From NCBI GenBank assembly GCA_037043015.1, contig CM073331.1, positions 4,361,501-4,425,500 on the forward strand: a stretch of 64,000 bases of DNA, in the 5' to 3' direction. Of this stretch, positions 1-64,000 are shown in pieces. Under the pieces are notes generated by a model that saw only the letters and a program-made list of their open reading frames with translations, did no database searches and was not told where the DNA came from. The position numbers and the translations under genes are program-made. The stretch comes from Bryum argenteum. Lineage: Eukaryota; Streptophyta; Bryopsida; Bryales; Bryaceae. The stretch's first letter is position 1. Each line of letters begins with the position of its first letter.

Positions 1-2
1 TC

Positions 3-1446
3 TTGGATGTGGTCGCAGCGGAAACTGTGATCTACAGAATATTCTACCATGTAAATAAAGCTGGGAATGGTCGACTGCAACTTAGAGAGTTAAAACGAAG
101 TAACTTAATTGCTGCTCTGCAACAAGTCGATGAAGAAGAAGACATCAACAAAGTGTTGCGGTAAGCATCTCGTCCGAGTTCCTGATGTAACCGTTGAAAC
201 TTGGTTTTGACGAGAAGTAGGTGATTTGCCCTGGACCAACTAGCATGAGGTTGTTTTAACTTATGAATCTTACTCGCAGGTATTTCTCTTATGAGCATTT
301 TTACGTCATATACTGCAAGTTCTGGGAGCTCGATTCAGATCATGACTTTTTAATAGACAAGGATGATCTCCTTCGATATGGGAATCATGCTCTCACGTAC
401 CGAATTGTTGAGCGTATCTTCTCTCAGGTGCATTACCATCTCTGGTTACTTCCACATTAGCACATAGCTTGATGCACTATCCTTCGGCTTTCCCGATTGT
501 AGACATCATCGTGGGTTTCTGATACTATCGTGGATGACAGATCCCAAGAAAGTTCACCAGCAAAGTAGACGGGAAGATGGGATATGAAGACTTTGTTTGG
601 TTCATTCTCTCTGAAGAAGACAAGTCTTCAGAACCCAGCTTAGAGTACTGGTGTGCATCTTCCTTTGGCTTTTTGGTCATTGTCAGTGATTTGATTGCAA
701 ATGATTATCAGCAATTGCACTAGGTTATCTACACTTTTGGGTGTTCTAAGATTGTGTTTTCACTAGTGCCAGAGCAGATTGAGTTATGCTTAATGGAATT
801 CATATGATTACCTGTCGCAGGTTCAAGTGCGTGGATCTGGATTGTGACGGTGTGATCACGCCAAATGAGATGCAGTTCTTTTACGAGGAGCAGCTGCATC
901 GGATGGAGTGTATGGCGCAAGAGCCTGTTCTTTTTGAGGATATCGTTTGCCAAATGGCAGACATGATCGGGCCTGCGGTACGCGTTCGACTTTGAGGATT
1001 ACTGCTGTTTTGTCTGCAGTTATTGTGCCTCAACAATTTGGTGTTCTGAAATCTGTTCTTTGCTCTGATTTGCAGAAAGAGGGCATATTGACGCTTCGTG
1101 ACTTGAAGCGATGCAAATTATCTGGAAACTTTTTCAACATTCTCTTCAATCTCAACAAGTTCGTCGCATTTGAGACTCGTGATCCCTTCCTGATCCGCCA
1201 GGTATTGTTTCACGCCGTCAATCTTCATATTTTCGGTAGACAATACCGTTTCCGTAGATCGTAACCACTTGAAAGTTCTTAACAATTTGACTTTGATGTA
1301 AGCAGGAGAGGGAGGAGCCAACACTGACGGAGTGGGATCGATTTGCACACATGGAGTACATCCGGCTATCCATGGAAGAGGATGGCGAGGACGCTTCCAA
1401 CGGGAGTGCAGAAGTGTGGGACGAGCCTTACGAAGCTCCTTTGTAA
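3..1446 (+). CDS. TON2: TON2/FASS, PP2A B''-type regulatory subunit, 3' exons (5' end outside window)
   Basis: Six exons can be read: 3-160, 280-427, 541-650, 821-977, 1076-1201 and 1306-1446 (stop TAA 1444-1446), each bounded by GT/AG. The joined protein is the C-terminal part of TONNEAU2/FASS, the PP2A regulatory subunit that acts at the plant cortex in microtubule array and preprophase band organisation. It shows EF-hand-like acidic loops ([13 protein letters not shown] in exon 2, [13 protein letters not shown] in exon 4). It also has the family blocks [28 protein letters not shown] and [10 protein letters not shown], and a C-terminus ending EAPL. No frameshift or stop was seen, so the visible part looks functional. 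The N-terminal half lies upstream of base 1. A broken second copy lies 8.2 kb downstream. Family recognition is from memory of the conserved C-terminus. Confidence 0.95.
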
Positions 1447-2747
1447 AACTCTCTCTTGATACAGAAACTTCTCAGGCAATTCTCGACGACATCCGCAAAA
1501 CGAAAATGCCTGTCGCTGCTTTTCTACAACTTGTCTGGGCAAAGCATCTCTAGTTAAGGGAGTTCGGGGCCATTCACTTCGTATAGATCACACGATGGCC
1601 AAGTCGGTGGATGACTACTCTTTACAGGGTCACTGTCTCAGATGCCAATGCCAGAAAAACTCTTTCAAGCTTCAGTGCCATGGGACATTTAAGAACACTG
1701 GGTTGCTCTTCGAAGTCACTTTTTGGTGTGACTATTGTGCGCGTAGCACTTGAGCTTCTCTTTTGGAGTTCTTTTACTTTGTTAGCCTGCGCAGGATGGT
1801 GAGAGGAGAGCGGTGCATGTGAATTCTCTCTGATATCCTCAATCAGTTTGGAAACCAGCAGGTAGGTATGACACCCGTGCTTTGTAGAATGTGTAGGCCG
1901 CTTATAGTTTACAGTTTCTAGTGCCGTCCTTCATGTAGTTGGAAACGTATCTCAGTCTTTGGTGCTTCACCACATGTGGGTTTTCGACAGGGTTTATAGA
2001 TTCTGTCAATCTGTACACAAGATATATCTGAAGGCTCTTCCCTTCAGACTTTCTATAATATAGGTGATGCTGCTACCTGTTGAATTTTTGTGCGTGGGTA
2101 CCTTTCGATGTTTTTCCTTGTCAACGACGGAAGGTTTGTAAACTAGTAACAATAGTCCTTATGCCTTCTGTAAAGTTTTGACTAGTTCATGTGACTATTT
2201 GTGATGCACCATTCTGGAGTGACTTTGCTCTTCAATAGAATTTTTTTTGATTATTACTCGAATCCATTTTCTTAGGCCAAATCATTTACTGTCATTTTAT
2301 CTGTCATTTCATATTTGAGATATGATCGCTAAATATAAATTCACTTAGCTGCTGCTCATTTGTAGTTGGTGTTGATAGTAATTATACTTTCAGGTTGTCG
2401 TGTCATTCTGAGTGAACATGGTTGTGATCTATATCAGAGAGGATATTCATAATAGAGGAGACTTGGACTCAAAAAATGAATGCTCAATTCAATTGTTACC
2501 AATTGTTAAAAATGATGTAGAAATAAGAAGTTGTTTAGGTTCAATAAGATATGACCATTTGAATAGTTAATGAGGTAATCTTCGTGCTATATGCTCCATC
2601 AATATTTCTTGATGGGAGGGCTATAAATGCTTTAGCTCCGAGTATAGGGTTATTTTCTAATGAATGGGTGGGGCTCTGCCCTCCACTCATGTCACCTCCT
2701 TGTCAGTGCGCAATACATCCTTATGCATTGGTGATCACTCCATGTTC
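1447..2747. other. TON2 3' UTR and downstream flank
   Basis: No coding region is supported here. The part from 1447 to about 2085 is the 3' UTR and flank of TON2. It is recognisable again, with deletions, after the pseudogene copy (10020-10395), so this non-coding DNA was duplicated together with the exons. The rest is AT-rich unique-looking sequence. Confidence 0.6.
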
Positions 2748-2752
2748 CTCAA

Positions 2753-2851
2753 GTTCGTGCTATATAAAATCCTTGTTTCCTTTTTGTTCCTGCCACATAA
2801 AATCCTTGTTCCCTTTTTGTTCGTGTCATATAAAATCCTTGTTCCCTTGTT
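2753..2851. repeat. 33-bp tandem repeat, 3 copies
   Basis: Three adjacent 33-bp units (2753-2785, 2786-2818, 2819-2851) share the core ATAAAATCCTTGTTYCCTT. Because 33 is a multiple of three, the array stays open in some frames and produces repetitive open frames. I do not regard these as coding. Confidence 0.8.
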
Positions 2852-3890
2852 ATCCTCTATCTGTGCAAGCACAATTACAAAATGTACCTATGCTTGAGAA
2901 TTAAGCACCTTTCACATTACATCATTGATATTATGTACCCCATTTTGAATGGCGTAAAATTTGGTCAATCCGTAATGGACTTGGTAACACTCCTTGTTAA
3001 TTGATGAAAAGAAATCCTGGTTCTCACTCACATAATGTATGCTCTAGTAGCCTTTCAACCCATGAAGGAGAAACCAATCTGTTTGGGTTGATTTGACTTA
3101 AATAGCACTTCCATTCACTATATTTTTATCGTATGAAGTTGATTCTTTTTAAAAATTATATTTGTTTAAAAAAAGCTTTCATGCTTCAAAATTCCTCATA
3201 CTTGACAAGATCATCCTCAAGATACCACATTGTAATTTTCCAAGAAACAATTAGATTGCAAATACCTCAAATATCCACCAAATATTTTAATTTTTACTAT
3301 TTTCTGAGTATTTTTTGCAAAAGAAGTATAAAGGCACAATCTCATAGGTTGAATTCTCACTCCAATATTATTTCACATGCCTCTTTTATGGTTAAATCCC
3401 AACCTTTGTATTTGATTTTCAACAGAAAGACATCCTTGAGAAAAGTCAAGCATCTTCAGGTCTTATAAATCCTATAAAAGTAAGACTTTTGTGGGCATAC
3501 CCTGAAGTCATTTACGAATAAGAACCAAAATTACATTGAGTATACCGAATTGAGTCGAGAAATACGCAACGTACCGATATGGTGTTTCGGGATTGTAGGT
3601 CGGCTCTTGCAGGCAATCTTCGTTATCATGTCCATGCATGATTGACCTCAAGGTGTTATGTGAATCATTGTTCATTGACCATTGTGATGGCAGGATAGGA
3701 GTTGAGGGAAGGTGAACAGAGTGCGAATAACGAGGAAAGCGCTCATAGTGCCGAGCAGCATTCTCATGTTTGATTTGCCGCTTTTGGAAGTGAATAACGA
3801 TTGAGCCCTTCTTTTGAGCTTGTGAATGGTCTGCGCAGTAACAGATGAGTCGGTGATGAGTCTGCGGTTCACGGGTCGAAGGCTGGAATT
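2852..3890. other. AT-rich intergenic DNA
   Basis: No gene is supported. Short open frames occur but lack family resemblance or splice structure. The last 200 bases are probably the 5' flank of the decayed kinase gene that follows. Confidence 0.5.
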
Positions 3891-5620
3891 ATGGCGAACC
3901 GTCAGAGAATGGATGCTAGTGGAGTAGACTTCGTGCTTTTGTGCTCAAGATGGAGGAAGCTGTAAAAAGGGGAAAGTTATCGAATGCTAGACAATGCAAA
4001 TCTCTGACAACGAAGCTATCAGACTCATGATTGCATGGATTCGATCGGGAGGTTGTGGATTGAGTCTTGAGTTGTGGCCCGAGATACAAACCAGCCCTTG
4101 CACCACTTCTGTTGGCGTTGTATCGAAATGATGGCAAAGGCTGAAGTACTTGTGAAGAAATGTGGAGAGGAGGACCGGCGTATCGCAGCAGTCTTGTAAT
4201 GCGATGTCATTTCTCTACATCGTGGATTCTATATACACTTGGAGGATACTATTTATTGAGTGTGCGAAGAAATTGTCAGCCGCTATCCCTTCGATACCGA
4301 TGTTACGGGGGCTCTCGGAGCTTGAGAAGATGCTTGAAGTTCTTGCAAGCGAGCGGAAGAATAGGAGTATTTGGATATTTGGATTCTCCTTACCAGATCA
4401 TTATCTTTGAAGCAGTAGCAGCATCTTGCTCGATGCGTGTTGAAGTGGAGGGTGAGAGTGGAAGATAGAGAATGAACCGGGACGTGGGGATGTCAAGTTT
4501 TCTTGGAGCTGGATCGAGTGTAAGTGGCGATTGAAGACAAATTGGTTGGGTGTGCCTTGTGCAAAGAAAGAGTTCTATGTGGAGATATCTGAGGCCATGA
4601 TCTTAAAGCAAGTGGGAATCATGACATGGATGGTCCACTCTTGTAATGTGAGGATCATATGTTATAGAAATGATGAGAAAGGAGAACGGTTCATTGCTAT
4701 CGAGGTGATGGAGGAAAGCGTGTATAATGTGATCAAGGAAAAAAAAGGTGTGCACTTTTCAATGGTTCATTGCTATGGAGTTGATGGAGAAAAGCGTGTG
4801 CAGTTTTCAATTGACTTAGCTCTCGACGTCATAAGCCGAATAGCAAGCGGAGTAAGGTGTTTGCATGTTTGTGGTGTTGCACATAGAGATGTTAAGCCGA
4901 ATAGCAAGTGGAGTAAGGTATTTGTATGTTTGTAGTGTTGCACATAGAGATCTTAAACCGCACAACATTGTTGTGAAAATGTTGAGATCTCCGTATCATG
5001 AGGAATATTATTGTGCGACAAGGAATATTATTGTGCGACGAGGAATAATATTATTGTGCGATGAGGAATATTATTGTGCGATGTTGGTGGATTTAAGAAC
5101 ATGCAAAAGTGAATTGGAAGCCTCAAAATCCAATACAATATCATATCCAGAAATTACAACAAGGTATACAGGTTCTAGAAGTTCATTTAAGTGCACAACT
5201 AGAAAGTTCGGGGAAGGTGAATTGGTTGAAAGCGAATGCAGATAGATAGATACTCCGGTCGCTTTCAAAGGGGCCGGCGTGAATGAAGTGTTTGTTCGTA
5301 ATGCTAATATCCCGATGGCCACCGGACAAGGGGAAATTGGAACAATACTACTTCCTCCTCTCGAGGGTGGACACTATGACTATGCTAGTTTCTAGTCTAT
5401 AAAAGCGAATGCACATAGCTTTGCCATGACTTGTGCACACATTTTAACACTAGGAAAACCATATGAGGAGTTGAAGTCTTTGAGAGTATTACATGCACAG
5501 ATGTTGGAAGGACGAAGACCTGTTTTTCCAATAGAATGCCTAGAGGGGTTGGTTGACCTTGTGGATGAATGTTGTAGTTGCACGGTGACAAACACTAATA
5601 AAAAATGGCACTATAAGTGA
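3891..5620 (+). pseudogene. Decayed serine/threonine/tyrosine-kinase-like gene with N-terminal helical domain
   Basis: Pieces in shifting frames give a kinase with an N-terminal helical region. The start ATG is probably 3891; blocks such as MEEAVKRGKLSNARQC and AEVLVKKCGEEDRR follow from 3950 to 4180. The kinase part begins near 4590. It includes a catalytic-loop HRDLKPHN (about 4945-4970), remnants of the activation segment (TCKSELEASKSNTISYPE), and the C-lobe block SFAMTCAHILTLGKPYEELK (5416-5475). Damage includes in-frame stops from about 4020, several frame changes and a 60-bp internal tandem duplication around the HRD loop (about 4837-4960). Four copies of a GGAATATTATTGTGCGA unit sit at 4999-5085, and a SINE lies at 5241-5401. 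The architecture recalls kinase families expanded in mosses, and the N-terminal part may be of the RPW8/MLKL (HeLo-like) type. That last assignment is inference. Confidence 0.75.
5241..5401 (-). mobile_element. 5'-truncated SINE copy inside kinase pseudogene
   Basis: This is a 161-bp insertion flanked by a perfect 12-bp direct repeat, AAAGCGAATGCA (5229-5240 and 5402-5413). Its 3' end on the minus strand is a short (TATC)n tail. Removing it restores a readable kinase segment across the junction (codons for NWLKANAHSFAMT), so the empty site is known exactly. The body matches the copies at 24876-24991 and 48826-49200. Confidence 0.9.
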
Positions 5621-5903
5621 CGGCCGTAATGACTTGAGCGGAATGGCACTTGACTGAAATGACACAAAGTGTAAGTTTTAATTGTGCTTCTGATAACGTC
5701 AAAATAGATTATGATATTTGTCATTTTTTCTTAGATATTTTTTGGTTGTAATAAGCATACCACACTCTAATAGAGCAGTAAAAAAATTAAGGAAAACTAA
5801 CAAATAGAATAATTTATTTTGACGTTATTTGAAGCACAATTATAATTGACACTTTGTGTCATTCTGGTCAAATCATTCCGGCCGTCACTTTTAGTGCCAT
5901 TTT
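5601..5903. mobile_element. MITE with ~100-bp terminal inverted repeats
   Basis: About 100 bp at the left end (begins AAAAATGGCACTATAAGTGA) recurs inverted at the right end (ends CACTTTTAGTGCCATTTT). The arms share ACACAAAGTGT-type and TTTGACGTTATTTGAAGCAC-type blocks. The middle is AT-rich with no ORF. The long arms suggest a Mutator-like or foldback MITE. I could not define a target-site duplication. Confidence 0.75.
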
Positions 5904-7227
5904 CTATTTGTGAAAAAGGCTTGATTTTGAAATCATCGACAAGATGTTAGGAAATCTAAAATTTGAGATTATGGAATAGTATATTAATAAGTTTAAAGAA
6001 CAAAAATGCGAGGCTCAATGAAATCAACTCACGAAGGCCATATTAGCTATTTTATGGCTTAAGATGTCTCACTTTGTAATAAAGTAGTTCCACAAGAGAG
6101 GGATTTGAAACATGATGGAAGTAAGCGAACCTTTTTCAAAGTTGATTATTAATTCATATTTATACATTTTGTTTGTGAATGTAAAGAAAATTTGATTCAA
6201 AATAGAATGACCCCATACATATAGCATTTGTTAAAATAACTTTCGTTGACATCAAACTGATATAACTTTTTATCTTCGATATTTATGAAGATTTGCATGT
6301 TTAGTACTACCTACTATTTTATGTCATGGGAAGAATGATATTAGCTTTGTTGAAAAGAAACTAGAGAATTAATGTGGAGAGAGACACCCTATATTGATTG
6401 CTTTTAGGGTGCATCTTATGAAGCTTAAGCAAAGATTTGTTTGTCTTGCATTGTTTGGAAATCTTTGAACTTCACAAGGGTTGTGACATCTAATAACATG
6501 TGTACAGTACACTTATAATTATAAATTTAAATGAAGATTTCATTTATTTCAAGTTGTTGAATATGTATTATCTCAATTATGTTCTACTATACATGTTCTT
6601 ATACTAACTGCATTTAATGGAACTTGATGGATTTTATTTGGCCACCATGTGTACTCGTGACCTCCGGACACACACAAAAATAGATGATATTGAGATTCAA
6701 TCAATTTGAAAGAACTATAAATATCTCTATTTGACGGTCTTTGATTTTGTGTTAATATTTTCTTTACTTAGTTACTCCTACTGCCACAATTCAATTATTC
6801 TCAACCCTCTCCAAATTGCTCAGCCATCTCACTTGAAAACAACATAAATTGATGCGTCCTACAATGCATCACCATGCAAACCAACGTGTATATTGAATGC
6901 TATACATTCAAGATTTTCAGTCACTATAATTCAAGGGGGATTGCAATGCTTTCTTACAAACGTTGCCCAACTTGAGCATGTGTATATTGAATGCTTCTAA
7001 ATTTTAAATATTCAATTTTTGTAATGTTTTTTACAAACGTTGCTAACTTGAGCAACGTCTAGGAACTTTACTAAAAAACGCAACATTTTCAAGAAAATAA
7101 GCAACATTTTCAAGAAAATAAGCAATGTTATTTATTATATAGTTGAAAATTTTGCTTATTTTCTTGAGAAAATAGTTCAAGCAAGTTCCAAAAGATCGCT
7201 AGACTTGAGCAACGACTTGAGCAACGT
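5904..7227. other. AT-rich intergenic DNA
   Basis: No gene is supported. Near 6950-7120 short phrases such as ACAAACGTTGC and ACTTGAGCAACG recur. They look like outlying fragments of the minisatellite that follows. Confidence 0.5.
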
Positions 7228-7405
7228 TTACACAAATGCAACGTTTGTAATACACAAATGCAACACAAATGCAACGTTTGTAATACACAAATGCAACGCA
7301 ACGTTTGTAATACACAAATGCAACACAAATGCAACGTTTGTAATACACAAATGCAACGTTTGTAATACACCAATGCAACACAAATGCAACGCAACGTTTG
7401 TAACG
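7228..7405. repeat. Palindromic minisatellite (ACAAATGCAACGTTTGTAAT units)
   Basis: Tandem units of about 20-22 bp are built on ACAAATGCAACGTTTGTAAT, with shorter ACACAAATGCA insertions between some copies. Each unit is partly self-complementary (ACAAATGC...ACGTTTGT). The array reads as repetitive protein in all frames on both strands, and I treat those frames as artefacts. Confidence 0.85.
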
Positions 7406-7915
7406 TTGCAAATCCCCATTTTAAAAATTTTTTTTTTAGTGAGGCCTATGTTGCAATTGTTCCCTCTCTTTTCTAGTAGTCAATGGAGACACTCTCACCT
7501 AAGCTTTTATTGCACTCCGTGTCTTGCCCCATGCTTGGCTGCTTCTCAAAGATACCTACAGTACAATTATGCTTCTGAAACGTAATCATCGTTGGGATAG
7601 GGGGGTTTGGGATAGAGGGTTCTAGAGTTTCATAAAACGCGGACCACTTTTTGAAACAAAAAGGTAATGACTTGATAAAAAGTGGATAAAAAGCGGAACT
7701 CAGTTGTCTGCATGGCTTCCATGGCTTCCACTTTTTGAAACAAAAACGTAATGGCTTGAGAGATCGAATTGCACCTTGCAGTTCTAATTGGACTTTTAAG
7801 AAAGATTTAATGGTTTCTAATGATCGAAGGAAGATGTGAATATTACAACAAAGTGAATGCTAGAAAATCGAACTTCAATCTATGAGAGCTTCAATCTATG
7901 AGAACGTTGCAATGT
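7406..7915. other. Intergenic DNA, no gene seen
   Basis: Nothing coding can be supported. A duplicated ACTTTTTGAAACAAAAA(C/G)GTAATG phrase occurs near 7650 and 7730, showing small local duplication. Confidence 0.5.
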
Positions 7916-7990
7916 CAAAGTACATATACCAATGTCAATGTACATGTACCAATGTCAATGTACATGTACCAATATCAATGTACATGTACG
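7916..7990. repeat. 20-bp tandem repeat, ~4 copies
   Basis: Four copies of GTACATGTACCAATGTCAAT, the last ones slightly diverged. Each unit contains the perfect palindrome GTACATGTAC. Confidence 0.85.
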
Positions 7991-8007
7991 TATGCGGAAG
8001 TTGCCTG

Positions 8008-8124
8008 GGCAACAACTTGACAGATTGAACATTCTAGTGTTGCGCCTAGGCTCCACCACTTAGAGTCAACAACTTGATAGATTGAACATTCTAGTGCTGC
8101 GCCTAGGCCTCACCACTAAGAGTG
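8008..8124. repeat. ~57-bp tandem duplication
   Basis: The segment beginning CAACAACTTGACAGATTG and containing TTGCGCCTAGGC is followed directly by a second copy with a few substitutions. The second copy runs into the left arm of the large inverted repeat. Confidence 0.8.
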
Positions 8125-8548
8125 GGACAGTGAGAAGTGCGCCGCACTGCCCACTTACTGCTCCGTTAGCCACCCAACTCATGCTCGTTCATCGTCCGGC
8201 GCTCACACACACACAGTTGCTCTCCCCCACGCTCTCACACACACACACAGTTGCTCTCCCCATGTTCGCCCATGTTCGTAGCCGTGACACTATTAAGCGA
8301 ATGAACTTGATGCAGCGATCCAGAATATTTAGCTTTGATGTTCTTAAAACATCGCAAGAGTGTGGCCTAAGGGATTGAAAAGGTCTGAAGCGGCAGGTGG
8401 CATGGTGAAACGGGGGAAGAGTTGTGTGTGTAAGGGAGCGTCGGGGGAAGAGTTGTGTGTGTAAGAGAGCGTCTAACGACAAACCAACATGAGTTGGGTG
8501 GCCTTCGGAACGTGCAGGTCCCTCAGTGTCCCGTCCTTAGTGGCGAGT
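8095..8548. repeat. Large imperfect inverted repeat (arms ~160 bp)
   Basis: The left arm (about 8095-8270) contains GCCACCCAACTCATG and two CACACACACAGTTGCTCTCC units. The right arm (about 8390-8548) carries the reverse complement, including CATGAGTTGGGTGGC and two GGGGAAGAGTTGTGTGTGTA units. About 120 bp lie between the arms. It could be a foldback element or an inverted duplication that could form hairpin RNA. Confidence 0.75.
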
Positions 8549-8680
8549 CAAGAAGATGTGCAGTTAGCAAAGAAACTCAAGATGATTGAACTATCTCTCA
8601 TTTGCAAATACGTTGATCATTGATTTCTACAGAGTCTATAGAGTGTGGGAGGTGAAACGATTGGGCACTTGGTTTCAATT

Positions 8681-8820
8681 GATGAAACCGACAATGAAAG
8701 TGCATTGGTTTGGAAGTTGAAACCGACAATGGAAGCGCATTGGTTTGGAAGTTGAAACCGACAATGGAAGCGCATTGGTTTGGAAGTTGAAACCGACAAT
8801 GGAAGCACAATGGTCTGAAA
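8681..8820. repeat. 35-bp minisatellite, 4 copies
   Basis: Four head-to-tail 35-bp units: 8681-8715, 8716-8750, 8751-8785 and 8786-8820. The core is TTGAAACCGACAATGGAAGC. The two central units are nearly identical and the outer two are more diverged, which suggests recent internal expansion. Confidence 0.9.
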
Positions 8821-9214
8821 TTTCAATCAGAGGTTGATAGTTTTGTGTCACTTACAAAGTATCACCAATGTAATCTATTATTAGATTTAGATACAATGCT
8901 CTAATTGTATTACACACAAAGTTTAAGGTAACATTGTGAACACTTTATAATTACATTTGTCCATTTCTAAGCTTAACTTAGTTTTAGATATTCATTTTCT
9001 TAGTTTGGCAATGCTAAAACAATTTCTGCAGTGAAACAGCTTGAAGAACTGTTACCAATCTATATGCAACATCAAATGAAAACTGCCGTACCATTGTTTA
9101 AACAGGTCATAAGTCGACTGAAAGAAGCGAAAGTTAAGGTGGAGACCTAGAAGCTGATTTGAGAAATTTCCTTCCGAAGTGGCCACGAAATGTGCAAAGC
9201 TTGTGTGACAGAGT
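8821..9214 (+). other. Intergenic DNA with possible orphan exon fragment
   Basis: An open stretch at about 9005-9150 on the plus strand would encode a lysine/leucine-rich helix (contains AVKQLEELLPIYMQHQMK), ending at a TAG near 9149. I do not recognise it. It may be a leftover exon of whatever gene lay beside the duplicated TON2 copy, or chance. Confidence 0.3.
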
Positions 9215-10395
9215 TCAAAGTATTTGGAGAGATGGGACAGAAGACTTTGTGAGGTTCATTCTCTCCAGAAGAAGTCAAGTCTCTATAACCCAGCAAAGAC
9301 GAATGGTGTGTACCTCATCATGTAATCGGTGATCGTCGGATACCTTCATTAAATTTGAATGCAATCATTTCAGCATATGCATCAGGATATCCAGATTTCG
9401 ATGTTACCAAATAACGTTCCTAGTAGAGTAGAGTCAGATATGGGTAACGCTATTTAATGTGCATGGACCTGGATTGTGATGGTGTGATCGATACCGCCGA
9501 ATGAGATGCAGTTCTTTTACGAGGAGCTTGACGAAGTGTATGGTGCAAAGAGCCTGTGCATTTCGAGGATATCGTTTTTCAAGTAATACACCAGCTCGAC
9601 CCTACGGTACGTTTCTGGCTTTGAAGATTACTCCTGTTACATTGGCCTCGATATGTACTCAATACACCACTAAGATGTGTTCTTTTCCGACTAATCTGCA
9701 GAAAGAAATAGGAAACTTTGACGCTTCGTGAATTAAAGCGATGCAGACCATCTGGGAAGTGCTTCAGCATCCTCTTCAATCTCAACAAGTTGGTTCACTT
9801 GCATTTGAGACTGGTGATCCACCAGGTACTGTTTTCACACCCTCAATCATTAGATTGTCATCACTAGCCATTAGTCACCGTCTTTGTAGAGATAGTGAAA
9901 CGATTGAAATGTAATGTGAGCAGGAGTGGGATGGGTCTGCATACATGGAGCATATCCATGGATCGAAGCTTTCAACGGGAAGTGCAGAAGTGTGTGTGGA
10001 ATGAGCCTTAAGTACGAAGCTCCATTCTCATACTTGCTTTTGTTACAAATATTTCTCGGGCACATTCGAAGACATCCACAATTGAGAATAATGCTATCCT
10101 GCCTCATTTTCTACAACTGGTCTTGGCGAAGCATCTCTAGTAAAGGAGTTCCTGGGCTCCGGGCCATTCACTTCGGAGAGATTATACGATGGCCAACTTG
10201 GTAATTGACTACTCTTAGTACCGTCCTTGCATAAAAGTTAGTACATGTAGTAGGAAACTCTTCAGTTTTTGGTGCTTTGGATGACACTACATGTGGAATT
10301 GGAATTCGGACAGGGTTTATAGGTTTTGTCAATTTATACAGTCTAATGTATATCTGAAGGTTTCTCTTGGAACTTTATATATTTAAGCTGCTTGC
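9215..10395 (+). pseudogene. TON2 3'-end duplicate pseudogene, introns retained
   Basis: This region matches exons 3-6 of the TON2 gene at the window start, in order, with intron positions and 3' flank. Matches include GACTTTGTGAGGTTCATTCT (exon 3), GAGATGCAGTTCTTTTACGA (exon 4), GAATTAAAGCGATGCAGACC (exon 5) and the last exon near 9924-10020. Damage includes an in-frame TGA after the exon 5 opening, a deletion in the QLHRMECMA block, loss of codons around the FLIRQ splice junction, and a frame change before the C-terminus. Retained introns show DNA-level duplication, not retroposition. The copy continues through the 3' flank to about 10395, matching up to about 2085 in the parent. It lacks roughly 1620-1900 of the parent. 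Confidence 0.9.
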
Positions 10396-10693
10396 TTGTT
10401 CAGACTCAAGGATCTAATTTCACCTTTATATATTTTAGCTTCTAGCTTGTTATCAGTTGCTTTTGGTAACTTCCCTTGTGGTCTCACACTACAGTATGTT
10501 GACCCATTACATTTTGTTCTTGATAGGTCTTGGAAGATGTTAGAATGGTACGGTGTTGCTATCTTCTCACTTTCAACCTTCGAAGGATTCAATTTATTGT
10601 TAGTTTGAAGTTGTCATTTGTTAAAACTACTTCATTTTCAACTTCATTAGTGGATTGAAACAAATCTTGGATTTTTCAACTTTTATTAAATGG
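10396..10693. other. Intergenic DNA
   Basis: No gene or clear repeat. It lies between the end of the TON2 duplication and a MITE. Confidence 0.5.
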
Positions 10694-10695
10694 TA

Positions 10696-10797
10696 CTCCC
10701 TCTGTCACATTATAATTGTGTAATAGGTTCTCTCAAATCTCCCTTGAGAGGTAGATTTGAGAGAATGTACTATAGAATTATAAAGGGAAAGAAGGAG
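10696..10797. mobile_element. Stowaway-like MITE, 102 bp, TA target site
   Basis: It is flanked by TA dinucleotides (10694-10695 and 10798-10799). The ends are CTCCCTCTGTCACATTATAA and, inverted, CTCCTTCTTTCCCTTTATAA. This is the CTCCCTC-type terminus of Stowaway (Tc1/mariner) MITEs. The interior is itself a hairpin around AGATTTGAGAGA / TCTCTCAAATCT. A related end and interior occur at 24532-24603. Confidence 0.85.
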
Positions 10798-10799
10798 TA

Positions 10800-11602
10800 A
10801 TACTTGAATTGAGAGGGAGTAATACTCGAATTTATATTTTATATTGGAGGATTTGAGTATCTTTATATTCTTTACAAATCGCCCGATTTACATTTTATAC
10901 TTGGTTTGTATCTTGTTTGCAAAGTCATGAGGGGAGTGCCCTATGTGACACTTCTATGCTTCCAATCTAGGAGTAGTTAAATGTACTTCTGTGCTTTCAA
11001 TCTAGGAGTAGTTAAATGTACCATAACAATCATAAATGTGAATGATGGTAACTTACAAAGTTCTCAATCGTGAAAGCTTATAATGAACTAATCAAAAATC
11101 GTAAGGAATAAACTAAGAGTCATGAGGCCTCATAGACTGCAAGATTACAATGTGTAAGTATTGGAAATAAATCATAATTCTTGTCTTTTTCACTTCCAAG
11201 GAGTAGCATCCTATTGCAAAAAAAAGCCCTCCAGTTTGCATTCATTTCAAGAACACTTTAGATCCGAAAGTAAAATCATGAACATTATGATTTATACTAC
11301 TACGTAATATACACTACATACCTATAAACACAATATATACCTATAAATATCTAGTACATAAGTAGAAGAACTAAAGGAAGAATGAAATTAATCCTTCACC
11401 GCGAAGGCCTTTACAAGGTTGTGTTACGACTGAGAAATGTTTAGGAGTTGAACATTTCACAGCATGTCAAAGGCCTTTCAAAGGCCCTACCAACGGAACA
11501 AGGTTAAAAGCTGATAACACCTCATAACACCACTTCTTGAGGTTCTCAACTTGCCAATGAGTGCAAGTTTACACCTCATAACACCACTACTCTCCCTCGT
11601 CT
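10800..11602. other. AT-rich intergenic DNA
   Basis: No gene is supported. There are small direct duplications, for example CTTTCAATCTAGGAGTAGTT near 10960-11020 and ACACCTCATAACACCACT near 11517 and 11571. Confidence 0.5.
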
Positions 11603-11649
11603 AGTGATTTGACAACATTTAGGTAGTACCCAAATGTTGTCAAATCACT
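11603..11649. repeat. Perfect 18-bp hairpin
   Basis: Arms 11603-11620 (AGTGATTTGACAACATTT) and 11632-11649 are exact reverse complements around an 11-nt loop. Duplexes this short are usually MITE remnants or chance palindromes. No function is assigned. Confidence 0.85.
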
Positions 11650-13747
11650 TAATGTTGTCTCCAAACTGGGTCAGCACATACGCCATGGAACACTGACGCT
11701 CCAACTTCGAAGCATCTGTAGTTGGTTTCCTGCAATTGAATCCCAAGCAAGAGAGCACTCTTAAACTTGTGGTCTTGAACAAGTATGGCTTTTTAAGCAG
11801 AATCGCTTGCAAGTAATAAGTAGTTGCTTCAAAATACATTAAAAAGAATGCCCCTTAATTGGGCATACGGTAACTCAGGCTCTCAAACTTGAACTTCATG
11901 ACACGTGAATGCAAAACTTACATGCTGCCAATGAGTGCAAGTTTTGTGATTTGCACTTAGTGTGCTTCAAGGCCTTCGACACGTACTTGCAAACTGCACA
12001 AAAGACAACTTAGTCCAAACTCTTTTGTGTATCGCTAATCTCATAATTCATGAACCTCGTGTTTTTCTAGATGTTTATCGTTCTCAATGCACTCCGAGAG
12101 TGTTCATGAACCTCAAGTGCAAAGAGCATCATTCCAGATGCATTCCGCATTTTCACAGGTCTAGAGAGCACCGTTATGTCTTACCTCTCCACGGATTGGA
12201 ACTCGCATGCTTTCAGTGTGACTGGCTCGCCCTGGAAAATGTAGGCATTGAATCCGTCAGTGTAGCTTCAAGTGCTTCAAATCTAGTAACATGATGGATT
12301 TTCAGATCGTCTCTTTCTCCTGGTTCTAAAACGGAAAGTTTTAAAACATACATGCATGTTACAAAATGATTGAATGTTGGTGTATTACCTCGAGGTTCTC
12401 TGGTGTCAGCTCTATGGTCTGCGCTATCCTTTCCTTGTCACTGCCAACCACTCTTTCTTGTTATAGAAGCATGAACTTAAGCATTAAAATGAATCTTGTG
12501 CTTGACACATTGCTTCATGCCATGGAGAAGTACAAATCTCAAAACTTGTCTAACTATTGCGAAACTCAAACCATTTGTCCAAACCATTTGTCCAAAAGGC
12601 AAAAGCAGATCTTAAGGAGAAACTTCTCCTTCTTCTCATCATCATCGCATTCCAAATACAAATCATCGTCGTCCCGATTCTCCTGCAAATATTTTTAAAT
12701 TTAGGAGCATAAGTATTACTCTTTTAGTTAGATATTTAGAAGATTAGTAGAGGAGCAAAAGATAGATCAATATGATGATATTGAAGATGAATGGTTAGTG
12801 CATAGGTACCGGACGCAATGCATTTGCAGAGGTGTGAGCTTTATCTTCACTGTAGCATACCACATTTTTCCATTTGATACACTCTTGAAGATCATCCTAC
12901 AAATGATCCAGTACACAAAATTGTACCACATGATTAGAATACCATACATGATTAGATTTTGAGATACTTGTAAAGAGAATATCCATTCCTAACTTATAAC
13001 ATAACCCTTATATATATATCGAAGCAACAAGGTCATCTTAAGTACACTTCAAATTAACTTTTGAGTAACATCTTTGTATCATGCACAAATCTGAATAGAA
13101 TGGGATATCAAGTGAAAAAGTTATTCGTCAAATGACAATCTTTTAGTGGAGCAGACAAGGATACAAGATGAGCTTACATCGGTAATGTTCCAAGGGATTT
13201 CTCCTTCTCTCTTCAGTGCAATTTCCAAATCATGAGAATTGTCAACGTCCTTCGTTAACTTTTGTAATGTTTCTCTCGATTCATGTACCACTTCTTAATC
13301 TTGGTAAATATATGATCATCCAAAGTTATCTTTATCATGGTTGTTTACATATTGTGCTTACTTTATAAATGAGTCTTCTTTTTGCAAATTAGTGAGACTC
13401 ACATGTGGATTCAAATAAGAATGATGTCACCTATAATTGGTCAATCAAAGAGAGTGAAAGTCATTTTGTAACTTATTCAAGTAACAAACTTGCATGAAAA
13501 CTTTTACTTTACATAAGACAACTTGCTTCTTATGTAAAAGATAGTCCATATTTCTTTGTTAATCTAGGAAGTTTTAAAATTCTCTTTAGTCATTGACTTT
13601 TGTTGTATGTTCTTATTTACTTTAATCACCCCAAAAAGGGAATTCCAACCTTGAAAAGCATTGACGGATGAAGGTATTACTTAGTTTATTGAAATGATGA
13701 AAGAAGTTAATAAAAAAAATTAGATTAACTAGGGTTTCCATAAAGAG
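11650..13747. other. Intergenic DNA with unrecognised short open frames
   Basis: No gene is supported. A minus-strand open frame at 11645-11839 (contains MYFEATTYYLQAILLKKPYL) is protein-like in composition, but I cannot link it to a family or to neighbouring exons. Confidence 0.4.
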
Positions 13748-14905
13748 TTAAAGACCTTTGTTAAAAATTAGTGTAAAAATGAAAGGAGGTAGAAACTGAA
13801 ACATTAGCTTATATATGCCATTTGTTTCTATCATTTCAGAATCTATCTCTTTACTCTTGTCCATTAGCACCTTTTCTAGCGTTCCATCCCTTAGCATCAT
13901 GTCTAGCATCTGTTTCATCCGCATCTGCATCATTTCCAATGATTTATCATCTTCCTGAGGATTTTTGACAGTAACCATATACAAGTGTTAGTAAAATACA
14001 ATTCATTTGTAAAGTTTGGGAATTTTGCATTCTACCTACTTATAATTTAATTTGCAAAAGTGTACCTCAGAAGTGTTGTCAAGCAAGGTCTCCCCCTGAG
14101 GTTTACTTATTGTTCTTTTATTCATCCTAAGATGAGCAAAAACAAACATCTATAACAGTTACCAGAGACTACATTTTTATACTGTTGTATGTCCGATTAT
14201 TTTCAAGAGAGTTAGAGGTTAGTTTGAAAATATCATCACTTTTATACTACGTAAAAAGTGTATATCAGTGCTAATTATGTGATTTTACTGATATTTGTGT
14301 TTCGAAAAAGGTCTTGCAATTGTGAGATATACCTTAGGTTATACGACTTGATACCGTAGTTCAAAAAATTGATCTTCGTGACTTAAAATGCACACTACTT
14401 TTTCATAAGATCTTAGACTGAGCTAAGAATTTTATCAAAGAAATTAAACTCGAATAAATATTCAACTCATAAGATAGAAAAGAATGACTCTTCAAAGTTT
14501 GTGATATTTGAATTGTCTAGGTTCAACATTTAAGCCTCTAGGTGTTGAAAAAAATCAAGTAGATACATTACTATATCATAGAATGACTTCTTGCTAGCTA
14601 TTGTTATTATTACATGCATTTTAGAATGTGATGTATCATGTATAGACTCTATCAATCAATTTGAATTTGAAATTTACTAACCAAAACTATCATGATTGAA
14701 TAAAAGTTTATGGTAAGCATCAAAAGAATTAGTGTATCTACTAATGTATCATTATACAAGCAATAAATTAATTTTGTTTCAATTTGAAGAATATTGAGGT
14801 TAAGTACTTACTCGTGCAAGTTTGGATTTGAGGTATTTATCCTCTAAATGGTCTCCCTTGTATTGATTCAACCTATTTAGAACGTGATTGTCTAGAGTCT
14901 TTAAA
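13748..14905 (-). pseudogene. Unrecognised gene fragment, possible exons
   Basis: Three minus-strand segments look exon-like. They are about 14905-14815 (contains HVLNRLNQYKGDHLEDKYLK, ending before a GTAAGT donor), 14126-14067 (ends before GTACAC) and 13956-13748 (begins after TCCTCAG; contains SLEMMQMRMKQMLDMMLRDG). Joining the last two keeps a frame and yields a Met-, Lys- and Glu-rich helical segment. Joining the first to the second gives an early stop, so the set is probably degenerate. I do not recognise the product; a transposon accessory protein is one possibility. Confidence 0.25.
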
Positions 14906-15214
14906 ACGTTTATAGCAAATCATTGAGGAATCTTGTCTGTCTATTTAAATAATGTTCATAGTCAAAATGCCACATATGTAATTTAGAACAAAAAGCAACA
15001 ATCTCTATCATAGATTTCATAAGATTTTTGATAAACCACGCACAAAATTAAATCTTAAGAAAAATGAACTATTATTATTTATGTATTTGTAATTGTGTTA
15101 TCTATTCATCTATGTTATTTTCATTTACCTTTTTAATGATATAATTTATTAGTGATTGTTAAAATGATATAATTTATTTGTGTTAAATTCTCATATTTTT
15201 ATTTTGTTTTGTAG

Positions 15215-15868
15215 GTTTAACTATTCTAAACACCCTCTATGTTATTTATATGGTGAGAAGTTGACTACGATGTTGTGCAAAGGTTTAAAAGAGCTTTTTC
15301 CACCTATTTTTGAACACTTGGAGGCCGTTTGGATCAGAGAAGGCATGCCAATGAATGAGGGGAGAGTAGGTAATGCACCATTTACTACAATGTGCATAAC
15401 AAGAGATTATTCTTGTAATCCGCATAATGATGAACATGACAATAATTTTGGATTTTTATTTGGCTTGGCTCAGATGGTAAGCTAAAATTTTATATTCAAC
15501 TAATTCATTCGTTATTGAATTTTTCGTTATGTCTTGTTTTTTCTTCTAAATTGTTTTGTTTTAAATAATTTATTATTTTGGTGGTTCCAGGAGACAGAGA
15601 TGAATTTGGCAATAAAGCCAAATTTTACTTGTCAGGTTTGAATTGTTTCTTTATCCCCAAAATTGGAGATGTTGTTCTATTGAAGTTTAGAGACTTGTAT
15701 AATGCTACAAGGAGTCTAGGTTCAAAAGGACAGTATGGAATTGCCCTATTTCAAAATTTTGACTTTATCAGGCACTACGTCATATTGAGAGAAAAACTAA
15801 CTCAAGGGGTTAATGATACACTAACAAAGAGTTGCCTTCATAGTAAAAAAATTTGTGATCACATTTAG
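15215..15868 (+). pseudogene. 2OG-Fe(II) oxygenase-like gene fragment, frameshifted
   Basis: Two exon-like segments flank a GT-AG intron: 15215-15476 (after TTTTGTAG, before GTAAGC) and 15591-15868 (after GGTTCCAG). The first contains TTMCITRDYSCNPHNDEHDN, where H-x-D could be the first two iron ligands of a double-stranded beta-helix oxygenase. The second contains GDVVLLKFRDLYNATRSLG followed by GQYGIALFQ, the region where the distal His and 2-oxoglutarate-binding residue are expected. The His position reads Asn. The two exons are out of phase by one base. The frame resolves if a base was gained in the T-rich run near 15447-15460. I infer a dead copy, perhaps of the TET/JBP-like branch often carried by transposons. 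The assignment rests on motif spacing only. Confidence 0.35.
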
Positions 15869-16699
15869 AATAGATTTTTAGATCTAAGTTTTCCTATTCA
15901 CTTTCTGAATTATGACTTGGTCATTGGTAGTGAGATCACATTTTATTTAGAATTTAGACTTTCTCAAAGCGTCTCTCTTAATTCATTTTGTTTTTTCAAG
16001 CACCTTTAGTATTGCTTATGTTTTACCTGATGCTAATTAATGAACCATTGTCACCTGGATGCAAAAGAAATCTGTAATTTTCATTGAGGAGATGATGCCT
16101 ATTTTATGCTCAATTTTATGACATTTTGTGGTGAAACCGTAAAATGGACTACATGTTTTGTTTCAAAGGTTTTCTTGGTTGATAATGTGTGAAAATGTTG
16201 TTTGAAAGTTAGTAATATTCTTTGGTTTATGCTCCAGGTTATGCATTAATTTTGCACAACAAAATTTAATTAACCACTAAAGTTACAAGGCTTGATTTAA
16301 ACTGTTTCCCCTCAAATTGTCGTCTCTCAATGCAAGCATTTGTTTTTTACTTTGTAATCGAATTCCAAGATTTTAACCGTAGGATCTAATGTCTAACTTG
16401 TATATGACCTAATGTTGATCACGTCGACTTCAAAGCGACTATTATGATTTTTAGGAGGACCCTCTCGGTCATGTAGCAACCTAAAATTACCCACTTGCAC
16501 CATGCGCTCAAAATGTATACAAATATACCATGTGTCATTTTTAAGCCGTGAAATAACCAATACATGAGTACATTCAATGTCAGAACACAGATAAGGCTTA
16601 TCAGGTACACTACAGGGATATAATACTTATACGCAATATGTGTCCCCTCAAAAACTTCCTCCAAGGTCTGAAGTCATTCAATCCCGTTGCTATCCTTGA
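15869..16699. other. Intergenic DNA
   Basis: No supported gene. The minus-strand open frame at 16419-16664 has hydrophobic runs but no recognisable family or splice context. Confidence 0.45.
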
Positions 16700-17262
16700 C
16701 GGTGAAGGACGTTAACAGAAGAATCAAGAATTTGTCCCTCGACTGACTGTCCTTCGACTGATTCTTTGCATAAATCTCCATCACCACACATGGCCGAGGT
16801 TTATCCTTCTTCCATAAAAATCGCTCCTGTAAGCACAATCGCACTTTCCCACCATCACTTCTTTCACTGATGTCTTGTTTTTCGGATCCATATCATACTG
16901 AATGAAATCATTATAAGTAGTCTTACTATATCAGCTTCTACTTGACTCATGCAGAAAGCTGCGTAGTTGCTCAAAATCAGCACATTTCAACTTATAACTA
17001 CGCACGCTATGGAGCTCTGTCACAGAGACTATTTTCGGCACAGCTCTAACAAGCGCGAGTTTTCGTTCATCTTGAGAGTCCTCAGGAACTAAGTCACAAT
17101 AAAACTTCTCAACATCGGCAGAGCCGTCATCGCCAGATTTATTCAATTCTTCTATTTTACGATATGATGGATCTCCAAGAAGTTTCTTGTCTAACGGAAG
17201 AAAAAAACACTGGCAATTCAAGTGGGGGCCCACATAGATGCCGAGACAAGAATGTGTTTCTG
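16700..17262 (-). pseudogene. Unrecognised degenerate protein-coding segment
   Basis: A minus-strand frame from about 17260 to 16931 is continuous and charged (contains KKLLGDPSYRKIEELNKSG and VPKIVSVTELHSVRSYKLKC). After a TGA it continues in the same style to about 16800 (KTTYNDFIQYDMDPKNKTSV), with a further stop. The composition is unlike the AT-rich surroundings, so it was probably once coding. I cannot name the family and saw no start codon in a convincing context. Confidence 0.35.
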
Positions 17263-17984
17263 ATGAGTGGAAGAGAAATAAATTTCCCGGAATTGCTTTA
17301 TAGTGAGGAGAAAGACCTACGTCCCTTGCATCATATGCAATGGCATCCCCGCCTCCATCGTGTGCAATGGCATCCCCGCCTCGCTCTGACTCGGACTGGG
17401 ACTATTCCCACGTCGATGCGGACTGTGAGGATTTAGTACGCTCAGACTCGCGTTGGGAGGACCCCCGAGAACTAGCAATGTTTGATTGTCGTTGTAGTTC
17501 AATTGACCGGAAAGTGTAAATTTGGGAAAAGAAATCTATTACCTTTGATTTCCTACTTGACCGTCTCCCTCGGAACGAACTTATTATTATATAAGACTAA
17601 GCAGTTAAAAAAAATATAGATTTTTTTGCTGCTGCGACATATTCTAATCGTCTGCATGTTTTTTGAAAACATTGTCGTAAAGAGCAGTTCCAGACAGAAA
17701 GCCTTTTGTAGCTTATAAAATCAATCTGTGAATTACCACCCATAAAAAGCTTTTACCTAATCAAGGTTCGAAGAATGGTGCTTATAGGAAAACTATTACA
17801 TGCGGCACTTTGATCAGAGTACCATGAACACTAGGGGACTAGATAATTCACTTCGGATTACATTTTAAAGCAAAAAACACTAAAAGCGTGCAACAAATAC
17901 TTTTTTTTTATGTAGTTTTCCTCGGCGACACCGCGATACATAGAAGCATAATTAAAATAGTAGGAAACCTCGGTCTAAGCCATC
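17263..17984. other. Intergenic DNA
   Basis: It includes a two-copy 21-bp repeat with core GCAATGGCATCCCCGCCTC near 17338-17380. Nothing else was identified. Confidence 0.5.
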
Positions 17985-19877
17985 CGCAAGCGTGCGTTTC
18001 ACAGATGATTTTACTATTGGGGTAATTGGTCTACGAGCTCTGGCAGAAAAGATAAATAGGATAATTTCCACACTGGTAATTATTCTTCTTCAACAAATTC
18101 CGGCTTCAAACGGTGTGGAAACTCTGTTGCAAGTAAACATATTAAACTTGACTCGAAAAACCTTAATATATTTTGATTGAATCAATTGAAGTGACTTATT
18201 AGGTAGATCACGAATTCTTTCAAGGCTAAGAATATAGGCAATTTCCTTATTATCTCTCATAGAGAATCTTTGAGAAAGCAAGGCTTTTGGAATGGAAAAA
18301 TATTCCATATCATTAGATATAAAGACAAGATTGTCAATGTATAAGTCGGGTAGTATTATAAAAGACTGGTGGCATTTAAAATACACAGTAGGATCTGCAA
18401 TACATCTCTAAGAAAACCTCGGGTAAAGAGAAAAGTATCAAGCAAGTCATACCAAACACGAGGGGCTTGCTTGAGTCTATAAAGAGATTTTAAAAGACGG
18501 CCTACTTTGTGTTCTTTATCAAATCGAACATATCCTTCTAGTTGAGAAATAAATATTTCTACACGTAAAGTACCATGCAATAACGCAATAGTCACATTCA
18601 TTTGATGGATATAATAATTATATGATGTTGCAAAAGCAAGTAATAGCCGTAAAGAAGTCATTTTTATGACTGAGAAAATGTCTCATAAAAATCTAAACCC
18701 GGTTGTTCGGGAAATCCACGAGCAACAAATCGTGGTTTGATTTGTTTGCAGCGAGCAATTGACCCATCAGCATGATACTTGCGCCGAGAAAGCCATTTGG
18801 TAGTAATGATAGAACAATCACGCGGAGGGTTACAACCTCCCAAGTCTCATTAGTAACCAAGGAAATTATATTCTTTACCCATGACAATTTTCCAGTTGTT
18901 GGCGTCGTCACTGGAAAAGGCTTCAGAGACAATAATTGGCTCAGTTATTCGAACTAATAAGCCAAAACCGTATAGATTTGTATCATGCAATTGGACAGCC
19001 TTTAATCTTTTGTAGAACGTCTAGAAACTCGTTGTGGTGGGCTTTGGTCACGTCGATCTTGGTGAATATGAGCTCGTTGAGGAGAAGACAACCTTGAAGT
19101 CGCGGAATCGGTTGGAGATTAAAGAAGATCTGAAGGTATAGCAAGTATGTCTAGTTGCACAATAGAAGAGAAAAAGTAAAAGTCGTTTGTATCTTCAGGT
19201 TGACTAAGAGAACTTAAAGGATCAAATGTAGTATCACCAAGCTAGCTGCCGGATAGCAATAAATATTCACGAAAAACCACATCACGACTAATGAATATTT
19301 TTTTTGTCTTAAGGTTGTAAAGACGATGACCTTTAACTCCACTAGGAAAGCCATAGCTAATAAATATACTTTTTATGGTTTTAGAGTTTAATTTCTTGCA
19401 TTGTTCATCCGCGACTTCAGTATCACCTAAACACCCAAAAATATGAAGGTGTCTCAGGTCAAGCTTAAGACCCGTCCATAACTCGTGAGGAGTAGTATTT
19501 GTCAATGCCGAAGTATAAGAACAATTCTGCAAATAACAGGTTGTAGCTACTGCTTCCGCCCCGAAAGATTTATTTAGTTGTGCAATGTTGAGCGTGCAAC
19601 GGACTGCTTCAACCAAAGAGCGATTCTTTCTTTTGTGATACACCATTTTGAACTAGGTTGTATGAATTAGTGAGTTAGCATTGAATGTTGTAATATTGGA
19701 AAAAATCAATTAAAAGCATTTGATATTAATTCTCCTCCATTGTCAGATCGTAAAAATAAGAATCTTGCCATCACCAAAGTGATTTCAACAAATACTTTAT
19801 AAGCTTGAAAATTGGATAAAGCAGCTGATTTCTTTTATAAGAAGTATATGTAGGTAAAGCAGGAACTTCCATTGCTA

Positions 19878-20186
19878 CTCGAGCACGAGTAACCCACCAT
19901 GGGCTCGCGGAGTATCGTCCTGGGAGTCAGTGGCGACCTCCTGGTCCCTTTCTTTCTGAGCAATCATGAGCGGGCTTTTCTAATAATCATGGAGGTTCAA
20001 ACGAATTTATACCTCTTTTTCTGTCACCAAAGTCGTTTTCAACTGCTTGATTTCGTCCTTCAAACCGTTGATAATACTTTCATTTCGATCCGCCTCCACC
20101 TTCTGGTCCTTTCGAAATGCTTTTACGTGTGCAGTCAACACGCGGGGTTGGTTTCCAAGCCATTCCAAGCTCCTCTCGCTCTCCAT
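19878..20186 (-). pseudogene. Captured 5' gene fragment: two exons, coiled-coil protein, unrecognised
   Basis: On the minus strand, ATG at 20186 opens an exon encoding a charged, helix-rich segment (MESERSLEWLGNQPRVLTAH, then DEIKQLKTTLVTEKE). It ends near 20012 at a GTATAA donor. An acceptor (TGATTGCTCAG) opens a second exon near 19958 (contains ERDQEVATDSQDD) that ends at a TAG close to the insertion border. Upstream of the ATG a pyrimidine-rich tract ending TTTTGCAG suggests a 5'-UTR intron. The structure looks like the start of a genuine plant gene cut off and carried inside a mobile segment. No family is recognised. Confidence 0.45.
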
Positions 20187-20312
20187 AACACCTACTCTCG
20201 AACCTGCAAAACAACAAAACAACAAAACACAAACGGCAAAACACCAACAACAATTACATTCACATCTGCAATTCAGATTTGGAGCTGTATGCTTGGCTTA
20301 CGACACAAAGGG

Positions 20313-20339
20313 TAAACCCTAAGAAAAAAACCCTAAACC
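20313..20339 (-). promoter_or_regulatory. Telo-box pair upstream of captured exon
   Basis: Two AAACCCTAA-type motifs (20314-20322 and 20328-20337) sit about 130 bp upstream of the ATG at 20186. Telo-boxes are common in promoters and leaders of plant translation and growth genes. Here they suggest that a promoter was captured together with the exons. Confidence 0.5.
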
Positions 20340-20578
20340 GCATGCTGCGACATTCGTTCTGACAAACGGCTGCTGCAGCCGGAGAGTTCCGACGATCTTC
20401 AGCAGCGAGCGCGCCAATGCATGTGTGTGGAAGGGGCGGTGGACGTCCGAGGCCACGCTCGGGATAGCGGGCATTCAGCGAGCACCCCACATCTATTGGT
20501 TCGTTCATCTACAACCGAAATCGGCGTGGACCCATGAGATGGATGTCAGGCCTTGGATTGAGGGCTCATCCTGCTTTA

Positions 20579-21345
20579 GGGCATGCCCACCCATGGGGGC
20601 GCCCTGAACTGAAAACCATAACTGAAAGCATGAATTCAGTCACCCTGAATCGTGAGGGCGGGGGAGGAGCCTCACCCATGACCTCATGATTGAGGTTCGG
20701 GTGGGTGAAAAAGCATGCTTGAAGTAAATGATTTTCTGCGTGCTAAGATAATCGTGAATCTGTACCTTCCTCTTCTTACTAGCTACGCTAGAGGTCGAAA
20801 GAATCTATCGTCACTAATGGTGACCGAAGTGGCTTCCTTCAATGAATGTTGGAACTAACTTCTACCTGTCTATGTACAGTAACTTCTTGAAACTGGAAAG
20901 ACGGAGTGGCCTGAACATCTCCTCCCAGAAGCCAGTGCATACTAGATGTGTTCTTCATCAACATCCTCGGAGTTAAATACAGAGAAGACATCCGAGGTCA
21001 GAGCTTTCTGTATGCAAGAGCTCGTGATTGTGATACAGTCTCAAGACACCGGCATCAATCTGGAGACGAGAAACACGGTAGAGGTGAGACTCGCTCTACG
21101 AACATCGGCCAGCGGTAAAAACCAAGCTCCGTTCTTTCCTGCGAAGAAAATTGATTGTTGTCGTATACGTATTCAGGTTCGCATTTCTTCCCTGCAAAAG
21201 GGTTCGCATTTGCAGGTTGAACTGGAAAAAAAGGATGAATAGTAGTTCAGTTTGGGAGATTTGCCGGTTGGTGGGGCATTTCCGCCCTGAACTGAACTAC
21301 TATTCATCCTTTTTTCAGTTCAAGGCATCATGGGTGGGAATGCTC
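20579..21345. mobile_element. PIF/Harbinger-like MITE, 767 bp, TTA target site
   Basis: It is flanked by TTA at 20576-20578 and 21346-21348. The ends are GGGCATGCCCACCCATG and, inverted, GAGCATTCCCACCCATG. Similarity continues for about 37 bp into CTGAACTGAAAA. Three-base TTA/TWA duplications and G-starting short inverted repeats are typical of PIF/Harbinger elements. Near the right end an extra hairpin (21217-21252 pairing with 21290-21322) repeats the sub-terminal sequence, so the element may be a composite. No transposase was seen. Confidence 0.75.
21217..21322. repeat. ~34-bp-stem hairpin inside the Harbinger-like MITE
   Basis: The left arm contains AAGGATGAATAGTAGTTCAG and the right arm its reverse complement CTGAACTACTATTCATCCTT. 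Nearly 34 bp pair, with one or two mismatches around a loop of about 37 nt. It could fold as a small-RNA-type stem if transcribed. Confidence 0.8.
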
Positions 21346-23095
21346 TTAGAAATTGAATGTGTGACTATTACACCGAAGCTCTATTTCTGAACACCAAAGT
21401 GAAAGAAGGCTGATCAGTGTGGATTTCGGTGTAGGTCTCCGTGTAACTGAGCTCCTAATATCTTAAAACATATTGCTATCAACCCACCACCCCTCCCCAT
21501 GGCCAAAAAAAATATATACATAACTCAGAATCTTTCTGGCAAGTTCCGATATGCTGCTCAGAGCATGCACTTCTGTTTAAGCAAGAAACCTCTTTCATTT
21601 GCCAACAACAAAGGTCTGTTCCTCTGGAGGCAATACCTTAATTGTCCGCTACCAAGTCCTTGGCAGCTACAGTACCAATGGGGGGAGTTTGGTCTTCAGA
21701 CAGGAAGCTGCCACGGGAGGAGGAAGACGGGCAGGAGATGAACTTGTTACTGTTTATTCAGGAACAGTAACTTACTACTTTCTTCACCGCCCCCAGACTC
21801 ACTCAACATAAACCTGGTAATACAGGATGAACCTGGCTTTTGAATTGGGTGAATTCGCCTCTAGCATTTAGGAATAGGGCATATGTAAGTAATCATCAAT
21901 GAAGATAAGAAAATAAAATGCATCGCCAAGTCATAGTGTGCTCATGGCCCTGCACAAATCAGTATGTTTTAAGGCTAACGGGACTGTAGCTCCGATAGCA
22001 AGAGTGGTTGGATATAATATTTTGGTTTGCTTACTAAAAATGCACCCGTTACAAAGTGGTAATATAGATTTTATTGAAGGTAATTTGGTGATTAAATCAT
22101 TTGGCTTCATAAGATTCAGGTACTTAATGTTGAGATGTCCTAATCGATAATGCCATTTTACAGTCTAGATATCACATACTGATGGACAACCCTAGTCATA
22201 TAATTAGAGTCCGAGGGTGCGACACCAATGCCTAGGGAGAATAGGTTTTTTTCTTTGGAAATGCGATATTGCATTTGTTGATTTAATTTTAAAGATTTTG
22301 AATTAATAATACACTTTGTTTGAGTAAATGTGATTATTGTATTTCCTGTAATAGTAAGTTGACTAACAGAAATTAGATTTTTGGCAAGGCCAGATACATG
22401 TAAAATATTTAGAATAAGAAACCTTTGTCCACTTGGTATTTTAAGAAGCAAAGAACCATAGCCCATGGCATTATGTGAACTGTTATCACCAAGTAAAATA
22501 ATTCTTTGAGTGTCTAAAGTATTATAATCTCGAAAGAGATTTTTGTGCGGAGACATATGTTGACTGGCACCTGAGTCGAGGTACCAGGATAAAGAGGTGG
22601 CTGATGTATCAAACATAGCACAGAAAAGAACCGATAAATTATCAACGGAAAGGGCGTTATTTGGTCGCCTATTTTTGGATTGCATATGCTTGGTTTGATC
22701 ACGCTTCTTCTTACAGCAATCAGAAGCTTTATGCCATGGAATTCCGCAATAGTGACAAATAATAGTAGAAGAATTATGAAATGAATTGAAATTTGAAGAA
22801 CTTTGATGTAAGGAGTTGTCAAACTTTCACTTGTTGTCAAACTTTGAAATCGATTTTGTTGATATCTTTTATTGTTGATTGGTTTTATGGATTCACCTTT
22901 TACGTAGAAAACACTGGTTTTAGGTCTTTCATGCTTTGAAAGACTAATAAAATTTTGCTGCAAAATATTAGAAATGAGATTCATCAAAGTGAGGCGAGAT
23001 AATCCTCCTTGAGTTGTCACAAATGCGCTCCATGATTGTGGTATTATTTTCAGTTCCTTTTCAAGAATAAAAATTAATAGTAAAGTTCGTTCCAA

Positions 23096-24531
23096 GGAGG
23101 TGATGTTTAAATAGGGATACTTCTAAGTTAAATCGAGTTAGGTCATTGCAATTAAACCCAAGGCAAGGTAATACTCTTCCTAATATATTCAATAGATATT
23201 AACTTAATTCCTAAGTTGTCTAATTACTAATTAGCTTATAACTCATGGTCATTAATATTCATGATAGAAAGATTCTCTCAGTAGGCATTTCTTCTCAATC
23301 CTCAAGCTTTTATTTCATTTCCACTTCTCTTCACTTGGCAGGATCAGCAACTCAGGTTCAATCCTCCCCAATCAGCTTTTACAATCTCTTGGTCTCATCT
23401 CCAACTGAGCCTTTTATTTAATTGCTTTATTGTATTTCTTTTATGGGCCGCTTTCCGATTTGCTCCTGTACTGGCTTCCTTCCCAGTCGGTACACCAACC
23501 CACTTGGTTCTTTCCGTAGAATTGCTATCAATTCTTTTTAACTTTGTGCCTTCACTTCAAACTCTAACTCGCACATTTTCAATTCTATACTCTCTTTTTC
23601 CCTACTCATATTCTACAATTTTCTTTCTGATTTGAATGCATCTCACATACACTCAAATACCTAATTAGATTTCACTATCCAATTTAGATTCAACTTATCT
23701 TCACAAGCAGTCACTTTGCACTCAATTACTCACCAATTCGACTCTGCACAAACGATTTCAAACTCTCTCACTCACAATCAGAGACTGAACCGACTTGGAC
23801 TACAACGACAACACACAACAAGACAAATGAATTGGATTTCAAATGATACTTTCATTACAATCAATCGTCTTCATACATATTTCAATTTTTATCACACTTG
23901 TAACACACTCATATTCAAATTCTTCACAATCAACACACGCAAACGAAAAACAATACACAGCCCATATGGCTCGGACACGAATTGGAACACTCAACAATCG
24001 GTGCCTGCACTCCTTGGCAGGAAGACTTTTATGCTTTTCAAACGTTACTTGTTCAACCGTTCTCCTACTTGGCACTGCTCCATATCACTCTCACATGCGG
24101 TTCCTTTCACACCCTCCCATTTGGCTTACTTTCCCACTCGGAATTTGCTTGACAACTCGAACTTAACCTGACTTTCTTGTGACTCCCTATTTGGCTTATA
24201 TTCGACTTCCCACTTGCTGGATTCTCACTCGGCCTTCCTGATTTGACTGATTTGACAATCCTAACACTCCCAATTGCATTCTATTTCAGCAATTTCACAT
24301 GCAAAACCACTCATTTGAACACTCAATCTCGGCAAAAAGCTGGAATTTCCTTCAAATTAACACTCCAAAATTGTCAAAATCACATCCAACTTGTCTATCT
24401 ACAACGATTCTAGCAGAGTTCCAAGTAAAACATGAACCTGTTGGACCTCTGTGAAAGTACAACCTGAAGTGGAAGCTTCTTGAACTAAAGCTTGCCACGA
24501 TTCCAATCCTTCCCATTCTCATTGTCCATGG
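23096..24531. other. Intergenic DNA
   Basis: The sequence is CT-rich on the plus strand with no recognised family. The long plus frame at 23716-24171 is His/Asn/Thr-rich and has no stop by composition alone. I do not call it a gene. LTR remnants of the minus-strand copia would be expected here, but I could not define them. Confidence 0.45.
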
Positions 24532-24603
24532 GGTTCTCAAAAATCTACCTCCCAAGGTAGATTTGAGAGAACCTACTAGGCAATAATAATGGGACAAAGG
24601 GAG
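24532..24603. mobile_element. Stowaway-like MITE remnant
   Basis: The right end CAATAATAATGGGACAAAGGGAG, followed by TA (24604-24605), is the inverted CTCCCTTTGTCCCATTAT terminus. The interior hairpin (AATCTACCT ... AGGTAGATTT, GAGAGAACC) matches the intact copy at 10696-10797. The left terminus is lost. Confidence 0.75.
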
Positions 24604-24875
24604 TATTTCTTACTGAAGATTTGTTGTGTATTTTGTGGCAGATTGAGTATGAAGAAGAGCGGGAAATGCAAACATCTGATTTTCAATTTCTTACCACGAT
24701 TTTGTAAAAAAACATTTTTGTTAGATCATGAGATAAATTGAAAGGAGAAATTTGTTGCATGGAGCAAAGTTGTGTGCAAATGACGTGACATTCCTCTGTT
24801 GAGTAGTAGAGCCTGTTATTATTGGGTTGTTCAAATATTGATGGTAGGGTTTCCAAGAAAGAACTCTATCTCCTA

Positions 24876-24991
24876 GATAGATGATAGATAGATAGATAAA
24901 AACTCCAGTCCTTTTTAAGGGGCCGGCGTGAATGAAGTGTCCGTTTGTAATGCTAATATCCCGATGGCCACCGGACAAGGGGAACTTGAAC
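24876..24991 (-). mobile_element. 5'-truncated SINE copy with 14-bp target duplication
   Basis: This 116-bp insertion is bounded by perfect AACTCTATCTCCTA repeats (24862-24875 and 24992-25005). The 3' end on the minus strand is a (CTAT)n/(GATA)n tail. The body matches the 5241-5401 copy (GGGGCCGGCGTGAATGAAGT, CCCGATGGCCACCGGACAAG) but is truncated further at its 5' end, as expected of target-primed reverse transcription. Confidence 0.92.
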
Positions 24992-25196
24992 AACTCTATC
25001 TCCTACTATATCCCTAAAGATCCTTGATTCAAAATTTCTTAAATTACAGAAAATGACCTTCGCTTACTTCAAGCCAAAAAAATCTCTATCTAAGTATCAA
25101 TTAGATAATCCAACCGTAGATTCCTAAATTGAAGTTGCCTTGTCACTTGCACGTGTAATTTGAACCGTTGATTCTTTCCATTTCTGAGATGATAAT

Positions 25197-25423
25197 TGTT
25201 GAGAATTAATATTCTCACATACGCTCTCCTTTGTATTCTAGCTAGATGAGTCACTAGTGTAAGATACCTCCACTACTTTAGACCTATGAGAGAGAAGTAC
25301 TATTCATCTTCTCTCTCCTTGTACCTCCATATACTCTTTCCCACAATCTAAGAATCCCTCTTTTGTGTCTATCTTCTTGGTGCTTACTTTGTAATCTCCT
25401 TGCTTTCAATTGCATCTTCAACA
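25197..25423 (+). repeat. 5' LTR of copia element
   Basis: It starts TGTTGAGAATTAAT and ends CATCTTCAACA. It differs from the 3' LTR at one visible site (AAGAATCCC here, AAGACTCCC there). Identity this high implies recent insertion or gene conversion. Confidence 0.97.
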
Positions 25424-25967
25424 CGTTATCAGCACACTCTTTCATAGCTCTTAGTTCTTAGTACTAATTTCTTGATACTCTATCTTAGCTATCTCTACTT
25501 CTCTTTGATTTTATTGTAGTTTTTAGGAGTTTTGTTTTTAGAACAAAATCTTAGAACAAGTTCTTTCTCTTCTAATCTTCCCTTTTGACTTAAAACTTCC
25601 CTTCTCACACTCTAAATTTCCTTACATCTCTTTCTTAACTTCTATTGACAAAATTCACAACTTAGTTTTGTTGTTTTTCAAACTTCGTTTTTGGCCACTT
25701 CTTCTCGTTTTGTTCATATTTGGTTTCATTTTATTGTTCTTACTTGTTTTAGTTGTCATTTAGAAGCTTTCTCTTTACAAATCTTCCTCTACAAACCTCA
25801 ATTTCCTCTCTAAGCTTCTTCTCCAAACCCTCATTCTATATTATCACACCTAATATCACTACTCCAAAACTCCCTGGACTCTTCTCCATCTCTCTCATTT
25901 CCATAATATAATAATATTTTCTCCTTTTTCCTTTATTCCTTTACTTCCCACTTGCCGTTTTTTACCT

Positions 25968-26215
25968 TTACTGTTTACTGTTTTACTTTTTACGTTTACT
26001 GTTTTACTTTTTACGTTTACTGTTTTACTTTTTACATTTACTGTTTTACTTTTCACTTTTCACTTTTTACTTTTTACTTTTACTGTATTACTTTTACCTT
26101 TTACTTTTACTGTTTTTACTTTTTATCTTTTTTTAAATTTTTACTTTATTGTATTTTTTTACTTTTACCGTTTTTACTGTTTTCTTTTAGCGATACATAT
26201 TTTACTTTCTAAACT
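25968..26215 (+). repeat. TTTACTGTTTTACTTTTTACG tandem array in copia leader
   Basis: Repeats of about 21 bp grade into simple TTTTACTTTT runs in the untranslated leader between the 5' LTR and gag. The resulting Phe/Tyr-rich open frame is an artefact of repeat composition. Confidence 0.8.
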
Positions 26216-26388
26216 TCTTTACTTTCTTATTAACTTTTATCGTACATTTCTTTAAGTTTCTAATTTGTACTTTGTACATTTACCTTCTCACTAACTATCT
26301 AATATTTTTCTTTCCTCACTATACATAAAACTCGAACTAACTTGATTATATTTTCCTCAATCTCTCACTATATATTTTCAATAATATT

Positions 26389-28239
26389 ATGTCTTCTTCT
26401 ACTTCTTCCGTGGCTACATCTTCAGCCATGCCGGTGGCTGTTACTAACCTTGACCCTCCGATGAGACTTCAACCTCTACAATTCCCACAGTTATCAGCCG
26501 ATGGCAACAACTATCTATTATGGGCGAGGACTGCTAAAGCTCACATCTTCGCGGACCAGTTATCGGGTTCTATTGCTTTCGACCCGGGAATGGTTGTAAG
26601 TCCTACTCTCCAGCCTTCCATTTCTTGGAAAACTTTACTTCTCCTCCGTCACCATCTACTCCCATCTCTCCAGTATCAATATCTGGAGATTGAAGATCCT
26701 AATGAACTTTGGCAAAAGCTCAAGTCTCGTTTTGATCACCAGAAAACTATTTTTCATCCTCGAGCTCTCTCTGACTGGACCCATCTCCGAGTGTTGGATT
26801 TTCCAACACTTGTTGCTTTTAACAACGAGCTTTATAGGATAATTTCACAACTAAGGCTCTGTGGTCAAAACATAACTGAAGAGGAATTGATTGAGAAAAA
26901 TCTCTCAACTTTTCCACCTGTTCATGTTGTACTCGCCCAACAGTACAAAAATATGAGATTTACTAACCATTCTGATCTCATGTCTCTTCTACTTCTTGCT
27001 GAGAAGTAGAATGAGCTTCTTTTGCGAAATGCAGAAGCTCGCCCGATTGGTACCTCTGTACCTGAGTCTCATGCTGTCCAGGTTCCTAGTGTTAAACCTA
27101 AGAACCAAAAGTTTAAGAAATACCGTAACAAACAGCATGGTCAGTCTAACCAGGGAAAACCGCAGACTCAACGGAAGAATACTTCTTCCGTTACCACTAG
27201 TAGTGGTAAGCGTCCATCAGAGACGCGTTCTTGCCACAAATGTGGCAGAGTGGGTCATCTGGCTAATGTTTGCAGAACACCAGAGTATTTCGTAAAGATG
27301 TTCCAAGAGAACAAGCGATATAAATCTCAGAAACGAGAGGCCCACACCATGGATGCTTCCATGGATCCATTTCAAACCGACGAAATGGAAACGTACGTTG
27401 CAGAGGACATCTCTCCTGGTGAGTCACACGATGCTCTCCTTGATTCTGCAACTACTCATACAATCCTGCGGGATAAGGCATTTTTTGACATAGATAATCT
27501 GTCAACCTGGCAAACCAGAAATTTAATGACTATGGCTGGATCGAATGTATTTCGTTTCCAGGAGGGACCAGCAAAGGTGATTTTGCCTGAGGGCACCACC
27601 ATTACATGCATGCGTGCTATGTACTCTCCCTCTGCACCTCGAAGCCTGATCAGCTATCGAGATGTTCGCACCAACGGTTTGCACCTCTCGATTAGTATTC
27701 TAGATAAGCGAGAGGCTTTGATTTTTGTACAGAATAACAAAGTGGTAGAAATAGCCTTTGCTGCGGCAACTGGCTTATACCGGATTCCAATCCGACCACC
27801 TACTATATGTAGTTTTGCTTTATCTTCTAAAGATGATAAAGTTGCACTTTGGCACGGAAGATTGGGTTATCCTGGCTCTACACTTTTACGCAAAATTCTT
27901 CCATGCGTTGTAGGACATAACCTACAACCAGCAAGTGTTAACTCGATGGGTTTGTGTGAGGCTTGCGTACAAGGCAAATTAATTGCCAAGCCTTCGCTAT
28001 ACAAACTACCTAATGAATTGCCACCAATGCTCTCCAGACTACATGGAGATATTTGCGGTCCAATTACTCCTATGAGTGGACCATTTCGATACTTTTTGGT
28101 TCTTGTTGATGCATCGGGTCGGCAATCCCATGTTTCTTTATTATCATCAAGAAATTTGGCGTTCGCCAATTTACTTTCGATGCTTATACGTTTCAAGGCT
28201 CATTTTCCGATTATCCAATTCAACGCTACGTATGGATAA
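26389..28239 (+). pseudogene. copia gag-protease-integrase (5' part), one internal stop
   Basis: Gag starts at ATG 26389 (contains FPQLSADGNNYLLWARTAKA). The same frame continues past a single TAG at 27007-27009. It then runs through the zinc knuckle CHKCGRVGHLANVC (about 27232-27273), protease DSATTHTIL (about 27442), pre-integrase ALWHGRLGYPGS (about 27844), and the integrase start with LHGDICGPI and YFLVLVDASG (the D of the catalytic triad). It ends at a frameshift near 28239. Because only one in-frame stop separates gag from the rest, it is a premature stop, not a designed gag/pol boundary, unless stop-codon readthrough is used. Copia elements normally have one continuous frame. Confidence 0.9.
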
Positions 28240-30835
28240 TGCTCAAGAGTTTCGTCAAGGCATTTGAGGATTATTGCGCCGCGAACGGGATTGACTCACT
28301 TATTCAATCCCGTATGAACACGCTCAAAACGGTCTAGCTGAATCTTTTATTAAAAGGATTCAGTGGATTACACGACCACTACTTCTTCACGCTCATTTAC
28401 CTTCAACAATGTGGGGACATGTTGTTTTACACGCTGCGACACTAATCCGTCTTCGACCTTCATCTATGGAAATTGCTCTTCTTCAAGTTAACTTCTTTCC
28501 GGACGAGTTCCAGATGTTTCTCACATGCGCACATTTGGATGCCGTGTTTGGGTTCCTGTCTCTGAACCCTATCGTCAGAAGACTAATGCTCATCGACAAG
28601 AAGGGATTTATGTTGGATTCGATTCTCCAAGTATCATTCGCTACATCAGTCCAACTACTGCAGACGTTCTTACTGAGCCCGTTTTTTGCTTAATCGCCGG
28701 TTTGAAGAGGATAAATTTCCGCCTTTAACTTACGCAACATCTTCTCAAGAGTCTAAACCTCTTGTTTTCAAAGCCTCTGAAACATTTATATCAAATCCTG
28801 ATCCAAGATCTTCTTTGGCTGAAAGTGAAGTTGCTAAAATTCTATATTTGCAAAAGATTGCTCATCAAACACCTGACGGTTTCAACAACGATCGAGGATT
28901 ACTAAGAATCCACTCAATGAAGCCTTAACCTTCCTTCTCGAGCCAGAGTGGATTCTCCAAAGAACTATATACTTCACCGACAATGAAGCGTCTTTCGTGG
29001 TCAGGATAAGCAACCACGTAAAAGAAGGATAAGCTCTGATCAACTTCCTTCTACTCCACCCGTAGCATCTCCTACAGAAAATCGAACTGTTTTTCTTCAA
29101 ACTTCACAAATTGGAGAAATATCTTCATCTAATACAGAATTATCAATTTTGTATTGTAACACTGGTGAGATATTGAATAGGCCAGATTTCGAATTCGATG
29201 ATCATTTCTTGTGTATGATTGCTGAGAGCAACTCTTGTGAGAAAGATGATCCCGAACCAACATCTATTGACGAAGCGATGCGTCGCTCTGATTGGCCGAA
29301 ATGGAAAGCTGCTATTGAGGAGGAGTATACATCTTTGAGAAAACGTCAAGTTTTTTGTCCTATTGTGAATAATCTCACAAACAAACCTCTTGGCTACAAA
29401 CTTGTATTTGTGCGCAAACGTGATGACAAAGGTACGATCACTCGTTATAAAGTCCGTTTGGTTGCTCAAGGTTTTTCTCAGAAGTTTGGAATTCATTATG
29501 ATTCAACATATTCACCTGTTATGCATTCTATTACTTTCCGATATTTAATTGGTATGGTACATCACATTTCACTTTGGAAATGCGTCTCATGGATGTTGTC
29601 ATTCGCTTATCTCTACGGATCACTCGGACTAACCTTTACATGAAGGTTCTCCGGACTTGATCGCGACGGGTTCTTCAAAGACCTATTTCTTTGGTAAACA
29701 CCGTGGAGTTAAATTGCAACGTCTTTCTATATGGCCTTAAACAATCGGGCCGTATCCGGTACCAACGTTTAAGAGATTTTCATCGATCATCATTTTAAGA
29801 ATGACGATTCTTCCGTGTTTATGTATCAAACGAGATAAACAAGAGTTTGTTATCGCAAAGATATATGTTGATGATCTAAATCTTGTTGGAACACCATCTG
29901 CATGCAATGCAACTACTCGCCTTTTAACTCGGGAATTTGAAATGAAATTACTTGGTCAAACCACTTTTTCGTATTGGTTTTAAAATCTTCATTTGAAAGA
30001 TGGTAGCGTTTTTTTTTTTCTCAATCGACATATATCAATCGAATCTTCAAACGTTTCAACATGATTGATGCCCATCCTTTATCTACGCCGATGGTTGGCC
30101 GTAGTACCAAAGGTGATGACTTTATCGTCCTTGCGAGGAGGAGGAGGATATATTGGCGAACAATATCCATACCGCAGCGGTTGGAGCTTTTATTATATTT
30201 GGCTACATCAACAAGGCGAGGATATTTCTTTTTTGCGATGAGTGTTTAAGACGACATAGTGTCGTCCTACTTTACGACATTGGAATGGCGTAAAGCATTT
30301 ATTCCGATATTTGAAGGGAACTGAGCATTTGGGTCTACATTATACACGATCGGCTAATTCAACATTAGTTGGATATGCCGATGCTGGTTATAGATCCGAT
30401 CCAGCAACCTCCAAATCTCAAACTGGGTATGTTTTCTTGAGACACGGTGCTGCTATCTCTTGGAAATCTGTAAAACAAACAATAACTGCGACATCATCGA
30501 ATCATTCAGAAGTTATTGCTTTACACGAGGCTTCCAGAGAATGCATATGGCTAAGATCCGTTGATAAGTTTATTTTAACAAATGCGGATTACATATACGA
30601 CAACGCCTTTCTGATTTTGTATGAGGATAATAGTGCTTGTGTTTCACAAATGCTGTTTTGGTTTTATCAAGGGCGATCGAACTAAACATATTGATCCGAA
30701 GTATTTCAGCTTCACTCATGATTTGATAACAACTGGAGTACTTGAAATCAAGAAGATTATATCAGCACACAATCTTGCAGATTTGTTCACGAAGGCACTT
30801 CCGGTATTTGTTCATTGTCGACTTGTTCATGGTAT
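28240..30835 (+). pseudogene. copia integrase C-terminus, reverse transcriptase, RNase H (frameshifted)
   Basis: The second integrase Asp region (RMDNAQEFR) is near 28235 in a new frame. Reverse transcriptase starts about 29280 (SDWPKWKAAIEEEY) and continues YKVRLVAQGFSQKFGIHYD. LYGLKQSGR is near 29732 in another frame, and the catalytic IYVDDLNLVG at 29863-29892 is intact. RNase H follows: LVGYADAGYRSDPATSKSQT (about 30368), TATSSNHSEVIALHEASREC (about 30488), YEDNSACVSQM, and LADLFTKALP (about 30775). At least six frame changes or stops are visible. The element could move only with proteins supplied in trans. Confidence 0.9.
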
Positions 30836-31119
30836 TGGCATGCGTCAGTTAAATGTAATAGAACAAGAAGTTACCCTAAAACTTTTGATACTCTTCTCTG
30901 GATTTTTCCCAATGGGTTTTACCATGAGAAAAGTTGATGAAGTTAGTTGTATTCTTTTTCCTTCATTTGTGTTTTTTCCCTTGATCATCATCAAGGTTTT
31001 TCGCAAATAAGGTTTTAATGAGGCAGCAAATAAAAGGTGGGTTGTGGTGAGAACCACGATTTCTGATTCCATGCATGGAGTCTGTTAGCCATCTTGGGGT
31101 GCTTTGCATCTTGTCACGG

Positions 31120-31290
31120 TTTAGGTAGGTGATTGGGCCGACTGGTTATTCCTGCCTCACTAGCATGCCAAGCCGCGAGTTTCCCCGACCAGTCGACAAG
31201 GCCAGCGCGAATCGAACCTCGGACCGGTCGGTTAACCACCGACATTTTATCCAGTCGACCAAGTCCACGACTTGGCGACTATCATCGGCA
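31120..31290 (-). mobile_element. tRNA-derived SINE-like unit nested in copia 3' leader
   Basis: On the minus strand a tRNA-like stretch has an A-box TGGTCGACTGG (complement of about 31251-31262) and a near-consensus B-box GGTTCGATTCG (complement of 31208-31218), about 33 bp apart. That is normal RNA polymerase III promoter spacing. It lies between the RNase H end and the polypurine tract, where autonomous copia elements carry only short leader. The tRNA-unrelated 3' part continues toward about 31120. Target duplications were not resolved. Confidence 0.6.
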
Positions 31291-31348
31291 TTTAGCCGTA
31301 TTTGTATCAGTTCACTGCGTTAGCTTATATTATAATACCTCGTCGAGC

Positions 31349-31357
31349 GAGGAGGAG
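31349..31357 (+). promoter_or_regulatory. Polypurine tract of copia element
   Basis: The purine run GAGGAGGAG abuts the 3' LTR start TGTTGAG. This is the expected plus-strand DNA primer site. Confidence 0.75.
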
Positions 31358-31584
31358 TGTTGAGAATTAATATTCTCACATACGCTCTCCTTTGTATTCT
31401 AGCTAGATGAGTCACTAGTGTAAGATACCTCCACTACTTTAGACCTATGAGAGAGAAGTACTATTCATCTTCTCTCTCCTTGTACCTCCATATACTCTTT
31501 CCCACAATCTAAGACTCCCTCTTTTGTGTCTATCTTCTTGGTGCTTACTTTGTAATCTCCTTGCTTTCAATTGCATCTTCAACA
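31358..31584 (+). repeat. 3' LTR of copia element
   Basis: It is the same length as the 5' LTR, with one substitution found by eye. It is followed directly by the ATAAT target duplication. Confidence 0.97.
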
Positions 31585-31589
31585 ATAAT

Positions 31590-33050
31590 GATCAAAGTTG
31601 GCTGATTTCACTCCTTACAAAAATCCCACAAAGCCATTTTGACTTTCTTGGATCTTTAGGGAATATATCAAACATTTTTAGGTTTATCTTTGATTTTTGT
31701 GTGCCACTTTGAGGAGGAAGGTTACATTTACCAAATGTTGAGGGCATATTGATAGCTTTTGTTTGGAGTTCAAAGAAGTACAAACTGACTAGTTAAATTT
31801 GGAACATGTTTTCTGGAGTATGAGAATATAGTATATTAGTCTAAAATAGAGCAGGTCCCATAATGGAGCTCTGGTAATCTTCACTTAGAGGTACATAATA
31901 GCTCCCCCATACAACATTACCATGTACTCACTGCATTCATTATAGGGTGTCACTTTAGGGCACACATTTTAGACATATTTGAGTTAAAAATTCATCAAGA
32001 GTCCAGAAATGATGATTTCATTTGCTCTATCTTTCTAATAATTTCCCCATGCACAAAAATGGCTTGCACTAGTAACGTCTCCATCGATTTCTTGACCCAA
32101 AAATTGAGTCATTATGGAGCACCCCACTTTATCCGTATACTTGTGTTAAGAATATTTTACAACTGTATGTTTTCCATCTTACTTTTAACATTCTTGGAAT
32201 ATTGTGATCATGAGTATTTGTAAGTAGGAAATATAATTTTCAAGTGAGTACTTTTGGGCACTTCCTCATCCTCAAACTTTTTCATGCCCGTTAACTTCAA
32301 TGTTTTGTACTTCGGTACAACCGTATACCGTATTACTTTTCATGCTTTTTGAGCTCCAATGTTTCACATGCTCCAAAATTTTAGTTACTCAACAACTTAC
32401 CATTCACTGTACTTTTGAGACAACATTTGTTTGCAAATTCGAGAATATTCTATTGGTGAACTCAAATTGTGTAAAATACTCTAATATTGTAGCCTCTACC
32501 AAATTTCGGCAGAAAAATTCAATTATTTTACAAAACAAAAAATCTCAAAAATTCAACCGATAAAAGCTATACCTTTTTAAATTATATGTGATAAAATTTC
32601 ATAATTTTCTGCAGCTTTATGTTTCTCAACTCTATATTTTTGAAATTTTCAAGGAAAACAATAAACGCTAAAAAACACGGTGATGAAATCTCTACGTGAA
32701 AAATAACAATCATTTTGTTTTGACAAAAGCAAAATCTTTTAGAGGCTATGGTAGTATGATATGACCTAAAATCATTTGTATAAAAGAAAAAAATATTACA
32801 AGATATGCATTAACAAATTTTCCAAATTACCATTTTATAAAATAAGCTTAATTAAATTCAAACTTAAGCTTGAATAGTAAAAGCCCATCAAGGATATTTG
32901 ATAGTAATAGTCGATTTTTCAAAAAAATAAAATAAAATAAATTTTTAAAAATGGTTTTTAAAAAATTTAAAAATCCCATTAGACTTTCTCACCCTAAACT
33001 CATAAAAAAAATATACATATGGCACTTTTTAACCGACCACAAGAAATAAC
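31590..33050. other. AT-rich intergenic DNA upstream of PRMT1
   Basis: No gene is seen. The first 60 bases continue the dispersed repeat into which the copia element inserted (paralogue at 46200-46450). Confidence 0.55.
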
Positions 33051-33130
33051 AAGGGAACGAAATTCCCGGCAACTGACGGCGCCGACAAAAAGAAACCGGC
33101 CCCAACCCGTCGTACGACCGGAAACTCTCA

Positions 33131-33138
33131 CTATATAT
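33131..33138 (+). promoter_or_regulatory. TATA-like box for PRMT1
   Basis: CTATATAT lies about 215 bp upstream of the ATG at 33346, in a local switch from AT-rich to GC-richer DNA. It fits a core promoter with a 5' UTR of roughly 180 nt. No transcript data support it. Confidence 0.45.
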
Positions 33139-33345
33139 CCCCACTTCCCACCGGCAATCGCCCGTTGCCGTCTCTCTCTGCCCTAGCCAAGCCCCGCCAT
33201 AGCCGAAAAGCTCATTTAGGTCTTGCGAGCCTCTGCTCTCATTCGTATATAAAATCCCAAATCATCATTCAAATTCCCGTTGTTTAGACGAATTGCTGCT
33301 CAGAGAAATTTTTGCTCAGAAAGATTTGTGACTGTGTAGTTGGAA

Positions 33346-35942
<2,597 letters not shown>

Positions 35943-36353
35943 TTCTTTGTAGTACGAGTTATTTTTAGCTATTTTTGTACTACACTTATTTAGGTCAGGG
36001 CGAGTATGATCATCTTAATGAAAGTGTACTGCATTATGTTTTGATTAGTTTGGGAAGCAGCCATGTCGTTGTGGCCCCATTATGCCCGAGCTTTGATACA
36101 GAATAGGCAACCTTAAATTCAAAAGTATGATTCATTTATTTTTTTTAAATTGCCTCTTATCGTCATTTTGGGAATCGTTGAGAGTGGCAGATTTTGTACG
36201 GCCTATTCAAATTGTCTATGACGGCAAGGCAACCTTCCAGCATTCATTAGTCAACAAAATTTGAAAACGCACTTACATTTATCTGAGAGCTCCGAGCTTC
36301 TAGTGATTTTCTAGGTTTATAGTCTCAACTAGTTGCAAGCATGATATCTGAAA
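35943..36353. other. PRMT1 3' UTR and spacer
   Basis: No gene. AATGAAAGTG and similar AT-rich phrases near 36015-36040 could serve polyadenylation, but no signal is certain. Confidence 0.5.
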
Positions 36354-36426
36354 GCCGTCCTAGCTCAGTTGGTAGAGCGCAAGGCTCTTAACCTTGTGGT
36401 CCAGGGTTCGAGCCCCTGGGGTGGCG
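36354..36426 (+). tRNA. tRNA-Lys (CTT), 73 nt, intronless
   Basis: The acceptor arm GCCGTCC pairs with GGGTGGC, with discriminator G at 36426. The D arm is GCTCAGTTGGTAGAGC, the anticodon stem-loop CAAGG CTCTTAA CCTTG gives anticodon CTT, and the T arm is CAGGG TTCGAGC CCCTG. The A-box and B-box promoters are intact. A TTTT terminator follows at 36432-36435. CCA is not encoded. It lies 411 bp downstream of PRMT1 and is transcribed independently by RNA polymerase III. Confidence 0.97.
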
Positions 36427-36734
36427 ACCACCTTTTACATTCGTCCATTTTTTAACCGCCTATTTATAGACATACGAATTTGGTAAGTGCCATCCCTTCA
36501 TCAATATTTGAAGGGTTCAGAACTAAAATATGACTTTCCTGATTCCCTTCGTTGAGATGCATTCAAAAACATAGATGGTTTTTCCATTTAGTTTATGAAG
36601 AAGTGCAATGTCAATTCAAAGTTGATGTTAGGAACCTAGGGCCTTGCTATATGATTCATATACATATAAGCTTATGTTGTCAAATCATAATACCAATACT
36701 TTCAAGACAAACATTATCTTGTTTTGTACCTTGG

Positions 36735-36905
36735 GTCTAGTGTCTTATAAATAACTAGTATTTTTCCACCTGATGGGCTTTGAGGTACTCATACAATGAG
36801 GTCCAAGAACCTTCAATATAGAATTTGGTTCATGCCCGGACGCAGAACAGAACCCACAACCTCCTCATTGGGTGCCATGAGCCCCAACCAAGCCAGAGCT
36901 TCCCA
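36735..36905 (-). mobile_element. SINE copy, tRNA-like head plus middle, 3' end missing
   Basis: On the minus strand it reads TGGCTTGGTTGGGGCTCATG (A-box-like), then GAGGAGGTTGTGGGTTC (B-box-like), then GGTTCTTGGACCTCATTGTA and TACCTCAAAGCCC. This is the same order as the plus-strand copy at 43731-44016. Similarity stops around CACTAGACCC, before the tail region. Confidence 0.85.
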
Positions 36906-37002
36906 GTTTCTAGCACTTACCAAAAGCTTAGCAATAGTACACATTGTTGTGCCTATCCTCTACCCTTCAAGGGTGAGACCCTTTTCTCCACCTTTGTCAC
37001 AA

Positions 37003-37178
37003 CATTCTCTTGCATAATCATTCTCTTGCATAATCATTCTCTTGCAAAATCATTCTCTTGCATAATCATTCTCTTGCATAATCATTCTCTTGCAAAATCA
37101 TTCTCTTGCATAATCATTCTCTTGCATAATCATTCTCTTGCAAAATCATTCTCTTGCATAATCATTCTCTTGCATCAT
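37003..37178 (+). repeat. 16-bp minisatellite, 11 copies, with 48-bp higher-order pattern
   Basis: Eleven exact-length units of CATTCTCTTGCATAAT. The ninth base pair from the end varies (GCATAAT or GCAAAAT) in the strict order T,T,A,T,T,A,T,T,A,T, with a final variant GCATCAT. The regular order shows that the array grew by duplication of a 48-bp trimer. Confidence 0.95.
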
Positions 37179-37639
37179 TGTAGTCACGAGCTTCTTCAAG
37201 ATTCTTCTCAATTTTAGAACTGTAAAAGAGATTCATAGGAGTTTTTTGTGAATGGCACAAAGATTCCCTTTCATTGAACTAAAATCTTGCATGATGACCA
37301 AGGTTTCATTGCATTCAAGTATCGCATCCTATTATCATATGATTACATTATCGATGACATGATCACCTGAGCTCAAATCAAAATTAAGGACCTCGAAGTC
37401 TGGTAAACTCTGTGATTGGAAATAATCCGTAATAGGCTCAAACACTCGACACCAAAGGGATGTCAAACAATCAGGAGAGACTCAAAAGAATATAGCCATC
37501 TTTAACATGACAGAAGGAGTCAAGGACATGATCAACCACAGGAAGTTGAGCACACAAAAGCTTAAAAATATTAACAGTGTAAAAATAGACAACCAGAGGT
37601 TCCACTTTCTCAACAAAGGCAGCAGCAGAAGCTGATCCA

Positions 37640-38036
37640 TTAACCTGGGGCGGGGGAGAGTACAGTACATGGTCTTCAACGGACACTTATCGATTGATAA
37701 CTTACAAAATAAAAACAAAACTAAACCTATTTTCGACCAGGAGGACTATGAAAAAAGCATTCGAAATCTCAAGACGACCAGCATAAGTCCATGGTCTAGA
37801 GCCATCCACTTTCAAACCACCACTTTCCAAAACAGCAATATACCTACAAGAGGGTACGAAGGGGAATTCGGACTGACAGCAAAGATTAGAGATAATACCG
37901 GTGTAGAAACCGACACCCAGAAAATAAAATTTGTCAAGAAAGGGCAGCGGAAAGCTGATCCATTAAGCTTAGAGCAGATGTACAGTACATGGTCTGAGGG
38001 GGACACTTATTGATCAAGTGCAATTCCAACCAGCGA
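37640..38036 (-). pseudogene. Tandem partial duplicate of the RopGEF 3' end
   Basis: Minus-strand sequence at about 37893-37660 repeats the last coding exon and flank of the RopGEF at 38260-37978. Shared blocks include TCCGAATTCCCC, GCTGTTTTGGA, TGGATGGCTC, GGACTTATGCTGG, CTTGAGATTTCGAA, CATAGTCCTCCTGGTCGA and, downstream, CCATGTACTGTAC and TTAATGGATCAGCTT. The duplicate has extra or missing bases and no splice acceptor, so it is not coding. Confidence 0.8.
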
Positions 38037-38076
38037 AACAATGGATAATATACAAAAGAGAAAAAAGTTGGAAGTC

Positions 38077-41000
38077 CTAATCTCGACCAGGAGGACTATG
38101 AAGAGCGTTCGAAATCTCAAGATGACCAGCATAAGTCCAGGGTCTGGAGCCATCCAATTTCTCCAAAACAGCTTCACCCTCGGGGATATTCCGACAAGAA
38201 GGTAGGAGGACTCCCTCGTGTGGGGAATTCGGAGTCTTGCGAAGAGTTGACGGACTGACAGCAGGGGAGAAAGCAGGGGAGATGGTTGGCGTGGCGTACG
38301 TGGTGGTGTATCGCTTGGAGTTCTCTGAACGAGCTCTTCGGGATGAGAAGCCTATTCTTCGCGACATTGATCCGTCTTGGGTTATGGAGCCTGCTGCTGG
38401 TGATCTCTTTACGAGGTCGTCGGCGTAGAGTACGTCGTCGATTCTTGCTATGATTGTGAACGCTAGACTTTCAAGGACACGAGAGTAGCTTTCGAGGATT
38501 GACTGGCCCACATCCTGCAATGGAAGAACTGATGGATGAGAACTCTAGGTTGAAGAAAAAGTTTGAGATAGTAACTCAATCAAGCAACCATGCGTGTAAA
38601 TCATCATGATGTAAAATCTATCATGCGATATCAACCATCTACTGCTAGCAAAGACTTCATGTTTCAACTCCAGCAAGGGTATCATGTTTTAGCTTCAGAG
38701 AGGTTTCATGTTTCAATTTTAGCGGAAATTTCATGTTTCAACTTCAGCAAAAATTTCATGTTTCAACTTTAGCAAAAATTTCATGTTTCAGCTTCCGCGA
38801 AGGTTTCCTGTTTCAACTCGAGCACAGATTTCATGTTCCAGCTTTAGCGAAGGTATCATGTGTCACCTTTAGCAAAAGGTTCATGTCTCAACTCTAGCAA
38901 AGGTTTCATCTCTCGTACAAATTTAATGTATTGACTCTGGTAGAGGATTCATGTATCAACCACTGATGGGAGGATATCAACCAAGGATATCAGAAAATCT
39001 AGCAGAATAGTATATTTGAAATATCCGGGAGGCGGGTAAGTATATCTCAAGTCTAGGTCGCTGTTAGATTCACGATATCTGGCACAACACCGGTATCAAC
39101 TCTAGCAAAGATTTAATATTTTAACTCTACGAAGGAGTCGAATTCCAAATTTAGGCTTGTTGTATATAAGATAGACAGGCTTACGGTACATATGATCGGT
39201 TTTACATGCATAATTACTACTGGTGTTTTTAAGCCTTGATGTGCCCTCAATTTGAGCAGTCTAAATGGATGAGGGATTAGTTTCGAAAATTATGCTGTTT
39301 GGTCAAGAGGGAGGTTAGAGATGGGCCATACCCTGTTAAACTGGATTTTGTTGGCGTCCAAAGCGGTTTGCGCCATGCCTGGGACTCGCTGTTTGAGGGA
39401 TACAAGAACACTCTCCGCTCTTTCAGCAAGAAGAGCCCTCCTCTCAGCGTCACCGCTAAAATGCTTCATTTTGGTCCAGGAAGTCTTGCGGTTGAGCTTG
39501 TTGTCGTACGGTGACATCTCAGCCATTGACTTGTGGTGCCCTCTTCGTCGCCACCCGACTACTGCAGCTTCCAACCGATTCGCCATCTCTAGAATAGTGT
39601 GTTCGTCGTTCACGTCCAAGTTCGATACAAGCCGATCCGGGGAGAAGTGGTCGGAGGCTATGGCTCGGTATAGTTCGTCACCGAGACAGGCTTTTCCATT
39701 CTGAAAGAATAAAGAAAAGTAAATCATCAAAATTGTCTATGAAGTACTGGAATTGCAAGCATGTATTATGTTAGATGGGTACCTTGGGTAGAGAGTCAAA
39801 GTAACATTCGGGGGCCTCCATTTCAAGCAAGACTTGCGCATTAATTGCCATGGCGGCTTTAAGGATTTGACTTGTTGCATCTCGTTGATGATGGAGGAAC
39901 TTTTTGCAGGATTCGGATAGACCATTAGCTGGTACGTTGAGCGTGGGAAGCCACCACTTCTCTTCTTGCCGTTGCATGGAATGCCGCGCACTGTTGTTGT
40001 CCTCGGAAACTGAAATGCCGTGGTCCACGTACCAAAATTCGGTTTCTTGATAGCTTTCCAGCGAATCCTGGAGAAGTGATAAACAGTGCCAGCATGAATT
40101 AATAATGATGCAGCCACAAGAATACTAAATAAAAGCCCCACTAACCTTAAAATGACAACTACAGAAATTCGAGGCATAGTTAGGTAATTCACCAAGCTCG
40201 ACTACTGAACTTAAGTCCTTCCATGTTATTCGCTCAAGACATCTCTAAGGGTCATGTTGAGAAGAAAGTCTTCCGTCGTCCATGAATTGTAAATAGAACA
40301 ATTCCGTCTATTTCGTTTACTGAGAGTACTCGACAGAAAGAGCGGAATACCGAGTCGACAGCCACAAAGAGCAGAATAGGGATGAAGGCAAGCGAAGCTT
40401 ACAAGCAACATATTGTCCAGTTTCCGAAGTGCCGGTAAGTTGATGTTAAGATCTGATCGAGGTCTGCTCACCATCACCTGCACCTCAATGTAAAGCACTC
40501 GTTAATAGAAGTCTAAATTGCATAGTCGAATTCAGCTACAGTGATCAATACTTTCGAAATTCAAAACAAAGTGCCCAACTACTGATAGGAGTATACCCAA
40601 TTCTCCACTTAAGGCAAATAGATGATTGGACTCAGTACCTCCATAGTGCTTCCGTCAGGATACCGTTGCCAAGATGGGACCAGCTCAACAATATGATCAC
40701 AAACTGACAGCATCCATTCCATCTCTCGCCTCCACATAGTTCGCCTCTTCATGGGCAGAGGTTCTAACCTCCACAACTCTCCAAAAACTGACGCTGTAAT
40801 TCAAATTCAAAACGTTAGCCACAATATTCTTACAATCAACCCTGCAAAAGTGAATTTTCAAATTTCTGACGGCATACCTGACAGATTCGTAATTGCATTC
40901 GATATGGCCAGAGCAGTGCAAACGCCTTTTCCTCCACCCGACATGTCTTCCCCAAGTAGCAACTTGGCAAACTTCTCTTTCATCATCTCCACCTCTGCAA

Positions 41001-41993
41001 TGAGAAATCCACTATCAGAAGATGCACCCATTTACACGGACAGAGAGAAATCCGAACAATTAAAGGGCTCATACAGAGTGATTCGATTATCAGTGACAAG
41101 GGCCCAGAGACTAACCTGAGAGAGCAGAGCTCTTCTTCTCCCTCTTCTCCTCCCAAGTGAAATTTTTCCTACCGCTAGTCACATTCGAAGAAGAAGGTGA
41201 AGGAGCTGCACATTGTCTGTCCATTCTAGCCAACGGCCATCCCAAAGGTGAAGACCCCGTCGAGCTACTCGCAATATCATCACCGTGATTCATCAATCCA
41301 AAATTCATATCGCCATCTCCCATGAGGTCCAGACTAAGGCGTTCCATACTAAGAGTTGAGCTCGTTTCATCGATGCTGCGAACCTCAAATTGATCTTCAG
41401 ATGTTGCATCAGTCTGTATCCTTCCCGACTCGTCGTTCAATATTGAGCCTCGTAATCCTTTCATCTTGGGCACTATAACTGCGTTCCAGATGGAAAGAAT
41501 AATGAAAAAATGTTAGAGGGCTCATAACTCTTCACTAAACAGAAAACTGAGCAGATCGCCACAAAGTGAGATGCTCGAGTACAATTGAATTAGTAGAAAG
41601 ATTCGCGAGATGCGCTACTTCTTAAGCACACTAGCCAATGACGCAAGGAACTCTTCCAAAAAAATCTATGCGGGCGATTGGAAAAGTCGGAGAAAAGTCG
41701 ACAAGAGCGAGCAAGAAAGACGAGGAGGAGGCTTAAAGCTAGGTAAGAAGAAACCTACAAAAAGCGGCGCAGCAACTCACAGACTTGATGTGGTCACTGT
41801 AGCAGAGAGAGGAGGCAGTTTGCTGCTGTTCCGAGTGAGCTGGAGGTTTGATACGACGCGGTATACGCAATCCTCTAGACCATGATAAGTTTCTTAAGAG
41901 GCGCAACACCGCGAAACCGATGAAGGAAGATCCTCCCGCTAATTCAACGGGTTCAACGATTCGTTTACCTTGAATTAAGCTACTTTGGTCCAT
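38077..41993 (-). CDS. ROPGEF: RopGEF: PRONE-domain guanine nucleotide exchange factor, complete
   Basis: Minus-strand exons: 41993-41969, 41478-41116, 40994-40878, 40793-40639, 40477-40403, 40067-39783, 39700-39332, 38514-38077. They sum to 1,827 nt, 608 residues plus TAG. The protein activates plant ROP/RAC small GTPases by GDP-GTP exchange at the plasma membrane, controlling polar growth. The PRONE domain spans about 130-497, with [67 protein letters not shown] and [19 protein letters not shown]. The flanking N- and C-terminal regions are Ser-rich and variable, as in the family, where they autoinhibit and bind receptor kinases. The first 25-nt exon is joined in frame by consensus splice sites. 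If it is untranslated, Met at 41464 would give 595 residues. No damage seen. Confidence 0.95.
38655..38960 (-). repeat. 25-bp minisatellite in the last RopGEF intron
   Basis: About eleven diverged units of TTTCATGTTTCAACTTTAGC plus about five bases. The central units (38705-38790) are the most alike and the edges the most decayed. It lies entirely within the intron 38515-39331, away from splice sites. Confidence 0.85.
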
Positions 41994-41999
41994 CCCTTA

Positions 42000-43730
42000 G
42001 CTATCTGTGTACCACCTCTGACCCTTCCATCTTTCAACACACACGCTCTGCGCATTAATCCACGTCCAAGAAAAGCTTCATCTCTCGCTTCGGAAGCCAG
42101 AGCAAGAACGCAGACGAAAACGGCTTCACGATCCTCGAACTTCCCGCGTACAATACTCTCAAGCCGCCTTTACTATACTACTACCTTGCATTTTCGAACT
42201 TTGGTGTAGTCACCTCACGTCAGATATTGTCGAGGCACATTCTGTGTCAGTCAGAGAGCTTTCTTCCATTCGACGTCAATTTCAAAATACTCGCCACGGT
42301 TCAAATGATGACAATCCTGCAGTCCAGGAGCATTCACGGGAAGCGCTTTGAAGACGCACAGGTAGTGCCGGCGCTCGTCATCATCCTGTAACGGACCACA
42401 CGTGCGAGCTCACCTATCTATCAAGCTCCTCTACCAGCGGACTTTTCTCACAAGCTATGAAAAAACGTCCTTCCGCCACTACTATCTCTATTCAATATCG
42501 AGCTTCTTCTTCTCCCTATCAGCAGACTCTCCTCACAAGCAACGAAACGTTCTTCCGCCACTACTATCTCACTTCAATTCACTCACAACAGAGTACCAAT
42601 TTCCACTCTCTCTTTCTTTCTTCCAGTGTATTCCTCGAGTAATCTTTCCTCCCTCCTTCCGTCAACCAAACGCCTTCTATTCTCGCGACAAAAACGTTGA
42701 CGCCGTCACTTTCACTTGCAACTCGACTTCAGCAACTTCAAACTTCACGTCCACCGCTTTCTTCTCCACAGATACGTCGTAAGAAGTGTATCTATTCCGT
42801 AAAAACTAGCTACAAACCCCCTGGCTCCTCAAAAAACTCGTTCCACTTCCAGAAACGTCCGTTTTAAGCGCAATTTGGAGCAAATCTTGTAAAGAATCTC
42901 GCAGCTACTACGCGAAGCCTGCTCCGCATTAATCTGGCGCCTCCAGATTGCGTTGCACCGGGTCAGATCTCTGCATTGCAGTAGTGTGTTCTCTCTCGCA
43001 GACGAGGAGCCTTCCGCCACCCAATCCGTAGATTCCGACGTACATCTACGAGCTTGTCTGGATAGATCTACGGATTCGTATCTACGTTCCCGGTGTGGGC
43101 GACAGCTGGTCTGTCAATAGAGTGTTGGTAGATTTGAGAGATCTACGACTTGTTTGGATTTTTAGTAAACAAAAGTGCTGCCACCTTTCGTTTAATAGTG
43201 GATTTTGTGGTCTCAAGACAAAATAGCCACCGTATTTTCCTTCTTTGGGTTCCTGCTTTTTGGACATTTACTATTTTTTTAATTGGAAAGAATTCCATAT
43301 TTGATGTCACTAAATGATTTGGTGGAGTTGAGTGCCCCAAAACCGACCACTGAAACTGCTGGAACATGATGGGCAAAAGACAACATTCTCAAAGAAATTT
43401 TAAATGACCGGTGGTCATAGTGTATAGAATTAGGGGTAATATTGGTACTCTATTTACATTGTGCCTTCAAATGCCTTATCTTTTTCTTTTTTTTCTTTTT
43501 TTGATTTCAAAGAAATCATTCATTAAATCGATAAATTTAATAGAATTGTAGAATTTATCAAAAATTTAGACAATTTTATAAGTATTTTTGTCTTCGATGT
43601 TGGGAGCAATATTAAAATAAAAAGCAATCATGACTAGTATAGTTACTACTTGAAAAGTGTGTTATTTTCATCTCAGTACACTAGATTCCTGTCAAGCTTG
43701 ACATTTCACGTAGAAATACTACAGGCACCA
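42000..43730. other. RopGEF 5' flank and intergenic DNA
   Basis: It is CT-rich upstream sequence. An 86-bp tandem duplication occurs at about 42431-42580 (copies begin CTACCAGCGGACTTTTCTCA and CTATCAGCAGACTCTCCTCA). No gene is supported. Some minus-strand frames around 42829-43376 are open but unrecognised. Confidence 0.5.
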
Positions 43731-44016
43731 AGAGCCTTGGCTTGGTGATTAGGGGCTCATGGCCCTCCAATGAGGAGGTCATGGGTTCTACTATGTCGGC
43801 GCGTGCTCACCAACATAGCCCACCCAACTATGGTGGGGGGTTCTTGGACCTCATTGTATGGGTACCTCAAAGCCCTTTGGGAGGATACCATGTCAGGTAT
43901 CTGTAAGGCACTAGTGGCTAGGTAGGAACTAGCATAGTGTTCACCCCCGAGGGGGGTTAGTAATCCCGCCATTGGTGTGATGACCTCGGGACATATATCC
44001 AAGGATAGGTCGAACC
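43731..44016 (+). mobile_element. Long SINE copy, tRNA-like head to 3' region
   Basis: It starts GAGCCTTGGCTTGGTGATTA with an A-box-like TGGCTTGGTGATTAGG and a weak B-box (GGGTTCTACTATG). Family blocks follow in order: CCCACCCAACTATGGTGGGG, GGTTCTTGGACCTCATTGTA, TACCTCAAAGCCCTTTGGGA, GGAACTAGCATAGTGTTCAC, CCCGAGGGGGGTTAGTAATC. The 3' end near GGATAGGTCGAAC lacks a clean GATA tail. This copy shows that the head and the tailed 3' part belong to one element. Confidence 0.85.
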
Positions 44017-44867
44017 TCTAAATGGGTTGGAGTTTCTTTTCTTCTAGAAATACCAAAAAAGAGCTCGATGAAAATATTAGTGCCAATACCACACTCTTCC
44101 ACTCATTTATATAAGTGTGCCTAGTATATTTTATAACCAAATTTAAAACAACTTTCTTGAGGATTGATGTACGTTATAAACGACAATCAAATCCATTTAG
44201 TGTGCACACAATGTACATTTCATGGGTGCATGTTTATTGCTAAAGGAAGAAAACTCCTACTTGACAACGCCATACATTAAAAGGTGGTACCACCAAATTA
44301 GTATGGTGTGTCTACCACCATTTGATGTGCCAAGCCATTTTTGAGTAACCCTTTTTTGATAATGTTGCTTTCATGGACTACGGTAAGTAACTTAACCATT
44401 TTCTCTTCATTTGATAAGTTACACACTTTTTCGGACCAAAAAAACACATAATTTCTTCACCTATTTTTTTATCATATATTATTTGCTATACCAACTCTTC
44501 CTTGCATTGATAATATCATGGGGACAAGTACCAGGCACTTCAATTTATTGTAGGAACTTATTTTGACTGTTTTAAAGTTTTATTGCTCACGAGGTAGGCT
44601 TCAAATAAATTATTAAGAACACCAAGTAAGAACATCAAGTCTTTTTGAGGTTGGCGTGAGTAGAATGTTTTTTTGCTCTAGCTTTCATAATGTGTGCATA
44701 GTACATAACAACAGTGGTGTCATATTACTAACCCCTCTTGAGATGGACACTATAAACAAAACTAAACCAGAAACCAAAATATCTTGTATATAAATTGGCT
44801 TGATTTGTTTACTAGGATTCTTAGAAATGGTATTTGGTTTGATTGTTTGTCGCAACGTTTAGAGTTC
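44017..44867. other. AT-rich intergenic DNA with a diverged SINE 3' fragment
   Basis: No gene. About 44645-44760 (minus orientation) resembles the SINE 3' half: GTTGGCGTGAGTAGAATG near the tail side, and CTAACCCCTCTTGAGATGGACACTATAA near the middle. Confidence 0.55.
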
Positions 44868-45179
44868 AGCTCTTTGTGGGACTTTCAAGTATTCACTTGC
44901 TCTCGAAATACCATACCAACCAAAATGGGATTTTCTTCATTAGTAACTCCCAAAGAAAATCTAATTGAATACTAAAATAAAATTTTATAAAACAAAACTT
45001 ATTAGTAATACAAAATCTTGCATTATAATTGAAATTTCATACATCAAGATGATGAATTTGAAAATGAACAAACATACACAAAGTCATTACACAAGTCTTT
45101 TTACATTTCATTCTTTTAGAAAACTATAAGCATTCATTTTAACACATTAAGTGAATACTTGAAAGTCCCACAAAGAGCT
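44868..45179. repeat. 31-bp perfect inverted repeat, 250-bp spacer
   Basis: Arms 44868-44898 and 45149-45179 are exact reverse complements (left arm begins AGCTCTTTGTGGGACTTTCA). The spacer is AT-rich with no ORF. A perfect arm of this length with an otherwise diverged surround suggests a young MITE or an inverted-duplication scar. No target duplication was found. Confidence 0.85.
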
Positions 45180-46197
45180 TCTAGGCCTAGAACCTCCAAA
45201 CCGCTTCCTAGGCATATATCAAATAGAGAGTTCCCTCTCCCTCTTACCATGTAATTTGCTATTTCATTCTTTAATCTTCCCAAAAAGGGCTTTTCAATGA
45301 ATTTGTTTTGCCCCTCAAAATTAAATGGAATGTTTGTTCTAGCGGCAAATTGAACCTCTAAAATTTAAAAACCCACATGACCCCCAACTTCGAGAAAACC
45401 AAATCCATATCAAAGAGCGGGATATCATTAATTTCATATTCCTAAAAGAGTGTGGCCACTTGTAAATAGTGTGGCACACGCCTAAAATGATTACCACATT
45501 TTAATTAAAAGCAAAAAAGAAAAAAGAAAAAACAACACTGTTCCACATAACCCAACCAAATTGGAAAAAAGCACCCCCCCCCCCCTCCTAATTGGGAGTT
45601 TCAACTTTTTAAGAATATACCAAAATCCACGTGGCATTTTATCTTATCTACCAACCCATCATCTTGTTAGTAGCTAATGTGGCACCTCATAATAGAAGTC
45701 AATGCACAATTCCTAAAGAAAGCATTATCTCATTTCCTCTTTTTCCTAAAAGAATTATTAGGCCATACACCTGTCTTAAAAGGAATTTTAATACTAATTT
45801 AAAGATGGTTACAAATGTCGGCCTTAAAATGTTGTTTAAAATAAGGCTATTGTATTATTTGTTTTTGTGATTCTTTTTTTGCCCAATTGGGGGCTAGAAT
45901 TTGGACGGTTATTGGGGCTTGACTTGATATAGGAGGGTGAGCTGTCAAAATTCCATGTAATCACATTGGTTTGGGGTTGCCACGTCACTAGGGTGGGTTG
46001 GTTTGGGTGCTAAGGAAGGTATCCTATGTTGGGGTGAGTGTATCTCACTCTTTGGCTTTTTTTTGGGGATAGGAATTAGGAAAATTATTGTTTAAGAGTT
46101 GGATTTTATTCTTCAAGAATTTGAGTAATCATTGTTTGTTTTTAGAGTATTTTATTTTGGTAGGAAAATAAGACTCCATGAGAAGTTGCAAACTTGC
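45180..46197. other. Intergenic DNA
   Basis: No gene. It includes a C-homopolymer of about 13-14 bases near 45575-45588. Confidence 0.5.
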
Positions 46198-46452
46198 AAT
46201 CAGCTACTAAAGATCCTTGATACAAAATTGTCTAAATTATAAGAAAGAATCTTCTTCTACTTCATGCCCAAAGAAACTCAATCTTAGAACTAATTAGAAG
46301 ATCCAACCGTAGGATCTTGGAGTTAACTTGACCCTGTACTCTAATGTCAAATTTGAACCGATTTTGAGATTATGATGGTCGAAGTTGGTTGAATTCTTTC
46401 CCTGGGGAAACCCATAGCCGATTCGGGTTTCTTAGATCTTTAGGGGCTAGTC
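46198..46452 (+). repeat. Dispersed repeat, uninterrupted paralogue of the copia target
   Basis: Blocks AAAGATCCTTGAT, TCCAACCGTAG, AAATTTGAACCG, GATTATGATGGTCGAAGTTGG and TCTTTAGGG occur in the same order as at 25014-25196 plus 31585-31660, where a copia element sits between GATAAT and ATAATGATCAAAGTTGG. The family is unnamed. Confidence 0.7.
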
Positions 46453-48529
46453 ATGTATGTATTTCTCTCAATTGAGGAAAACATTAATTGGTTAGGTAAA
46501 TAAAGAACAAAAAAAAGAGTTGCATTTATAATTTTGTAATTTTTTTAGGGATGTAGCCATGGTTATAGATGTACAAAGATTATTTTATTTTTAGAGTAGA
46601 TATATTTCATATGCATACGTAATTTTCAGTACTTCTAACGTATTTGATGCATTTAGTATACGAGATAGATAGATGTTTTGTAATGGCACCAAAGGTGCCA
46701 TTGTGAAAACATCACCAATATGCAAGGAGAATGACACTTTGTCAGAATATTGTAATTTTGGTACATCAAAATGACACTTGAAATATTGTCATTTCAACAA
46801 ACTTGCCCAAATCATAACCAACAATGAAATAGTTTAGAAACTTTTTGAGGATATAGAGCCATGAACAAAGCCTCTTATGATCATGCCGTCTTATTTGCTA
46901 AAGGCTCCATTTTCTTTGTTTCATATGAAAGAGATGTATACAAAATACCAACCTTATAAAAACAAACATGAACTTACAATACCAAAATACCATCTAGAAT
47001 CACAAAAGAAAGCATAGATTCACTTTGACCTTTTTGAACTTGGACGCTATTCCCACCTTGACATGAAAACTCGTTTTGTTTTCTTTTGTTTTTATCGTAC
47101 ATCGCGAGCAACGTAAACCTTTTTAGTTTGTATTTTCTCGAATAATGCACTAGCCAATCATTCAAACACGGTTTTTCTTCCGAGCCGGCGAGCTAGTTTC
47201 AAGTCGTCATAATTAAAAAGAGAGACGAGACCCAATCCACAAAAAAAAGCCGAACATTAGGTAGCCTCTCGCTCCCATGCCAAGTTGACAAGTCCGACGT
47301 TTTTACGATGGTACGATGAGGACATCATCATCACGTACCCCGGCCTATACATCATCATTTTTATTTTTTTGACGAGTACCGATCGGTACTACCCAATACC
47401 GCCGTAAGGTGGTTCCTTTTATTTGGTTGAGGTCGGATACCTGGTGATCTTACACTCGTACATTCATTCTATGATTGTCCGATCACTTTTAATTTGAATG
47501 GCTATGCCGTTTGTAATGGAGTGGACGTTTGAATTGGAAGGAATTCGGTTAGGTATTGTCATTGAGTGATGAAAAAAGAATTAGAAATATATAATTGCTT
47601 CAATCATGTTTTGTGGTTTGCGTACTTTAGAGTTGGAATTATTGGATTTGTGTGCAATTACTCTGGGTCTGCTTTTAGTGTGGGTGAGACTACTAACAAA
47701 TTGTAGATTGGTAGATCTTTGATGTTTTTAGATTGGTAGATTTTTCTAACTTGGTCAAGAAAATCACTAAAAGTTCTTCATGTGTAAGTTGTTGTGTGGT
47801 TGTTTAATCCCTAAGAGTCCAATCAACCATTTCATGGTCGATCCCGAATTTTGAGGAGTTGTACCCATATAGAAAAAGATTATTTTGGAATTTATTTAAT
47901 AGTCCAAAAGTTTGTGAGTTGGGAACCATGTCCAATTTACAGTGCCTCATAGATTGTTCACAATAAGCCTTCAAATACAAACAAGGCAAGGTTTTTTTGG
48001 TGTTAATAAACTTACTATTCTGGGAAACTAGTAGATTACTCGTGGCCTCTCTCCATTTTATCATACAATATGTGACTTTTATTAGTCAATCATATCAATT
48101 TTCAATTACTCATTATAGAAAGTACATTTTATATTGATTTTCAGAGTTTTACTCTTTTTGATCAATTATGAAACAAATATTACTTGTTTCAGGAAATTAA
48201 ATTGTACAGATCTAATTTAGAGTTTAAGATCTCTATAATATCTTTGAAGTGCTACATATAAAGGTTACGAAATCCATATTTTATAACACATCTAAGGTTT
48301 TCCTCAAACCCCTCGGGCCTTTAGGGGTTAAGATTTAGGTGAAGAATGTTCATCTTGATTGTTGTTGTGTACTTACTCGTAGAATCAGAAATAGTATTTA
48401 AATGTTGGGGCCAACATATCGGAATTCAAGTTGTCTATACCCTTGCTTGAGGCTTACTACTAAGGAATGAGCTTGTTGGTGTTTCAAGATCAATCACTTA
48501 CAAGTACTAGAAAAAAATTTCTACGTTAC
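46453..48529. other. AT-rich intergenic DNA
   Basis: No supported gene, RNA or clear repeat. Open frames are short and of simple composition. Confidence 0.5.
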
Positions 48530-48602
48530 AACTTGTTCACAATGACTCAATCCATCGTTGTATATCCACTAATATGAGTATTTGAGTCATTGTGAACAAG
48601 TT
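48530..48602. repeat. Perfect 21-bp hairpin, 31-nt loop
   Basis: Arms 48530-48550 (AACTTGTTCACAATGACTCA plus A) and 48582-48602 are exact reverse complements. Size and geometry would suit a small-RNA precursor or a minimal MITE. No evidence of transcription. Confidence 0.88.
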
Positions 48603-48604
48603 AT

Positions 48605-48655
48605 ACTATAAGACATGGTATTCCCCTAAAGGGCTTTGAGGTATTATACACAACA
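48605..48655 (-). mobile_element. SINE middle-region fragment
   Basis: GACATGGTATTCCCCTAAAG and GGGCTTTGAGGTA are the complement of the SINE middle (TACCTCAAAGCCC ... ATACCATGTC) of the 43731-44016 copy. Confidence 0.6.
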
Positions 48656-48825
48656 CTAGTCCAAAATAGGCTCAATTAGACCATGCGAGTACACTGGGTT
48701 CTTAAGTTGGTACCATTAGGCATTCACTTCTAATCCATGAGTTCTACAGTAGCAGTTTCTTTTTTCCCCCTACAGTATAGACATCCTGTGTTAATAGCAC
48801 CTGCATTGAATGCGTCCTGAGGCGT

Positions 48826-49200
48826 GTATATAGATAGATAGATAGAAACTCGGGTCCCTTTCTAAGGGGCCGACATGAATGAAGTGTCCGTTCGTAATGC
48901 TAACATCCCCATGGCCACCGGACAAGGGAAAATTGGAACAATGCTACTTCCCCCTCTCGAGGGTGGACACTGTAACTATGCTAGTTTCTAGCCGCAGCCG
49001 TGTACACTTAGTACACGTTGCTATACTCAACACTCTGTCTCTACTAGAGGGTATAAAACCTGCTCTCTTGCGACCATATTTGTACTAATACAACAAGATC
49101 CAAGAACCCCCCAGCATAGTTGGGTAAGTTAGATTGTGGTAACTAGTGAGCACCACGCCGACATGAGGAATGAAACACACGACCTCCTCATACGAGTTTA
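48826..49200 (-). mobile_element. Near-complete SINE copy with (GATA)n tail
   Basis: Read from 49200 down: a B-box-like head region (GAGGAGGTCGTGTGTTTC); CCCAACTATGCTGGGGGGTT; GGATCTTGTTGTATTAGTAC; ACTAGCATAGTTACAGTGTC; CACCCTCGAGAGGGGGAAGT; CCGGTGGCCATGGGGATG; and GAACGGACACTTCATTCATG. It then ends in (CTAT)n at 48826-48845. It carries both the tRNA-side blocks of 43731-44016 and the tailed 3' end of the two truncated copies, so it defines an element of about 375 bp. Confidence 0.85.
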
Positions 49201-50007
49201 GAACATTACACGACTCTAAAAGCAACCACCCATTGTACTTTGACAAACACAAAAATCTTCTCATTTGTACATTAAACCTCACACAACTTTAAAAGCAACA
49301 TCCACCCATTGTACCTCAACAAACCACAAAATCTTCTCATTTGTACGAAACCAAAGTTTCAAATCCAATTTTTTTTTTAAAAAAGGGCATACCATATCTT
49401 AGTGGGTTGTTGCCAAATCTTTTTCGAATCTTTCATATTTCAAAAATAACCATTTTCATATCCACCAAACAATTGTTTTTAGGGTCTGCAGGGCTGTGTC
49501 CAGAGGCTTTGGATTATAAGATAGATTTTTTTTTTTCCCTGACCTGACCTTTCCAGGGACAAATAAAATCTTACTCCTCACAATCTAGCTCAACTTCTAC
49601 AGTTGTTGGTTATCAGTTTTATTATCTAAAGAATTATTTGTTTGGTTTTTTGAAATGTGGCTAGTACGGGTATTCTTGGGGTCAGGTTTTGGATTTTGAA
49701 ATTTAAATTCTTTTGGAACTAAAACTTTAAAGCTAAAATTGGTTTTTAAAAAATTGTTGTTTTTTTTTTTGCAAGAATTGTAACTTTGATTGAATATAAC
49801 TCAAGATCGGTGCGGTCAAATTTTAAAGAAATTTTCGGTAGATTGATTGGAGAGTTTTTAACAAGATTCTACGGTTGGATTTCACGACATCGAATCTAAA
49901 AGAATGGATACGATAAAATATTTCTTAAGAACCCTAGACCGCTTGGAGTCTAAACATCTAAAGGGGAAGAAACTACTGGAGAAGTTCACCAAAGAAGCCC
50001 ACCCCTA
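49201..50007. other. AT-rich intergenic DNA
   Basis: A direct duplication near 49200-49345 repeats AAAAGCAACCACCCATTGTAC / AAAATCTTCTCATTTGTAC twice. No gene. Confidence 0.5.
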
Positions 50008-50365
50008 ATGTAAACACCCATCGGTGGGCACCCCTCGACACTAAGGGCGGGAGAGTGGAGGACCTACGCCTCCCTGCCCGCCCACAAAACCCTGCCCGCA
50101 TAAAATAATTTGGGAGTAAATTTGCCCCCTAAATTTTTGTTCTTGATGTCACCAATGTCATCATGGGACACATCTTCGGGTAAATTGGGGTCGCATATCC
50201 CATTTTAAAACTCAAAATCTGAAAAAAAATATTTTAGGGCCTCCAAAAATGCAAAAATCAGATTTATACGAATTCTTGCCGGGCAGCGAGTATGGGCGGG
50301 CAGCGGAGGCGTAAGTCCTCCACTGTCCCGCCCTTAGAGACGAGGGTGGGCACCCGTAAATGAGT
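50008..50365. mobile_element. Foldback/MITE-like element, ~85-bp inverted ends
   Basis: The left arm about 50018-50100 includes GGGCACCCCTCGACACTAAG, GGCGGGAGAGTGGAGGAC and ACGCCTCCCTGCCCGCCCA. The right arm about 50275-50362 carries these inverted (GTCCTCCACTGTCCCGCC, TTAGAGACGAGGGTGGGCAC). The GC-rich arms stand out from an AT-rich interior without ORFs. Confidence 0.75.
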
Positions 50366-50602
50366 GCTACGAGCGTTTCTTGGAACCCTATAAGCCAATG
50401 GGATTTTTTCTTCAGAATCCGTGGAATTTTTGATTTGAACCCCCGACAACCGTTTTTGATAATTTTTGAATTGAAACATAGGGTTTGCAACCCCAAAGTG
50501 CTCTATGAGAGTACTCCTTGACATTTTATGCCTATGCATTAAAAAAATCAGGGGGCTTTTCAACCCTCCCCTTGCCCCCAAGAAACGCTTGTAGCACTAC
50601 AA
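50363..50602. mobile_element. Second foldback element adjoining the first
   Basis: The left end GTGCTACGAGCGTTTCTTGG and the right end CCAAGAAACGCTTGTAGCAC are inverted repeats of about 20 bp with one mismatch. They enclose about 200 bp of non-coding DNA. The left end touches the right arm of the preceding element, so the two may be nested. Confidence 0.7.
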
Positions 50603-51171
50603 AACACCCATCACTCAAAAGCTGCAATTTTCAACCAATCACAATTGAGAAACACCCCACCTTTTTTTTTCATGACCAGAGGACTTCTCTACCGTAGTGT
50701 AAACCAACCCTTACGTAAACTCTTCTTATTTTCGAAGTGTTATTTCTTCGAAAGTGTCGTCGAAAATGAATGGCCAAGTTTTGTACAAGGCAACCTCCTA
50801 TTGATTGCTAGGATGTCCTTGACACCACATCAATGTTTATAAACAACAGTGTTGCCCATGTTCTTTTTAGAAATCTTTTTAGAATTGCCCCTGACATTCA
50901 TAATTCTAATTGTTAAAGAATTGGCCCAAACTCTTCAAATAATTCTCATTCAATGCATGCCAGGCATTTCTGTTTCTTGCCCACCTTTTTATTATGAGAT
51001 ACAGGTAGGCCTTTAAAACACAATTGAACTAACATTTCCTCAAAGCAGTTCCATGCATCAAGTTGATTTTTCAACTAGAAAAGTAAAAACTCCACCACTT
51101 CATTTCATATTTCTCAACACATTGTTCCAAGAGCATCCCTATATGAGTGGCAATATGCTATAGACACATAC
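50603..51171. other. Intergenic DNA
   Basis: No gene identified. Confidence 0.5.
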
Positions 51172-51526
51172 ATCAAAACCCATCCCCATATGAAAACCCA
51201 TCCCCATATGAAAACCCATCCCATATGAAAATCCACCCTCTTAGAAAAACCCATCCCCTTAGGAAAACCTATTCCCATATGAAAACCCAACCCATATGAA
51301 AATCCATCCTCTTAGGAAAACCCATCCCATATGAAAACCCATCCCATATGAAAATCCATCCCATATGAAAACCCATCCCCATTTGAAAACCCATCCCATA
51401 TGAAAACCCATCCCATATGAAAACCTATCCCATATGAAAATCCATCCTCTTAGGAAAACCCATCCCATATGAAAATCCATCCTCTTTGGAAAACCCATCC
51501 CCATAAGAAAACCGATCCCCATATGA
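51172..51526. repeat. 17-20-bp minisatellite (CCCATCCCATATGAAAAT)
   Basis: About 19-20 units alternate between CCCATCCCATATGAAAA and a variant with CTCTTAGGAAAA. The array is bracketed by a direct repeat, AATATGCTATAGACACATAC (51151-51170) and AATATGCTCTAGACACATAC (51530-51549), so flank and array were duplicated together. The open frames on the minus strand are repeat artefacts. Confidence 0.88.
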
Positions 51527-52137
51527 ATGGGAATATGCTCTAGACACATACATCAAAATCCAACAATAATTGGGAACGCACTCGGTCAACCCACTAACCC
51601 AATTTTTTGTGTACTCGGTCAACCCACTAACTCAAAACAAGCCAAATTTTTATGCACAATTCATGCTTCATGGCAAATGACAGCTTTGCCGTTTTTGTAT
51701 GACACGGAAACGCGGGGTGTGCTCCGGGCCGGCGGGTTCCGGGATGCTCCCCTCCCGTCCCTTCCAATTATTATCTAGTTCCTTGTATTCTGTTAACGGC
51801 AACTGGCATGTATGCTCCTTGTACCCCTCCCCCTAATAACTTTGTCAACTGTCTCGGCCCGTACTTGTGCCATGTCGCAATCAACCCCGCTGGAAATTGC
51901 GCGACCTAACATGCTCCCCGGGTATACGGGAAATATCGTTTTGTTTCTTGCGAGAATATTTTTGCATCGCGAAAGGGACGTCGTAAATACTAGCCATTGA
52001 TGTCACATGTAGTATCACTACGCAAAAGCCAAAAGTGGCTCGCTTGAAATGATTGATACATTATTTGGTCAAAACAAAACAAACAATCTCTACGTGTCAA
52101 TAATTTTTTTCTCTAATTTTTTGGTTTTTTTGTGGGC

Positions 52138-52194
52138 AAGGGCATGATATGGTCATTAAGACGCATCTCATTAAGTGTGACCTATGTGTAATTC

Positions 52195-52262
<68 letters not shown>

Positions 52263-52471
52263 AAAATTCCTTTTAACCCCATGTATACAATTATAGCCAT
52301 GTCACCTATAATACCATTTGGTGAGAATAATTTTTCATTATTGTTTTTTAATTTTTTTAATTTTTTTAATTTTTTTTTTAAAATTTTTAAAATTTTTTTT
52401 AAAAAAATCTAAAGAGTAGTTTTAAAAAATCACACTGTCTATTTTGGAAGGGGTACCCATATCATGCCCTT
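52138..52471. mobile_element. MITE copy 1 with expanded (TA)n
   Basis: The ends are AAGGGCATGATATGG and, inverted, AAGGGCATGATATGGG. It shares its interior with 53594-53824 (GTGTAATTCATTATATAT, CCCCATGTATACAA, ATAGC(C/T)ATGTCACCTAT, ATTTTGGA). The difference in length is due mostly to a (TA) run at 52198-52259. Confidence 0.75.
52198..52259. repeat. (TA)n microsatellite, ~31 units
   Basis: An uninterrupted TA dinucleotide run inside the MITE. The sister MITE copy has only about four units at the same place. Confidence 0.97.
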
Positions 52472-53593
52472 ACCCTTGTGTGAAGGTGCTAGTAGAGTTT
52501 ATTTTGTTTTTTGTGGGTGTAGGGTGTAGAACGTTTATGAGCGTAAAGAGTGTGGTCTTTCTTCAACTATCACATTATAATAGGATTTTTTTTTTTTTTT
52601 AAAAAAAACTTTGTATGTTCTCTTAAGCCGGGCGAGTGGAAAATACATTATTCTTGGAGAATTTTTTGTGCTTCTTTTGTGCCTTGAGAAAGGGACTCCG
52701 CGAAGAAAAGTAAATTCTAGAAATTGATGTCGCATGTACGTCGATCACTTGCTTGGCAATGTAGAAGTCAAAAGTGGCTCACTTGTACATGCCTACGTTG
52801 GATTGAAAGAATGTCCCATAGAACCGAGTAAATTCATCATTCTTTTGGGTGTGTAAGGGTATTCTTTTGAAGAAAAGTAAAAACCCCATTGATGAATCAT
52901 GTGGTCCCTCTTCGACTATCATATCGCATTCGAGTAATTTTCAAATGGGGCCTACGGAAAATCCTCTTTTTCCCATGAGAATGATTTCAGGAGAGTTTCA
53001 CTCCGTTGAGAAAGGGACCCCTTGTAGAAAGGGATGCCACACGCACGTTCGTAGTATCACCCACTTGATGATCCGAAGTCAAAAATTAAAATTCGGGGTA
53101 TTGCTTTTCGTAGTTTCTCCAAGCGAGAGATTTTGTTGTTTATTATTTTGGTTGTGGTTTTTTTCTATTGATTTAGCTTCCTCAAGAATGGGACTCCTTG
53201 AGAAATATTTAAAAATGAGTAATTGATGTCGCATGTCTCTATGCGAATTCAAAGTCAAAAGTGGCTCACTTACATATGCATAGGTTGGAACGAAGAATAT
53301 TGCATGGAATCAAGTGAGTTTGACCTTTTTCCATGCATTGGATGTTGTAACATTCTCGAGCATGAAGTATGTGGTCCTTTTGTACAACATTATTTAGTTC
53401 TATTTAGAATGTCGTACATGTACATCGATATTCATGTTTAGTGTTGTTGCGCTAATTGATATATAACCCCTATAACTTTCTACTATTGATCCAAGAATTT
53501 AGCGACAATGTTCACAAACTTACCATTCTTCAAGTACTATAGGTAGTTGTTTTTTGAGTATTGAAAGTAAAAAGTTATAGCAAACCCTAGGGA

Positions 53594-53824
53594 AAGGGCA
53601 TGATATGGGTACCACTAAGATGCGTCTCATTATGTGTGATCTGTGTGTAATTCATTATATATGTGCGAAAAATTCAAATTTTTTACCCCATGTATACAAA
53701 TATAGCTATGTCACCTATGACACCATCTAATTTGAATAATTTTCAATATATATATATATTTTTAACGAAAAAGTAGTTTAAAAAAAAGACACTATTTTGG
53801 ACGGAGTACCCATGTTATGCCCTT
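53594..53824. mobile_element. MITE copy 2, short (TA) run
   Basis: This 231-bp copy begins AAGGGCATGATATGGGTACC and ends GGAGTACCCATGTTATGCCC + TT. It is in the same orientation as copy 1. No target duplication could be fixed for either copy. Confidence 0.75.
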
Positions 53825-55895
53825 ATCTCCTAGTCATATAGTGTGGCTACAATTTCTAGTTTAATAGCACATGATTTTTCTTGGACGAAGCTCTCCTATC
53901 CGCTTTAGTGAAAAACTAAAAAAGCATATAAGTATATAGAAATTTATGTATAGATAAATATATCGATAAGTATATGGATATTTTGTCGGAGTGGGAATGG
54001 ATAAAAACAAGAACAAAATAGATGACAAAGCGATGAAAGGATAGGAAATGTGATATCATAAAAGGTGAGGGGCAAGATTTTAAAGTGGATGCATACATTC
54101 CAAATTGGTGGGTGAATCAAACATGTGATATCGGAAAGTATCAGAAAGTGATATAAAAGAGGGTTCGTATGAAAGGGAAAGAAGGATACGTCCATTTGAG
54201 GTTGGCAGGTGAAACGAGCATGTGAAACAAGAAAGTGATATTAAAGAGGTGTGTATGATGGTGAATGCTTTCATGTTGGTTTGGTGGGGAGAATGAGATG
54301 GACATGTTTTGGAACTATTTATTTCTCATTCTTCTCAAACATTAAAAATAAAATAAAAAATAAAAATAAAATTAAAAGAAATCTTAAGTGTAGAATACCC
54401 ACTTACCATATTCTTAGAGGTGGTTGCTTTTAGAACAAGATGTTACTTTTGACTTTGATTGATTAAGAATTACTTTTGCAACATGAAAACCAAAATTTGA
54501 TGTGATTTTTGATGTTAATATGTAGCTTTGGAGCCATTTAGCTAAGGATGCTAAAAAAATTACACAAGATAAAGAATGGCACACTAGGGGTTGGCATAGT
54601 TTACATTTTGTAATTTTTATGAAACCCAAAGAGTACCTTGTTTTTTCTTGGTTGTATATGTGGTTTCCATTTACAAATTGCATAAGCAATTCAAGGTATA
54701 TGAAAGATTCAAAGTTAGTTTGATATCTTAATCCCTAAAGGTCCAAGGGAACCCAAAATGGTCCTATTTGTAGTGTAATTTGACAACCTTGGACCTTTTG
54801 TGCAAAATTGACTCCCATCGGCCACTCTCCATAATTTTGCGTTCTTTGAGCCTCCTACGTACCTTACCCAAAGGTGCTCAAAACTCAGGCTGGTTTTAAG
54901 AACCGCCCATACAACTCAATTTTGATATGACCGAGGTGCGTAAAAGCTTCCAAGCTCGATTTTCAATGTAGTCATAGTGAACATTCTAGGGTGCGCTAGT
55001 TGTTAAACACCCACAACTCCAACTTCAAAACTTCATAACAAATCCGAAACGAGTACTATCAATGATTAAAATTGGTCAAAATTACTTCACCCTTTGCACA
55101 CAAACGTCAACTACAAATTTTCCCCTAAAATTTGCATCTTTATCATGATATTTTTTAAATTTATTTTTGTATTTTTTATTTTTTAAAAAAAAACTCATAT
55201 AAATTTCAATACCATCACAAAGGTAGCCCTCATCCAAGAAAATACACCTTCATTGAGCCTCCTACCAACCTAATGCCCTAATGATGTGCTATCACCAAAA
55301 TGGCGGCTTGTGAACAATCATCAAACAAAATGGACAAACTTCTAAAAGATGAAAATAAGACAAATATCAGTTGAACAACACCCACAAAGTTGTTTTGATA
55401 TATTATTTTTTTTTTTTTGAAAAAAATAAAATAAAGTCCAATTGTAGGGTTAGGGTAGGGGGTATTCAAAATTCAAACTTCCATGCATGCAAACTCTTCC
55501 ACACTTGGCTACTGACTGACTATTGATACGTTGGGAAGGGGGTTGAAATCTATGCACCAAGATTCTCTTTCCCCTGCACATAGAAAACAAACAAAAAGTT
55601 AAAAATTTTCAAATCATTATTTCTTTCTGCCTTGGAAGTAACGCCCCCCCCAGCAGTAAGTAGACCTCTTTTGATTGTTTGTTTGGATGAATGAATGGTA
55701 TGAAGTTATGGGTTATGAAGGCTACCAACTAATTGAAGAAGTGGAGAGTAAATAGTTTTATCATATGTAACGGAGGTTTTTAATTTTTTTTTGAAAATCA
55801 GGAAAATTTTAGAGCGTTAAATAATAAAGAATTTCTATTTTAAATTTGGAAAACAAGTAATTATTAACAAATATTGTAAGGATTCTTCCTTGTAA
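53825..55895. other. AT-rich intergenic DNA
   Basis: No gene, RNA or strong repeat. Minus-strand frames around 53916-54274 are open by composition only. Confidence 0.5.
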
Positions 55896-56035
55896 AAATT
55901 AAGTTTCCTTATAAAAAAAATTAAGCTTCCTTATAAATAAGATTAAGCTTCTTCATAAAAAAAATTGAGCTTCCTTATAAAAAAAATTAGCTTCCTTATA
56001 AAAAAAATTAGCTTCCTTATAAAAATAAAAATAAA
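55896..56035. repeat. ~20-bp minisatellite (TTAAGCTTCCTTATAAAAAA)
   Basis: Six to seven units of AAAATTAAGCTTCCTTATAA vary in A-run length, some lacking AAGC to give TTAGCTTCC. Confidence 0.85.
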
Positions 56036-56090
56036 ACTAAAAAAAGCCTCCATTTGGTGTATTGTGATAGTATAAAATGTTTTGGAAATT

Positions 56091-56738
56091 TTTAACATAA
56101 GAGTTCTTTACTCGATTACATGCCTAAAATTGTTGTCAAATGGTATATACTTGTAAAGTAGAAGCATTTATAAGCAAAACAACATCACCTTTAGAAAAAA
56201 GAAGAGTAATGATTATTCTTCTTTTTTTCTTCCTAAGATTCCCTACCCTTGCATGTACACATGGAGTGAGGTGTTTTGTTTGGACCCCAAGGATGTATAG
56301 AGGTTAAGTGTAGGGTTATAATACACCTTCTAAAGTTGTACTTATTATATAAGTGCTCAAAATACCACAAAAATGTGGATTTTTAAATTTTTCCTTCCAT
56401 GTAAATTACGAATGTCATTATGGAAGCAATGATAGACTAAACTTTGTTTAACATAAGAGTTATTGACTCGAATACATGCCTAAAATTGTTGTCAAATGGT
56501 ATTCTCCCATAAGTTACACTTGTAAAGTAGAAGCATTTATAAGCAAAAACACCATCTTAAAACAAAAAAGAGAGTATTGATTATTCTTCCTTTTTTCCTA
56601 AGATTCCCTACCCTTGCATGTACACATGGAGTGAAGTGTTTGGACCCCAAGGACGTATAGGGGTTAAGGTGAAGGTTATACTAAACCTTTGAAATTTGTA
56701 GTTATTATATAAGTGCTCAAAATATACCACAAAAATAC

Positions 56739-56774
<36 letters not shown>

Positions 56775-56810
56775 AAAATTTTAAATCGCACAAGTCATAA
56801 TGGAAGCACA
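56091..56810. repeat. ~356-bp tandem duplication
   Basis: Copies start at about 56092 and 56448 (TTAACATAAGAGTT). They share TGCCTAAAATTGTTGTCAAA, GTAGAAGCATTTATAAGCAA, TTCCCTACCCTTGCATGTAC, TTTGGACCCCAAGGA and TTATATAAGTGCTCAAAATA. The second copy ends in a T run of about 30 bases (56741-56770). Divergence is roughly a tenth by eye, with small indels. Confidence 0.88.
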
Positions 56811-57152
56811 CACACGTGGCAGATAGATTTTCCCACGAGGCCCTTCAACATAATTTCCACCAAGCTTTGTGGAATGAGACACTTTTGGTGAAGAGCTTGA
56901 TGGAAACACCACACTATTTTACTACTAGAAAGTAGTCGATCTACATAGTGTTGGAGTAGGATGCACTAAATCTAGCAAGACTTGGCAAAAAAAAAAATAC
57001 CGTACCATCATAGCAAGTTCAGTCCTCAACAAACAATTTTTTATTTTTATTTTTTGAAAACATAAGGTTTGTCTACCAAGAACTAATCCTTTTTTGAAAT
57101 TCGTTCTTTTGTTGTTTTGAATAATCCTATGCAAAGAAGAGAGATGAACCGG

Positions 57153-57277
57153 AGGCTCTGACTGTTGTAGTAACTCATCCAGTTGACTGTTGTAGTAACT
57201 CATCCAGTTGACTGTTGTAGTAACTCATCTAGTTGACTGTTGCAGTAACTCATCTAGTTGACTGTTGCAGTACCTCA
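57153..57277. repeat. 25-bp minisatellite, 5 copies
   Basis: Units of GACTGTTGTAGTAACTCATC + CAGTT. Point variants are ordered along the array (CCAG to CTAG, then TTGTAG to TTGCAG), showing stepwise growth. Confidence 0.9.
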
Positions 57278-58097
57278 TAATTTCCCAACTTTTCGTTCCT
57301 TTTTGCTTGTAATTCCTAATGTTTTACATTTTTATTTGAAAATAAATCCGCGATGGTGGTACGGCATACAAATGCCAATCACATAAAAAGACCCAACATC
57401 CACAAGTAAAAGGTCTCACATTGTCAGTTCTTTTCAGTTGAAAAAAACAGAAAAAAGAAACGTTAGGTGAGGTAAAAGTGCAACAACTATATCCACAAAA
57501 TCAGAAAACCACACAACAAAAGTGAAAATCTTCCAACCGAACAAACAAACAATCAAACAAACACTTCAGTACAAACAAGTGCTGTCGGTGAAACTAACTT
57601 CGCTTCCTACCAACAACAACATAAAGTGCAACAAACATAAAGCTCGCTCATGTATACACACACAACAACAACACACCCAACAGATATGAATAGAAAATCA
57701 ATTGATTGATTGATGGATGGATCATGGATTGGGTGGTTTGGTGGAGCACCACACCACCACATACTGTACAAAGGTGCGTACCACCTCTGCATCAATTGCT
57801 GCACCTTCCTCCTCTTGTCCTGGTTCCCCTCCTTCCCTGCACTTTAATCAACTACTGCCGAGTACCTTTTTGATATCACACAACCCCTGCAAAAATCTCC
57901 TGATTCCACTGAGGTTTATATCTTTTGCATTCACCTCCAAACAAAGAGAAAAAGAAAAGAAAAGACAAACTTGCTGAGAATGTAACTGTTTCTTTGACCT
58001 ATTATTGAATATTTTATGCTTAACATCAAAGGTGAGACTACAGTGACTTACATAATCATGTCATCTGCTTTTAAGGGATTCAACAATAGCTGTACCA
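57278..58097. other. Intergenic DNA
   Basis: No gene seen. There are CA- and AC-rich simple stretches near 57500-57700. Confidence 0.5.
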
Positions 58098-58330
58098 GAA
58101 GGGTCATCAAATGAACCTCACTAAACAACAATAATAGGAGAAGAAATTTAGTGTTCAGTAACTCCAATGATGTGACTACTAACCCCTCTCAAAGTGAAGA
58201 GCTCTCATCTAAACGAAACCTCACTCAGAATCAATAATAGAAAAAGAAATTAAAGTATTCAGGTAACATATTCTTAAGTGTTCGTAACTCCAATGATGTG
58301 ACTACTAACCCCCTCTCAAAGTGAACACAA
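58098..58330. repeat. ~120-bp tandem duplication containing SINE-like fragments
   Basis: Two units each end AACTCCAATGATGTGACTAC, TAACCCC(C)TCTCAAAGTGAA. That ending resembles the complement of the SINE segment CCCCGAGGGGGGTTAGTAAT...CCATTGGTGTGATGAC. The duplication is clear; the SINE link is weaker. Confidence 0.6.
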
Positions 58331-58489
58331 AACACCTGAACAATGGACATGTCAATTTTCATCAAAACAAGCTCTGGGATCTAAAATCTACCTCAACAGG
58401 CTTTGAAGATACCCATCCATCAAACAAAGATGATTACTAAATGCTGCAATGTGATTCTTCCTCACTTGTTTGTGCATCGAAAAGTTCAG

Positions 58490-58600
58490 TTCTAAATTTG
58501 AGCAAAATACTTGCAGAGTTTTAGATTTGAGCAGAATACCTGCAGAGTTTCAGATTTAAGCAGAATACTTGCAGAGTTTTAGATTAGAGCAGAAACTCGA
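58490..58600. repeat. ~29-bp tandem repeat, 3 copies
   Basis: Units of GCAGAATACTTGCAGAGTTT + TAGATTTGA, just beyond the 3' end of the hydrolase gene. Confidence 0.85.
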
Positions 58601-58703
58601 TATTTATAGAATTCGAAACATTTTTATACCAAACGGTGGACATACAGGATGATGAAAATTCAAATGGAGAGAAAAAATGAGTACAAAATAATGTTACATG
58701 GAT

Positions 58704-61700
58704 CTAGGTTTGATTGGGGAGATGCGATTCGAGCCACGAGGTGATATGGCCGAACACAAGAGCAACGCCTTCATCAGTCTCACCGACAAGCTGGTGCCAC
58801 ATGCCCGGGTACACATGCAACGTCTTGTCGGTGCTACCAGCGTTTTTGTACAGCATTCTGCTCCCGTCTGGGTCACAGACGATGTCTTCCTCCCCGTGGC
58901 AGATGAGGAGTGGGGCTGTTACTTCGGAGGCTCGTGTTTCTATCTCTTTCACTACTCGGAGTAGTTCGAGTGCTGTGCCTGCTCGTGGCCTGCCCGAGTA
59001 CCTGCAATTTCAAGAAAAAGAAGAATGAAATAAGGCAATTATAGATGGTATTAATTATTACAGCATGAATGGAAGTGCGAGAGATTTTAGAGGGAGGAGA
59101 TATATGTCTCTATGAGAAGATATGTCCGAGAAACGCTACACTGGTTTTAGACATGCGACGATGAATGTGAATATACGTAGATGGATTCACTAATCCTGAC
59201 AGAAGACTCTGATATGGTGTACGGATGTCCACTGCATGAACATTTAAATGCGCCTGTCAAAGGCCTCTAGTGAAATAGGGTTATGGTGAAACCACCTAAA
59301 GGCGGGCACCTACCTAAAGGCGGGCACCCAAGATTCTTGCCTCCCTTATAAAGATCTCACCTCCCTTGCATGTACCTCATGCATACATATTTAGGGTGCC
59401 CGCCTTTAGGCTTCTCCTTCTAAAATTTGTATCTAATTATGTGTGTGCTTTAAAAAAGCACATAAATAGGGTTAGCTTGTTTTTTCCTATTCCCTAACCG
59501 TGAAAAATAGTAACCCACTCATTTCTCACTCCAAGTATATAGATTCCCTCAATTTTCCTTAAGTGCACGACAATAGTTGGTTTCACCGAAAGTCACAAGT
59601 GAAATAGGGTTAAACAAGAAAGTCACAAGATGTATACATAGACTAATACAGGCATTAAATATCACGAAGGACGGAGATTGTTTCGACCAACATAAACATG
59701 GTGCACAAATTGTCATGGTGCACTATGACAATCAACAACTATATGCAGTTGTGCACTATGAAGATCAACGAGAGGATCAACAAGTATGAGTAAGTGAGTA
59801 GATCCTTTCTATCTAATTCCTATTCAGTTAGTTGAGTAGGTCCTCTTCTATCTACAATAACCTCAATAAGGTCTCATATTTTAGCATGGCAAATCTATAG
59901 TGAAGTTAAACATGGGAGCAATTTGTGTGCATGGGCAGAATTAGTAGAAGATTGGACATACTCAAAATCATAATTTTAATACACTTCTAGAATATTTCTG
60001 ATACTATGCGAGTTTAGTTTTGTTTTGAGCAGCCTATCTAAATTCCTATTTAGTTATTGGTGATTCCCAAGGGCTTCGACACCCATACATATGTCATTCC
60101 ACAGATTTGAGAATGCTCATGCAACAGGTCTTTGTATATAAGATCGCAGCTGCAAGAAATAGATGTCTTCAAAATTCTCTGTGATATATGGGCAACTTCC
60201 TCTCTATTTAAGCCCAGGGTTTAAGAAGGACGGACACATCCAAGCAAAAACTTGATCATGAGATGCAGCATGAGATTCATATAACAAAACCCGAGAATGA
60301 GAAGTTCTCATCTGTATCAACCGAAAATGGTCATGTCGGTAAAGGCTGGTGGATACGTACCTGTTTGGATTGTTGCGAGAAAGTTCACGTTTCCATGGCA
60401 CACTGAAGGAAACGAGAGGGATATCCTTGGTCGGAACGATCGGCCATGTCGGTATGATACCTACAATCAATGCAAAGCATTAATTACATCCACAAGCCTC
60501 TAATGGAGTTTTACAGCATTGTGCAACATATGACAATAGCATTGAGATTGAATGTGATCAGAAACCCTGAGATGTTTTTTTTGATGACGTACACCTATAC
60601 CATAAGATGAAAAATGAGCAACCACTTCTCAAGGCAAACACTAAATCACACACCTTCTACACACACAATCATATGCATTTTGAAGATTTATATCATATAG
60701 AGTAAGTACTTGGAATTAGATGTGATCAGAAATCATGAACACACGAATCACATCTTATTACATATTCTATGCAATACCACATCGACGAGCCTTAAACGCA
60801 GACGATCATTTTCGTTTTCACAGCATTATCTTTAATCCCTGAGGAGTTTTGTGATTATCACATGAAAATGAGCAACCGCATCTTGTTAAATCTTTAATTC
60901 AGAAACCATATTCATAGGGCCTCTAGTGCACACGATCATGTGCATTTTCACAGCATTCTGTTGAATACGAAAATGACGTTAAAGAAGCACTTTTGATCAC
61001 AAACCAACCACATCTTCTATACAGAAACCACATCGACAAGCCTTGAAACATTCAAAACGTTCAAAACCATATGCAGTTCCACAACATTCTGTTGAAGAAG
61101 GAAACGACATGAAGCAGTAATTCTAATTAAGTGTGATCGCAAACCAACCACATCGACAAGCCTACTGCACACGATCATATGCAGTTTCACAGCATTTACC
61201 ATAACAACATTGGAGAAGCAACCACGCCTTCTTACAAGAACCACATCGACAATTCTTTAAGCACACAATGATATGCACTCCACACATTCCTCGATCCAAA
61301 ACCTTCACAACATTCACAAAGCAAGAAAAAAAATTTAGAAACTTACTAGCAACAAGCGGAAGCAGCTGAATAGCAAACCAGGGGGGTTTAAAGCGTCCAA
61401 TCCCACACATAGCGCCATTAAGCACCAACCCCTTCCATACCTCCTTCTGCTTCAAATGAATCAAAAGCGCAATCGCACCACCGAGGCTCTCCCCATACAA
61501 AAAACTCGTCCTGCCGTCTCTCTTACTATCAAAATACTCGATACAATCGTCAACCACGGCGTTCATATCCGGAAGATGCCCCTTCAGTCCCTCAGATTTC
61601 CCATGCCCCTGGTGATCGATGGCGTAGACCGCGTACCCTTGTTTTGCCAAATGAATGCACGTGAGCTGGACTAACCAGCCCGAGTCTGCACCGTAGCCAT

Positions 61701-61896
61701 GGACACAGCAGATCACTGCCCTAGTCTCTCGATCGACTGGACTCCAGCTCCGGATGCATTGGGTTAACCCTCGTGAGTTTGTGAGAGTTGATTCTGTGTA
61801 GGTGACGCGATGCATGGCGTAAAAAGACTCGGGGGTTAGTGTGCCGAAGATGCTTGTGGAGGAGGAATCGATCACTGGATGCGGCTCTAGCGCCAT
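58704..61896 (-). CDS. Alpha/beta hydrolase: monoacylglycerol lipase / caffeoylshikimate esterase-like, complete
   Basis: Three minus-strand exons, 61896-61347, 60460-60361 and 59001-58704, sum to 948 nt: 315 residues plus stop. All junctions are GT-AG and phases agree. The fold is the serine hydrolase type of plant MAGL/CSE proteins, which cleave monoacylglycerols or caffeoyl-shikimate. Visible are the oxyanion-side HG (66-67), nucleophile elbow GESLGG with Ser137, lid block IIPTWPIVPTKDIP, GRPRAGTALELLR, HGEEDIVCD with Asp256 and YPGMWH with His286. No signal peptide or membrane segment is obvious, so a cytosolic or membrane-associated enzyme is likely. The in-frame ATG at 61896 opens a conserved-length protein. 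Substrate cannot be decided from sequence. No damage seen. Confidence 0.95.
59002..60360 (-). other. Second intron of the hydrolase gene
   Basis: This 1,359-bp intron has no independent gene. A direct repeat (CACCTAAAGGCGGGCACC twice near 59290-59330) and an AGGGTTA-containing stretch are present. Confidence 0.8.
60480..61290. repeat. Degenerate ~100-130-bp repeat array in hydrolase intron 1
   Basis: About five units share AACCACATCGACAAGCCT, CACACGATCATATGCA and TTTCACAGCATT in order (anchor ACAGCATT or its variants near 60510, 60820, 60950, 61085, 61192). The array fills almost all of intron 1 (60461-61346). Confidence 0.7.
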
Positions 61897-62402
61897 CGTT
61901 GGGGAAGGGAAGGAATGAAATGGATGCTTTTTTTCTTGCTGGGATTGTTTTCTTTCTGCGATTGTTTACTTTCAGAGTGTGGGTTGGTGAGAGATGCAGA
62001 CATTGATCATGATGGTGTGAGTGAGACTGGAACAGTGTGTTGAATGCGTGTGATGAGCAAGGGTGGCAGGCCATTGAATGCGAGGGTCTTCTTCTCTATT
62101 GTCACACCCTGGAGTTCACACCGTAGTTTCGTTTCTCTTCTCTTATATCACACTCTCTACCAATGATCATTAGTGTTATGAATTTGGGCGCAAGGATAGG
62201 TCGGAGGAACACTCTATACACACTGAATTTCAAATAGGTCTTTTGATTTCTTGATGAGTAAGAGTTAATTTTTTTACTTTGTATTAGATTCATTTCTATC
62301 AATAATCTAGAATTGCAAACCCCAAAACTAAATCCCAAGATTATTTCTTTTTGAGTTTTTCACTTACATGATGCTATCTATGAGACACTGGCCAACATGC
62401 AT
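61897..62402. other. Hydrolase 5' flank
   Basis: No gene. A minus-strand frame at 61721-62074 overlaps the real exon and is a shadow. Confidence 0.6.
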
Positions 62403-62550
62403 GCATTGGTAGAAAAGTGGTTTGAGAACACCATGCACTACACCACCGAGTATACCACATGTGGCGATTTACATGTGAAAGCCGACACTTGCATTTTATT
62501 GGGGTGTAGTCATGTGGCATACTCAAGCCACTTTTCTTCTACACAAGAAT
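62403..62550. mobile_element. Small foldback element
   Basis: The left arm GTAGAAAAGTGGTTTGAGAA and the right-arm complement GTAGAAGAAAAGTGGCTTGA are inverted, and CATGTGG/CCACATG motifs lie inside. Similarity is imperfect. Confidence 0.55.
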
Positions 62551-62851
62551 TGTTAATCAGTGTTACGGGCGTTAATTGGGAACCGTAACACTAAATGTCA
62601 CGCGTCATCACGATACTACAACACCAATCATCAAATCATAACACTAGCTGGGAGAGTATGTACACTTTCTCGCAAGTGGAAGAATATATTCGAATTGGTG
62701 GTTTGAAGAAAAACAAGGGACATTGATTGCAATGGCAGCCCAAAATGAACACTAATCTTAAGAGAGTTGAGGAATAGTGTTATTTACCAAAATTTACTCA
62801 TTACACTAATCTCCAGGTAACACTAATTAACCACTCTTGTGTAGTGATGCA
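62538..62851. mobile_element. MITE-like element with CACTA-type right end
   Basis: The right end, complemented, reads CACTACACAAGAGTGGTTAA. The left end TCTACACAAGAATTGTTAAT is its inverted match, followed by (A/C)AGTGTTAC on both sides. CACTA termini mark En/Spm-type elements, but the left end has lost its first bases and no 3-bp duplication is clear. Confidence 0.55.
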
Positions 62852-62871
62852 TAGGAAGCAGATGCTTCTAC

Positions 62872-62972
62872 ATTATAATATCACACCCTCCTTCGTCGTT
62901 ACACCCTGCTTTCCCCTTCTATATCATCACACCCTCTTTCCTCTTCTATATTATCACACCCTCCTTCCACAT
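62872..62972. repeat. ~30-bp tandem repeat (ATCACACCCTCYTTCCTCTTCTAT)
   Basis: Three to four CT-rich units lie immediately upstream of mS34. The array could form part of its promoter. Confidence 0.75.
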
Positions 62973-63012
62973 TAGCAATACCGACCGTGCATTGTCTCAC
63001 ACAAGAGGGTCC

Positions 63013-63027
63013 AGGGTTTAGGGTTTG
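63013..63027 (+). promoter_or_regulatory. Telo-box-like motif in mS34 leader
   Basis: GGGTTTAGGGTTTGG (complement of AAACCCTAAACCC) ends 9 bp before the ATG. Telo-boxes are frequent just upstream of plant ribosomal-protein and translation genes. Confidence 0.6.
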
Positions 63028-63036
63028 GAGCTCGCG

Positions 63037-64000
63037 ATGTCGCACTCGCTGCTCCTGCGAAGGGCGCTAGCCACGGCGTCGAAGCATGCGGAAGCAGCAG
63101 GAGCAGAGATCGCGAAGAAGAAGCCAGGCACGGGTCATCCGAAGAAGAAGAACATCTTCGATGTTGCGAAAGTATTACCTGGCTGGGGCATTGGTCACAA
63201 AGTCGCCAAAACTCATTGGAGTCCTCAAACTTATTACAAACTCCACGAAATCAAATTAGGCAAGGTATGCAGATTCCGATCCCTCACTCACTCATTCTCT
63301 CTCAAATAGCCAAAAACTCGAAATTACGGACTCTTCACTCCAGTATACAGCTCTCGATCATGTGGCAAGAGAGGCTCCGTGCAATCTGACTCTCTTAGAA
63401 GTAAGCGTACCAGCAATCACCTCGGCATTCATGCTTTTTTTGACCCCGAATTGTCATTTTGGACAGGAGCTATCCTACATAGCTCCTTTCGATGCATTAT
63501 ACGTGCTGGTGAATTCATGTAATCAGTTCAGAAAACAGTTGAATTTTCCATTCCTGTTTTTGCTATATGAATTTGAAGCAACAACTGGCTTCTAGGGAAA
63601 GACTATGTTCTGTCACTTTGAGGTGAAGAGCTAATTTCGAGTTCATTTTTTTGCTTGAAGGATGCGGGACATGGAGCTGTATGGGGAACATACCACGAAC
63701 AAGGTACACACAATTTCAATCAATTTTCGATGAGAGTGGTTCTGATCTTGTACCGGGGCATTAGATTCTAAACCCTAAACCCTACATTTTAGATTGATGC
63801 AATTTGTGTGAAAGGAATTAAACCCTAAACCTTAAATTTCAAATCGACTCATTTCCTGTAACTTCAATCGTATGGGATAACATTCGAGCCGATTCAATGT
63901 TGCAGGTGTAGAAGCAGGGAAGTTGCAAAGGATTAGTGGCGCGAACAAGCGGTGTTGGAAGTACGTTGATGATGGTCCACAACGAATTTGGCAGCCTGTA
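63037..64000 (+). CDS. mS34: Mitochondrial small ribosomal subunit protein mS34, first three exons (runs off window)
   Basis: Exons are 63037-63264, 63661-63703 and 63906 to at least 64000, with GT-AG introns and matching phases. The start ATG is followed by MSHSLLLRRALATASKH, a basic amphipathic stretch consistent with a mitochondrial presequence. Conserved blocks include LPGWGIGHKVAKTHW, YYKLHEIKLGK and DAGHGAVWGTY. They match the mS34 (MRPS34) pattern, including the [D]HGxxWG signature I recall from the animal protein. The last readable codons encode DDGPQRIWQPV, close to where the plant protein may end, but no stop lies in the window. It is divergent to the hydrolase across a 1.1-kb spacer. 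Confidence 0.85.
63769..63837. repeat. Interstitial telomere-like repeats in mS34 intron 2
   Basis: TAAACCCTAAACCCT (63769-63783) and TTAAACCCTAAACCTTAAA (63819-63837) lie about 50 bp apart. They match the plant telomere unit AAACCCT. Their flanks (AGATTGATGCAATT / AAATCGACTCATTT) are also similar, so a segment was duplicated. Confidence 0.75.

Follow-up and report, generated by a model that had tools for sequence, protein, structure and literature searches.

Few SINE–LINE pairs have been documented in land plants. The tables of a 2013 review contain three such pairs, all from flowering plants and none of them TATC-tailed, and the tails given there for land-plant SINEs are A, T or TTG only (PMC3747384). 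In the same tables the L1 elements of flowering plants end in (A)n in 224 of 233 families and have no tail in the other 9, and the seven RTE families end in (TTG)n or (TTGATG)n (PMC3747384). The review also asks whether strict recognition of the 3′ end came first among plant LINEs (PMC3747384). According to it, ZmSINE2 and ZmSINE3 of maize share with LINE1-1_ZM a common 3′ end, a terminal hairpin and compensatory changes in its stem; the TS SINE of tobacco has a short-repeat tail and a LINE partner, RTE-1_STu, with a common 3′ end; and SINEX-2_CR of Chlamydomonas, also of the green lineage and paired with RandI, ends in a tetranucleotide repeat, (CTTT)n, the tail of the LINE being identified as well (PMC3747384). 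The pair described here is similar to each of them in these respects, whereas it differs from the maize pair, which has an L1-clade LINE and tails of (T)n or (A)n, by its (TATC)n tail and by a LINE with 2A-like, PCIF1-like and RNase H parts; from the TS SINE, the tail of which is (TTG)n and the partner of which is an RTE-clade element, again in a flowering plant; and from SINEX-2_CR and RandI, which belong to a green alga and have a different repeat and a different LINE (PMC3747384). Since none of the three tabulated land-plant pairs is TATC-tailed, the present pair differs from the known plant pairs as far as these sources go (PMC3747384). Among the papers listed in a literature search, none dealt with a moss or liverwort SINE or with a TATC-tailed plant SINE.

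The stretch of DNA analysed here (the window) is 64 kb long. Two 5′-truncated SINE copies with (GATA)n tails lie on its minus strand, one at 5241–5401 (reference 199–349, 94% identical to the full-length copy L017, with the tail at the left end of the plus strand) and one at 24876–24991 (reference about 243–348, 91% identical to L017). The first-pass annotation had described perfect direct repeats of 12 and 14 bp around them, and both are indeed present at either end: AAAGCGAATGCA at 5229–5240 and 5402–5413, and AACTCTATCTCCTA at 24862–24875 and 24992–25005. Its further statement that the two insertions share their 3′ body, are truncated to different extents and end in the tetranucleotide repeat, (TATC)n on the minus strand, was likewise borne out, the truncation points being reference positions 199 and 243 of 349. 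The 3′-terminal hairpin region (CCGG...CCGG) of the first copy, at 5255–5277 on the minus strand, matches the place of the LINE hairpin (see below); it was judged by eye, and the hairpin tests were run on other copies of the SINE.

Three further insertions had been assigned to the same GATA-tailed family, which proved right only in part. The longer relative at 48826–49200 (minus strand) has the tail and the 3′ part, together 168 nt, of the main family; its middle is divergent, its head begins at about reference 46, and a comparison of stretches on its two sides revealed no duplication of at least 6 bp. Beside it, at 48612–48664, lies a short further fragment of the SINE middle (reference 124–174, 77%). 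The copy placed at 43731–44016, for which we read 43724–44044 on the plus strand, shares the head of the family (reference 1–249, 82%) and is flanked by a 9-bp duplication, TAGAAATAC, at 43711–43719 and 44045–44053, but its 3′ half is different and a T/C-rich end, GGAGTTTCTTTTCTTC, stands in place of the GATA tail. Most of this 3′ half is also present in a second large repeat family (40 scored of 1131 candidates); the matches end near 44015 and do not extend into the final 29 nt of the copy. The head copy at 36735–36905, here 36723–36901 on the minus strand (reference 9–209), does contain a related head, but it is an old or diverged fragment, 67% identical in an alignment of 201 columns, and its two flanks have at best a 6-bp repeat in common. 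The insertions at 43731 and 36735 are thus related heads and not GATA-tailed members. The window also contains a real tRNA-Lys at 36354–36426, which was the only match of an Rfam scan of the 64 kb, and a PRONE domain (plant RopGEF) at 39290–39736.

The family was followed through the genome that holds the window (258.8 Mb in 25 contigs). The exact 20-mer of the SINE 3′ end, GGAGTTTCTATCTATCTATC, occurs 1083 times genome-wide, and its reversed form once. For closer analysis we took the places at the top of the list, 70 out of 71, which all lie on contigs C1 and C2; 6 of them repeated the flanks of others and were discarded, so that 64 copies remained. As L011 and L043 both carry the duplication TTTAGCATAAA, at least one same-insertion pair slipped through this flank filter. 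Target-site duplications with a score of at least 8 and abutting the insert, one mismatch being tolerated in long ones, were observed in 44 of the 64 copies, compared with 0.5% for randomly paired left and right flanks. They are 8–17 nt long, and 37 of the 44 measure 10–14 nt. Twenty-eight copies, those that begin no later than reference position 10, are full-length, and 25 of these have a duplication; the alignment begins at reference base 1 in 25 of the 28, starts at 1–3 having been set to 1. The other 36 copies are 5′-truncated, 7 of them down to the last 39 nt or fewer. The gradient of truncation and the duplications expected by the first-pass annotation are therefore found in these copies. 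It had also named the lack of duplications as an observation that would speak against a SINE; such a lack concerns 20 of the 64 copies, 17 of them truncated, in which no clear duplication was seen. Pairwise divergence among 25 of the 28 full-length copies has a median of 4.3% and ranges from 0 to 13.9%. The 64 copies were chosen by their tail and so cannot tell whether tail-less copies exist. With 349 nt plus tail, below the 700 bp that bound SINEs, and at least 1083 exact 3′ ends, these dispersed repeats have the size and copy number of such elements. They are a real SINE family, recently active, with a tetranucleotide tail, target-site duplications and graded 5′ truncation.

The full-length SINE has 349 nt ahead of the tail and starts with GGCACCACAAGCC. 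RNA polymerase III (Pol III) promoters of this kind are recognized by A- and B-box consensus motifs, and the tRNA-like box regions noted earlier were recovered in the full-length head as TGGCTTGGTGG (A box, reference 15) and GGTTCCATTCC (B box, reference 59), 44 nt apart and with one mismatch each. At this stringency only three A/B-box pairs occur on both strands of the 64-kb window, two of them within the real tRNA-Lys. The exact A-box string is missing from 2 of 14 SINE copies inspected. When the head was compared with the Rfam tRNA covariance model, it was not listed even at E ≤ 10, so the putative tRNA origin of the SINE rests on the boxes. As a sequence motif an internal Pol III promoter is present, from which transcription is predicted. 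At the other end of the element the hairpin is followed by GGAGTTTC and then by (TATC)n.

According to the first-pass annotation, the tail implied a partner LINE whose 3′ recognition sequence is unusual. A LINE that answers this prediction is present in the same genome: its 3′ end is related to that of the SINE, has a hairpin in the corresponding position and carries the TATC tail. When 150 of 175 candidates were scored in a search with PF14529 (APE-type endonuclease), at least 139 matches resulted, most of them spanning about 387 bp, in open frames of 124 to 2941 codons, some with stops; we take the matches of about 387 bp as one LINE family. The longest frame belongs to a copy on C10 (L110/L111, G000:C10:7245500-7257300), and its 3′ untranslated region includes a segment similar to the 3′ end of the SINE (E = 5e-8), after which comes TATCTATC. 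In a global alignment of the last 144 nt of the SINE with this region, 107 of 143 aligned columns are identical (about 75%). The score is 97; 500 shuffles of single bases reached no more than 30, and 500 that preserve dinucleotides no more than 32. Without the tail the score is 83, compared with a shuffle maximum of 29. With a similarity of about 75% and not 95%, the true mobilizer may be a relative of the LINE copies read. The LINE-related share is the last two-fifths of the SINE, about 144 nt, and its first 205 nt have no significant match in L110/L111 (best E = 3.4). Inclusion of the 3′ body in a larger autonomous element had been put forward earlier as grounds for rejecting the SINE; only these last ~144 nt are shared with the LINE, as is expected of a LINE–SINE pair.

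Six LINE 3′ ends were read, that of L110 itself and those of its five best matches among the 40 scored out of 685 candidates, and all six finish in GGAGTTCTTATC(TATC)n. Neither the poly(A) end of plant L1 elements nor the (TTG)n or (TTGATG)n of plant RTE elements is seen in these six ends. The 20-mer of the LINE 3′ end, GATTGGAGTTCTTATCTATC, occurs 199 times genome-wide and never in reversed form. A 3′ end shared with a LINE of the same genome is the mark of a stringent-type LINE–SINE pair, and by its sequence the present pair would be of that type. A query with a diverged 3′ end yielded at least 40 places, and no LINE frame was seen by eye in the three that were read (L009, L010 and L050). 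In the 3′ untranslated region of L113–L117, on the antisense strand and roughly 300–400 nt away from the 3′ terminus, a stretch similar to GTTCGAAC/GTTCGAATCC resembles, by eye, a tRNA T arm or B box.

The hairpins of the SINE and the LINE stand at the identical position, and their letters are mostly different while the pairing is kept. The arms read CCAATCTTC and GAAGATTGG in five of the six LINE ends, with one change in that of L117, and CCGGCCCCTT and AAGGGACCGG in the SINE. The test set comprised 25 of 46 distinct 26-mers, equal in length and layout, the other 21 being truncated or of another length. In these 25 rows 82.8% of the cells pair, compared with 79.4% in shuffles, and none of 500 shuffles was as high; changes on both sides were observed in 7 of the 10 pairs, a number reached by 3 of 500 shuffles. 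Shifting the partners by one column lowers both measures. Two LINE rows provide most of the both-side changes, and the number of pair types is not above that of the shuffles (146/500). The weak places are pair 5, which is non-standard in 20 of the 25 rows, columns 6 with 24 (in 7) and the innermost pair (in 6). Single-strand folding of four sequences gave z values of −3.7, −3.5, −2.3 and −3.75. Weak pairs included, these comparisons point to a conserved terminal hairpin that the RNA would form.

The open frame of 2941 codons in the C10 copy was compared with Pfam over 2389 codons, which revealed an endonuclease, a reverse transcriptase, a PCIF1_WW match (E = 6.7e-12, above the cut-off) and an RNase H. 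This PCIF1-like part is similar to PCIF1 of the PDB as well (E = 1e-4). Genome-wide it has at least 131 matches, counting its own (461 candidates, of which 131 were scored); the rest are 54–84% identical. We take NPPF to be the catalytic motif of PCIF1, and its letters are present in the aligned PDB sequence. At this place the four copies read, out of the 131 matches, have AHPHN, AHPHN, AHPYN and AHTHN; in none of them does the LINE domain retain the NPPF of an active PCIF1-type N6-adenine methyltransferase, which makes ordinary methyl transfer doubtful. The exact LINE 3′ 20-mer lies 1.9–2.1 kb downstream of 13 of the 63 PCIF1-bearing places on C1–C4 (control 0.11) and is absent at the other 50; this spacing indicates that the parts belong to one element in those 13 copies. 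In the PDB the LINE reverse transcriptase scores 117 bits against R2 and 71 bits against L1, which is a comparison with the PDB and not a placement in a clade. A search of IMG/VR, reaching close relatives only, gave no relative of it. Upstream of the long frame in L110/L111, and overlapping its start, there is a second open frame of at least 468 codons; it has no significant Pfam family and is possibly the ORF1 of the LINE.

APE-type LINEs are said to contain 2A-like peptides. In those reported by Odon et al. 2013 the 2A-like motif reportedly lies in the polyprotein, a likeness to the present LINE, and the passages of other papers that refer to them mention no PCIF1-like domain. The codon pattern for GDIExNPGP (2A-like) occurs 121 times genome-wide and not once reversed. 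An endonuclease match lies downstream on the same strand within 4 kb at 59 of 100 listed places (shifted control 0.09), and in 51 of these 59 the distance is 1015–1080 nt; the other 41 may be broken copies or may have endonuclease matches beyond those listed. The motif is presumed to be functional. Seven places carry two such motifs, and in five of them (C2:30585951/30586677, C3:18760950/18761676, C5:7223682/7224405, C5:14694870/14695597 and C7:469421/470143) the two are 722–727 nt apart, which suggests a three-part polyprotein in one LINE subfamily.

Other elements were met with in the course of these searches. L109 (C5:15757000), considered as a partner LINE, has no significant match to the SINE and was rejected; by eye its frame has helicase-like and endonuclease-like parts besides the PF14529 match, and it is perhaps of Helitron type. 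The route through PF00078 was given up, its at least 150 scored matches looking like Ty3/Gypsy by their span. Much of the Gypsy-like reverse transcriptase set, with nearly equal scores, lies on the largest contig, C1, which is perhaps a sex chromosome or a gene-poor one. At L008:2-715 there is a transposase fragment with Pfam DDE_Tnp_1_7, presumably of piggyBac type, which we assume to be unusual in land plants. The dynein domain AAA_8 has 28 genome matches in eight places, some with internal stops as expected of unspliced exons. To our knowledge, dynein heavy chains are absent from angiosperms and conifers. Taken with a genome of 259 Mb, the dynein matches point to a bryophyte or lycophyte as the host, probably a spore-bearing land plant.

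Two families abundant in one genome thus share a 3′ end and an identical tail, and the hairpin of both, with its compensatory changes, occupies the same position; the SINE has the duplications and truncation of a retrotransposed element. We are confident, short of certainty, that the copies belong to a recently active SINE family, transcribed by Pol III, as the A/B-box head implies, and mobilized in trans by the co-resident APE-type LINE. Pol III would transcribe the SINE from this head, and the resulting RNA would carry the 3′ ‘address label’ of the LINE, namely about 100 nt of conserved 3′ untranslated region, the terminal hairpin, GGAGTTYC and the TATC repeats. Recognizing this label, the LINE reverse transcriptase would begin target-primed reverse transcription on the TATC tail; staggered nicking would give rise to the duplications and incomplete cDNA synthesis to the graded 5′ truncation.

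There is a small chance that the SINE is instead moved by another LINE, be it a poly(A)-type, a plant RTE-type or an unseen one, and that its LINE-like 3′ end is a relic. A difference at a quarter of the positions between the two 3′ ends, and sequence examined for one LINE family only, would agree with this; yet identical or near-identical SINE copies retain the tail (in copies chosen by the tail pattern), and the LINE keeps the hairpin although most of its letters differ. The tails tabulated in the review for flowering plants, (A)n or none for L1 and (TTG)n or (TTGATG)n for RTE, speak against such a source as well (PMC3747384). A slighter chance remains for the repeats being, not SINEs, but internally deleted, non-autonomous LINE derivatives that kept the 3′ end and acquired a foreign 5′ part. 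Such derivatives would account for the LINE-related last ~144 nt and for the LINE-like truncation of 36 of the 64 copies, but not for the first 205 nt, which lack a significant match in L110 and L111 and bear A and B boxes at tRNA-like spacing, nor for the full-length copies, of which 25 out of 28 have alignments beginning at reference base 1, in keeping with a fixed Pol III start. A chance microsatellite beside unrelated repeats with coincidental direct repeats is refuted by the counts, for although GATA microsatellites are generally common, body end and tail stand together 1083 times with a control of 1, and duplications flank 44 of 64 copies against 0.5% by shuffling.

Returning to trans-mobilization by the TATC-tailed LINE, we may offer a tentative and rather less than even conjecture: the pair could represent a spore-plant LINE lineage outside L1 and plant RTE, with a hairpin-plus-TATC RNA label and a 2A-separated polyprotein in which the catalytically altered PCIF1 domain might have become a module that plays a structural part or binds RNA, for instance at the cap or at the 3′ label copied by the SINE. 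A pair labelled by a hairpin and TATC in what is probably a plant with flagellate sperm bears on the question of early strict 3′ recognition by plant LINEs.
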